Shown here: positions 1-64,000 of the stretch, piece after piece
Numbering within the stretch: position 1 is the stretch's first letter
Layout of the letters: each line of letters begins with the position of its first letter
Source: Diadema setosum
Lineage: Eukaryota > Echinodermata > Echinoidea > Diadematoida > Diadematidae
Assembly: GCF_964275005.1 (NCBI RefSeq)
Contig: NC_092706.1
Coordinates: 3,539,113 to 3,603,112, forward strand
Length of the DNA: 64,000 bases
Reading direction: 5' to 3'
Notes under the pieces: generated by a model
Databases searched by the model: none
The model's input: the letters and a program-made list of their open reading frames with translations, nothing else
What the model was told of the DNA's origin: nothing
Made by a program: the position numbers and the translations under genes

Positions 1-1457
1 TCATTAATGAAATGCATTCGTTGTTTGCATCTTTCCGTTTATATTTATATTTTTTGTGACGCAAGACATAAAAACCAAGAATGAATTTAAATGTCTAAGT
101 AACTGAATATCTGCAAGCACAAAAACAACCAAAAACAAAGCGTGACAAACGGATGCATTAAATTGTAACTTGTTCATCGTTTCTTCAGGCAGCCTAATAA
201 CCTAAAAGCTATACATTATAAAATAACGAAGCATAAATACGAATGAATGTTATAGTTATCGTCAGCTTTGACTTTTGTTTGATTCTTTTAATCGCATTTC
301 AATAGTTTTCACATCGACTTTATGAGGAAGAGTACATAATGATTCAAACATTTCTTATCTCAGGCTCGAGGTTTTTGAAAAAAAATGGAAATTTGCTCAC
401 TAAATATATACGTAAATACGTAATCATAGATATGTCATGTCATAGTGAAAATCCAGAAAATAAGAAAGTCAAGTTCAGTCGATTAAAAAGGAGGCATTTT
501 GGATGGCTTGTAATATGTGCGAAAATATGAGATATGACCTAAATGTCCAGTTTAAAATACAACCGAAAATGAAAACAAAACACAATAAAAAACAAACAAA
601 AACGATTTAACTTGGACGGCAATCTCCATATCATAAACATAGAGAATATCTATGTTAGGGGAGTATCACTTTACATCTCGTAATGAAACTGCTATATGAT
701 GCCCCATGACATAGGGGTGGGGTTCGGTGACACAGAGAGAAAGAGAGAGAGAGAGAGATGAGGGGAGAGAGGGGCATAGGTTTTGAGAAGAGCGAGAAGG
801 GAGATAAAAAGCATGTCAAGCCTCAGTTTACTTTCTATAATGAAAGTGCGCGGCGTACTCAAAGCGAATTCACGAGTCCAGTGCACTCCCGCGATGCCCC
901 ATATCACATCTCGTCTGCTTGCTCGAAGCAATAAGGGAGTGTTTTTAGTCCAATATCATTTTCATCTAAAACACGATTTCGGCATCGTTTGTGGTAATTA
1001 AGAGACGGTATTGGTACAGTAAACCGAAGCACGAGCTTATCTCGGTAGGCTTATCCTAACTATAGCCGCCCCCTTTCATTCCCGCCGTTGACACGGTGGG
1101 ATTATGAGAAAACTTCGCTCATCAAAATATATCAGACGTTAAGATACTAAAAATGGCAAGGGGAAAAGAAAACATGCCAGTGTTGTTCCGTAAAGTATGT
1201 CAGGTACATGTGGATGAATGTGTTTCCCTTTATAATGGTCTGATTATACAAAACGAGACGTTTACGCCGAAGTTGCTAAATGACAAATTCAAACCTATCG
1301 CATTTGGCAGATAGTGACGAATCGTATAATTACCGGCAAAACTCAAAGCCAAATAAATGACGTGCTTAGTTGACTGTCTATCTCACTTGAGCACACTAGG
1401 ATCTCTATCACTCTATCCTTCCTAGTACCAACATGCGCGGGGATGATGATGATGACG

Positions 1458-1507
<50 letters not shown>

Positions 1508-3709
1508 CACGATGGTCGGTGCGAAGAAGTAATATATCGAGAAAAAAAAAGTGAAAGGATGTCAGGGAGAAGGGAAGGGAAGTGGAGGATGGAGAGATTG
1601 TGGAGGAGGACATGGAGGGGGAGGACCAGGAGAAGAAGAACTGAAGAGAATTTGGAGAATCGGAGGAGGAGGAGGAGGACGCGACGGAGAAGCACGAATG
1701 GAACACCAAGAGCAACAAGAAAACCAGGAGCAAAAGAAGGAGAGGAAACACGTGGATTAAGAGAAGGATAAAGGTGAGGACCACCACGAGAATGACAGGA
1801 AGGAGGAGGAGGAGGGAGAAGAAGAAGAAGAAGAAGAAGAAGAAGAAGAAGAAGAAGATGATGATGGTGATGATGAGGAGGAGGAGAAAAGAAGAAGAAA
1901 TAGAGATAATTTGGAGAATCGGAGGGTGGGAAGGAGGGCGCGAAGGAGAAGCACGAAGAGAACACCAAGTGTAACAAGAGAATGGAATTGGGAGCAAAAT
2001 AGGAGGAGGAGGAAGAAGATGAAGAAGAATTACGTGGATTAAAAGGATAAAGGTGTGGACCACCAGGAGAATGATCTTAGGGAGGAGGAGGGGAGGAGGA
2101 GAAGGAGGAAGAAGAAGAAGAAGAGGAGGAGGAGAAAAGAAGAAGAAAAGGAAGAAGAATGAGAAGAAGAAGAAGGAGGAGGAGGAGTATAGTAGGAAGA
2201 GGAGGAGGAGGAAACTCCATGCGTAGTAAGCATGCTGGTAAGGCGATGCGGATTAAGACGACAATTACAGTGATGATGCCGCACTTTGCTGGAATAGGAA
2301 GGGATGTAGTCCCCATCAACTAAATATAAAAACTACAGCACCAGCGGCAACGTTTTCTAACCATCTCGAACACCGGGGCTATGTACCGTCGCTGTGCCTA
2401 AGAAGTCCGCAAGGAAAAATTGAATAAAATTATCAAAATTAAATCATGAGAACTCGTTAATTCTGTCAATTTTGCAGTGTTTGTTGTCATTACCAAAGAT
2501 AGAACATACATAAATCGGTGCAATGACAGCAATCGCACCTGAACCATGTCTGTAGCATATAGACAATATCCATGTCCAGTACCAAGGCTACAGAATCCAT
2601 GACATAAACGTTTTCAGAACATGTCGAGATAGAGTTTATAGTTGCTCAAGCCCATGCATACTTGATGTACAATTTTTTGGAGTAGGCCTATATACCAGAC
2701 ACGCAGTTGGGTTTCAAGCTGCCAATACCACCGGTGATTAAATGCGACATTGCTCGTGGATCAAATAACTTACGTTTCGCGGGGGGGGGGGGGGGGCGTT
2801 GGGAGTGATGGGGATGTTGCAGTTGATGGGGGAGTTTACGGACTAAAGATGAAATTGAACTTTAGAATACCAATTACCAGAATGTTCCCTTGGCTTATGA
2901 TTTCTACCGCAGTCAGGGAAATATGATCCGGATATCTCCTTTTTTAAATGGATAATCGTCTCAATCAATATGTCGGTGATAGTACGTTAATTTGTATGAA
3001 CATTCATCGTGAGAGTTGCAGCTTTCTTATCTATCAATATGATGGTAATAATCAGGAGAGGGAGTCGCGTCTAATTCAAGAGCGACATTATATTCGATTG
3101 AATGCACATGTGCACTGTAATATGATTGCTCTGGGTATACAGTATCGCATAACCCTATTTGTTCATTTTACCCTGGTTTATATACAACGTGACGGTAACA
3201 CATACCTGTAGTGTATACTTGTAGATTGACAAAAAGTTCACATGTCAGATGTTAACATTGTCTACGCTATGCTCCGCGCTCATTACAAACCTTTACAATA
3301 ATCTAATAATGAAACTTAAAAGTACAACGTATCATACACCTCATGTTTAACATAGTACGTCACTTGAATACTGGTCATCTACGGGATCCACATTATTAAT
3401 GGCCAGTGTATCACTCTGCATGATGGGCAGTATAGTTCTTTCCTTGGTTAATTCTTCAAAAAGATGCGCGTTTATCGTCTTGTTGCTATGCCTAAGATGT
3501 TATGGCCCGGGATGGGGCAATATACTTCAAAGTTTCAAGTACGAATATTTTCGAGAGGACCGGTTGCGAATACCGAATTCAATCCATGTTTGACGTGATG
3601 TGTTTAATCATAATAACTTTAGCGTGAACATTCCCATCATAACAAGAGCTTTCAACAAACAAACATTGATTGGAGGGGAGGGGGCGTCAAAATTCCAGGG
3701 TGTCCTTAC
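1..3709. other. non-coding stretch, no gene recognised
   Basis: No reading frame here resembles a known family. Long frames at 1422-2284 are translations of GAT, GAA and GGA repeats and are not genes. The rest is AT-rich unique-looking sequence with a G16 run at 2781-2796. If the signal-peptide exon at 3710-3796 is real, its later exons would lie here or left of the window, but I could not pick any out with confidence. Confidence 0.5.
1437..2215. repeat. GAT / GAA / GGA purine-rich simple-repeat tract
   Basis: On the plus strand about 780 bases are almost entirely purine apart from scattered T and C. The tract begins with GAT repeats (1440-1508), passes through GGA-rich sequence, a run of about a dozen GAA units (1822-1858), and ends in GGA/GAA mixtures. 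The minus strand is the matching pyrimidine strand and gives long artefactual Ser/Leu/Phe/Pro frames. Such strand asymmetry can support triplex or G-rich structures. Confidence 0.9.
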
Positions 3710-3796
3710 CGTCATGTTGTTGGCAGAAAGACCGCCCATTCTTGAGAAAATCGCTATGGCAACCAGCAGAATCTGTCTCCATGAAATACATTCCAT
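3710..3796 (-). CDS. candidate first coding exon with signal peptide (minus-strand gene)
   Basis: On the minus strand an ATG at 3796 opens 29 codons ending at a good donor (GTAAGG, intron starting at 3709, phase 0). The peptide has a short polar start (MECISWRQ), a hydrophobic core (ILLVAIAIF) and a small-residue site (GLSA) followed by polar NNMT, the layout of a cleavable secretory signal. Signal peptides are often encoded on a separate first exon, so this could be the start of a secreted or membrane protein gene running left. I could not identify downstream exons or a family, and a chance open frame is quite possible. Confidence 0.3.
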
Positions 3797-5699
3797 CTTC
3801 TCTACACCTCAGTCAATTCCAGTGGTCGAGGAACAAACTCTCCGAAATGGATACCTCTTGAGTGCAAACTAAAAGAAACTAAGGCTGAGAGCAGGTAACG
3901 AATATTCTCCCACCTCAGATCTCGCCACTGTTTCTGTAAGGGTTCTTGATGCAACCAGATAATGATTCACCACTGCAAAATTCCTATCAAGGAAAAGTTG
4001 ACGATTCGCTGTTCTATTCTAAGATAATCCAAGTTGCAGCCACAAGCCGAGACTGGAGCGGAAACGAACATATATCACCCCGTCCGGGTGGTGTATTATG
4101 ATAGGCGAGTTAAATTCCTCAAATATGACGAATGCTCTTTTCGAGATTCGCCGCCTCTCACAATAGAAAACAAAGTTGAGTTGTTGACAAAGGCAAACGA
4201 ACAAATCCCCCCGATAAACGAGTCAGGACGCACAATGGGTTTTCGCAGGTATCATGCCCCAGCGTAAAGTGGTAACAACTCACCGGGAGCTTAGCACGTA
4301 CTCGAGCGGCGAGCCTCGGGGCTTTTAGAGCAAGTGGCGAACGTGGAACTCTCCACTCACGTCCCTCCCATCCACAGTACAGAGAGCACCTATTGAGATT
4401 TTCCAGCGGTGCGCGTCGAACCTTTCAGAATGAACGTTAGGCTACAATTCTAATCCTCATGTAGATAAAATCAGCAAATATTGAAGTGACTACTGATGCT
4501 AGCGATACTAGCATATGCTGGCAGCAGTGCCAGAAATCATTTTTGGGAGAGCTCAACAGATCATGTGAAACGTTACCTCACCTTCTTCTTTCTTTAGAGA
4601 AAATGCCATATTAGTAGCCAGACAATCAAGATAAGAACGGCTTGTTTGTCAGACTATTTTCTCACGCGCGTTGCTGAAGCGTCTTTACGATGCTCTCCCG
4701 TGCAACCCAATAAAACGCTTCCTCTTCAACGCTGAATACAATTTTTTTCTAGCTCTGAAAACCACGATCGTAAAAAAGTACAATCATTCACGACTCTTTC
4801 TCTCTCTCCAGTTTTATCACGTCTCTTGAGCAAATGCTCTCAAAAGACAATTACAGTCCCCAGTTTTATGACTGTCCGCGAAGCTGCGTTGGTACGGCAG
4901 GAAAAAAACAGCAATTTGCTCACGATCAGCATTGTGGTATTGATGCTCCGATCTGCCGCGCGGGCATGAAGAATTCTCAAATACTTGAGTATCGCCTGCG
5001 ACGCTCTCGTCAAAAGATAGCCCTCAGATAGCAAAGTTACCTGCATGAATGCAATTGTGACCCTATAGCAAACACCAAACACAGTATTGCAGTATTGAGT
5101 CTATCGTTTGATTGTATACGGTCCTACTTGGTATACTGTTTTGTCAAAACGAAATCAACGATAAAGAAGAATAATACGATAAATGACCATCATCGTCGCG
5201 GATATTTCCCTGTTTGAAAGATTTACCTATCTTGAAACATGGGAGTGACGATAAGGCGAAAGATTTTCGCAAATTAGTAAGGTCTGAATGAAGGAAACAG
5301 ACTATGAAAACTATAAACCTGTGACGGTGTGGTATTCCGTCTTCTATGGAGAAGCAGACATTTTCATGTTACAGGACCAAAATGTAGGCTATACTAACTT
5401 TTAGAAATTAAACAAATATTTGATCAGGTAGTTATCTTCTTGAATAATCTAGGAAGTCAAGAAAAGATATGTATGTATGTAGACATGCATGTATTGATGG
5501 GTAGAGATTGTTTTGGAAATATTAGGGTTAAAGGTCAAACATCAAGTGAAAATGTTACAATTCCAATTTCTTTTTTTCCCCTCATATATCCGAAAATGGG
5601 TTAAGGTACAATGTACATTCATGAAACTTAATGATTATTCATGTACTGATTGGCAGTGATTGTCTTGGAAACTTTAGGGTCAGCGATCCACGTCAATTC

Positions 5700-5912
5700 A
5701 CACCTTCATTATTTTTTTTGTGTATAGAGGGCCTGAGAGTTTTCTTTCTTGTTTGAATTGTTCTTGTTTTGTGTGAGCCTGCGTGTTATTTAGATTTTGT
5801 AATTTTGCATTAGTATTTTTATGTAATACTGTGTATGTATATTTTTCACTTTTGTAAAATCATTTGTAATTCAGCCTCTGGCTGCGATCAATGATTTGTT
5901 GAAAAAAGATAC
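5700..5912 (+). mobile_element. LINE-like 3' tail
   Basis: AT-rich sequence ending in a TTCAGCC...GGCTGCGAT stem-like motif, a TTGTTGAA segment and then an AAT microsatellite. This order resembles the 3' ends of CR1/RTE-like non-LTR retrotransposons in marine invertebrates. No reverse transcriptase frame is visible upstream, so it would be a 5'-truncated copy. The assignment rests on tail pattern only. Confidence 0.4.
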
Positions 5913-5913
5913 T

Positions 5914-5996
<83 letters not shown>

Positions 5997-6016
5997 TAAT
6001 AATAATAATAATAATA
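5913..6016. repeat. AAT/ATA microsatellite
   Basis: About 100 bases of near-perfect ATA units with one GAT interruption. It immediately follows the LINE-like tail, as is common for self-primed 3' ends. Confidence 0.95.
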
Positions 6017-6574
6017 TAATATAAAATTTAAAAGTATAACGGAGTATGAGAAGTATCCACCAACATACACACAAGAAATGAATAAAATTTACACATTAAG
6101 GGCCTTCCTTATCCGGTTTGAAAGAATGTATTTGAAAGAAATACCCCTGTCTAGATCCTGTAAGATGGTGTACCCTTAGGGGAACGTTAACTGAAATACG
6201 TAGTTTGCCATAATATATTCGCACCGGTTTGAGGACCGGTTATGGGAATTCCATCACGATCACGTAACCAAGACATTGTTTCTTCTGAAAAAAAAAAAAA
6301 AAATCTTTATGAGGAGTCGACTAAGGAGATACTACTAGTACATCCTTTATAAGACCGAGATCAAAACAAGACAAACTAGAGGCCTGTCATATTTTTTTAT
6401 AAGTAAAACGAGAGAAAGAGATAAACTGAAAGAGGGAGAGAGAAACAAACAGACAGACAGACAGACAGAAAGCAGTACACATTAATTTTGCATAATGTTG
6501 ATCCTAAATGGTAACCAAAAAGTGGGAAATATCGAAGTTCAAATATTGGCAAAGGTCAACATCATCTCTTATTT

Positions 6575-6642
<68 letters not shown>
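6575..6642. repeat. CAA microsatellite
   Basis: About 22 perfect ACA units, read as poly-Asn in one frame. No coding context. Confidence 0.95.
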
Positions 6643-7140
6643 AAAAAACAACAACAACAACGACTACGACAACAAAAAAAGACATACATACAGACAGACA
6701 GAAATACAATAAACGCTCTTCAGACAGAACATGAGAAGTTCTCGCTAAGAAAATCCAATTCTAGTAGGGTTTTCCACTTCTAAATCGTTTGTTAGTATTC
6801 AACTGAATTACTGGAAATGTATCATTCCCGTGTTGACATTGTTGACATGCTCATGGAGTGGGGAAAAACAAAACAAAAACAAACAAAAAAGGCCCGTTTG
6901 GGAAAAGGGAATGGGGCGCCATCTGCAGTTTGATACCTTATAGTTTGTAACTACTGTTTCCTCACGCCAAAGAGATTGCTCACGCCCACGGCACAATCCT
7001 TGTGTTCACCGGTGTTCACGCACACTTTTAATTTTGTGCTGACGACTCTACAATTTACGAAGATGTTATAGTTCAAGTTCCTGATCATTAAGGTTTGTGC
7101 ATTAAAAGGTCATAATGAATTGATAATAATAAAAAATATT

Positions 7141-7204
7141 AGTAGCTCAGCAGCTTTTATCCTCCCTCTGAAATAGCTCAGCAGCTTTTATCCTTCCTCT
7201 GAAA
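7141..7204. repeat. 32 bp tandem duplication
   Basis: Two adjacent copies of a unit beginning TAGCTCAGCAGC and ending CCTCTGAAA, differing at about one base. Confidence 0.8.
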
Positions 7205-8210
7205 TGTCATTACATGTAAATCAGTAAGGGGATAGTGTTCTTGTTTAATGCATTAAAAAAAACCCATCGAATACCGTGTATAGGGTAAGCCTGTTGAAGA
7301 ATAATTATTGTGAGGTTCTTGTATCATCATTTAGATTTGTGTGATAGTTTGTCCGCCGTCCTTGGGTGAGTTCAGGTTCTCATTAATCTGCTTTGCATTC
7401 ACTTGATTAGTTTCATGCTCTATCGACCTCAATTTGAAAGAGGAAATGATACTTCTTTTTATCATTACACATAAGTCTCAAGAATATAGATAGCACAGTG
7501 ATGTCGATTAAATCATCAGCTTCTTCCGAAGACTCATATCAAGTTAATCATTATTGTTGTTATTATGTCATTATTGTTATCGTTAATTCGATTGGTATTT
7601 GATTCAGTTCAGTTCAATTCAATTCAATTCAAAATGATTTTATTGTCGTGTTGTTGTCATTGCCATAGCTCGTTTCTTTCTCCGTCTGTCTCATCGGAGG
7701 TATACTTTACTAAACGAGCTCGCCTAGTCCTCCATCTATAATCTATATTATTATCTATATTTATATATCTGTCTGTCTGTCTCTTTGTCTATTTATCTAT
7801 CTATCCACCAGGTTACTATATCCTTATCTTACTCAGTTTTAAGGGCCTATTGTGTCTACTTAATAATATCCACTAACTCTGGGTATGCTACTGTATTTCC
7901 GTCACAGACAGTCGTAATTTACGTCATTGATCACGGTCTTTGGTCTCTAATATTTTTCCAATCTCATAAACTCAATTCAAATTTAATTCAAATGAATCAG
8001 CATGGTAGTCTTTCCTTATTCCCCTGATTCCAAGTTTGACTTCTCAAAACGCGACAAAAACCTCGATAAATGCAGAATCGACTGCTCAGTTTGACTTGTT
8101 TTAAATTCAGAACCGACACATTCCACGTACACGCCAGGCCTCGGATCTCATGCATTTAACTTGTTTTCGCCGTTAGCGGCGCCCTGTCTCAATCAAAAGT
8201 CACATCCATC

Positions 8211-8347
8211 ATGGCCGCGCCCTGCAGGACTGTTTCTGCTCAAATTTACCGCTTGTTTAAAGGCTGTCATCGTTATCTAGTGCCATATAAAACAACATCA
8301 TGTATACTTTCCAGAAGAGGAGGATACCAGAAGCTCCAAATTCGCCA
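8211..8347 (+). CDS. LETMD1: LETMD1 coding exon 1
   Basis: Encodes residues 1-45 plus two bases of codon 46, ending at donor GTGAGT. Basic, presequence-like peptide starting MAAPCRTVSAQIYRLFKG. Confidence 0.85.
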
Positions 8348-11300
8348 GTGAGTGCGATTAGAACTCGTATTTTAGGGATGATTGCTTCAAACAAATCAGC
8401 ATAAATCCAAACGAATAGTGTAGTCCCACTTACTAATATTTGTGAAGTAGAGATCTTATTCTTAACACTGTCACAGGAATTGTCTACAGTCTTGATCTAG
8501 AATACCTAGCAAGGTGTATCTGTATCGGTTAGGACTTCTCAAATGCGACTAGATGATGTTTAGAAAACCAGGGTTTTTGTTTGCTTGTTGTGTTTGGTTT
8601 GTTTGTTTGTTTTTTTAAGGCATGGCATGGGGGAAAAAAAAAACTTGTCAGCTGTACGACTATTCTAGTGTAGGCCTAAGATGACGTAATTTACTTTACA
8701 TAAACTGCTAAGAAACATCCCTGAGAGACTACCTAATTTATTTATTTGTTTATTCATTTATTTATTTATTTATTCATTTACTCACTTATTTATTTATTTT
8801 GTTTTATTCATTATAATCATAATAATAAGCCCGAATAGTATGTCTTGTATGCACCAGATTGCACAATTTACAGCTTAAAAATGGCAAATCAAGCTTCTTC
8901 TTGCAGTGGGAGGGGGCAACATTTCCTCATTTTAGTTTTACCACCCTGTTTTTTTTTACTTTCATTTTTGGTTGTTTCTTTTTTTTTTAAAGAGAGAAAG
9001 ATAGATAGAGAGGGGAGATAGTTGCATGGGAGATGAGCAAGAAATCTGATGGTGTGGGATTTATGTATTGTACGGTGTGTATATATGAAAATGACAGCAG
9101 TTGTGCTTTTTACCATGCATACATAAATCTGTATGAAATACAGTGGACCCTATATTTATCAGCAGCCTGTGTTATGTTCACCAGTTTATTTGCTGTGCAT
9201 TGGTATTGGTAGTAACTTTTGGGCTTCCAAGAATTTATGTACATTTTAAATATTTATCTTCAGACTTCTTGTACAATCAAGACTGCTGAGTACATCATAC
9301 AGAAGGTTTAAAACACCAGATGACTCGGCGACTTCACCGGGAAAAGACAAGCCACCAAAGCCTGGAATCCTAAAGAGGGCAGCTATAAAGACCCACCATG
9401 CCACCATCTGGCTTCTAAACCGGATCTCACCAAAGGCCAGAGTGTTCTATGAGCGTTTCATTGATGGTGAGTAGTGCATTTTACTATGGTAAAAAATTTG
9501 GTTTTTTTGTTGTTGTCAGTATTGTTTTCTTTTGTTGGTTGATCTCCAAAGTCCTGTCTGCATAGAGCTATCAATTTTCACTAGTAGCTTTTCTCTTTTC
9601 ACCAATGCCGGTATTCACAAACTACTAGAGATTCTGGAGCTTGAATAGGCAAATGTTAATGGACTGGCCCTCCTATACAAAATCATATTATCAGCAACAA
9701 ATTTTGAATACAAGTGGGCTCATTATAAATTGATGTGACAACTTACAATGTATCTTAGTACTTATGTAACACTGTTTGTAGAGCAGTATTTGTGTGATCA
9801 ATTTGATACCATTGTATCTCTTGATATGGACAACTCAAATATAAAATCAGTCAATGAGTGATTGAAATTAAATAAACAAACAATGTTTCACATTTTGTTT
9901 CTAAGCTTGGACACAGGTTGATGTAGGATTGACATTTTACAATAAGTTGTCCCTGTTGCCACATTAAGATTTTATGATTTGATTTTACTCTAAGTACTAT
10001 CACTTGCCTGCTTTGCCACTCTGAATTGACTGCATTATATTTATCCTCTGAAGGTGCTACAAGCTTCATGCAAGACTTCCGTTATGTTTACTCACTGAAC
10101 AAGAGATTAAAAAACAAAGAGGTTTCTCTGGAAGATCTCAGTTGGGAGGACCTGTACAAGAAACTGCAGGTATGTTATGAAATAACCATCAAAAGACAAT
10201 AAATACTTGTAAGTCACAGTGTTTCTTTGATGGACAGCTTCATTCATGAATAAGTAAATAACATCAGCAATGTGTGCTGCCTGTAAGGCTTACTAATGAC
10301 CTGGAATGATCTTTTGGTACAGTATTATATGGAGATAACATATTTTGAGTTCATGCAAACATATTAAACTTTGTGTTAAGTCCTGTTCTTTTCATAAGTG
10401 GCTGATCATTGTCTTTATGTTTGATAAGATGTTTTGTCTGCTTGGGTGCAAAGTCATTGAATATCATTAACATTTTCATTTGGTCAAATGATATGCATTA
10501 GTACTCTGGGAACACAGACAAAATGAAATATATAATTAGAAGAAGAAGAAAAAAAGGATAACTAAATATGTAGTCAACTAAAGTACCGGACCTACATCAA
10601 TAAAAGAATCCTTATATCTAATGTGACATTTAACTTGTATTTCTTACATGTGTGTTTTTTTTTTGTTGTTGTTGTTGTTTTTTTTTTTTTTCTGGCTTGG
10701 TGCTTCCAAGTACTACATCTAGTGTATTTTATAGTTTGCTGTGGATACCTTAGCTACATTAAGATACAACTGCTTTTTATTTTAGATATGAACTTTTCGT
10801 TTATACAAGTAAATGTTTTATTTTGTTTGTTTTCATGTGGATGGTCCCCTCCACTCTTTCTCCATGACAGATGAAGCAAGACATTGCAAAGGTTCTACCA
10901 GTCCTCGTCATAGTCAACATCCCATTTGTCTACTATGTTACTCTTCCAATCGTGTAAGTCTTGGAGTTGAGTAGACATTCCATCAGCATTTTGAGTACAA
11001 GGGACCATAACTGTGTCGATTCTGTACACCTGCAGTGCTCTTTTAGTTCTTTGTATTGCTATGTCCTGTCCATTTTTTGCATCGATTTGTGTTTCCTAAG
11101 ACAAGAAACAAACAAACAAATACACAAAATGCAACTTGACTTTCAGTCAAGCCCTATTCAAGTGTGTGTGAGAAGTTTGTTGTTGTTGTTGTTTTTTTAA
11201 TGGTTTTACATACACATTCATTTTATTAGTTCACTGATCAGAGCTTCTAGACAATTAACTTGATCATCCCTATGTTCTAAGTTCTCGTTGTCTATCAGTA

Positions 11301-14300
11301 TTTAGTGAATGGAAGAAACAAGGGTGGTATCTGTAAGTGCCTTTATTGACGGGATGAAAGTTGTGGAGTCATAATTCTAGTGCAGTTTCTGCTGCATGTG
11401 CACCTACAATGATATGGAGGGGGGGGGGGTGTAACACTTCTTGTCTTTTAGATACATTCAGAAACATTGTTGTGTAGTTATATAGTAGTTTTAGAGTCAT
11501 GTATGGTGTATATGTGTGCTGGTAGGGTCAGTGATGATATCATCAGCCATAACAGTTTACCATTCAGAACGAGATAGATATTTCTATAGATACTTAATTC
11601 CACTGCTAGTGATCTGACAAGTTTAAAGTCATTGTTTGTTTGTTTTGCTTTGTACTTTCTCTGTTTTGTTTGGTAAATATTGTGGATTTCTTGTATTTTG
11701 TTGAAATTTTTGAAGCGCTTTGTGTCTGTTTAGAAAAAGCGCTATATAAATATTGGTTATTATTATTATTATTTCAGTGGGATATTTCAATGAATTAAAG
11801 TGATCATTTCTATCAGCTGAATTGGTCTCTGGTTTTCACGAAAGAATTATTCCTGCACAGATTAGATCAGTATCTACCATTTCACTTTACATTTCAAATA
11901 GACTATACTTCCAGCGCATTTTCCTCTCCGACCACTTCATCACTGCCGAGGATGTAGCGAGCAACCACGGGGAGCACCACAAGAGGAGGCATGTCCTCTA
12001 CCCTCAGATAATGAAAGCTCTGAGAAGAAGAGTGCTCAGAGCACCGACCTCGGAACTTACCAAGTCTCTGGCAGAGAGGATCAGTGAATCTCAGGTTAGC
12101 AAAGTCTTCTGCACCTAGTATATTTGTTTGAAAGGAGAGTATCAGCCTTAAAGGTACTGTTTACCATAGGGAGCAGTGATTTCCAAAATGTTTGTGTTGT
12201 CACATTTGATGCATGTGTAGGTCAGTTGTATCTCAGGACATCCTAACATATAAGAATTTAACAATAAAGCTTAAAATATAAGGAGATATCACTATTTTCT
12301 CAATAAACCATAACTGTAGACAGTTTATTCTAGAAACAATTTCATTATAACTATTCTTCACATTTTGTATATTTAACAATACATAAGAATGATTATAGTG
12401 ATTTGAAGTTTACATTAGTAGTTTTTATGAATCCCTAACTCACATTTTAGAACTATTTTGATGCACTGAAGCTGGGTTTTTTGTTTCATCTGCCAATGGT
12501 TATTAATGCCTTTAAATGGCATACGGAAAATCAAGTGACACATTGCACTATTTCTGCCGTATTGATCATTTTTATGAATTCACACCTCATCAGACTCAAG
12601 CGTTGCGTAATGCTCTTTAGATTATTCTGTATAACAAGGATTGATCACTTAGCATTTATTTGATGTGAATCATACTATGTTTGCTAGAATGATACAATTT
12701 TGCAAGAAATTACACATTGATTTGTTCATTCATGTTCATTTAGGCTAGGAGGAAAATAGAAGAATACATATGCGCAGCTTGTTTGTGATGGAATTATCAA
12801 ATTGTTAGTCATTACTATCAATAATTCAAGGAGAAAACAAACTTATTGATATTGATGGCTTATGTAGGTGCTATTATGTGTTGCTGTTGGTATGTTTTTC
12901 TTACCTGTAGTTTGCATTCTTCAACACACTGCAAGAAAATGTCTGTTCAATCTTTTTGACTTCAGATTCTATGTATTTGAACTTTATACTTTTAAAGAGG
13001 CATAGTATGGGGTACCTTTTTTCTGTTCACTTTTTCTTTTTCTTTTTTTTTGGTTTTGTTTTGTTTTTTGTTTTTGCTGATCACAAATGCTCTTCTGAGT
13101 ACTTACATTGCTAAATAGATCAGAGGGAAGCTCCTTTGATAACACAGTATTGAATATTACAATTACATGGTATCAACTATTTTACTATACAATAAGATAT
13201 TGAATACTCTGCTTCTATGAATCATGTCATCAGAGCTGTCTTATCTTGTCATTGATTTGTGTATGCATTATACTGCTGTTGATTTCAAGAGTAGCAGAGG
13301 ATGATATGTAATATAGTTTATATTCCTTGAATTTCTCTGCATGTGTAGCTAGAGAAGAGTCTATTCACGGCTGATGACATCTTGTCTCATCGCGACATCT
13401 TCAGTCACCAAGCAGCTCTTTCTTCACTCTCAAGAAATCATCTGGTTAGTGGCATAACTTTGGTATTTATCACTACTATATACGGCATATGCTTAGTGAG
13501 TCTCATTCTCCACAAATTGGGACTTGTTGACAGTTTCACCAGTGGTTAGTTTCACTATTGCAGAATTCAGCAATGGACAGAAATATTGGTATAATTTACT
13601 CATTATCATGAAGCAAAATTAGCGATTCTGCTTTGAGAACAAAAATGCTATAAACTTATGCAGTAAAAGCATAGAGAATTTCTACAACAATTCCAAAATC
13701 ATTGAAATTAATGAGATATTAACTGTACTTGTAGTAGTTACAATGTACAAGTGCATACCCAAACATGGAAGACATGTGCACCATCATGTTTGTGCGCTAT
13801 GTATATGTAGTACTTGTACTGTAATTTAAACAGCTAAAGCTCATTTGGGATCAGAGTCAATATGTTTGTGTGCTGTAAAATTCATGAAGATATAGCACCA
13901 ACTCTCAAAATTCAGGAAAATGAAAACCCTGCAAAATATATGGCACATACGCTGCAGTATTCCTGCTAAGGGAAACATTTAGTTATTACCTATGTAACTT
14001 GGATACAAGTAATTGCAAGGCATCATAGCAACAAGTGCCATTGCGACAGTCTGCATGTAACAGCTTCGAAGGATGCTGATCCGGAGTCAACTTGAGAGAC
14101 TCGACCATCTTGCTTTTGACTATCTTGTGGGGTTTTTTTCCTTCCTCCCCAGAAATCCCTGTGTAAATTGCATGCTCAGTGGGTCCTCTTTGCACCCAAT
14201 ATGACCCTGAGGAAGAGACTGTCTACTCATGCCTTGATGATCTCACTCATGGACAGAGCAGTTCTAAAAACAGGACTGGACCACGTAGAGGACCTGGATC

Positions 14301-17073
14301 TCAGGAAGGTTAGCCTGCTCTCTCTCCTTTTCTCTCCCTCTGTGTGAGAGTATACAAATGATGCACAGGATAGAGTGTGTTAGTGAAGGTGCGGCGCGCT
14401 CGAGAGTATTGACAATGGTGCGACATGCACGAGGCGCAGCCGAGTGCATGTTTGCAACCGTTGCCAATACTCGAGAGTGCGCCGCACCTTCACTAACGCC
14501 ACGAAATAATCCTGTGCATCATTTGTTTTATAAAATGGGTCGAAAACTAACAGCATTATTCACATACCTTTGTGGGTCAATACCAGTCAGCTACATGTAG
14601 CACTCGCTCAAAAGTCAAGATGTCCGAAGATGTTCGTCCCAAACATTTACGCACGTCGCACTCGGAAATCCCGCACATTAGTACTGTACGTACGTATAAG
14701 AGTATACGTACGCCACGTGTTATGCACAAGAAAGGCCGCCGGCTGTTGTGGCAGCCCGCGGCCCGAACTAGAAGTTGTTTACAGGATTGACAGCGCGTAT
14801 AGTAGCGCGTGACGCACTTGCAACAACTGATTGAGTGCGCACTGCTAGTGTAAACATTGTGACGTACGTCAGGCCAGGGAGGTGGAAGAGAGACTCTTCT
14901 TAGTGCATTTACTAAGAAATTAATGCACGCACACGTGACTCATTTCAGCGCTTCCAATTGGCTACATTCTTGAACCCAGTTTATAATGTACATTTATGAG
15001 AACAGATATACAGTCAAACCTGCCTTAGCGGCCACCTTTCTATAGCGACCACCTGTCTATAGCGGCCACTGAAAAATCCCCCCCGAGAGAAAAGCCCTGC
15101 TGTTAAAGACCCTGTGTATAGCGACCACCTGTCTTACGCGGCCAGCGGCCATAAATTTTGTTTCCCGCGGTAGATTTTAACCTGTCTATAGCGGCCAAAA
15201 AACCAATGGAGCCATAGCCGAGCCGATAATTCAGCGTGTTTTTCTGCTTTGTAGCTATGCGGGCAACGTTCACTGGTCGCCACCACTGTATTCCTCCCTC
15301 ATTCATCCCTCATTCAATCGTAATAATTCACCAGTGTAAAGCTTTCTTCACGATAGTACACATACTACTGTGCAACAATTTTATATATACACTGGCATGA
15401 TTAAATGCATGAAAGACACGTGTACATATGTACACACATACATGTACATGTAAGAATACAACGATGATACGTGTTCATGTAAGCAATGCACACAAAGTTA
15501 GATTACCTGTCTATAGCGGCCACCTGTCTATAACGGCCGTGTTTGTTTGCGTGTGAACGTGCGTGTGTTTGTGGGTGTGTTATGTGCCATGTTTGCACAC
15601 CTGATTCAAGTCGACGGTCTGCATATTCTGCTCAAACACACAAACCTGCCCAAACAGATCAATAAGTCGCTAAATGCCACAGTTTCTCGCAATTGCATTT
15701 CTCGCAATTCCAATCCTGTCGTATGTAGCTTGCATTTTATGTGGTGATTGACTTTCAAGCAGTATTTCCGAGTGGATTTGCTAGTAAATTCTAAGAGCGT
15801 GTTTCTACTGAGCGATGAAAATTCGAGGTGATGCGAGGTGATTCACAGTGATACACGGTGATGTGCGGTGATGCGTGGTGACACCTCGAATTTTTCCTCA
15901 GTAGAAACAGATCACGTAGTGGCCGATGCGCAGTGATGCGAGGTGCTCTGTCGTCCACCTTTTCAGGTGGTCCATGCGCGGTGATGCGTGGGACGATTTT
16001 CAGTAGAAACACACCGGGTAGCAAAATTTGCGGTGTACCGGAAGTCTCGAATTATTGGGAGTTTTCGCCCCGCGCTTTTCAAATCGGTTCATCGCACACT
16101 CCGACACTTGTGTACACAGCAACAGTAGTTCTGCGCGCACATCATGCCTTGTACCAACTCCTACTAAATACATGAGGTGGTACATGTGCATTGCATGCAT
16201 TCATCGTCTATAAAAATTGTTTGCGTGCCCAACAGCCTATTATACTACATTAATGTATACTCTAATTTTTACACTGCGTTCATTTTCCCATAATATCGTA
16301 TCGTCTCGAAGTTGTAGATTCCTTAATTCATTTTCGCTGGAATACTAACGTTAGTAAGTCGGAGCCCCTGAAGAGCATTAACTGGACCCTCGACCTGCAA
16401 CGATTCCTAATAACCAAGTGGCAGGAAATGTTGGTGAGGGGCATTTTGGACGGAGAGACTAAACGAAATTCAGTGGCCTACCACAAAATGGCAGAGGCAG
16501 CGCGACCTGATCCGTGACCTGAAAATACGCGACTTCCGGATTCACCGCATTTTGCACGTCACCTCCCATCACCCCGTATTTTATTGCTCAGTAGAAACAG
16601 CTCGAGTGGTCGTAAAATACGACGTGGTGCGGGAGACAAAATTTGCGGTGATGCAAGGTGCTCTCAGTAAACATGCTCTAAGTTTCTGTCACTGTTTTAT
16701 TTGTGCGAAAGTCATGGCTGTACAGTAGTGTAGATAATAGTCATTTCAAAGAAAAACAATCACAGGTTTGTCACACAATTTACATTGAAGCAAAGCTCGG
16801 CAGTTTTTCTACCACTTCACTCATTACATGTCCATAGTAACAAAAATCTATGAAAATTACAGAGATTTTGTAAAAAAAAAAAGAATTTTTCCCAAAGCAT
16901 GACTATGTTGCTGTCTCAGAATAATGTGGCACACAGGGGATTTACACCATGGCACATAAAGAGTTAAACCATTTTAATAGTACAGGTGTGTTTGTGTGTT
17001 TGTTTGTGTGTGTATGTGTGTGTATGCATGCATGTCAATTTAGTTGTGTTGTATTGGTTGCAGTGTTTGTGCT

Positions 17074-17116
<43 letters not shown>

Positions 17117-19100
17117 TTGTATATGTGCACATAATTTTGTGGTGTATCGTACTATGTGTGTGTGCAAAAGTTATGTTTGTGTAGGAGTGTGTCTGTATGA
17201 CAGTTTTGTATGTCCCTTTTTGTGTGGATTAGTTAGTGAATGTGTACCAAAGTATGTGTCTGTGTATGTGTGCATTTTTGTTCGTCTGTTATGATGATGC
17301 AAATATTCAAGCAGGGAGATTTCCTTCGTGTAGGAGTTGTTGAAACCATACCTTCAGATTGTGTGAAATCTGTACAGTCCAGCTTGTTTTTACCACAATT
17401 AGGAGATTCCAGTGAGGAAAAAAAAAAGAAGAAAATTTCAATTTGTGTCACCAGTTGTTGTTATACCATTTGTAAATGATTTTAATGTGTGCAGTCAAGC
17501 CCCATTAATTGACACACTACTAGTATAGAATGGTACTTGCTGGAAATTTTTTGCAAATTCTGTCAACATTGCAAGCAGAGTATACATGTGAAAAAAAGTT
17601 CTCTCTCCCTCCTTTCATTTAAAGCTGTGTAACCAGCGAGGTTTCAACCCTGTTGGCTCTGAGAGACAAGACCTTGTGCGATGGCTGACTGAATGGGGGC
17701 AAATCTCCACAAAAATGACTGGTAATAATCTGTTAATTCTATTCTCTTTCTTTATAACACAAACATAAAAAGAAGATTGTTGTTATATGGCATGAGTTAA
17801 GTGAAAGTTTGTGTGAAATTTAATCAGAATTCTCATAGCAGTCACTTTCTATATGCAGTACAGTAAAAACAAACAAATAAGAGAAGAGGTATGAAGTGGG
17901 GCCTCTGTGCAATAAGAATAATATGTTGATGTGAGATGAGTGCAAAGATGTAAATGAGAAGAAACAATTGAATTGATTCCCATTAAGATTTTGTTTATAT
18001 TGTTCCTCTTAAAACACAGGCAGATTGAAATTGATGATGAATTGACAAGATTATCATTGTAGTATTAAAAGTTTGTTTTGACAAAGTACACTGTACAAAT
18101 ATTTGACCATTCATCTTGTGATACTGACAGACTTGCAGTCATTATCAAAGCAAAGACTCTGCAAAATGAGACAAAAAGACCGAAGTACAGACATTTGAAA
18201 ATGAGGGGTTCAATATTTCATCAATTCCTGTCCAAATTTCACATGTGTTAAGAATGTTTTAAAATCAAAATATTTTAGGTTTTCAGAAGCATGCTGCTAT
18301 GAAATATTTGATTGACCTATCGTTATGAAATGCCTTATGTCTTACTTTGTTTTCACAGTGTTACATAACACTTTGTGGTGCTATGATGTACCTGGGGGCA
18401 TTTCATGAAGCATTTTGTCCGACAAAGTTGTCGGACAAACTTGCTCTCAGCCAATCAGATGCAAGGATTTCAGTAGCTTTTAACAGTTTGTCAGAAAAAT
18501 ATCCGACCAATATGCTTCATGAAATGCCCACCTGTTCTGCAGTCTGAGACCTATGGGTCAAATTCAATCATTCTGAGCTAAGTTCTCTCTCTGCATTACC
18601 TCTCCTTGAAAATTAGATGTGATCTGAAAGTGTGGTCATGCCTTGCTGTATCAATGCACAGCATACTTTTTTTATCCCCAACAGGCCATTCAACCCAAAA
18701 GGGGTAAACCCATACGCCCCTAACAGCTGGAGGTCAGCCCTCATGAAAATTGCTGAACCTCCTGCAACGGCCCTTATATGTGCTCATGTGCATTGTATGG
18801 AAGTGTTTGTATTGGATTACGTGGTTCAGGTCATCCCTGTTTTAGCCTTTTTTGCAATGAATTTTCCTTGAAATATAATCAATTTGTCTTGGTCCATGAG
18901 AAACAGTGTGAAATTTAAAGATTCTATCATGTAGTAGAGGTTGGTTCGACTAGAAACATCTAGGAACTAAAGGGTTGATATTCATTTTGAATCCAGATGA
19001 GGAGAAGTCTCTTCTACTACACGCCAGCATCCTCCTCGTAACCGGACGACCTCATCAAGGAGATACCTTGGGGATGAAGCCCACCAACGAGGCTGCCTAG
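8211..19100 (+). CDS. LETMD1: LETM1 domain-containing protein 1 (LETMD1), nine coding exons
   Basis: Coding exons: 8211-8347, 9264-9466, 10054-10169, 10871-10953, 11902-12094, 13349-13444, 14153-14308, 17625-17721, 18997-19100. Every junction is GT/AG and all phases agree, giving 394 residues (human LETMD1 is about 360). The N-terminus is Arg/Lys-rich with few acids (RLFKGCHRY, LLSTSYRRFK), as in mitochondrial presequences. Residues 157-184 are hydrophobic (VLPVLVIVNIPFVYYVTLPIV) and form the likely inner-membrane span. Downstream, RIFLSDHF, LCKLHAQWVL and LCNQRGFNPVG line up with the LETM1-type matrix domain as I recall it for human LETMD1. The family acts at the mitochondrial inner membrane in organelle homeostasis; its exact biochemical activity is not settled. 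The start ATG sits in a good context (CCATCATGG). CSRNP is the convergent neighbour. Confidence 0.93.
9264..9466 (+). CDS. LETMD1: LETMD1 coding exon 2
   Basis: Acceptor TTATCTTCAG, donor GTGAGT. Encodes residues 47-113, including the Pro/Lys-rich linker (GKDKPPKPG) and the start of the conserved region (ISPKARVFYERFIDG). Confidence 0.9.
10054..10169 (+). CDS. LETMD1: LETMD1 coding exon 3
   Basis: Acceptor CTCTGAAG, donor GTATGT. Encodes about residues 114-152, a charged amphipathic segment (FMQDFRYVYSLNKRLKNK) before the membrane span. Confidence 0.9.
10871..10953 (+). CDS. LETMD1: LETMD1 coding exon 4 (membrane span)
   Basis: Acceptor CCATGACAG, donor GTAAGT. Encodes residues 153-179 plus two bases of codon 180, most of the hydrophobic segment (AKVLPVLVIVNIPFVYYVTL). 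Confidence 0.9.
11640..11777 (+). mobile_element. SINE/LINE 3' tail (GCGCTATATAAAT motif, ATT repeat)
   Basis: Ends GAAGCGCTTTGTG, AAAAGCGCTATATAAATAT and then ATT repeats. This tail is shared by CR1/L2-mobilised SINEs in many deuterostomes. It lies in LETMD1 intron 4, same strand as the gene, and is truncated at its 5' end. Confidence 0.6.
11902..12094 (+). CDS. LETMD1: LETMD1 coding exon 5
   Basis: The acceptor AAATAG at 11896-11901 was chosen over a later CAG because it restores phase and completes the LPIV-LYFQRIFLSDHF join expected from the family. Donor GTTAGC. Encodes residues 181-244. Confidence 0.88.
13349..13444 (+). CDS. LETMD1: LETMD1 coding exon 6
   Basis: Exactly 32 codons in phase 0 on both sides (LEKSLFTADDILSHRDIFSH...). 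Acceptor GCATGTGTAG, donor GTTAGT. Confidence 0.88.
13470..13960. repeat. dispersed repeat copy in LETMD1 intron 6
   Basis: Shares blocks with 20145-20410: a GGCATATG/TTAG start, TTTCACCAGTGGTTA, a CAGCAATG-like block and a distal block ending AAAATTCAGGAAAATGAAAA. CpG sites look decayed to TG/CA in this copy, suggesting an older insertion. Family not identified. Confidence 0.4.
14153..14308 (+). CDS. LETMD1: LETMD1 coding exon 7
   Basis: Exactly 52 codons, phase 0, with a strong polypyrimidine acceptor (CCTTCCTCCCCAG) and donor GTTAGC. Encodes KSLCKLHAQWVLFAPN and the TGLDHVEDLDLRK helix that precedes the most conserved motif. Confidence 0.92.
14355..14525. mobile_element. palindromic MITE (CAAATGATGCACAGG ends)
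   Basis: Ends are inverted CAAATGATGCACAGG / CCTGTGCATCATTTG, and the interior is also a long inverted repeat (GTGCGGCGCGCTCGAGAG against CTCGAGAGTGCGCCGCAC). A second related end occurs at 49684-49820 in CSRNP intron 2. It lies in LETMD1 intron 7 right after exon 7. Superfamily unknown. Confidence 0.75.
15011..15540 (+). mobile_element. Tigger/pogo-like MITE, right end not found
   Basis: Starts TA-CAGTCAAACCTGCCTTAG and carries repeated TAGCGGCCACCTGTCTA motifs, typical of pogo/Tigger-type non-autonomous elements. The matching inverted right end is not visible, so the copy is truncated or rearranged. Confidence 0.5.
15795..16678. mobile_element. PIF/Harbinger-like non-autonomous element
   Basis: Inverted termini GAGCGTGTTTCTACTGAG and (reverse complement of the right end) GAGCATGTTTACTGAG are flanked by TAA on both sides (15792-15794, 16679-16681), matching the 3 bp TWA target duplication of PIF/Harbinger. 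The interior has several GTTTCTACTGAG-type inverted copies and GGTGATGCG direct repeats. No transposase frame. Lies in LETMD1 intron 7. Confidence 0.65.
17077..17115. repeat. TA dinucleotide microsatellite
   Basis: Perfect (TA)n inside a longer GT-rich stretch (16987-17270) of LETMD1 intron 7. Confidence 0.95.
17625..17721 (+). CDS. LETMD1: LETMD1 coding exon 8
   Basis: Encodes LCNQRGFNPVGSERQDLVRW and then LTEWGQISTKMT, the best-conserved part of the LETM1-like domain (human equivalent [20 protein letters not shown]). Acceptor CATTTAAAG, donor GTAATA, phase 1. Confidence 0.92.
18393..18532. mobile_element. short palindromic MITE (GGCATTTCATGAAGCAT ends)
   Basis: GGGGGCATTTCATGAAGCAT at the left is repeated inverted at the right, with a GTCCGACAA/TTGTCGGAC hairpin inside. 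About 140 bp, in LETMD1 intron 8. No clear target duplication. Confidence 0.7.
18997..19100 (+). CDS. LETMD1: LETMD1 coding exon 9 and stop
   Basis: Encodes DEEKSLLLHASILLVTG followed by a short variable tail and TAG at 19098-19100. The motif SLLLHASILL matches the family C-terminus (SLLLHNVVLL in human). Confidence 0.9.
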
Positions 19101-20568
19101 ATGCTGGGAATTCCCCTCACAGACATGATGCCGACTGACCTCAACGTGTTCATTGTGCAACTTCTGCCTTATGCTGTCCAAACCACCAAATCCGTGATGT
19201 GGACTTGTGGACTCGGACAGCAAATGATGGACTCATAGCACTTGGAGAGCAAATGATGGTAACATTGACAGACTTTGGTAAATGGCTCAACATGAAGCCT
19301 TCGAAAGTGCTGCGCAGTACTGCATTTATTTAGAGATATCATGATATAGTTCTAGAAATCGGCAATAGCTCATGAAGGCGAGAGAGATATATAAGAGAAA
19401 AAACAACATTAACATGGTGATATCAAATCTTGGGATTGTGACTGTCATAGGATAGAATGCTAATATCCATTTTCATCTGAGTGGATACTGTATTGAAAAT
19501 GGCATAGTGTGATTGAGAACTATGCTTTACCTAGAAACCTCTGCACCATCTTCAAAAGTGACCAAGGTAGTCTGATGTCCGTTGTTGGCCCTGTTTTGTC
19601 CTTCTGTAAATGCCAATATTTTCGCGTGATTGATATTTCGCACTGAGCGGCTCAAAAAACATGTTCGCCGGTTCTTGAGTTTGCACTGTGAAATTGCGGA
19701 GATACAGACTGTACCTACTCGTATGTTTTCATCCAACTCAGAGAAAAAAAACAACCCAACAGAATATCATGTGATGTTTCCTTGCATAAAAATTAAACTG
19801 CTGCCCAATCCAACAACAACAAAACCTTTTTCCTTCATAGAAAATATCTAGCTCTGGTAAGATATATATATGCATCCATGATTTAGTGTGATTGCTTTCC
19901 TTCAGACAGTGAAGGGGTTCATAAATATATTTGTTTTCGTTTTGGGATGTTTATTTTTTTCTTAAATACTGAGGGCCAGGTACTGGTAATGGAAGTTCTC
20001 AAAAATGTCTTCTAGAAAATAATTTCCATAGTAAGTCCCATCCAGTCAAATAATTTCTGTAGCAGTCACAGAAAGTTAATTCTTTAAGTGTTCCGAGGTA
20101 GGATAAATATGACACCTTAAGCATCCAGGAAACGTCAGAGAATACTGTATATGCCATACTTTAGCAAGTCTAATTTTTCATGGATCAGGAGCTCACAACA
20201 GTTTCGCCAGTGGTCAAATTCACAATCATGGTGTTCAGTAATGAGTGGAGAGATGTACGCGTGCATGTACATGTAGCATTCATGTATTTGTGTGTGTTTT
20301 TAGATTTTTAAATGAATAGCACACAACTTCCGAAATTCACGAAAATAAAAACGTTGCAAAATACAATGTATGCAGCCTATATACTGTACAGTAGTCAACG
20401 GAAACATCTATGAAGCACTGCATCTATTCATTCCTAGTTGTGGGTAGTAAGGAGCGGGATATTGATGATCCTTTGTATCAATCTTACTCGTGTAACAAAA
20501 TTCTGTGTTCCGACAAAGTGAATGGACTCTAGATGTGATAGTGGAATGGTTTTGAATTATTTCTTTAA
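19101..20568. other. LETMD1 3' UTR and downstream sequence
   Basis: After the LETMD1 stop there is no other gene signal. An ATTAAA at 19792-19797 could be the poly(A) signal but is not proven. A CpG-containing repeat-like segment at 19600-19720 (TTTTCGCGTGATTGATATTTC) and the repeat copy at 20145-20410 resemble dispersed repeats seen elsewhere in the window. Confidence 0.4.
20145..20410. repeat. dispersed repeat copy matching 13470-13960
   Basis: Shares TATATGCCATA, TTTCGCCAGTGGT and CGAAATTCACGAAAATAAAAA blocks with the intron 6 copy, here with CpG sites better kept. Confidence 0.4.
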
Positions 20569-21126
20569 AGGGACTGTACAGTACTGGTTAAAGTGGGGAT
20601 TCAAGGCCCTGTTTCATAAAGCTGTTCGTAAAGTTACGAACGACTTACGAGCGACTGGTGATCAGTTCTGATGTGCTATACTTATCAGAATTTCCATAAT
20701 TCAGCACAAGAACTGATCACCAGTCGCTCGTAAGTCGCTCGTAACTTTACGAACAGATTTATGAAACACCCCCCATATAACATTCCTAAATGAGATAATG
20801 AGAAACCTCTTATGAAATATGAAAGAGCATGTAATTTTAAGAAGGATTAAATGTTTATTTGATGAAAATTGGTTTTCAAATGGCTGAGATATCAAAAAAA
20901 GTGATATTAATAATAATAAATGGCGACAAGCCACGCCTTTTATTAGGATCTCTTTGTTTCACCTTGTTTTTGGATATCTCAGCCATTTCAAAACCGATTT
21001 CCATCAAATAAACTTTTGATACCCCTTAGAATTGCATGCTCTTTGACATCTCATAGATTGGTTTCTGAATATCTCGCAAAATGTTAAAAGCTAAATCCTC
21101 ACCTCTACCAGAACTGTATAGTCCCT
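20569..21126. mobile_element. TTAA palindromic MITE, copy A (with nested MITE)
   Basis: Termini AGGGACTGTACAG and its inverse AGGGACTATACAG are flanked by TTAA (20565-20568 and 21127-21130), the target of piggyBac and Kolobok elements. The whole element is a near-palindrome with arms containing GGCTGAGATATC and TTTATTTGATG motifs. Another MITE (20604-20774) interrupts the left arm. Related copies are at 30675-31056, 35151-35530 and 63746 to the window end. Confidence 0.85.
20604..20774. mobile_element. nested palindromic MITE (CTGTTTCATAAA ends)
   Basis: GTTTCATAAAGCTGTTCGTA at the left is inverted at the right as TACGAACAGATTTATGAAAC; the arms continue through ACTTACGAGCGACTGGTGAT on both sides. 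It sits inside the TTAA element, so it arrived later. Confidence 0.85.
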
Positions 21127-21603
21127 TTAACATCTATATTATAATTCATGTTCTGGTGAAGGAAACGTGTGACAATCATTTGTTCCGTGATTACAGTAAT
21201 TAATCCATGTTAATCGTAGTGGACTACCTCTTTCCTATGGCAAACCTGGACTGAAAATGTGACATGGCATGCAATCTATCCAATGGCATTGCATATTGTG
21301 CGAGCTGAAATTTATATGGTGTTTCATAATTTCGCAAATTTCGCGAATTGCCTTTGAACTGTGAAATTTACAATATGTGAGTATAAAAACATGCAAAAAC
21401 AACAATGCACAAAAATACACTTACCAAAAAAAAAAGATCAAACAGTGCCAGCACTTGATTGCGAGCATCTAGTACTGTAGGTCTATGATGTAGGTATAGT
21501 AGAGCAGATAAGCCCTCAAAATCACGTGAATTGTGCAAAATTTGACTAAAGCATGAAACTTTCACCAGTGTTAGTACATACCATAAGATTTATTTTATGT
21601 ACT

Positions 21604-22260
21604 TTAGATATCAGAAAATCGATGTTTTTAGACATTTGCAAATGATATATGTGGTTATGTTGCACTAAACATGCATTTATACCACAGAGAAATCATTTCC
21701 AGATTCAACAGAGCACTGACAGGTTTTTACCTTTGACCTCTGATGACCTCCAGAGGTCAATGAACTTTAAATATCAAAATATCGATGTTTTTAGACATTT
21801 GTGAATGATATATGTGGTTATGATTCACTAAACATGCATCTATACTTCAGGGAAACCATTTTCTGATTCCACAGAGCATTGACAGGTTTTAACCTTTGAC
21901 CTCTGATGACCTTTGGAGGTCAATGACCTCAAAATATTATATTGATCTGTGATGTCATTGGTTAATGGTAACCATTGTTAAGATGTACAAAACAAGCATA
22001 TCTGTCTTACAATGAAATTGTCTTCATATTCTAAAGAGCAGACAGGTTTCTACCTTTGACCTCTGATGACCTTGAGAGGTCAATGACCTCAGAATATCAG
22101 AATATTGAAGTATGACATCATTGGTGAAAGGTCAAACATGGTAAGGATGTACAAAACAAGCATATCTGTGTACAATGACATCGTCTTCATATTCCAAGGC
22201 ACACAGACGAGTTTCTGCCTTTGACCTCTGATGATCTCGAGAGGTCAATGACCTCAAAGT
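21604..22260 (+). repeat. left-arm ~163 bp tandem monomers
   Basis: Four monomers, each beginning near AATATCA(A/G)AATAT and ending in TTTGACCTCTGATGACCT...AGGTCAATGACCTC. Monomers 1-2 and 3-4 form two subtypes: the first pair shares GATATATGTGGTTATG, the second shares GATGTACAAAACAAGCAT. Confidence 0.85.
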
Positions 22261-22649
22261 ATCAGAATAGTTTGGCATCATCAATGGTAAACATGATGAT
22301 GTTTTAGAGAGCACTCGTAGGCCCTGTTTATTAACGAGCCATTACCGTTCACCTATGAAAATCACACAAGGTCAAATACCTCGAATGAAATGTGAGGATG
22401 TTAATATTGATATTGCGATAGTTAATAGTTAATAATTGTTTATAATGTAGGGCTTACAAACCATGCATTTCTGTTACCAAAAAAGTGGTTACTCATTCCG
22501 CAGAACTTTTCAGGTAATTATCTAAGTCGGGTATGTGCACAGAGCAAGGGGTGTCGATCTGTTTTCACGTGGGGGGGGGGGAACTTGGAAAATATGTAAA
22601 AGCATAAGTTCATGGTGCAAAGGAATGAAGCGGAGGGGGAGGGGGAGGA

Positions 22650-24030
22650 TGTGGGTGGGGGATTGGATTTTTGCAGGTTTAGACCTGAAATCAGTGATTC
22701 AGTGTAGCTCTTGTTTAATGTGTGCGTCATGGGGTGTGGGCGCATCGGACCTACCCTCCTCCCAAAGACGAAGTTTTTTTTTTTTTTTTTTTTTTTTTTA
22801 AGAATCTGATGCATACGTTTTGGGGAATATTTGGAAAATTATGGATCACCAAGGTGTACCAAGTCTATATGGATGGGAACCCAGCAAGCGCAGCGTTGGC
22901 GAGGGTAGGGTATTCCACTCCCATTCGACAGAGCTCTTGTATTTTGAGAAATGAGATTCAACGACCTGGCACACAGGCACTTTCGAAGGAATACCTCGAA
23001 ATTTGTATCAAAAAGGTGTAGTAAGTCAGCCATCTATGGAGGAAGACCAATCCACAGAAGGATGTGGGTGGAGGTATCCCCCTCCCACATTATGGAGCTT
23101 TTGCATTCTTTTGTTTGCAATTCAATGATCTTGTGCCACTCTTGGTTGAACTACCATTTAAAAAAAAAAAAAAGTCCATACCCAAATGTGTAGCCATAAT
23201 CAATGCATGGAGGAGAGGTTGATACAGCGAGAGGAGGGTATGAAAGGGGCTGTCCCCCAATCCTTCCCATGCGAGGGAGCCTTTGCAGTAAGAATAGAAA
23301 TGTAAAAAAAAAAAAAATCTAGTATACACATTTATGATGGAATATTTGGGAAATTATCAGTAAAAGGAGTGTACCAAATCTAAGGGTAGAAACCGAGGAG
23401 GGATTGTTAATTGAAAGATACACTACCCCCTCCAAAAAGAGGGATTTTCTTTAATACGTCGGAACTGAAATTAAAGATCTAGTACATACTTTGTGATGAT
23501 ATAGAACAAAAATGGGACAAAAGGACTGAGCGTATATGGAAGGGGACAGAACGAAAGATAGTGTGGGGGAGGGGGTATGCAAAGGAGATTCTGCCTTTTA
23601 ATCTGGTGCATACTATAGCTAAAATGTTCAGTGACAATTCATTTTCTGTCAAAAAAGTGAAGAAAAAAAATCTCAATCTCAGGAAATACTTGGAGGCAAA
23701 GTTTTATGTCCCCACCATTCCCCCTCCCATATTTTCTCGGGAGGCGGGGCAAATGCCTCTTGCCCTCCAAAATGAACAATCGTGCATATATAGGAAAGCC
23801 TTTTCATCTTTGGAATTCAAATAAAAATATCTCTTAAAAACATTTTTCGTAGAATAAGGGAAATTATCATTCCCCAAAGTATGTTATATCTGTGGAAGGA
23901 ACCAAGCAGGGGGAAGGAGTCTATCGAAAGGAGATATCCCCTCTCACAGAAGGGAGATTTTGCATTTCAGAATTAAATTTTAACAATCCGATGCACACCT
24001 AAAGTGAAAAACTTGGGCAGTTTTCTGTCT
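22650..24030. repeat. strongly diverged tandem array, ~170 bp period
   Basis: About eight degenerate units. Recurrent landmarks are AAATTATCA...GGTGTACCAA, a G-rich/C-rich CCCCCTCCCA block, GGGAGCTTTTGCATT and ATCTGGTGCATAC. The ATCTGGTGCATAC-type landmark falls near 22803, 22965, 23125, 23315, 23478, 23600 and 23990. Divergence is high and units are interrupted by A/T homopolymers, implying great age. Confidence 0.6.
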
Positions 24031-24655
24031 AAAAAGCAAAGAACAAAAAACAACGACAAAAACTAACAACAACATCTCAGAATTTAATGGGGTGGGGGTC
24101 AACTATCCCTGCCACCACCCCACCCCTCCTCCAAACTAATGCCCCGGTATGTGCATGTGTTTTATTCCACTTGTTGAAAAGAAGAGAGAGTTTTAAGAAA
24201 CAATATTGTTCAGTGGTCGCTATCCCAGTCAAGTAAATTGTTTATCAATAAGGTGATTTCCTTCACCTGTATATCTTAAGATGATGTAGGCCTGGTATTT
24301 GCCTTGCACGTTATTACATCTATTTCTCTTTTAGTATTCTCGTTTATATTTTGATGTGAAAGTTGTTTACTTTGCCACGATTTTATTTGTACATAGAAAA
24401 AATGATCCAAGACTGAAAATGAAACTGATACAATATTTAATGATTGACATGATGCACATATTGTGTATTTCTATAGCAATAAAAGTGAGCAATTCAAAAG
24501 GCGTGTACTCATTTCACATGAACATTAGCGATGATCCTCTGACCTCTGGAGGATATTGAAAGATATGCATCAAAATGTAAGAATATTGATGTCTGGTCTC
24601 ATTGGTTTGTAATGGCCTGCTGCTTATGAAATAATAATTATATTTTAAAAAAATG

Positions 24656-24659
<4 letters not shown>

Positions 24660-24687
<28 letters not shown>
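24660..24687. repeat. GT microsatellite
   Basis: Perfect (GT)n of about 28 bases. Confidence 0.95.
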
Positions 24688-25114
24688 CCAAAATTGTATG
24701 CAGAGTATTCCACACACAGTTCAATTTTGACTTCCATCTAGGACAATGAGCGGTTACTTTTTTCTCAACTACACTGTAATATCAAAATCTATTGAAAAAA
24801 CACGGTGGCGGCTGGGTCTAACACAATCAGTATTATCATTCCTTTTCGTTGGAGATCCATGCGGGATGGTCAAAACAAACATAAAAAATAGATATCTCAG
24901 ACCTAATTGTTATAACAAAGCATCATATCCTCATATACCCAATACAACCCTCTATGCCCAGACAATGTAAACCACCCCATGGACTTACTTGGAGCTTTAG
25001 AATATCCTTTGTCAACAGAGAGAGACATCCAAACCTTTGCAGTGCCGACTAAGATCTGCCATGGAACTGACTGGTATTGGCTCTGCATCATTGACAGCAG
25101 ATCTCGTTTCCTAT

Positions 25115-25155
25115 TCTCCTTCTTCTTCTTCTTCTTCTTCTTCTTCTTCTTCTTC
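25115..25155. repeat. TTC microsatellite
   Basis: About 13 TTC units. Confidence 0.95.
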
Positions 25156-25429
25156 ATTATACTGTGTAATCTTGTAATATTCTGCCATGGAGCCTTTTCT
25201 TAATTGGTTAAAGAAGGTATCCAAAGAGCTATATGAAGCAAAAAACAACAAACAAATGCAAAAACAAAAAGAGAGACATATGTATCTTTAATAACAGAGC
25301 TGAATATTGAATATCTCTCTCCTGAAGTGTTTCAAAGAGATACAAGAGACAGTGGCCGAGAGTAGCCGCCACCTTTTTTGGGAGTAGGCCTACTTTGTGT
25401 TCTTGCAAATGATGCCTGACATTTTTGGT

Positions 25430-26330
25430 CATTTGCCCTTTTTGAAGAATGCAGCAATAGAGCCACAACTTCCTGCGGAGTGGATATTGTGAGGTTCTTG
25501 TTGCAGAACATCATCGCTGAATTTGCCTGAGCTGTACTTTCTTACAGGGATTGCCATTGTAGTTTTGTTTTGTTTTGCTTTGTTTTGTTTTTCAAGTGTG
25601 GCTGTAACACTGCTTGTTTTGCATATGATGGTCATTGCAGCTAAAGAGTGCATATCTTCTCTGGATCATTCCAAACTTCATGATGTTTCACCTGGGTGAA
25701 TGGATCCCAGATGATGCATGCATATTCCAGGACAGTCCTGAGCGGCATGGAGTAGCAAAACACCTGAACTTTATGATACTCGTATCTTCGTCTGGAGAGA
25801 GTCTTTGGTTGAAGTATAACCTTTTTAAGCTGCTGTGGCGATTTGATTCCAGCTGAGCCTCCTATTGGAACTCCAAAATATTTTGCACAATCCACTTTCT
25901 CCATCATGGTTTGCCATGAATGCTTATCTATTCCCTGGGTAGGTCTCGAATGGCAATAGCTAGTTGCAATACACAGGATTGCTTCATGTGGAATGCATGT
26001 TGGGCCTCACAGTATGTCGAAGTTTTCAAGATGGTCCATGATGTCGCAGCTGTGGACTGTATACTCCAGGACCATGAGTCATTCATCGCAGTCATACTGT
26101 AACAACCCACCAGCTTTACAGTGGCCAATACAGGCCCACCAGCTGGAAACTATGCAAATATTGCCCATGAGCTTGACACTTAGGCAAACCAGTCCCATAA
26201 TGAGTCCGACAAATTGGGGAAAAGATCTATGAGACTTACACTGAATAGATTAAACACTCTGTATATCAGTCTCGTGGGCCTTGTTTTCTCCGAGTGTCGA
26301 GATAATGGCCATATTTGCTAGTCTACATAA
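25430..26330 (-). mobile_element. degraded non-LTR retrotransposon (LINE), reverse-transcriptase remnants
   Basis: Minus-strand peptides match CR1/Jockey-type reverse transcriptase. At 26128-25928, ILKTSTYCEAQHAFHMKQSC fits the family pattern F.IL...QHGFR...SC.TQL. At 25907-25641, AKYFGVPI followed by LRTVLEYACIIWDPFT fits KYLGV...VRPVLEYAS.VWDP.T. The central catalytic part, including the YADD box, is missing, and the two parts lie in different frames with a deletion between them. It lies inside the foldback element. A dead fragment. Confidence 0.7.
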
Positions 26331-26715
26331 TTAACCCAAACATAACAGTTGTATTTGAGGTCACTGCCATCACTCAAGAAACTTAAGCTTTATTTCTGAA
26401 GTAATTGACCTCTCACATTTCAGAGACCTGTTACTATAAACCAATGCTCTGTGGAATATGCATACATACTTTGATCAAAACATCAATGCGTGATTTGTAC
26501 ATGATTAAGCATTTACGATTACACCAATGAAGCCAAACATCAATACAGGTAAGCCTACACATGTGACCTCAGTGACCTCTCATTGTCCTGAGAGGTCAAA
26601 GTTGGATATAATGCACAGGCTAATGACCAATGTTCCAGGAATGACAAGATTCTTCTATTATAGCATAAATGATTGTACATCGGTTATTACAAAGCTGACC
26701 ATTGACTATACATAG

Positions 26716-27467
26716 AATATCAATATTCTGATATTTTGAGGTCATTGACCTGTCACCTTCCTCAGAGGTCAAAGGTAGAGACACGTGGGTAATTTCTCTT
26801 GCTCTGTGGAATAGGAAAACAATTCAATTGTAATACAAATGAATATAACATCTAAATCATGTTTGTCATCAACCAATTGCACCAAATATCAATGTTCTGA
26901 CATTTTGAGGTCATTGGCCTCATCATAGGTCATCTGAGGTCATCAGAGGTCAAAGGTAGAAATCTGACTCGAAAGGCTCAGTGGAACATTGAGGCAATTC
27001 CTCTTACAAAAATTAGTTTTTAGTACATAATTATCGTGTTTCAGTTATGAGTGACGCATTAAAATATCAATTTTCTGACATTTTGAGGTCATTGACCTCT
27101 GAAGGTCATCAGAGGTCAAAGATAGAAACCTGTCAGGGCTCTGTGGAATATAAAGACAATTTCACAGTGACAAAAATTAAGTTTTAGTACATCATTACTG
27201 TGTTTTATCATTAACCAATGATGCAAAATATCAATTTTCTGACATTTTGAGGTCATTGACCTCTGGAGGTCATCAGAGGTCAAAGGTAGAAACCTGTCAG
27301 GGCTCTGTGGAACATAAAGACAATTTCACTGTGACAAATATTAAGTTTTAGTACATCATTACTGTGTTTATCATTAACCAATGACGCAAAATATCAATTT
27401 TCTTAGATTTTTAGGTCATTGACCTCTAGAGGTCATCAGAGGTCAATTCAGACTTACCTCCCGATCT
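26716..27467 (-). repeat. right-arm ~163 bp tandem monomers, inverted
   Basis: Four full monomers and a partial one, in reverse orientation to the left arm. The two monomers at 27061-27386 are nearly identical to each other, so local homogenisation or recent duplication has occurred. Confidence 0.85.
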
Positions 27468-27558
27468 TAAAATTAATCTTATAGCATGTACTAACAATGG
27501 TGAAAGTTTCATGCTTTAGTCAAATTTTGCACAATTCTTCGGCTTATCTGCTCTACTA

Positions 27559-29573
27559 GTAGCAATATCTCATGGGGTATAACAGTGTGTGAGTACATTA
27601 CTTCAACTTCAGAACACATGACAACACTTGTTACTGGGAATCATGGAGTAAAAACATTCAGTACTGTTATTGCTGCTTGTTACTCATTCTTATTTCTTTT
27701 GTGAAAGATGAAGTAATGATTACTACAGGTAGACCCTTGCAACCATGAAATTAACAGCATACGACACAGTGCGACAAGTAGCAATTCTCAAACATATCTG
27801 TTCAGGAAAATATCAGCTCTTACAGGTAAGTATTTAAAAATTTTCATTATAGGCAGGGCTTGCTCTACATTAGCGGTAGCTCCGTGGCACAGAGGCCACG
27901 AAATTAATCTTTTGGTGGCCTGATCGGGCAAGTAAGATTAAAAAAAAAAAAGAAAGGTTGTTTTTGCTTTAATTTTAGGCCACTACATATCTTTCTTTTT
28001 TTTTGGCTACTGAAATTTCAAATTAAAGATTTTAGTGGCCCAATTTTTTTTTTTTTTTTGGCCATTTTTTGAACATGATCAATAGAAAAATGTGAGGTAA
28101 TGACAGTTAGCTCACTCATGTGCATATTCATGTCCACTGTTCAAGAATTGTTTTGCAGAAATTAGCAAAATTTCAAAATGTCATAACTTCCTTATTTTTC
28201 ATCGTATCTAAGTCAAATTTTTACCATTGAACTTGTAAGATTTTACTCTTTTTATCAGACTAACTTGTATTTGGACTGGATTTCCCCTTTGATAGCTGAA
28301 GAGATCGCCTTATTGCATTATGTGCAATTTCCATTGAATGTGTTCATCAATATTCGTTGAATGTTTCGAAGATTATAAAAAAATATAGAAAGACATGGTG
28401 AATACAGTCTTCTTTGAACATTATGTGTCTATTCAATGTCGTGTGTTGCCTTCTTTTTAAATTGTTAAAGTGCATCTTCGTATGAGTAGATTTTGCAAAT
28501 TTATCTTGTGTTTTTCCGTGTAGGCCTGCATAGGCATCTGTTTTGGTGAAACCACAGGTATGTGTGAATACAAAATGCACAAACTTTGTCAATGTTCAGA
28601 TTGTGAAGTGTTGTCTGATGAATCAAGGTGTATTTGTTTCCTTGTTTATACATGTTTAGAATTTATAATGATTGTAGTATTGTCGTAAATTGGAACTAAA
28701 AATATGGCTACTGCTGCACTCATGGCATAACAATGCAAGTGCTTTCTGACTTATACAACCTCTTCAGTATAATAAAATGCAGCATGTATACTAAAGCTTC
28801 TGTGTCTCACGGTTGGTACCTTATTCTACAGTTCTCTGATGAACATGCACAAATTAATTTGTAACTACAATGTAGCTGTACAGAGGATGGAGTGTACAGT
28901 TGCAGTAATTTAAACTGTGATGACTTTGTAACCACTGGTTAATACAGGATGCTCACATCACAACTAGCACATTATAATGAAAGTTTGTCCCCACCAAATA
29001 AAAAATGATTATCATTAAAGTACAGTATATGGTACAACATTCCCTTCAGTGATGAAGAAATTTCTACACAACAGAATAAAAGTGCTGGTTATGAGGACTT
29101 CGTTATGACGCAAGTCAAATGTAGGGGATATTAAATCCTCTTTAACTTGTTGTAGTGTTCCTTTGATTGTTTTACAGTGAAGAGGTTGTATAAATATCCC
29201 TTCCTGTAATACCAGTACATTAATTTTGAGGGTTTCAACTGTATTTTAATTTTTGTACCATGATATAATGAGAAACCCAATACACCTGCATACCAATATT
29301 TAAAGGCAGTTGACATGGTTTTTCCAGTCCTTGTTTTAACAAAGTTTCCCGTGTAATTGTACTCTGGTATTTTAAGTCACATGCACTATTGTAGTAAGCC
29401 ATTTGTAGCACGTGTCAATGTGAAAGGAAAGGACTGCACATGTGTTCTCTGTTACTGCATATGCCTGTTCTGGTGAGAGCATGATATTGTAACTCAGTCA
29501 TACATCAAAAGTGGCTCGATTTCGTAGGGACACATAATAAAAATATTGACCAGCAAAGGATTGACTATTTATA
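27559..29573. other. non-coding, no gene recognised
   Basis: AT-rich sequence with poly-A and poly-T runs near 27940-28055 and a local GGCCAC-type repeat (27880-28060). No coding frame with family resemblance and no RNA gene seen. Confidence 0.5.
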
Positions 29574-30139
29574 TTATATTGGATGGCTATGAATGGGATA
29601 CCAGGGAATATTGCACGAGTTAGGGCCAATATTGCACGAATCGAAGATGAGTGCAATATTGGCCCTAACGAGTGCAATATTCCCTGGTATTCCATGAATC
29701 AAGGCCATCCAATATAATTATTATCATCTATACAATCAAGTAGAGCACAAAATTACCCGGCTTCTACTCGTCTTTGAAGTTGACTCGGCAGTCACATCCC
29801 AGCGCTGAAAAGGGGAAGCCCCTAAAACTGCGTACATGAAACAAACAACTAGCAAGATGCTTGCGCGCTTGTGAATTGTAACAAAAACGACGCGCACTAG
29901 TAGCAAGCGTTTGCGCATTCAGCAAGCGCTCGCGCAATAGACGAGACAGAATTGAATATGGTATGATCTTGAACGGCAAGTAACAACGATAGCCTATGGG
30001 GAATTAATACGTTGGCCTATGCGTTTCGTTCAATATGCTCTGATATTGAACGGTAAAAATTGAGCAGACTACAATACACGTTTTTAATGCGCCGCTAAAA
30101 CGTCCTATATAGATGATAATTTCATATATTGAATGGTCT
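29574..30139. mobile_element. palindromic MITE with a third inverted end
   Basis: 29574-29718 is a palindrome with ~70 bp arms (TATATTGGATGGC and CCAGGGAATATTGCAC inverted against each other). A segment at 30107-30139 is a third, inverted copy of 29702-29733 (GATGATAATT...TATTGAATGG). The block may be one 566 bp element or a palindrome next to a second copy. Confidence 0.6.
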
Positions 30140-30674
30140 ATATGAATACTAGCTGATGATTGGTCATAATGCCATCACATGACTATTTGTAACAGTAAGG
30201 TTCAAAATTGTTATATTGCCGGCAGTGAAGTCGTGTCAGCTGATATAATTCCAGAGTTCGACTGGATGTCGATGGGGATAGGACGAATGATGTGCATTTA
30301 TGTAGATCATATGATATTACAAATATTGCCTTCCTTGTCTATCACTGTAATGTAACAGTTGATAGTCCCTTGGGATTTATATTTTCCCTCTAGACAATGT
30401 TTTCCCTCAGCAACGAGTTCTTCCGGAAAACACAATCTTTTGGGGAAAATATACAACTGTAGCTCTCATGAGGATATCAAAGTTCACAATGAACCACTGA
30501 AAAGGCAATAAATATACAAATGTATCTATAAAATATTGACCGACAATGAAGGGATTTATCATGCAAACATTGACTGGCATTGTAGGGAATATCAGGTAGA
30601 TATTGACTGGTAGTGAAGGGAATTTCATAGAATGCAGCCTTGAAGGGATGCCACAAGCTACTGAGCAGCTTTAA

Positions 30675-31056
30675 AGGGATTGTATAGTCTTGGTCGAGAC
30701 CAAACTTCAGGTTTCTAACATTTTTTTGGTGAGACAATGAAAAACCTCTTATGACGTATGAGAGAGCATGTAATTCCAAGGGGGATTCAACATTTATTTG
30801 ATGAAAGTTGGTTTTAAAATGGCTGAGATATCCAAAACAGAGAAATCCTAAGGTGGGACCCACCTTTTATTAGGATTGCTTTGTTTTATTTTGTTTTTTG
30901 GATTGTCTCAGCCATTCCAAAAACTGATTTTCATCTAATAAAACTTTGAATTCCTCTAAGAATGGTATGCTCTGTATTATTCCATAAGTGGTTTCTTGGT
31001 ATCTCGCAAAAAGTTAAAAGTCCAGTTCTCATCTCCACCAATACTGTACCATCCCT
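30675..31056. mobile_element. TTAA palindromic MITE, copy B
   Basis: 382 bp, AGGGATTGTATAGT to ACTGTACCATCCCT, flanked by TTAA (30671-30674, 31057-31060). Near-complete palindrome with an AGGTGGGACCCACCT centre. The 128-codon minus-strand frame here is only the element read through. Confidence 0.9.
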
Positions 31057-31342
31057 TTAACCTTCCCCTAATGGATATGGCTAGTTTAATGAACATGTTC
31101 CCTTCCCCCCCCCCCCCCCCAAAAAAAAAGGAAAGAAAAGTAATGCCAATACATTTTTATCTTACTGGAATCTCACACACACTATTTTGCAGATGCCAAT
31201 CACTCTTTTCACAAACAGGTACTCATATGAAGCTAAATGATACACATCAACACTTTAACTTTTTTTTTTGGACAATTGTTTTTTTAATCATTTTTTTGAA
31301 ACATAGATAACATAAACTGGCAGAGCACATTGTACATATTTC

Positions 31343-31348
31343 TTTAAT
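31343..31348 (-). terminator. candidate poly(A) signal ATTAAA (minus strand)
   Basis: ATTAAA on the minus strand lies about 60 bases after the stop of the candidate terminal exon at 31409-31492. It supports, but does not prove, that exon. Confidence 0.25.
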
Positions 31349-31408
31349 ATATATCATATAGTGTGGGTTCAGATCTCTCTTTTCTTTGTTGGATGTTTTG
31401 TAGCTTTG

Positions 31409-31492
31409 TCATTCTAGTGAGCAACATTCACAGTCGGCATAGGAGTGCATCCCACATGCTTTTGCACTTCCCTCTTTCAGCAGCTTCACCAC
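31409..31492 (-). CDS. candidate terminal coding exon, unknown gene
   Basis: On the minus strand an acceptor (TTCTAATTTCTAG) is followed by 27 codons and TGA: VVKLLKEGSAKACGMHSYAD then CECCSLE. The short peptide is Cys-rich at its end and composition is protein-like, and an ATTAAA follows. If real, it is the last exon of a minus-strand gene between LETMD1 and CSRNP, or an alternative CSRNP 3' exon. I recognise no family and found no matching upstream exon. Confidence 0.22.
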   Translation of the reverse strand: MVKLLKEGSAKACGMHSYADCECCSLE

Positions 31493-32526
31493 CTAGAAAT
31501 TAGAATGCAAAATTGACTTACATTGGAAACAAATAAAACTGACAGAAAGGTTAATACACTCTTATGTCAAAATTAACAGGGAGAGTACAATCAAACAAAC
31601 AACGGTTCAACTTGGTTAAATTCATATAAATCAGACCCCAAAATTAAAAAGTTTTGGAAGTTCTCAGTTACCCAAATGTTTTTACAAAAACAGCGCTGTC
31701 AGTCAAACTCACACTGCAAGTATTAAATGAGAAAGCGATATCATCGCCGCACGAGTCTCCACAAGCTTTGAGTGCAAAACTATAATTAAATTTTTTTTTT
31801 CTTTGTCTGCAATTCACCATCAAAACTTCCACCTCTTTTTGAAAAGTTGATTACCGGTACAGGGAAACCTCGCTATAATGAGGTCACCGACACTGCCGAT
31901 TTGACCTCATAATAAACAGTACCTGATGTGAAAGATATACATTTGTAAATTTGTCTCCTAGAACTTACATAAAAGGTTTTTTTTTTCTTCTTTTTTTTTA
32001 ACACTCTGTGCAAGCACAGGGAACACACATCTTATCTCATCTTAGTTGCCATTATCACTGTGACTTATGTTACTGTTTGGTGAGAACGCATGAAACTTTC
32101 TCATTTTCTGGTCTGATTTTAATGAAATCTTCCTTTGTTTGTTTGATTCCTCTTTCCTCCATCTGTTCTACTCAACCCGACAATGGAGTGTACCTCCTCT
32201 CTACAAGTGTTAAAGAGAATATAAAGACAATAAAGTGATGCAGCACAGCACGTACGGTAGGCTACACACCTAGATAACAAATTCACTCTGACCACCACAC
32301 ACAGCGAAATGATACATCTCCATAAGTCTAGGAACATACACATATATCTGCTGATTCCTGCAACTTCCAAATTAGTGAGTCTTGGCATATCACAGAGCAA
32401 TTTCAAAACAGGAGTGGCAAGTTGGGGAGCACAGATATTTGCGATTTGCTTTGGTTTTCTAGTTTTAAAGGCGCATTAGCATTGAGGAGAGCAGAAATAT
32501 GCAGCTTTTAACGGTCTTTAGGGTCA

Positions 32527-32613
32527 TAATTACTGTCGTCAAACATTACACTGTCCTTTTTACTGTCCTAATTACAATGTCCTAATTACTGTCGTCAAAC
32601 ATTACAATGTCCT
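32527..32613. repeat. local tandem duplication (GTCGTCAAACATTACA)
   Basis: AATTACTGTCGTCAAACATT followed by ACANTGTCCTTTTT occurs twice, about 54 bases apart, with extra AATTACNNTGTCCT fragments between. Confidence 0.8.
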
Positions 32614-33251
32614 TTTTGATGTCCATTTAAGTTACATATTCTTGAAGACTGGATGCATGCACAGGCACTTTCAGTAGCTGGCAGTACATGACACACAAAA
32701 GCTCACAAATCATGCATGTTTAGACTTGACACATAGAAAACGGAAAGCACACTCAAGGACAGGACAGCGAACCGATTACCTCCAAAATATGTTGATCAAT
32801 CATATGTATAACACATACAACATCTGCTTCTGGCAGGCATAAGGTTAAAAAGCCTGTCGTGAAGGGCATACAAAATGCTTGCATTAGAGGGGAATTGAAG
32901 TCTCTCTTTCAGTTGTAAATCGATCAGGAAAAAAAAAACTTCTTGGCATAAAAGCTGTCTATTTTAGATTCTATTAAAGTATAGCAATACAAACATCCTG
33001 AAATTATGCTGTCTGGGAGATGAAAACAAGTGTATTTATCTAATTAATTTGACTGCACACATTCGCCTTGCGATGGGAAGATGGAATATTCAGCTCAGAT
33101 CAAGTTCCACCAGCCTAAAGTTTTGAACTGTTCTCTTAATACCTGAAGCAGACTCAGACTGACATTGTACAGGTCCAAGCTTTTTTAATATAGCATGACA
33201 GAGCCAACCCTATCAGATTTGAATTAGGCCATTCCAGTAATGTATTTCACT

Positions 33252-33338
33252 GGTCACAAAAGCATTTGGACACAAACATGACATTAATTTTGAAGAACCA
33301 AGCATTTGGACACAAACATGACATTAATTTTGAAACAT
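33252..33338. repeat. 51 bp tandem duplication (AGCATTTGGACACAAACATG)
   Basis: Two near-perfect copies of AGCATTTGGACACAAACATG followed by ACATTAATTTTGAA. Confidence 0.85.
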
Positions 33339-33813
33339 TGTATCATGAAACAAAATATAAACAAATCTTGACTAAGACAGTATGTCTGTAGTCAGGCACA
33401 ATTTTTATCATTAAGCTTTGCTTAATGATAAAAAGTGGCATGTAAAATACTTAACTATTAGACTTCACTTTTGTTTATATTATTTAACACTTAAATTCTA
33501 CATGGGAATTCAAAGTTTATCACAATAGGGAACATGGTTTCTCTTTTCCAAGCTATGCAAGTCAATTCAACACCAACATTGATCTCCAACTTTGTAGGTC
33601 CATAATACACACACAAAAAGTCATAATCTTTATTTCTTTTTTTTTAAAGCAGGATAAAATAATAAGAAGTTTTCAGAGCTATCTTTTCAAGAAAATACTC
33701 AACACAAGACTGCATGAAACACAAAGCAAATTCAATTGGGACATAAGTTGGTTGATCACTGTAGGCCTATATGAATGGGAGTAGTTCAAACAATGTGCTC
33801 ACTTCCAAAGCAA

Positions 33814-33992
33814 TCATTACAGTGTCTTTCGCGTGGGGATAGCCCAAGCAGCAGTATACGATGAGCATTGTTTTCCTGTCGACTTCATGTATTTCCAGTT
33901 GGTGTCAAATTTTTCACTCTCATCGGGTGACAGCTTCTGGGCCTTCTAATGAGCCGTAATTGGATCGCCGTCTACCCAAGCCACCTGACGCT
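33814..33992 (-). other. coding-like island, minus strand, uncertain
   Basis: After a strong pyrimidine tract and CAG, the minus strand reads VAWVDGDPITAH, TAG, then in the same frame KAQKLSPDESEKFDTNWKYM followed by KSTGKQCSSYTAAWAIPTRK and a stop. It is CpG-richer than its surroundings. It could be a short terminal exon ending at the TAG, an exon starting after the TAG as acceptor CATTAG, or a pseudogene fragment. No family recognised. Confidence 0.2.
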
Positions 33993-35150
33993 CAGTTGGA
34001 GAGGGCAAGGGACAGACAGACGGACAGACAGATATGGGGGGGGGGGGAAACAGTCTCTGAGCATCAGCTTTCAACTATTAGCCCTATCATGCCTGTTGGA
34101 GATATCTCACAATAGACCTTCATTCACTAGCGTGCTCTTTACTCACAGCACAGAACCGAAAATAAAAAATGAACAAGCACATGCAACAAGATAGAGAAAG
34201 AGAGAGTCTAGCGTGGTTTCTATAGCGATACAGTCAAGCCAATGCTTCGTGCTCACATACCTGTCTTATAAGTCTGTTACTGTATACAGTTATATAGTGC
34301 TCTACCAAGTCTTTGACATATCTAAAAAAAAAGAATGTGTTTAATTTAAGCATATATTACATTTCAAATGAGATCACTGGCAAGTCAAGATACAACAGAA
34401 CAAATAGCACCTTTCACTAAGAGAGAAAAAACAACGACAACATTCACATCCAAGTTAATAGTGACGAATTCAATGTATCTGTACAAGGAAACGAAAGATG
34501 AAGAACTTAGAATCCATATGTGAATACAGTGTAGTACAGAATGTGAGCGACAACGGCTCTGATTTTGAAAATTATACACTAAAAAGACCCAATCGGGTGG
34601 ACATTTGAAAATTTAAAAATGACGGGAAGAAGGTCTGAAATGCCACTTGTAAGTCACTGCATTCGGTTCCTCTCCCTTCTTTCAACAAATGAAAGAAAAA
34701 AAAAATATTTCACCTTCATAACAGGAACAACAACCAATTTTGGGGCACATCTTAAATGGCCTACGCCACAGCACAGAACGGACAGCCGAGATTCAACAGC
34801 AACACTTTCAGAAGCCGGGCAAAGTATCGAGCGATAAAGCAATAAATAACATTTAAAAGGCAAAATAAATAAGAATTGCCAACAGTAGGGGCAATGCTCT
34901 CATTTTTCCGATGATCAACTGCACATACACACACAGACAAACACACGTATACAACTTAATGAGCTATTTCTTCCGGCTGTAACCGCTGATTAACGTTCCT
35001 GCCTTCTACAAGCCACTTCCACATGCATATCCAAATGTAAATGCTACAAAGTGTTGATCCAAATACCGAGTTGTTGCTGAAGACAAGCACCACCTGTCAC
35101 CTTTTGGAGCGTCACCTTTCCATCAAGGAGACATTGCAACTGAAGTTTAA

Positions 35151-35530
35151 AGGGACCGTATAGTTTTTTGGTTGAGACCTAACTTCAGGTTTCTAACATT
35201 TTTTTGTGAGATAATGAGAAACCTGTTATGAAATATGAAAGAGCATGTGATTCCAAGAGGAATTCAATGTTTATTTGATGAAAATTGGTTTTGAAATGGC
35301 AGAGATATCCAAAACAAAGTGATCCTAATAAAAGGTCCCACCTTTTATTACGATCGCTTTCTTTTACTTTGTTTTTAGATACCTCAGCCATTCCAAAGCC
35401 AATTTTCATCAAATAAACTTTGAATTCCTGTTAGAATGGTATGCTTTGTATTATTTCATAAGTGGTTTCTTGGCATCTCGCAAAAAGTTGAAAGCTCAAT
35501 TCGCAGCTCCACCAATACCATGCCATCCCT
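35151..35530. mobile_element. TTAA palindromic MITE, copy C
   Basis: 380 bp, AGGGACCGTATAGT to ACCATGCCATCCCT, flanked by TTAA (35147-35150, 35531-35534). Same arms and TAATAAAAGGTCCCACC centre as copies A and B. Confidence 0.9.
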
Positions 35531-35534
35531 TTAA

Positions 35535-38500
35535 GCTTTGAGATGCTCACACTTGATACATAAATGTACTTTCTTAAACATCCTTGCAAAGTATTCACGA
35601 AAACACGAGTATTTTTATCACTTTTCACTGAGGGTAACAATAGATCAAGTCGCTGAAAGCTTGACTGCATTCACAGGTCTAAATTGTTATGTGAACGTTT
35701 GCTACAGGAAAAATGAAAAGCAGCAGCAGCAGTGACATATAAAAATTCATACTGAAACACACTCTGTAATTTAAATTATATCTCTATTTTTTTTTGTGTG
35801 TGTGTTTCATAACTATTCACTTACTGTATTCACTTTACAATCATATTTACAAGTAATTTACTTGCTATGTTTCTAATTCAGTTGGTTTTGAGTATCTTAC
35901 AATTTTCTTTTCTTTTTTTTTTTACAATGCATATCGAGTGTCTTTATACATGCCATCATAAATCTATATCATGTATACATGTCTCTCACTAGAAAATTTC
36001 CACACAATAATACTGGCACTGCATACACTGCCTCAGATTTCACTGAAGAGGCAAGTCATTTAATGAGGTGCTTTTTATCAATATTTCTTTGAGATGTACA
36101 AGGTTTTTCAAAGAACCTCTTCATGTTTTTGTTTGTTTCTATGCTTGTTTGTTTGTTTGTTTTTTCAATGTTTGCTGGGCACCTGCAACATGCATGTATC
36201 ATTGGACTTTCATGAAACATTGCATAGTGTTAGCTCGGAGTACATTGGTGATCATCATCTTGTTTGTTATTTAGATTTTCCAGGCTCAAATCAGGACAGT
36301 TTGCAAGGAAATAGAAGATTCAAATAAAATCTGAGAGGGCCCACTAGTCAACTTAGAGAAGTATCCAAATAGAAAAGATACTCAAACTGTAAGACTATCA
36401 AAAGCAATCTTACCCTTATGTTTGTAATGGCATGAATTCTACCGTCCAACTTTACGGGACACGAGAAATTAAACAAGGAGGGGTGATAAATAGGAATGTT
36501 AAACTATATTTAAAAAAAAAAAATTTTAATCACGAAAACAGGAGTTCAAGGAAATTCAAGGAATACAGAAATAAAAAAAAGCACAATTAACCATGTGAAA
36601 ACAACCATAAAGAGAATGTCAAATAGTCGGCAAAGTTAATACTTCGTAAGACGTCCTAACCCATCTTATAATGTATCTAGGCTAATTGTCACTTAAGATT
36701 GAAGTCTTTGGTCCCAATCAGTTGGATTTGTGTGAGGGTGAAGATAGTTGCTGATGTGGTTCACAGGCAGAACCACATGTCAGAGAATGATGCTAGAATT
36801 TGACATTGTGTTGGCAATATTCTCCTAAATACATGACATATCTCATGACTTTGACCAAGTTGTTTTGCTGCTCAAAACCCAAGCAGAGTGTTTAGAAAAA
36901 TGGGCTTCAGGAAAGACTGGCCTTTTTTTTTTTTTTTGGTTTGTTTGTTTGTTTTTTTCTGGTTTGTTCGTTTGTTGTTGTTTTCATTCTGAATGGGTGA
37001 AGTTTCATCTCACACTGATTTGGATAAATCGAACATTACAAAACTTATACAAACAGTTCAAACAACACGAGCACTTACAAAGTACAAACTTGGGTATGTG
37101 CTGTATGGGAAAATTGAGAAACAACAAAATTCAGTGAGAATGTATATTTGTGTGTATGCATTCATGCCATATTCTCTTTTAGACTCTTTTTGCACACATT
37201 GTTGATGATGCTATCTGTTTAAAAAAAGGCAAGGTGTTATCATTTCGGCCCTTGTGGATTCTTGTGGATTCTGCCAACTATTCCTGGACCTTGTGAGCTC
37301 CCAACAGGCAAGGAGAAAAAAAAGAAAGACCCCAAAATGCTAACAAAGTTTCAGTCTTTCCCCTTCAGTCAAACTCATCTATCTAACAAATAATCACCAT
37401 AAAACATCATATGGACACCCAGAACCTGCTAAGAACAATCTACATATTCATCCTACAACACAATGAATACCTGTCACAGATATCCCCTAGTAATTGTCTG
37501 AAATACTGGAGGGACCACCATCTAGACTTCACCACTGCTAGCACGAAACAACTTCAAACAAATTTTCGGTAATCATTCACTGTACTTCAAATGTACACCT
37601 TCATTTGTACACATTATCAGAATCAGAGAAACACATATGTCATAGAACTGCATCGTGTGAGATCAGTATGGCATACAGTATTGAAAACAATTACATATCA
37701 CCACAGAGCTAGAACCATGGTACATTGATTAATATAATCTTTGTCAAAACCATGGCTATCCACACAAGAAACTGGAACATTTGAAATGGCACAAACTGTA
37801 CATTTTTACAAATTTATTAACATTCACGATTTTAAAATTTGAACTTACCCGTCCCCACCATTGTCAAACTGTAATCACATACTGTACGTAATTTGAATAG
37901 TATCCTTTCATACATTCTAGTCATTTAAAATTTTACATATCTTTGTAAAAGAAAAGAAAGAAGTTTCATCATATCAAATTTGTGTAAAAAGTCACATAAT
38001 CTTCAAATACTTGAAGCACCACTAATGTCCTACCAACAGTGTTTATGTAGACATTTCATGCTGTGTGTCTTGAGGGAAACTGTCAAAAGCTCTCCGTGTT
38101 GCCAATTTTGGGCTTGCACGGCAAGCAGTATCCCAAAATTCCTCTGTACACCAGAGCTGACGAGATAGAAAGCAGCCTCTAATTTCAGTGTGCCACACAT
38201 TGGCCCACACACGTCAGGGACATCCTGACCATGTTCACCACAGCAAATCTGAGTGTAGTGCTGTAATAGCGTAAGATTAATCACAACTCTTTATGAAACA
38301 AGGCCCTGAACAAGCTGTATCTGCCAAAAACTTGCGGAAACAACTACTGACACAACACTGCACAAATTGTCATGATGATTTCGACAGCAGATGTTTGTCA
38401 AATATTCTTTTGTTTCTATAACAGCACTGGTATCTTCAAATATCTTTCACACAGACATTCTTTGTGAGAATTCTCAACTTTGGATCTTGATCTGTCCTGG

Positions 38501-41108
38501 AATTTCTAAGCCAGCAATGAGTCAGTGTGTTCAAACATGTGCTTCCATAATATGACCAATTTTGAAACAAACACAACAGCAACATCTTCACTCAGAAGAT
38601 CGGCAGACAGATAAATCTGGCTCTTGTGGCGGGGAAGTGAAACACCCCATGAAATATTGGCAATGGGAAAGAAATGGGATGGACATTGGCCATCTGGCAT
38701 AAATGACCTCTACACACAGGGCCTTCTTTTCAGTGCATTGTTTCCCATGGAAACTCCCAGTAGTTTGATTCAACTCTCTATACAAGTTGCACGATCATAC
38801 AACGCAAGGAAATCTTTCTATTACATACACGGTTGTTTTGTTGTCATTTTTTACTTTGTCCCCACATATTTGTAGTATTTTTCTTACACTCATCAGAAGA
38901 CATCAACAACATAAATAACAATACTCTTGCATGATTCAGTCAATAATATTTCCACAATCAATCCTCATTTCACACAATAAGGACAATGTGAACTGCTTCT
39001 GTGAAAGCAATTCAAACTGGTGAATAAATATGACTCACCTACGGGACACTAGTTACTGCGTAACCCCCGAAAAACAGAAACAAAAAATAAAAACACAATA
39101 TATGACTTGCACTTCATCTAGTTGCTACAAAACTATTCTCCGCTACAAAAAGATAAGTTTGTAAAAGATATATGTTCTAAAACCATACAAACATTGCACT
39201 GTGTTTAAACGCAAGCACCAAACAAGACTCAATATACATATTCCATTTTTTTTCTTTGTCTACCATGCATTGGTGGCATAAAAAAAGAGAGAGCTTTGTA
39301 AATATATAGCTTTCAGCAGCTTTGTAGTTGACAGAAGAGTATCTGTTTAACTTCTGTTTTTTTTGTTTGTTTTTTTCTACACAAAGTTGCATGCAGCTCT
39401 GGAAATATCACCTGTGCTTTCAATTCAAAGAAACTATCGGTGAAACATTTACATGCAGAATGTAAATGTGTGTTTGCAGATACCTATCAAAATATAATTT
39501 CCTTCTGCATCACGAAAAATGCCGAGAGATTCATACCAGTAATTTTCTTGCTCTGATAAGTACTATTCATCTGAGTTCTCAGAAAGCAAGTGCATTTTTT
39601 TTTTTTCAAATGGATACTTGATTCTTTTTAATCTTGGCCCCTTCAAGAAAAGACTTCTCATTATACATACATAGGCCTGGAAAGCACTTGAGTTATGGTA
39701 GGAAAAGAAAAACCCAACAATTCATATTCAAAATGTGCTATCTTGATCTTGCCTGTGTTCAACTGCTACCATCTTACACTAACAAATAATGAATAAATAG
39801 TCAGTAATAAATAAAGGAAAAAAAATAAAACTAATGTTCATATGATCTCGTACAAAAATTCTACTCGCTGTGATGCACTTAAACTGATGACTGCAAAGAA
39901 GCACATAAGATATATCAGCAGAGATCTGAAACCTCTTCTTGAACATCAAAGTTCTGAAAGTTGTACACATTTTTGCCTTTTCAAACACTGACAAGAAGCA
40001 AGTGTTGAGACCATGGTTGTGCTTCGCCTGAGCAGTAACCATTTTAAATCTATTAGCATCACTGCTTGACCCACTGAAAGAGTCTGTGGAGTTATGAGAA
40101 AGATCTTTGTTTTTTCCTTCTTATTTTTGGAGGGGAAAAAATATGATCAGCGCACAACCTGCAGCAATTAATTCAATCAGTACCTTTCTTTGTTTTGTTT
40201 TTGTTTTGTTTTGTTTTTTTTTTGGGGGGGGGGAGGGGTTGAATATGATTTGTTAAGACTTGTGTTTGTGCTAAAAGTCCACTAACAGGTTCACAGCACC
40301 ATGGGGATTTTGAACACAACAAAGAGGTATCCCTCGGACAAATGAGTTGATAAAGTTCTAGGCAAGATGTTGATAAGAAAGGTATGTTGGTGATACACTG
40401 CCTGGAAGAACTTTTTTCCACAAAAAATCCTAGAATTTCACGAAAGTTGACCCTTTATACCTATTACAGAGCACGAGCTGAATGATGTCCATGACAGATG
40501 TGTGCCTAATTTTCCCAGAAACTATTTTGTATATGACGGCACTATTTGCACTTTGAGAAGGGGCAGCACTTGGCAGATTGTGGCAATCTCGCAGGGAGAT
40601 GCACAGAGAGTGATGACCTCACACACATCTTGAGATGATTGCATTTACCGGAAAGATTCAAGTCACCGCGTTTGATGATGTCCTGACTTTGGAACAGAGA
40701 TTAACACCACATGATTTGATTGCTTTTCACGACTTTTTGTCAGGCTCATTAAATCAAATCTCAATTAACCAAGGGACTGAAAAAAGTCTTGAAGTTCATG
40801 ATTTACTTCTTGGAAACAGCTTGAGAAAGATTCCTTCAAAGCGCCCCCAAAAAGGAGAAAAGTTAATGGAAATAAAAGAATCAATGACTATTATCAAGTT
40901 GACACCAAGAGAGTCAAGGAATCTGGCAAGACTTGACATATCTAATGACTGATTGTCAAATTTTTGCACAAGCATTTCTTATTAAATTATACACACACAA
41001 AAAAAGGATTTTGTATGCATTTTCACTACTTCATCATACAGTGTAGTATCTATAGATAGTCATTGTCAAATGATCTGTCAGTGCCTAATATGAGAGCCCC
41101 AAGAAGGT
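35535..41108 (-). other. CSRNP: probable CSRNP 3' UTR and downstream intergenic DNA
   Basis: No second gene is recognisable. The sequence just 3' of the CSRNP stop is free of obvious transposons for over 5 kb, unlike the regions around it, which fits a long 3' UTR under some constraint, but the true 3' end is unknown. A strong AU-rich nonamer lies at 39806-39814. A plus-strand open frame at 40635-40952 has no family resemblance. Confidence 0.4.
39806..39814 (-). promoter_or_regulatory. AU-rich element nonamer (UUAUUUAUU) in putative CSRNP 3' UTR
   Basis: Minus-strand TTATTTATT, extended by further ATTTA and TATTTATT motifs between 39780 and 39820. Such nonamers recruit mRNA-decay factors. 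Vertebrate CSRNP1 is an early-response gene with short-lived mRNA, so the site would make sense if the transcript reaches this far. Confidence 0.3.
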
Positions 41109-43822
41109 CTAATCAGAGAGGCCAGCTTGGACGAGGGGGAGGGCGGATGATATCTCAGGAAAGCTGACTCCCGTCATGTGACCGACGGCACTGTCCGAGC
41201 TGCTGAAGGATGACTCGTCAATGGCTGACGGGTCGTCTGCCTGTCTGAAGGGGTCGTCTGACATAGCTCCGTCGGGACTCAAGGAATCTGGTGAGATGGA
41301 GGACACGGAGGGGGTTGTCTCGCCCTCGCTGTTTCCCCGCATCACTTGGATCTTCTTGGCAAGGTCCATGGCGTTGCCCACGAGGGCTTCGTTTGGCAAG
41401 TGGGTCAGGACTGGAACTTTCCCATTGAGAGATGGATGGAGGTGAGGCAGTTTGTCTACGTGAGCGATTGGTCCCACTGAGTACTTCTCTTCAGAGATTG
41501 GTCCATTGGAGTTGGGTGCTGCAGGGGAACAGACATCCGGCGCGTCGGCACAAGATGTGACAAGTTCATTTGGCAATTGAGCACTCATCTGAGATTCTTC
41601 AGTTCTGACTGGTTGCACTGAATGACGACTGGGCGTTGACTGAGATGGGCAAATACTGTCATTTTCACACTCACTATCACCAACACACTCGATAGAACTT
41701 TGCCCGCACGGCTCTTCGGCATTCACATTGTCACTCACAGTACTTTCGCTGCTATGTGTCTCTGGTGAATTACTCTCTGGCACGCAAGGACTGGCATCCT
41801 CTGGGCTGCTTCCATGGGAATCTACAGCATGTCCTGCATTGGCTGCTGCCACAGCCTCTCCCGCATCCTTGGCATCATCTTGAATGTCTCTCGCACTCTG
41901 AGCTGAGGGAAATTCACGGTGACCTGGTGGAGTTGTGCTGCAGCATGGGTTGGAGTTGGTGTCAGTCAGTGGGAGTTGGTCTGTCTGTGAACTTTGGACC
42001 AAGTCAACATGCTCCTCTGGGCCTCCTGATGACAGTTCTGGATCCACCAACTGCCCTGTTATCTTTCCTCCACTGGAAGAGCACTCCGCAACAATCGCTT
42101 CCGCAGCTGGTGCAGAATCTGTGGTGTCTTCAGTGCTCAGCAGTGGCAGGGTTTCCCGAATTTCCATTGCAGCTGCTTCGTTCCCATGACCATCATCTTG
42201 GCTAGTGGTAACTGGGTAGCTTGAGGCTGCATCATAGAGTGGACTTACTGAGTTAGGGTTGAACAAAAGGGGTTCTGGTTGGGCATAGGAGGAACTGGGA
42301 TCATCAGTCAAGCCAAATGACACTGAACTTAATTTGCTCGTTGCAAGAGCTGTTTCTTGCATCTCTGCAAGGGAATCTACAGAATTCAGTGAACTCAGCA
42401 CCGTGTATGTACTGGATGTAGTTGGACTGTTGCAGGTGGTATATGTCAGTGGCTCAGGCGCCAAAGACGAGAGGGTAAGAGGTATGGATTCGGTGACCTT
42501 TGAACTCTCATACGGTATAAACATATCACTATAGCTGCTATGGGCGGAATTCTCTGGATTGTAGAGTCCAGGCGTGAAGCTACTGCTGGAATAGCTATCT
42601 GGTTGCTTAAGTTCAGTGTAGGTTTTACTATTTGAATCATGGACAGAATGCCTGTTGGTTGAGAAGACATTGGAGACCTCCAGAGGGGTCAAGTGTGGCA
42701 AGGTGCCTTCCACACTGGGACCCTGGGACAGACTGTTGACCTCCGGGGATTGCACTAGACTACTGGCAAGGTTGTAATCAGCTGTGGGCTTGAAATTGAA
42801 AGGTGCCCCGCATTCATTCAGCTCGTAGTTTGAGCTCCCCTCCGAGCTGGACGTCGTTTCAGACGACGAGCTAAGATTGTCCTCCGAGCTGTCGTAGCAA
42901 GGCATTGTGGGTAGTGGGACGTTACAGAGGGGAGCGATGGGTTGGGTCAAAGCACTCTCGTCCTCTGACTCATTGAAATGCAGCATTTGTGGAATGAGGT
43001 CGTGTTGCCTTGGAGGGTGCACCTCAACTGGAATGTTCTCCTCCACTGAATTACCACTACCGTACGCATCACACGACTTTGGGTACAAGGGTGAGCTGCA
43101 TCCAGGCTCTGCTGGCTCCCCATTCCCGTAGTAATCTCTCCCATTGAGGCTTCCTGAATACATCATGCTGCTACTTGTGGAGGGCTGGTGCGCCCAGTCA
43201 TCGAGGGGCTGAGAGATGGTGCTGACATCCGGGGGACCTTCAAAGCAATCGGGGTCTCTCTCCCCCGGCAAGTTCTTCGGTTCATTGCGATTCTCCATGT
43301 CCAACCGCATCACGGTGTGGATGAAATGTGTCCTGACACGGGAAGGGTTGAACTCTATCCTTCCGTTGGGGTTCTGGCAGCCCTCTTTGGTACAACCGCA
43401 CGGGAAAGACTGTCTGTCCACCTGGCACTTGATTCCCGCCAGGCTGCACATGCAGGTCTCCGGATTGCAAACCATCTGGCAGTCGCATCCGCAGGATTCC
43501 CGCGACAGGCGTATCCGCTTCAGCTCCAGCTTCTCGGAGTTGTCAATCTTCTTCACGCCAGCTCGCCGCAGGAGCAGCCTGCGCTGCTTGGTGGGGATGG
43601 GCTGCAGGAAGTAGTAGTCATTAATGTTGATGTTGTCCAGCTCCTCGTCCAGGTCTGACTCTGCCTCCCGGAGGGCCATGTTGCCACACGGCGAATCCCT
43701 CAGCTGCTGGCATCGCCGCTCCATCAGCTGCTTGCGGAGAATGGCGCGGTGTGTCTTCTCCTGGGACACGGCAAACTGCTTCAAGGTGAACTTGCCAATG
43801 TGGTCGTGTCTCGAAGCCATGC
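41109..43822 (-). CDS. CSRNP: CSRNP coding exon 3 (cysteine-rich domain and C-terminus)
   Basis: Acceptor ATATTCAAG followed by GC-ATG-GCT (GMASRH). One uninterrupted 903-residue segment ending TAG at 41109-41111. Includes [25 protein letters not shown] and the ten-Cys block, then about 700 residues of Ser/Thr/Pro/acidic low-complexity sequence with clusters such as [20 protein letters not shown]. The open-frame M at 43853 lies in the intron and is not the start. Confidence 0.95.
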
Positions 43823-46800
43823 CTTGAATATGCAGCAAAAGGAAAAGAATCAAAGGATAACTTGTTAGGACTGCAAGCTAATTCATCTCTCAAAAGGCAG
43901 TGACACTTCTTGCACTCCTCCATAGAAGAGGGCAGTGCACCATCCAACAGTGTACATTCTAGACCATCTGTTGAATCGTAAAAATTACTGACAGCGATTT
44001 CACATAAACTTGTCTTCAATTTATTGGCACTTCAAAAGTAGAAAGAGAATGCTTTTCTCTCCAGAAATTACAGTGACACAATTGCACTGATGCAACTGAA
44101 ACAATCTTCTGTCAATCTTACACTCAATTTACCACCACACATTTTTTTCTCCTCTGAAAGCAGAACAAACAAATCAATGACTATTAAAAGATGCAACACT
44201 CCTCAGAAACTTTACTGTCAGATACATGATAAAGATGAACATAAGAGTGATGGCTCGGAAACAATTTCTCACAATTTCTCACAATGAAACCATCCCTATG
44301 GAAGCAAGTTCATGAGGTTTGACAAGCTGGCAGATACTTAGAAATTTCAAGTGTTCAAAGCAAACACAGTCACACTTTCAATGGAGTAATAGGTCAAACA
44401 CATGTGGCACTGGAAAGTGTCCATCTGACAGGAAACTGTTATCTTATCTCACACCGGTATCTTTTCTTGAGGCAGGGCAAAGCTGACAACAGTTATGTTG
44501 GTTCACACGACTTGTCTAATCTTTAAGATTAACTCAACAATTTAAATTTCAATGATTAGCTTGCAGTTTTATAAGTACTACATGCATCCATACAATACTT
44601 AATCTCTAATTTTTGAGCGAGAGTTCCACGCGATGATTAAACTGCAGAACCGGCAGAAAATATGCCTAGCGATAAACCTGCACTGATACAATAGTGAACA
44701 ACATGCACTGATGGGTTGACCTGACAGCTTAGTGGCAGTACGGTTTACAAAGAAATCACACTAACTCTTGAGTTCACTGATTATCCTGACCATACAATGC
44801 TAAACTATGAGTGGAGACCCTCATGGCTCATGGTTACAGCTTAAAACCTAAGAAATCTTGTGGTCCTGTACATTCAATTAATCTTTAACACTGCTAACTT
44901 TCGAATGCATCTATGGAGATAAAATGTGAGCGAGCCATCAAAGTTTAAAACTTTGAGCTAAACTTTAGAATTAGGAACGTCATGTGAATCTAACCAATAC
45001 CCTGTCCATTTCAGTCTTCAAATTGCTGACATACCGGTACTTTTCAAGGCATAGCATGTTTATACGACTCACAAGAGAATTGCTTAGAATTGTCACTAAT
45101 CAAAGCAAACTAAATTTGAGCACTGGAGGAAAAATAGCCTTGGTTGCCCTCCAATGAAATATTTTGGTACAGAAAATAAGAAATGCCTTGCAACATTTTG
45201 GTTATGTTTACAGAAAACCGTCTTGTACTTGAATTATTACTGCTTCATTAATTCTAAACCTGTAGATGATTAAATCAACTTTCCATGAAATATGAACATT
45301 TTGTATATCTAAAGAGCATTTCCATGCAGTATCCTCACAGGAGAGGAAGTTCACGCAAACTGTGCCAGTAGATATCAATCTAAAATTGCTCTCTACATTG
45401 GAAATAAGACTCTGTTTTTCTAATTTTCAGTCCTTTTTTTAATGAAATTGAAGTGGAATCTCTATGCCATGTAGTGACGGAGACAGAATGCTTCTGTTAC
45501 GGTAAATTGATAGAAAATAGTTCAGGCACTATCACTGTTCTGACTCAATCTGGACATTCTATGCCTATTCCAATCAGAATCTGGAGCACGGAATCATCTC
45601 AAGTTGATGCCTACGAAACTATACATGCCATATAAAATCCATTGCAAGGAAACATCCAACTGGAACATAAAGATGGCAGGGTACAGCAAACAAAGGTGCA
45701 ATTTCAGTCACATCTCCACTCCCTCAATTATACAGAAAAAGAAAGTTTGGGTAATCTGATGTTTCCTTCGATGTCTCATTTCACCCCCCCCCCCCAAAAA
45801 AAAAAATAATAATAATAATAAAAAAGATGAGTAAATAAAAATGCAGCAGAATCATCTTTTTTTTTTTTTGCCATTTAATCCATTTTATTTTCTTGAAGGA
45901 GAGTCGACGTGGGACTGTATTATCTCCATTCGAGAGTGAAATTTTCAAGGAAATCTCAAAAGTTCAAAAGGGTAATCTGTCTAGTGGAGATCACAGTGAC
46001 ATCAATGTTGGAAGCCAAGACATTCTGGAGGATGATTCATCACAGTCTGTATCCAGTGATCTTCCCTTACTGTTTTTTTTTTTTATTACTGTCATATAAA
46101 CTTCACATTCAAATGTTCTGCAATGATGGCAAAAGATAAATAGACAAAAATGTCTAATCTGTAATCATCAGGAAATCCAGGCAGTGCTTAAAATTCTAAA
46201 CTGCAATGATGTTTGTTTGTTTTCAGTGACTTTTTGATATGAGTGCCAAAAGCATAATTGTTTGTAATAAACTTTAGTAAACAAAAGAAGGCAATTTCAT
46301 TAAAAAGGTATGTGTATATTATAATGTTGTACTTGGATTTTAGGTTAAATCTACCCTGAATTGTATATTTTTTGTTGTCCACTTAAGTGATAACACATGT
46401 ATGTAATCAAAAAAAAAAAAATGCCATGAAATGAACAGCTAACAATGAACTAAAATTGAAAACAAATAAACATTTCTCATTCTCAATTTTATATTTTCAA
46501 ACAGGTTGCCTAGTCTACACATGTAGGCTTAAACTTAAAGATGTTTCTGATGAAAATCGCTGAACAGCGAATCAACTATACATAGAAATATCAAGTTCAT
46601 GGCGAATTGAGCCAGGGACGAACCATTTTGCAAGTATGTTGCCAAAAATTAACTACTGGGCCTCCCAATTGTGAAGCCATTTGGGTTGTTGAAAGCCTTT
46701 CAACACAGTGAAATCTTTCCTGCCATTCAACATCATAGTTTCAACATGCTCAAGGCGCGAAACAACACACTCTGGAAAAGTGCCAAGCCTTAAAGTCAAT

Positions 46801-49800
46801 CTTTTTCTTTCTTTCTTTCTTTCTTTCTTTTTTAATGTAGCTTGTGGAACTACACCAGCCTACATGAAATAATATACTGTGATACATTGCGTCTTATTCA
46901 AAGTTCAGGAGAACATTAAGATATCACAGGTAATCATTATCTAAGTAGATGATTCTCAGTCTTTGATGCTTCTAGGCACTCTCTATGTTTGCAAGGAGCT
47001 CTTTCTTTATTTCCAACACAATGTCATTATTATTGATTTACAATGTATAATTTCCATTTGCATGAGCTCTTCAGCAAAGTGCATAAATAGGGGAATCAAT
47101 ACAAATTGGATGATGTTTCGTACATATTAATGACGAAACAGGGACTGTGAGATAACGTTTGTATCATTACACACAAACATATCTGGCTCCCTCAACACAC
47201 TTAAACGAGCAAGGAAGTCAATGTTAAGAACAGCATTGCTGTATTGACAGGGCTAATAAGGCATAATTATTTTTAGTGGAAGAAGGGAATATTTTTGCCT
47301 TTCCTACAAAATGGACACAGAGTTACAAAATTTGAGAATTGAACAGCTTCCCCCCCCCCCCTCCATAAAACCTAAAGTACAGTGCACTCCCGTTACAACG
47401 AACACGGTTATAACGAAATTTCGTTATAACGAAGTCAATCGTCTGGTCCCAAAATTATCACCATTAAAGTCTATGATACAAAATTCGCCTATAACGAACA
47501 CGGTTATAGCGAAATTTCCGTTATAACGAAGTCTTTTCCGAGCGCCACAGACAAAGAAAAACAAAAGAAATGTGCTCCGTTATAACGAAATGCGAATTGT
47601 TTTCGAAAATATGTAGCGGAACAAGCATTTATAGCGTCTCTGTATGGGTGAACGCTTCACACCACTGTGTGTTCGCTCCTTGTGTCACGCACAGTTTCTG
47701 AGGGGAACTTGCGTTTATTATTGTAATACAGTTATCCCATCACATTATAGCTTTCCAGTGTATGATGAGTATTCAGCAAACAGAATATGTTATATACGTG
47801 GTTTCCTTGTTTTCGTTATATTGTATTTGTTCGGTTATAACGAAATTTCGTTATAACGAAAGAAAACTGCCGGTCCCGAGCATTTCGTTATAACGGGAGT
47901 GCACTGTATTTTGGAAAAAAAAAAAGTAACAGTTGGCATCTCTGCACATGCACTGAAAAAGAATTCTCTGTTTTATAAAATATCAAGGTTTACAAGGCCC
48001 AGTATGAGTTGCTATGAAATTCTAGAGGATTTGCATGAACACTTGCATTATAAGAACTCCCAATGACTTTCTTCTGTTTTTTTAAAATACCTGAATCATT
48101 AGTCCGCCCACTTATACTGTAAAATATGTATGAATAAATATCAAACAGTGAAGACCATATCTCTTTCCAAGAGCAATAAAAGCACCTAGATATGGGCAGA
48201 AAGTGACAGTTTGTTTGTTTTTTTCACAGAGCTACAATCTTTTGCATTTTTCTACCCTTTGCCTTACACATACTGCAAGGGGTATACAGCACCAATTGAC
48301 GAGCGAAAAACAGGTTAATTTGGACTTCCTTTACAATAATTCACCTCTACCTTGCATTATCTAACCAAAAAATGAGTTTATAAATCTCAAGTGGCATGAA
48401 ATAGAGAAGAAGTTAAACATTTTGGCAATAACAGTAAATGGAGTAACCACATATGATAGTTTGACATTTGAGAAGGTTTGTCCACTTGCTCTCTCTCTCT
48501 TTCTCTGATCATTCACAGAGACGCAGAGGTATAGGATAATCAAGAAAGTGTCTTTCATCAGCACCGCGATCGTGGCATGGCACGGGCCAAATTTAGAGCG
48601 CTTGTTTGACGGCAGGAAGCCGCGACTTCCTACTGCGGCTGAGCAATGTTTGGCGTGGCGGCCACAGGCGGGGAGCAGGGATCTTCGAGAAAGATGAATT
48701 GGTGAAGGGGGGGGGGGGAGGGGAGTGGAGGAGAGGAGGGGGGAGGGGAGGGAAGGGGAGGGGGAAATGTTCTTGAGCAAGGCCAGCTATGTTATAAGTT
48801 GAACAGCAGCTGACATGGCTGAGAGGGAACATAAAGACCAAAAGCGAGAAGGGCGCAACTACAGATTAAAACCCTCCTCAGCAGAGAATACATCGGGGTT
48901 CATTTTTTGTATTGTTGTTTTTGGGAAGGCGTGGGCGAGTGGGAGGGGATGGGTGAGTGGGAGAGAGGTTTTCTCAAGCAGGTGGTTATGTCTTTAAACT
49001 GAGGACCAACAGACTACAAATAAACCCTGATAATGGAAGTATCAATATTAGTGTGGTATCTAACAGCTTTCCCCTATTGGTTATGCTCACATCCCAATAA
49101 CACCATGTAATTATCCTAGCCATAGTAATGAAATTCATGAATAATCTAGTGCCTAAGGACTATTCCAGCCAAAGAAAATTTCATTTAGAGTCCAGTGACT
49201 CTACCCTTCCAGCAAATCTCAAAAAGTCTAACTATGTTGTACAATTTTTGTATCTCTTGTTTTGTTCTGCATTGCTTTCTTATCTTTTTATGCATCATTT
49301 TCATGTATCAAATATTTGGCAAGAGAACTAATGGCTTTCTTTAATCAGTGTTAAGCATTGATGTTCTTTAATGTAGATTGTTTTTATTGCTACTAATAAC
49401 TTACAACTGTGACTACTTCCAAAAATATACATATCCTGCAAGTTCTATTTCTATGGAATAATTGTCTTCAAAGGGCCCTGATGTAGGAAGAGTTCTGGTA
49501 AACTACAAATAAGGCGAAGAGGTCAAACTCACTTTGGCTTTTTATAGTATATTTATGCATCTATAGACTTCATTTAAACTGTTCCAATTGTGAATATCTT
49601 TTTCTAAGTAAAAGGCTTTGAAAATTTCTCCATTTTGCAAAAAAAAAAAAGAAAGAAACATTTTGGTGTTTTGCGCTCATTATCAGTATACAAATGATGC
49701 ACAGGACAGAGTGGATAGGTGAGAACTGGATGCGCAGGTTTAACTTTGGAACTGTTTAGACCCACAAGTGCAACGAGTAGGTTTTAGACGGTTTCCAAAA

Positions 49801-52800
49801 TTATAAAATGGGCTTGTAAATTCAAGAAATTCAACCCTTTCCCTCCTCATGCCTCTGGTGCACCTACAACACTATACAAGGCTTGAGCCATGCGTTCGGA
49901 TTTTACGGGACACTTGGTTCAGTGTGGATTAGTAAAAATCAATGCATGATAATTGATCAATCACATTGCACAGATTCTAAAGACCATTCTATAATAGACG
50001 ATCAGTTCAAAAATATGACAAACTCCTGAAAAAAAAAAAAAATTAATTGATTTAGATCCCCCAACTCACCCCTTTCTCACAATTGTAATGTACAGAATCG
50101 CACCAAATTATACACAAATCACTGATTTTCCACAGAGTGGCTTCACTGAGACAATTCCTTTAAAATTTTTACCGAATGACAAGAGAAGCAATTGTTGGGA
50201 TACAAGTCTTCAGGCACACCACAAAATTGAGAGTGATATCAATCGTCAGATATAAACTTTTTAGTTGCATTCCAAGCAGCCTTATCATAAATCCAGCTAG
50301 CTTCTCACTCATGAATGAAAGGAGTTTTTTACGTCGATGTAGGGCAATTTGTCAATCAGTTGCAATGAAAACATCTCGACGGAAGAACTTCATAAATTTG
50401 AATAACAAAGCAGTACCCGCTGCATGCTATAAGGATTAGAACCAACACTTGCTGTCGGGCGAAAGCTCGGTGGTCTAGTGGAGATGACGCCTGTCCGGTG
50501 ATCAGGAGGTCGTAGGTTCGAATCCTGCTCGAGTATGTACGCCCATGATTTTTTATCATGGCTACTACTAAAACACTGATCAATTCAGTGCTTATTTACG
50601 TCGATGTAGGACAATTTGTCAATCAGTTGCAATGTAAACATCTCGACGGAAGAATTTCATGAATTTGAATAACAAAGCAGTACCCGCTGCATGCTATAAG
50701 GATTAGAACCAACACTTGCTGTCGGGCGAAAGCTCGGTGTTTTAGTGGAGATGACGCCTGTCCGGTGATCAGGAGATCGTAGGTTCGAATCCTGCTCGAG
50801 TATGTACGCCCATGATTTTTTATCATGGCTACTACTAAAACACTGATCAATTCAGTGCTTATTTACGTCGATGTAGGACAATTTGTCAATCAGTTGCAAT
50901 GTAAACATCTCGACGGAAGAATTTCATGAATTTGAATAACAAAGCAGTACCCGCTGCATGCTATAAGGATTAGAACCAACACTTGCTGTCGGGCGAAAGC
51001 TCGGTGGTCTAGTGGAGATGACGCCTGTCCGGTGATCAGGAGGTCGTAGGTTCGAATCCTGCTCGAGTATGTACGCCCATGATTTTTTATCATGGCTACT
51101 ACTAAAACACTGATCAATTCAGTGCTTATTTACGTCGATGTAGGGCAATTTGTCAATCAGTTGCAACGAAAGGAGTTTTGTTCTTACCTAACGTGGATCC
51201 ACCCTGACTTGGCACCGACGTGAAACCCTGCGTGCGTCTGAAGAAGAAAACCGTCACGCCGTCAAAGACGACCCTCTTCTTCTTCCTCCTGGTTACCCCT
51301 TCTCCATCATCCCCTGACCCTGGATGGGAAACATAATTAATGATAATTATTTCTTTTACTAAAAATCTCACACAATCTGAGACCGTATAAAATGTATACA
51401 GCAATCATAATACTTGCATTCACACAGACAGAATAGAGGGATAACGATCGCAATGCAAATACCAAGATTTTGTGGTCAGACAGATGGATAGAACTATCCC
51501 ACTAATTGCCTATCACAATAATTTGTCAGGAACTGCGCAGGCCTGAAATCTACCAAAATGGTGGATGGCACACACCCTTCAACATTTCCCAGTACCCCTT
51601 ATCAAAACAGGGTTTACTAGATTGACACAAAGTATTCAAAACTGTAATATTTCATTAAATAGAGCTAAGGTTTTTGTACCACTTTCATATAGCCAAAATC
51701 CAGCCAAAAGTAAACCAAAATTTGTCTATGATATTCTTCAAATTGTCCATTCATACACTGTCTTTAGAAGACATCACACATTACATGTATGTATTCAGAC
51801 AAGCTGGACTTTAAAAGTGATTTGATGACACGTACTACACCATGGACCAAAAATCATTCACTTGAAAACATACCGGTACAAAATCATATTAGTTACTCTA
51901 TAGAAAGAGGAAAATGCATTTGCCAAGTTTTAATTTCTACATTTAACTTTCTGCTCCTGATATCACAAAAAAGTTAGAAACAGCCCTGGTTAATTTGAAC
52001 TCATGGGCATTCCTGTCATTTTCCATGTCAAAGAAATCAAGGAGATGTCATCATTTTTAACATTTTAATTGAGATTAGCAATCAGTGTGCAGCACATTTA
52101 AAACAAAACAACAGATAATCTACTTCTACTTTTTTGAGCTCTTCATGACTGACTGCTCATCTTGTGGTTGCGTGAAGCACAGAAGACAATCATGCTGCGT
52201 CTCTATCATTTTATGCGGTCAGTTTTTATGTATTCAACACTGCTCTGTGGGGGTGCGGGAGAAAGGCTATCGCAGCTTGTTGCCGTGGGAGCAGCTACCC
52301 GACAACAGGCCTAGACACGTTTTGTGGCCATCGTGATGATGTCTACGGCTTACAACAGCTGAGGGAATGTCCATACAGTATCTATCACAGTCTCTTCTCT
52401 TTGTGCGCTCAGATAATCGAAGTGACTCATCCCCAGCATTACGTGCACTACATCCATGACAGGGATCACCTAGTCTGATTGCAAGGCTTAAATGGATTAT
52501 TTTTTTCTGTTAATTTGTGGACATCCAGTGACATCACTACAAACTGTATGCCCATAACCATGCAGCATTTTTATGATGCATGTACACAGCCATACATGCA
52601 TCATGATGGAGAACTTACCATCATTTGAACAATAGCCTGGCAGAAACTGAAACTGACCATAGTTTAAACAAAAATGCAACACTCTGTAAGTGACCTGTCG
52701 TTCACTCTGGTCAAGGGAGAGATTCCAATGGCAGGACATATCGATCTCATCAGACAATTTCAAACAATCTTGCCACATGTAAAATAGAAAGATTATCTAT

Positions 52801-55800
52801 CATATGGAATGTGTATGTACTGCTGAATAGAGAGAGAGAGAGAGAGAGTGTGTGTGTGTGTGATGTTAATCTCATGATAAAGTCAACATAACCTACTACA
52901 CGTATCGCTTCAAGCGATTGCCAATGATAGTCTTCACTCTTTGCATTGATCAAAATCGTATTTATTTATCAAACAAAAGTTTTGTATTGAATGTAAACTA
53001 AATTATTTGTTTATCACCTGATTACTTATCACTGCTGTTAATTCTTTTTTTAAATAAGTGCACAAAAGTATCTGCAAACAAACATTTTAAGGTGAATCGC
53101 TGTGCAAAGCCAATGGAGACACATTCATACTTAAAGGGGATGGCTAGTAACTGATCAGTGGGATTCATTTAAGAGTACATTATATATCTATTGTTGTGTG
53201 AAAATTATTTGCTTCAGAACGGTCTCATATTCAAGTATGGTGCAGTTTAATGCCCCGTCACTGTACAGGCATGCTAACCTGGAAACATTAAACTGCACAT
53301 TACTTGAATATGAACCCATTCTGAAGCAAATAATTTTCACACAACAATAGATATATAATGTACTCTTAAATGAATCCCACAAGAATTGGAACAATCATCC
53401 CCCAGCATTCCCACTGATTCCCACTGATCAGTTACTAGCCAACCCCTTTAAAAAATGTATCCTCATCAATCCACAAGCTGTACTGTCTTTCCCCTTTCAT
53501 CTACCCCTTTAATATCACGAAACAGTTTCCATTCGTGTCATTGGAGGGCAGCCAATATTGACATCATATAAACACATTCAGTTATGATCGCTTTCCCTCT
53601 CCGGCTCGCAAAGTTCACGAGGCCGCCGATAAAGCATTCAATCACTACCATACGTCGTTGGATTCGAGGGCGGAAACACAGGCAGACAAGGAGACTACCA
53701 CATCGTGCCATGTCACATGCTCCTGCTTCAGGTGTGGGACAAAAAAACCTGAAACGGATGCGCCAATTTCCAGGCCGACCTCTAGATGGGAATTCCTGTT
53801 CAGCAATGGACCAAATCTTTCTCTCTATATGTACCAATGGATGAAGTGATGATGATATATTTAGCCCTTGCTGAGACACCATCATCACGGCCATCTTGAC
53901 ATGAAAAGGAAATGGTTCAATGGCCCTATAAACTACTTCAGAGCATGAAAATATGAAAGAAAACTGTTGGAATGGGATTGAAATGTCACTGCCTGCCATT
54001 GAATATATGCTGCTGCACAGTTTTATTTGAATAATCACTACTTGCTATCAATGGAGGACCACTCAATTAATGAATGCTGGAAAATTGATTGGACTTCAAA
54101 ATGAAATAGAATGTTATATACACCTATGCAGAAATAGCAGAAATATACCTGAAACTCATCTAGAAATGTGAGGAAATGCAGTTTTGCACTGTGTTGCTTT
54201 TCTGGTTTCCTGTGCATCATTTTCAAACCTGTAGCTGATTACAGAAACTGAAATATTTTGAACACTTTGCCTTGCAAATCGTGAGAAATGTAGTAATTGA
54301 AGTTTTGCAATATTTCTTGTATCCACTTCCTAACATGAATACTCGATCACACATAAACATCATGAGGCACTAATTTTTGGACCCTGACTCATGCGGCAGT
54401 GACCGAGTGCTTGGATGTACAAACATCACGTTGTCTTTACGTTACTTTGGATACCTCTTCCTGCCATATGAAAATGAAAGTGGCTCTTGATCACATTTGA
54501 CTGAAGTAGGAAGGAGTACAGACCCAAGCATCACCATGAGCCAAGATATCCACTTCAGTTATAATCAGAACACATACACAAACACGCACATGTGCAAATA
54601 TATTTCCAACCGAGACTACTTGTACACATGCACGACACTGTGACTACGTGAGAGAAAGTTCTTTGTTGGCTATGACAGAGTGTTCATGTTCCCTTAGAAA
54701 CTGATTCAACATCCATTGATAGAGTGTACGTGTACATGTCTGCACCACGCTTTTATACATAAAAATGTATATCAACATCCTTTCTTTATGTACGAAATAT
54801 GCCACATTGAGGCTTGCAGACTATTTACACATGGTTCTGATTTTTTTTTCTTTTTTTTTTTTTAGCACCCAATCCTCGCTGTACATAGCAACATGACTTT
54901 CCCCTAATACAATCACTAATTAAATCTACAGTTATCACGGCAAGTTCATTTTTAGAAAAGATACAGGCTAATGTTTTTGTGGCAGAAATTGGCCTTGCCT
55001 TCGGTCATCTACACATCACTTTGCTAGCTTTATGATTTTGTGAGCATTGTTGTGTATATCATTTCCTCATAATCCCTAAATGGGATAAAACCTTACAGTT
55101 GACTATTCTAATTGATATACAAACATTGTGGAAAGGCTGGGGGGGGGGGGGGGGGAGGCAGAGAGGGGAGGGTGGAGAAGAGTGGGAAGAGGGGGGGGGA
55201 GGCTGGGGAAGCCCATATTGGGGTGAGGGGAAAGGGGCGTGTCCCTTGAAGTGGACCAGTGCAGGTGCCTGACTGGATTTAATAGGGAATTAACTCACCT
55301 TCCTCTTCCCCCACACTAGACTGCACAAACTGCAGCAGTGCCAGTAACAATTTGTATGCCAACAACTATCCACCGTGCAATTACCTGACCCCTCACCAGC
55401 ACTGATAAAAGAGATCTTTACCAGTAATGCTTTTATGGTTATTTACTGGAAGATAAAACTAAATGCAACTTTCTCTAATTCATTTTTAATATTTTCAGTT
55501 TGTTTTCGAAGAGATATTTCAACGACACATCAAGTGAACGGGGATTAATGTTGATGGAAGTCATAATGATTCTACAAATGTTTCCAAACTTTAATAACAA
55601 AGTGCTCATTGTCCAACATTGTACTACACATATTCTTAGCCAATTTAGACACGACTATTTTGTATGGGGAAGGGTATGGAAAATCTCCAAGGTACCCACG
55701 GAGATCTAGGGTAAGATCAAGAATTTACACTCAAATAAAGATCTCTGTCATTGTGCTCACATTGTGTGCACTACACTATGGGGAGCTGAGCTTTAATGCA

Positions 55801-56251
55801 TTATCAAGATTTTATTATTAACTGCACCACTCCCAAAATAAGCATGAGGTAATTAATGACTATGCTCGAAGAAAGTGGTATTTGACAAAGTGATTGGTGG
55901 TGTATCATTACCACTATCCAGTCTGGACTTCTTGGAGTCGGGTTCATCGGTCGTTGGTTCGTCTGGGGTGGACTCTGAACTGGCGGCCCGCTTGCGCTTG
56001 AGAACGGAGACAACCTTCTTGGCCGCCATTCCCCTCGGGTCGTCCGCCAGCGTCGTCTCCGAGGCGGTGGAGGTGGAAGAGGACAACGATGACGACGATG
56101 AAGACGACGACGAATTCGATGAGATGGAGGAGGATGGAGGAGGGGAGGAGGAGGAAGAAGGCGGAGGAGGAGAAGAGGAGGAGGAGGAGGCGGAGGAGGT
56201 GGAGGATGACGAGGGGGCAGGGTCAGCATTCTGCTCGCCCGCTTGGTTCAT
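41109..56251 (-). CDS. CSRNP: cysteine/serine-rich nuclear protein (CSRNP/AXUD1 family), three coding exons
   Basis: Coding exons on the minus strand: 56251-55912, 51319-51188, 43822-41109; phases 1 and 1 agree and give 1061 residues, longer than vertebrate CSRNP1-3 (about 540-590). Residues 1-74 are Ser/Pro-rich. VSVLKRKR (about 81-88) matches the LKRK/ILKR basic motif of the family. Exon 3 carries [20 protein letters not shown] then QGGSTLG, near-identical to the vertebrate signature, and continues into GMASRH across the last intron. A ten-Cys block (CGCDCQ...[11 protein letters not shown], about 268-306) followed by [17 protein letters not shown] is the DNA-binding region. The long Ser/Thr/acidic C-terminus is the activation region. 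Vertebrate members are nuclear transcription activators binding AGAGTG; one fly orthologue is Axud1. Probably the single pre-duplication orthologue of CSRNP1/2/3. Confidence 0.93.
46803..46830. repeat. CTTT microsatellite
   Basis: About seven CTTT units. Confidence 0.9.
47380..47906. mobile_element. pogo/Tigger-like MITE
   Basis: 527 bp with inverted ends CAGTGCACTCCCGTTA...CGGGAGTGCACTG flanked by TA (47378-47379, 47907-47908). Subterminal GTTATAACGAAATTTCGTTA motifs are repeated inside both arms, characteristic of Tigger/pogo elements. No transposase. Confidence 0.88.
49684..49820. mobile_element. partial MITE related to 14355-14525
   Basis: Begins TATACAAATGATGCACAGGA like the LETMD1 intron copy and reaches a TTATAAAATGGG like that found just after that copy; the right inverted end is not clear. 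Confidence 0.55.
50464..50535 (+). tRNA. tRNA-like sequence, unit 1 (probable tRNA-derived pseudogene)
   Basis: 72 nt fold as a cloverleaf: acceptor AGCTCGG/TCGAGTA (G-T wobbles and an A-A at 1:72), D arm GTC/GAC, anticodon stem CCTG/CAGG with T-T at the closing pair, five-base variable loop, T arm GTAGG-TTCGAAT-CCTGC. A box TGGTCTAGTGG and B box GGTTCGAATCC are intact. The anticodon would be GGT (Thr) but base 33 is C, not T, so a working tRNA is unlikely. Confidence 0.55.
50731..50802 (+). tRNA. tRNA-like sequence, unit 2 (A box altered)
   Basis: Same fold one period (267 bp) later. The A box reads TGTTTTAGTGG and the variable region is altered (GGAGATCG), so this copy is weaker than units 1 and 3. 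Confidence 0.5.
50998..51069 (+). tRNA. tRNA-like sequence, unit 3
   Basis: Identical to unit 1 over the tRNA-like segment, with both promoter boxes intact. Confidence 0.55.
51188..51319 (-). CDS. CSRNP: CSRNP coding exon 2 (family signature)
   Basis: Acceptor TTTCCCATCCAG, donor GTAAGA. Encodes [20 protein letters not shown] then [20 protein letters not shown], the most conserved N-terminal motif of CSRNP proteins, with an added RRKKKR basic cluster that may act in nuclear import. Confidence 0.92.
52827..52862. repeat. compound AG/TG microsatellite
   Basis: GAGAGA run passing directly into TGTGTG. Confidence 0.9.
53135..53447. mobile_element. TTAA palindromic MITE, second family
   Basis: Inverted ends AGGGGATGGCTAGTAACTGA and AGGGGTTGGCTAGTAACTGA flanked by TTAA (53131-53134, 53448-53451). 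Arms of over 100 bp include AAATTATTTGCTTCAGAA and its inverse. It shares TTAA-AGGG ends with copies A-D but the interior is unrelated. No transposase. Confidence 0.88.
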
Positions 56252-56387
56252 GGCGACGACGTCTGGGGAAGGTGCCTGGTTGCTCTGAGTGGTGGCGGAG
56301 GCCACATGTGCGTCCCGAGTCGGTTGAGGTACGGACGAGGGAGCTCTTCAGGAGATGGTAAGTCCGTATTGGCTACATTCTGGATGC
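55912..56387 (-). CDS. CSRNP: CSRNP coding exon 1 (5' UTR plus residues 1-113)
   Basis: The acceptor CTCCCTCTACACAG at 56388 upward is strong, so this is an internal exon with 136 bases of 5' UTR before the ATG at 56251-56249 (GTCGCCATGAACC). Donor GTAATG after 55912. The Ser/Pro tract is encoded by AGC/TCC/CCT runs, the complement of GGA/GAG repeats. A second in-frame ATG at residue 75 ([14 protein letters not shown]) could serve as an alternative start. Confidence 0.85.
56248..56307 (-). promoter_or_regulatory. uORF ending at the CSRNP start (ATGA overlap)
   Basis: An ATG at 56307-56305 opens 19 codons ([19 protein letters not shown]); its TGA overlaps the CSRNP ATG by two bases. Ribosomes translating it would end exactly at the main start and would need to reinitiate or have leaked past. 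Confidence 0.45.
56373..56378 (-). promoter_or_regulatory. start-stop uORF (ATGTAG) in CSRNP 5' UTR
   Basis: Minimal uORF, ATG followed directly by TAG, nine bases inside the exon. Such elements stall ribosomes and can damp or stress-regulate main-frame translation. Confidence 0.4.
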
Positions 56388-57695
56388 CTGTGTAGAGGGA
56401 GACAGACAGAAAAAGACACAAGTGAGACATCCCTGCACACTAATGAAGAGGTCTGTGTACATTTCAGCATTTTAAAACGCCTCACGGGGCAAAGTCCGAA
56501 CATTACTGTCACCGATAATGGCCGAGCCACAGACTACCGAAGCATTTGATTTACACTCTGTCAATAACCCTCACACGCTACTCCATAAAAATCCTGACAA
56601 GTTTTCCACTGAACACATCCCCTTTCACTAATGCACCACAAATTTGTGTCCATCACATGAGAGTTCCACATAAATGCACTCATATAGAACTCCAAACAGA
56701 AAAGATGATATACCACGCACATACTATGTTTCCCCCCTGAGTTGGAAGCCGTGTGCTTTGTGAACAAGAGAGTCTGAACCGAGCGAGCGACTTCTGGGAG
56801 TAATGGCGACATTCCATGTGTCACTCGGTCCTCGATAAGCTAATCTGATGAACGGAAACAGCTGTAAAAAGGCAGAATGCATGATCTCCCAACATGCATA
56901 AACTCCCAACAGGCATGAACATACCAGTAGCTCTGTGTGACAATGCACCGAGTGCATGCCCAAACTTGCAAATCTACTGCCCATACCAAGATGCTGGACA
57001 TTTTGTTCATATTTTACTGCCACAAGAAAATACACATACAGTGTACATGCACAGGTACACAGTGCATGAACGAAGAATTAAACTCCAAAGACATTCACTC
57101 TAAAAACACAGGGTTTAAAAAATGCCAAAAAAAAAAAAGAAAGAAAGAAGAAGGGAGAGCAAAATATTAACAGGCCAGAGATGATATGAGACTTGACAAA
57201 TGTTTGAGAAAGTTTATGGGGTCGTAACTGTCCGAATGGCAATAAATCATCAATGCTGCCACCCTGCAAAGAGCCAGGAACAGCCATCTTGGTCATGTAA
57301 CCATTATCACACTTCAGTAGTACTCCTGATTCTCTCACAATCACTAATTTCCCACTTTCTCTGGAGAAACGTTCTCAGGACTTCAGATATGAGAAGTTGA
57401 TGTATTTGTCTACTGAAACTGTCAAAAATTGAAAATATTTCAAGAAAATTTGTTCTGGGCATCCAGGTAGCCTACAATGTATGTAGTTTGCTGAAGAAAT
57501 TGATACAATGCCAACAAATCAATTTCATATAAATTGTAAACACTTATTTATTTATTTTATTATTTTTTTTTTGCTGTTGTTTGTTTTCCTTAAAATTGTA
57601 TTAAAAAATGTGATACTGGAAATAAAATTTGATTTTAATTGAAAAAAAAAATTCAACTGAAATATGTGGCACACAGTTTTATATGGATGCACATA

Positions 57696-57696
<1 letters not shown>

Positions 57697-57729
<33 letters not shown>
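57697..57729. repeat. GT microsatellite
   Basis: (TG)n of about 33 bases followed by a GGGAGA-rich purine tract to about 57860. Confidence 0.95.
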
Positions 57730-57731
<2 letters not shown>

Positions 57732-59569
57732 AGGGGAAAAAGACAAACTTGGGAGAGAGACAGAAGAAGAGGAGGGGAGAAGGAGAGAGGAGAAGATGTG
57801 AAGGATAGAGAGAAGAAAGCATAAGAGATGAGGATAAACATGGGGGAGGGGACAGGGAAATTGTTTCCAGAATTCTAAGAATAAAACAATTGAATTAAAA
57901 AAGCAAAATTATATAAATGGGGAATGAGATAGAGGAGAGAGAAAAGTCTTTAGTAACACTCCGTACAGTCGAGAGAATTTTTTTTCCTCCCTGTTTAAAG
58001 TAGCTGTTGCCATGGAAACCGCATGAAGGAGAACCCAAGTCAGACGACTGAGGCAGCACTTCAGGTCAAGAGTGTCACATTATCATAACATGATTAGTGT
58101 ATGTATGAGGTCCCTAGCTAGCTGGGCAGGCAGGCTGTGGTGGGGATCAGCTGCGCAGAATGGTGAGTGACAGCTATGGGGTGGGGGTGGGGGGAGGGGG
58201 GCTGAGGAGGTGCTGTGGCATGTGTGTTTGTGTGCATGTGCAGGGAGGTGAGACAATCTGTATGTGTGTGTGTGTCTGTGCGTGTTTGTGCATGTATATG
58301 CGAGCATGCATTCGACATAACATGTAATCTATTTATGTAATAAGTTGTTTATCATATATTGTCAATTGTGTAAAATGTTGTATCACACAGTAGGTGTGTC
58401 TGTCTGTCTGTCAGTGTGTGTGTGTGTGTATGCATTGAGTGAGTACAATGTGTGCATGTGCTGTGGAATAGAGAAAGTGTGAGAGCAATGAACGCAGCAG
58501 CAGTACATCAAATCATCTGCATACATGTACAACATGTACCGTAAAACCCGACCCGCATGTGTACACTGCATGTGTGACACTCTTGACCTGAGAGTGTGCA
58601 GAAAGAATCAATGGTACAGTTGTAGGATCTCAAAGGATGGATGTTCACTTTATACAAATCATGTAGCAGTGCACTAATTGTGTAGCTCAATCTGGTCTAA
58701 GGTCCTATTCACAAGGTGACAGAGAGGCCATTAAATGATAACAGGAACACTCTTGAGATAGAGAATGAATGTCATGTAGGCCTACACTTGTGTTTATATG
58801 CAGATAACTCTTGTGATATCATTCATAAGATTGATAGCCTTTCACACAGCCAGACAGGCAACCATCCTATCCTATCTAAAAACAAGGTTGCAGAAGAAAA
58901 TTTCTGTAAGCTCTTAAAATCAGAGATCATAAATCACATGACCGACAAAGCATGTAATGGGACGGGACTGAAATGTCTTTGTATTTTCACTTCACATGAG
59001 TTTGTTTTCTTCCAAAAACACAGCTTTATGTTTATTTCTATTTGTTATGTTTCATTTACAGTTTGCTTGTTGTTGTTTTTTTGTGTGTAAATTTTCTCAG
59101 TTGCATAGGACCAGTTTATTAGGCCTAAGATACACCATATTACATTGTATATATTGATAGATAGATTGATAGCCTGAATACTCAAACATTCCGTGAAGGG
59201 GCATTTCTTAAATTGTGGTTTTTTTTTCTTTTCTTTGAGATTCATAGAATTATTAAAAGTATGACCATCAATGACGCTCCTTTTTTTCCATAAAGCTGAA
59301 TGGAAACATACATGTATTATATAGACTCCTGAAATACATTGTATGTAAAACACCTCCAGGAATGCAAAAATCTGGTGGCAGTAAATCTACCACCGGGCAA
59401 AGCTGGGCTCATACATCACATGATGATGTAGCCACCAGTTGTGTTAGCAGGCAGCAGGGAGAAAAGCATGGTATTTGGACTAATGTCGTTAAAACATGCG
59501 TCTGCCTGTAATTCCTGGCAGCTAAATCAACACGGCTGCTATGCGAATCATTATATATTCCACTGGGGG

Positions 59570-59725
59570 GGGGGGGGGGGGGGGGGAGACAGCGGGCGAG
59601 CGGATCGTCGCGAGCGCATCTCATATTTCAGCTTGGGTCTCTGGGGCTCGCCGTTAATTGTTCGCGGGCTTGCGCCTGAAAATTCACCTCGCACCAGTAA
59701 TATCATTACCGTGGTTACCTTGCGA
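59570..59725 (-). promoter_or_regulatory. candidate CpG-rich promoter / first exon of CSRNP
   Basis: CpG-richer than its surroundings (GCGGGCGAGCGGATCGTCGC). On the minus strand CACTCGCAAG is followed by GTAACC near 59721-59716, which could be the donor of a 5' UTR exon. Evidence is base composition and one splice-like site only. Confidence 0.18.
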
Positions 59726-60263
59726 GTGTGGTTGGGGGATTGGGGGATGGACGGTTGGTTGGTGGATGTATGCCGATGAGAAGCTGAGGAATTTCCATGT
59801 CATTTCTTCTCCTCCTCCTCCGCTGATTTCATTCTCCCCTCCACAAGTGCATCTCAGTCACCGAGCGTATTATGCATGGGAGGGTTTCACATTTCATTTA
59901 CCACCTGACTTCTCTTCTTTCATTACGAGGAACCAGTCAAGATTACGAAAATGCAGCATGCATCCATCGGAGATGGCTGATTGCGTAAATCAAACACTCA
60001 GAATCCCATAAAATTTTGATCAACATTTACACAAGGATTTTTTCTTGTTTAATGGAAAAAAAATGTTATAAAACCACCATAACAGTGATATCTACACAAT
60101 GTAGGTCGCTTTCCTGTTGCTTTTAACTTATTCCAATGTGATAACTGAGGATGAATGTACAATGTGTAGGCCTATAGCCTACTGTTTGTGCATTTTACAG
60201 AATGATGCATGCACCACCCCAAATCCCAAATTTGGTAGTAATGGCAATCAAATCACAAACAAA

Positions 60264-60350
60264 ATAATGATGATGATGATGATGATGATGATGACAATGA
60301 TAATAATAATAATAACAATAATAATAACAACAATAATAACAATAACTAGT
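60264..60350. repeat. GAT then AAT/AAC compound microsatellite
   Basis: (ATG)n passing into TAA/CAA mixed units. Confidence 0.9.
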
Positions 60351-61548
60351 CCTGTCATTAATTATCTCAAGCTCATTTTTAAATCTTTCCATTATCTATT
60401 GTCTTGTCTTTCTACAATTTGTATTCTATCCCCATTCCATTTTAATACTGGTACAGCTGTAAGACCTACAATGCATATTATAACACTAGCCCACATTGAC
60501 AATATAAATAAAACATGATGTGTACTGAACATTTTGCATATTGTGTACAGTATCACATCCTCTCATACTTGTTAGGCTCATATAAACTAGAATACAAAAA
60601 ATTCAGAACTCAGACCAAGAAAAAAATTTTGGTTTACTTTTTATTTAGGGTCGGGTAAATGGTTTACTAGCAACTCATTTCAAAAGATAATAATACTTGA
60701 CACAATGACAGACATGTTTTAGATCCACAGGACTGATGCAATGGCAAAATTATCAAAATGACAACAAGAAAAAATATTATTATCAAGATCATAAGATGTT
60801 CTGTCATTTTACATCACTCTATCAGTCAAGCTGTAGTGTGAATACTATTGACCTGCCATGAGGAATTAATTAATTGGTCTAATGCATACCTGCCAACATT
60901 TCAAGATGTCTTACTCCTGGATTGCAAAAATCTTATTTTATATATGCAAACTGAAGTTAAAAATCTTACTTTCGGTCAAATCTTCAGAAAATACACATGA
61001 AAGGTATATCTAAATATTTTTTAAAAATCTGATTTCCATGACAGAAAATCTGATTTTGCTACTTTTAACGTAAAAAAATCTTACTGAATCTGATAAAATC
61101 TTACTAGTTGGCAAGTTTGCTCCAAATTTAAGCTGCTGGGAGAGAAGAAGGCCTACTTTTATGATTTGCAATCTTCTAAAGGAGAGAAGAAATCATTTCA
61201 GCACATGGTATACTGTACAAAGTATGTGTGTATTTGTGTGTATCTGTGTGTGTGCATGCATTTATGTGTGTCAAGGCAGATGCCATGAGAAAAAAAAAAA
61301 AAAAAACCCTGTCAGACATTTTATGCAACTTTGCTAGTGGCACAATCAATTAGCACTGACCCACATTGTATATTCCATCAGCATGAGTGAGAAAGGCTGC
61401 ACAATTTATCTTCAACTCCACCCATATCACATCCCACCCCTTCCTACATGTATCCCTTTTTTAATAGTCTGTTAGCTCAGACCTTCTATGAAGAAATAAT
61501 GTGTTGCTGAACGATATCAATGTACGCAGGAATGAATGGAATGGGGTA

Positions 61549-61727
61549 CTGTAAAACATGAAATTTTAGCAGCATGAAATTTTTGCGAATTGGAGCCGAC
61601 GGCCTCTTTCACAGTATGAAATTTTTGTGAAGTGCCTCTGGCATTCAATGCCTTCGCGTGCATTTTAATTCTGCGAATCTCGGCTCTTGCAAAATTAAAA
61701 TGCATGTGAACATTCCTTGTTTTACAG
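61549..61727. mobile_element. short MITE with TA target (CTGTAAAACA ends)
   Basis: 179 bp, inverted CTGTAAAACA ends flanked by TA (61547-61548, 61728-61729), as for Tc1/mariner-type insertions. Interior carries several ATGAAATTTT/GCGAA motifs, the same style as the dispersed repeat at 20145-20410. Confidence 0.7.
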
Positions 61728-61756
61728 TAACACTTTCATCGTTGAAAGGACTACCA

Positions 61757-61781
61757 AATAATAATAATAATAATAATAATG

Positions 61782-61814
<33 letters not shown>

Positions 61815-61815
61815 T
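61757..61815. repeat. AAT microsatellite
   Basis: About 19 AAT units with one GAT. Confidence 0.95.
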
Positions 61816-63745
61816 CAATACTGATATCAATATTAATAGGCAAGAAATCAACAATATTTACAAAACAAAACAAAACAAGCAATCAATGATTTTAAAACTT
61901 GTCAGATCATTAAACCAGCTATGCGGTAGAAATACGAATCATTACAGGCACAGAGCAGCATACTCTTTCCACAGCACCTTCACAGTCTTGAAGAAAGTAT
62001 GTAGGCCATTAGTTTAACAGGATTACCAGAGAAAAAGCACAGGGTGAAGAGACAGGAGAAACACTCCCCTGCTGAATTCATAATGTGCAGCCAATGAAAC
62101 AACTAGGCCAAGCATGAATGAATGACAGCTCAGAGGATGCGCCTCTCTCTCTCTTCCCTCTCATATAAATAAAATAGTCTCTGAAACTAGACTCATTTTC
62201 TCATCCATATTTCATCCGCACACTATAAAACGCACTTTACAGCAAATTTTAACACCACATTGTAAGCTCTTCATTCAACCATCAATATAAAACAGTATCA
62301 GCACTGTACATGAAATGTACACAGTATTTTGTTACACCATAAGTTCAATGTACATGTATGTATTCAAATGGCAAAAAAAAAAAAAATCAATCAGGAAACA
62401 AACCAGAGTGAAGTGGGTAATAAAAAGTATCAAGTACTCTGTTCATCTTTCCGCACATAAAACATGTCGCGTCCACTGAAATTCATCATTCATTTTGTGC
62501 CACGATATCTTTGGTTAATCACTAGGGTCCTAAAAAGAGATAAGAATTTTCTTAATCTTTTAATTTAATGTCATTTCCCTGAAGAGGAATTTATATAAAA
62601 AGAGCAACCTCTGTGTAGCCACTGCAGAGCTTCCAAGTAAACCTATCTAATTACCCATTGCTTGTATAATATTGATGAATTCTAAGCTGCTTTAAGATGA
62701 TTTAGTTTAATTTTTGCAACCTCATCATGTCACAATTCACATGCAGATGCATATATTTAAATACCTAGTATTCAGATAATCACACTGTGTTTATGATTGT
62801 GTATTTTTTTTTTTTTTGAAATGGAAAAATGAAGGAAATGAAATGAAATGATATATATATTTGCGTACAAATATACACACAGAACATCACACAAAGATTC
62901 TTGTAAATTTATATTTCTTCTAAAATTAATGGTATCAAATCTTGTTAGTACTCCTTTCTGGAATACACACAAACAAATTAACAAAGAGGAAGATGAAAAC
63001 TTTGAATGAAATGGGCAATACACCTGTACATGCAAATTTATGGGTGTTCCATACAATATCAGACTGTAAGTGCTGCTTATATTAGCAGCACAGATGTGCA
63101 TGGATTTCATGAACAAGAGTTTCAAACAGGCAAAAAGTGTTCTGTCAAACACTACCCTGTCATGACAATGTGGAGCTTGACAAGTATAAAAACAGGAAAC
63201 ATTATCAAAATGTGATTAATACATTAACACAATTGTTTGACATATTGAAAATGCTGGAGAAAAAAAGAAGAAAAATGTTAATCATACATCTATAGAGGAA
63301 GGTACTAGAGCAAAAAATGGCACATCACTAAAGCACGCAATGCTTGACGAAGACATTGAAATTTGAACTTCAGACTTTGGGGCGGAAAGTGATTATTTCT
63401 CGGTTTCTCCGCGACGCCGCGAGCTCCTCCACAAAAGGTCAGCGAATAATTTTGTCTTCCGATTTCAGCGAGGGGCTGCGTGTAATCTACACTGTGGCAG
63501 GTAACATGCCGGCCACAGTGGACAATTCAGCTGGACTTCTCTGCAGAATTCCTGAAATTAAAGGAGCTCCTTCTCCTTTTTCCTGAATTCATCAATGATA
63601 CCAAGGGAGGATGGTGGAGGAGGAAAGGCAAATTGCCGCACTACGTGTGCATGCTGCATTTACTCACAAGAAAGGGGGAGTTTGCTCTTTAATACGGGTA
63701 AATTATACAATGGTAGTATTATGCAGGCTAGGCTATCATCATTAC

Positions 63746-64000
63746 AGGGATGGTACAGTTTTGGTTGAGATGGGACTTGAGGTTTCCAACGTTTTTTTTT
63801 TTTTTTTATAATGATTTTGTTTTTAGATTATGAGAAACTCATATTAAATATGAAAGAGCATATAATTCTGAGAGGAATTCAAAGTTTATTTGATGAAAGT
63901 TGGTTTTGAAATGACTGAGATATCAAAAACAAAGCAATCCTAATAAAAGGTGTTACCCATCTTTTATCAGGATCACTTTGTTTTATTTTTTTTTTTTACT
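63746..64000. mobile_element. TTAA palindromic MITE, copy D (runs off the window)
   Basis: Starts AGGGATGGTACAGT after TTAC (altered TTAA) and has the family landmarks GAAAGAGCATATAATTC, TTTATTTGATG and TAATAAAAGGTG. The right arm is cut by the window edge. Confidence 0.85.

What the first reader, a model, noticed from the sequence alone, without database searches (positions are those of the whole stretch)
50317..51179. Three 267 bp tRNA-like units inserted as one block beside a splice donor
Seen: one pair of 12 bp direct repeats (GAAAGGAGTTTT) encloses three full-length units plus a 38 bp partial unit, each full unit with a 72-nt cloverleaf, A and B boxes and a T6 run. The right repeat lies at intron positions 9-20 after the CSRNP exon 2 donor. 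The terminal partial unit shares a variant with unit 1, not with units 2-3. A single target duplication around a tandem array implies one insertion event, perhaps of a multi-unit Pol III read-through transcript, or a rolling-circle or concatemer product. I cannot place it in a named family.
Basis: partly seen in the sequence, partly recalled or inferred. Interest (0 to 1): 0.75.

Follow-up and report, generated by a model that had tools for sequence, protein, structure and literature searches.

The report
tRNA-bearing Penelope-type tandem retroelement
A small non-coding mobile element carrying a tRNA-like promoter appears to have been copied several times in a row and pasted beside a splice site in one event, most likely by the enzyme of Penelope-like retrotransposons, and many related copies in the same animal genome show the same unusual two-start, mirror-image insertion pattern.

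Summary
In detail: 3 units of 267 bp plus a 38-bp partial unit sit between 12-bp target duplications (TSDs) beside a CSRNP splice donor. The unit belongs to a large family: two internal motifs each match about 6,000 places genome-wide, reversed-motif control 0. Of 36 insertions tested, 24 have TSDs of 12-17 bp; mismatched-end control 2 of 1260. Of 43 insertions read, 33 are two arrays head to head. Outer ends fall mostly at two unit positions, about 38 and 77: of 29 two-armed insertions with both ends in view, 21 use one site at each end and none use the same site twice. Units of one insertion, both arms included, share variants. This is the Penelope-like element (PLE) insertion signature, and PLEs with RT and GIY-YIG domains occur here. 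The unit has no recognised ribozyme, so it is not a retrozyme by definition. Best reading: a Pol III-type, ribozyme-less, PLE-mobilised tandem element, multimerised from about one unit during reverse transcription, on an RNA circle or by template switching. No sequence-matched PLE partner was found. New variant of a known kind.

The parts
50317..50328 (.). left target site duplication GAAAGGAGTTTT (its last base can also be read as base 1 of unit 1)
   Evidence: direct reading; TSD test
50328..50594 (+). unit 1 (267 bp); 5' end of the insertion at unit phase 1; haplotype A at positions 17-70
50595..50861 (+). unit 2 (267 bp); haplotype B plus three private changes
50862..51128 (+). unit 3 (267 bp); haplotype B
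51129..51166 (+). 38-bp partial unit; its end at phase 38 is start site S1, where reverse transcription is inferred to have begun; carries the haplotype A base at position 17
51168..51179 (.). right target site duplication, positions 9-20 of a CSRNP intron (gene on minus strand)
50464..50536 (+). tRNA-like segment of unit 1 (inferred Pol III promoter; A-box-like GGTCTAGTGG and B-box-like GGTTCGAATCC)
   Evidence: Rfam RF00005 42.8 bits; ARAGORN; motifs
50731..50803 (+). tRNA-like segment of unit 2, weaker
   Evidence: Rfam RF00005 30.0 bits
50998..51070 (+). tRNA-like segment of unit 3
   Evidence: Rfam RF00005 42.8 bits
50543..50561 (+). hairpin CCATGAT-T-run-ATCATGG of unit 1 (also in units 2 and 3): Pol III terminator-like T6; T number varies from unit to unit across the family
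   Evidence: T-run statistics
50332..50382 (+). hairpin CGTCGATGT...ACATCTCGACG of unit 1 enclosing start site S1 (phase 38); start site S2 lies at phase 77 (about 50404)
   Evidence: fold; weak pair support; sites

Best explanation
The array is one insertion of a non-autonomous, tRNA-promoter-bearing retroelement that uses Penelope-like (PLE) machinery in trans. Inferred steps: a unit is transcribed, probably by Pol III from its tRNA-like segment. A PLE endonuclease-reverse transcriptase cuts both strands of an AT-rich target with a stagger of about 12 bp. Each cut 3' end starts reverse transcription inside the RNA at one of two sites 39 nt apart (phases 38 and 77), one site per strand. Each reverse transcriptase copies the roughly one-unit template repeatedly, on a circular RNA or by repeated return to the same template, and can stop at many places. 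The two cDNA arms are joined head to head. In the window only one arm is present (made alone, or the second lost), starting at phase 38 and stopping at phase 1 after just over three rounds. Shown here: the arms, the clustered outer ends, the one-of-each rule, TSDs, shared haplotypes, and RT/GIY-YIG elements in the genome. Inferred: Pol III transcription, the PLE as actor, the circle.
For: Outer ends: 50 of 58 fall in two narrow phase windows; 21 of 29 two-armed insertions have one end in each, 0 of 29 have both in the same one; random re-pairing gives a mean of 10.8 and never reaches 21 in 100,000 trials. Arm order is minus then plus in all 29 and in 10 of 10 mixed clusters among 62 clusters on contig C1, taken from the first 100 listed rows of each of two searches. 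TSDs in 24 of 36, 12-17 bp, 74.5% A+T; control 2 of 1260. Units within an insertion differ by 1.13 substitutions, between arms 1.02 (10 insertions), between insertions 5.25; permuted labels give 4.88 within. PLE biochemistry: two adjacent internal RT start sites that equal the 30-40 bp tail, both strands cut and extended (PMC11167929, parts 1-2 of 4). PLE genomics: head-to-head inverted pLTRs, 9-bp TSD, a 31-bp tail on one of the inverted pLTRs (PMC3846280, passages). In this genome 51 GIY-YIG matches (150 of 247 candidates scored), frames up to 1004 aa; three long frames scanned carry RT and GIY-YIG domains (3 of 3). The one PLE whose two ends I saw (L063 with L098) has inverted pLTRs and a 45-bp tail at one end only.
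Against: None of 23 GIY-YIG loci sampled (of 51 hits; 20 of the 23 fall in five families) shares the start-site region; the short match GCAGTACCC in one family lies at a different offset from its start sites. The better-sampled PLE families here sit mostly in (TA)n, these elements in varied AT-rich sites. No circle or transcript was observed. 8 of 29 two-armed insertions have one end off both sites. 12 of 36 have no TSD by the test, although one of these (L035) has a 13-bp repeat beyond an A-run. The window array and L036 mix two haplotypes, which a single monomer circle does not give by itself. Some haplotypes are shared by several insertions (minimum distance to other insertions 0 for L031, L033, L034). 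Contig C78 shows unequal exchange at DNA level, so long arrays are not pure insertion products. 5' ends are not uniform: an excess at phases 264-6 and none of 67 at 83-121, 9.8 expected, unexplained.
Confidence: 0.66

Rival explanations
1. A multi-unit Pol III (or Pol II) read-through transcript of an existing array was copied as one long linear RNA.
For: The mixed haplotypes of the window array and L036 are natural if a mixed array was transcribed; groups of insertions share a haplotype.
Against: Private variants are fixed in all full units read of both arms (L037 8 of 8, L044 9 of 9, L045 14 of 14, L050 11 of 11), which needs amplification from one unit; each unit holds a T-run; no excess of 5' ends where a Pol III start is expected (3 of 67 at 120-140, 5.3 expected).
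Confidence: 0.15
2. A single-unit insertion was expanded afterwards by unequal crossing-over, satellite style.
For: Higher-order repeats of 12 and about 16 units in contig C78; weak, non-significant periodicity in L031 (p 0.12).
Against: In several insertions both arms are multi-unit, inverted, haplotype-sharing, and still end at the start sites inside TSDs (for example L033, L034, L044); this needs two independent expansions per locus.
Confidence: 0.1
3. LINE-type twin priming of a tRNA SINE (L1/RTE/CR1-like partner).
For: Twin priming also gives inverted 5' parts with TSDs (recalled); tRNA-like heads are typical of SINEs.
Against: No poly(A) or simple-repeat tail seen at the outer ends printed; the second start is at a fixed site in most cases, not random; one-of-each use of two sites; tandem multimers. 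LINEs of this genome were not searched.
Confidence: 0.1
4. A degraded or divergent retrozyme whose ribozyme is not in Rfam or is assembled from two units.
For: Unit size 267, GC 42.7%, tandem array and TSD fit metazoan retrozymes (PMC7229834, abstract, passages and discussion).
Against: No ribozyme among Rfam matches at E up to 10 over the window array; hammerhead pattern in 1 of 132 units, antisense, a chance-like hit, whereas 8 of 23 GIY-YIG loci carry a motif; too little covariation to reveal an unknown ribozyme.
Confidence: 0.15

Closest known systems
Penelope-like elements (Penelope/Poseidon clade; PAc of Anolis, Pen2a of Adineta)
   Same: Head-to-head inverted arms, tandem or partial-tandem units, short TSD, two RT start sites 30-45 bp apart with the tail at one end only (PMC11167929 parts 1-2 of 4, PMC3846280 passages; L063 here).
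   Different: No ORF, no hammerhead in the unit, tRNA-like promoter, unit of 267 bp, TSDs of 12-14 bp in 21 of 24 copies; no sequence match to sampled PLEs.
Metazoan non-LTR retrozymes
   Same: Tandem 150-450 bp non-coding units, GC below 50%, TSDs, multimers thought to be copied from a monomer circle (PMC7229834 abstract, passages and discussion; PMC7761336 passages).
   Different: No hammerhead ribozyme; a tRNA-like segment instead. The review states that metazoan retrozymes show no conserved motif from which their autonomous partner could be deduced; this element shows a PLE-type insertion signature.
SMalpha of Schistosoma (SINE-like with type I hammerhead)
   Same: SINE-like, satellite-like repeat; the W-element matching it is 335 bp (PMC8490949 passages; a Pol III promoter in SMalpha is recalled, not read).
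   Different: Carries a hammerhead; the insertion architecture was not compared.
tRNA-derived SINEs (SINE2)
   Same: tRNA-like head with A- and B-box-like motifs.
   Different: Tandem and inverted arrays, internal RT starts, no poly(A) or simple-repeat tail seen.
Helenus (TRIM with tRNA-like LTR)
   Same: tRNA-like promoter inside a repeated unit of a non-autonomous retroelement (PMC10886601 passages).
   Different: Helenus has LTRs, PBS, PPT and 4-5 bp TSDs; here TSDs are 12 bp or longer and arms are inverted.

Membership tests
Penelope-like element insertion (mobilised in trans) | head-to-head arms (minus then plus) | tested here: met
   29 of 29 two-armed insertions and 10 of 10 mixed clusters on C1 from capped lists
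Penelope-like element insertion (mobilised in trans) | two RT start sites about 30-40 bp apart, tail on one end only | tested here: met
   phases 38 and 77; 21 of 29 one-of-each, 0 same-site pairs, 8 with one end elsewhere
Penelope-like element insertion (mobilised in trans) | short TSD at AT-rich target | tested here: met
   24 of 36, 12-17 bp, 74.5% A+T
Penelope-like element insertion (mobilised in trans) | GIY-YIG plus RT source in the genome | tested here: met
   51 GIY-YIG matches; 3 of 3 long frames scanned have RVT_1 and GIY-YIG; activity not testable
Penelope-like element insertion (mobilised in trans) | start-site sequence shared with a PLE of the genome | tested here: not met
   no match beyond short words in 23 sampled loci; the other 28 GIY-YIG hits and unscored candidates not examined
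Penelope-like element (itself) | RT-EN open reading frame | tested here: not met
   267-bp unit is too short for one; so not itself a PLE
Retrozyme | self-cleaving hammerhead ribozyme | tested here: not met
   Rfam E up to 10 none; pattern scan 1 of 132 units, antisense
Retrozyme | tandem 150-450 bp units, low GC, TSD | tested here: met
   267 bp, 42.7% GC, TSD
Retrozyme | circular RNA intermediate | not testable with these tools
   no RNA data; only sequence inference
tRNA SINE | tRNA-like internal promoter | tested here: met
   RF00005 42.8/30.0/42.8 bits; promoter activity not tested
tRNA SINE | poly(A) or simple-repeat 3' tail, dispersed monomers | tested here: not met
   outer ends at internal phases 38/77 in 50 of 58, arrays and inverted arms; a LINE-derived 3' end was not searched for
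Helenus/TRIM | 4-5 bp TSD | tested here: not met
   12-17 bp TSDs
Helenus/TRIM | LTRs with PBS and PPT | not tested
   no dedicated search; tandem and inverted arms do not form an LTR-internal-LTR layout

The most novel reading that the evidence does not exclude
A ribozyme-free counterpart of retrozymes: a Pol III-type tRNA-bearing unit multimerised from single molecules and inserted by a PLE dimer that uses two different start sites of one RNA, one for each target strand. If the template is linear rather than circular, the telomerase-related PLE reverse transcriptase would be re-copying the same unit many times, a telomerase-like mode of array making; the variable T-run at the terminator could then mark the junction between template passes.
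Probability: 0.35. Interest if true: 0.8.

Novelty: new variant of a known kind. Interest (0 to 1): 0.62.

Why it matters
Which autonomous element moves the small tandem retroelements of animals is open; the 2020 retrozyme paper and review name PLEs only as the likely candidate (PMC7229834 discussion, PMC7761336 passages). This family carries a readable PLE-type signature in many copies, lacks the ribozyme thought to make the circle, and gives a quantitative rule (one start site per strand, no same-site pair in 29) that can be tested with purified PLE protein.

Tried and rejected
Partner search: unit against 23 GIY-YIG loci with short-word blastn. The GCAGTACCC match in family A is about as long as chance gives (own estimate, no call) and sits at a different offset; rejected as homology. 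The only long match, in L065 83-388, is an old separate copy of this family next to a PLE.

Looking for an autonomous partner among copies with the S2 motif but no nearby tRNA motif: 12 of 12 fetched were copies of this family; about 20 such places had been picked from the list.

Covariation: 36 sequences, 69 predicted pairs, 1 pair with a double change; uninformative. Hot spots of private substitutions at tRNA positions, as modified bases might give: 21 observed, 20 expected; rejected. Period in L031: p 0.12. Head-to-head junctions at equal phases in both arms: 13 of 29 within 40 nt, p 0.10; not supported.

Promoter activity and small RNAs: no transcriptome available. Organism: mitochondrial COX1 reads through with TGA=W and AGR=S and looks echinoderm-like; that likeness is recalled, not tested.

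Literature: ten searches of an open-licence library without preprints or most subscription journals; their listings showed no paper on a tRNA-promoter element moved by PLEs. SMalpha is the nearest. 'Nonautonomous Penelope elements' in Heliconius is a passing remark (PMC6685494, passages).

Caveats of counting: phase windows for S1 (33-48) and S2 (68-86) were chosen after seeing the data; phases were copied by hand from the BLAST edges (where these differ by a few bases one was taken). Of 43 insertions read (window, L031-L060, L086-L097), 29 are two-armed with both ends in view; 4 two-armed (L045, L050, L087, L091) were dropped for ends out of view or rearranged; 10 show one arm in the stretch read, of which L046, L086 and L090 run to or near the edge. 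L061 and L062 (one long array) and the old copy in L065 were not counted. The TSD test used 36 of the 43; L045, L046, L050, L086, L087, L090 and L091 were not entered. L086-L097 were chosen by a motif that covers S2; without them the pair count is 15 of 21. The best-match search scored 39 of 483 candidates, so L031-L060 favour copies like the window's.

Full report
What is there. At 50317-51179 three 267-bp units and 38 bp of a fourth stand between 12-bp direct repeats. Each unit holds a tRNA-like segment and a T6 run in the loop of a hairpin. The gene on the minus strand is CSRNP, and the right repeat covers positions 9-20 of the intron. No other copy of the unit was found in the window at E 0.001.

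The family. A search of the window's own 912.7-Mb assembly returned 180 unit matches from the 39 of 483 candidates that were scored. Two internal motifs (up to 2 mismatches) occur 6,039 and 5,957 times; the reversed motifs occur 0 times. I read 43 insertions.

Architecture. Of the 43, 33 are two arrays head to head, minus arm left and plus arm right, so both outer ends are 3' ends of the sense sequence; 10 show one arm in the stretch read, the window among them. Mixed clusters on contig C1 are minus-then-plus in 10 of 10 (62 clusters, from two lists capped at 100 rows). Outer ends fall mostly at unit phases about 38 (S1) and about 77 (S2). Of 29 two-armed insertions with both ends in view, 21 are S1 with S2, 7 are S2 with another position, 1 is S1 with another position, and none is S1 with S1 or S2 with S2. 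Within the set not chosen by motif the S1-S2 count is 15 of 21. Inner (5') ends are scattered, with a mild excess at phases 264-6 (scan p 0.0045 for a 10-nt window), none of 67 at 83-121 (9.8 expected) and 3 of 67 at 120-140 (5.3 expected). TSDs occur in 24 of 36, 12-17 bp, and in 2 of 1260 mismatched controls.

How the units arose. Units of one insertion differ by 1.13 substitutions on average against 5.25 between insertions; units in opposite arms of one insertion differ by 1.02 (10 insertions). Four insertions carry private variants fixed in all full units read, in both arms: L037, L044, L045, L050. I infer that a single unit was amplified at, or just before, insertion, and that both target strands copied the same template or templates of the same origin. 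The T-run changes length inside 11 of 18 multi-unit insertions, by steps up to 10, while three other short tracts change inside 1 or 2 of 18. I read this as slippage, or as a junction between template passes; it is not settled. The window array itself is a mixture: unit 1 carries one haplotype over positions 17-70, units 2 and 3 another, and the terminal partial unit has the unit 1 base at the one diagnostic position that it covers. L036 is similar. This suggests occasional change of template.

Who moves it. Frangieh et al. 2024 (PMC11167929, parts 1 and 2 of 4 read) show that a purified PLE cuts and extends both strands and starts reverse transcription at two adjacent sites inside the RNA, which explains the 30-40 bp tail of genomic copies. 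That paper reports no difference of start site between strands, so the one-of-each rule is not taken from it. Arkhipova et al. 2013 (PMC3846280, passages) describe head-to-head inverted pLTRs, a 9-bp TSD and a 31-bp tail on one of the inverted pLTRs. The 39-nt distance, head-to-head order and one-of-each rule found here fit that pattern. The genome has 51 GIY-YIG matches (150 of 247 candidates scored) with frames up to 1004 aa; three long frames scanned have RT and GIY-YIG domains; 8 of 23 GIY-YIG loci have a hammerhead motif. The one PLE whose ends I saw on both sides (L063 with L098) has inverted pLTRs and a 45-bp tail at one end only. Against this, no sampled locus shares sequence with the start region, and the better-sampled families sit mostly in (TA)n.

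What it is not. No ribozyme is among the Rfam matches at E up to 10, and the hammerhead pattern hits 1 of 132 units, antisense and chance-like. By definition it is not a retrozyme, though it may work like one in making tandem copies from a monomer. It lacks a poly(A) or simple-repeat tail, so it is not an ordinary SINE. It is not a TRIM of the Helenus type by TSD length (PMC10886601 passages).

Long arrays. Contig C78 shows higher-order repeats of 12 and about 16 units, so DNA-level unequal exchange also shapes the longest arrays; this does not readily explain two-armed insertions with TSDs and both arms multi-unit.

Limits. There are no RNA data, no second genome and no named organism. The mitochondrial contig suggests an echinoderm (the likeness is recalled). 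The circle, the Pol III transcript and the PLE as actor are inferences.

Noticed in passing
window 21545-27505: Two arrays of about 163-bp repeats in opposite orientation (21597-22269 and 26713-27446) lie inside similar inverted end sequences (ACTAAAGCATGAAACTTTCACCA... at about 21545 and its complement at about 27500): probably one 6-kb DNA transposon with subterminal tandem repeats.
   Followed up: partly
G000 contig C78 (L061, L062): 66.9-kb contig; both stretches read (18.9 kb) consist of this unit, with higher-order repeats of 12 and about 16 units and one head-to-head junction.
   Followed up: partly
L063-L065, L067-L071, L074-L085: At least five PLE families; several carry minimal hammerhead motifs, and most sampled copies of families A, C and D end in (TA)n.
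   Followed up: partly
L045: The two arms mirror some of each other's unit variants from a junction at the same phase (148/148), a near-palindrome; not seen in the other two-armed insertions with informative variants.
   Followed up: no
L088 355-372: One arm starts at the T-run instead of S1 or S2, in an A-rich target, as if primed on an RNA ending at the Pol III terminator.
   Followed up: no
L060, L053, L059, L047, L034 T-run: Greatly lengthened T-runs (up to 16 bases between the hairpin arms); in L034, L047 and L053 only one of the units of the array is affected.
   Followed up: partly
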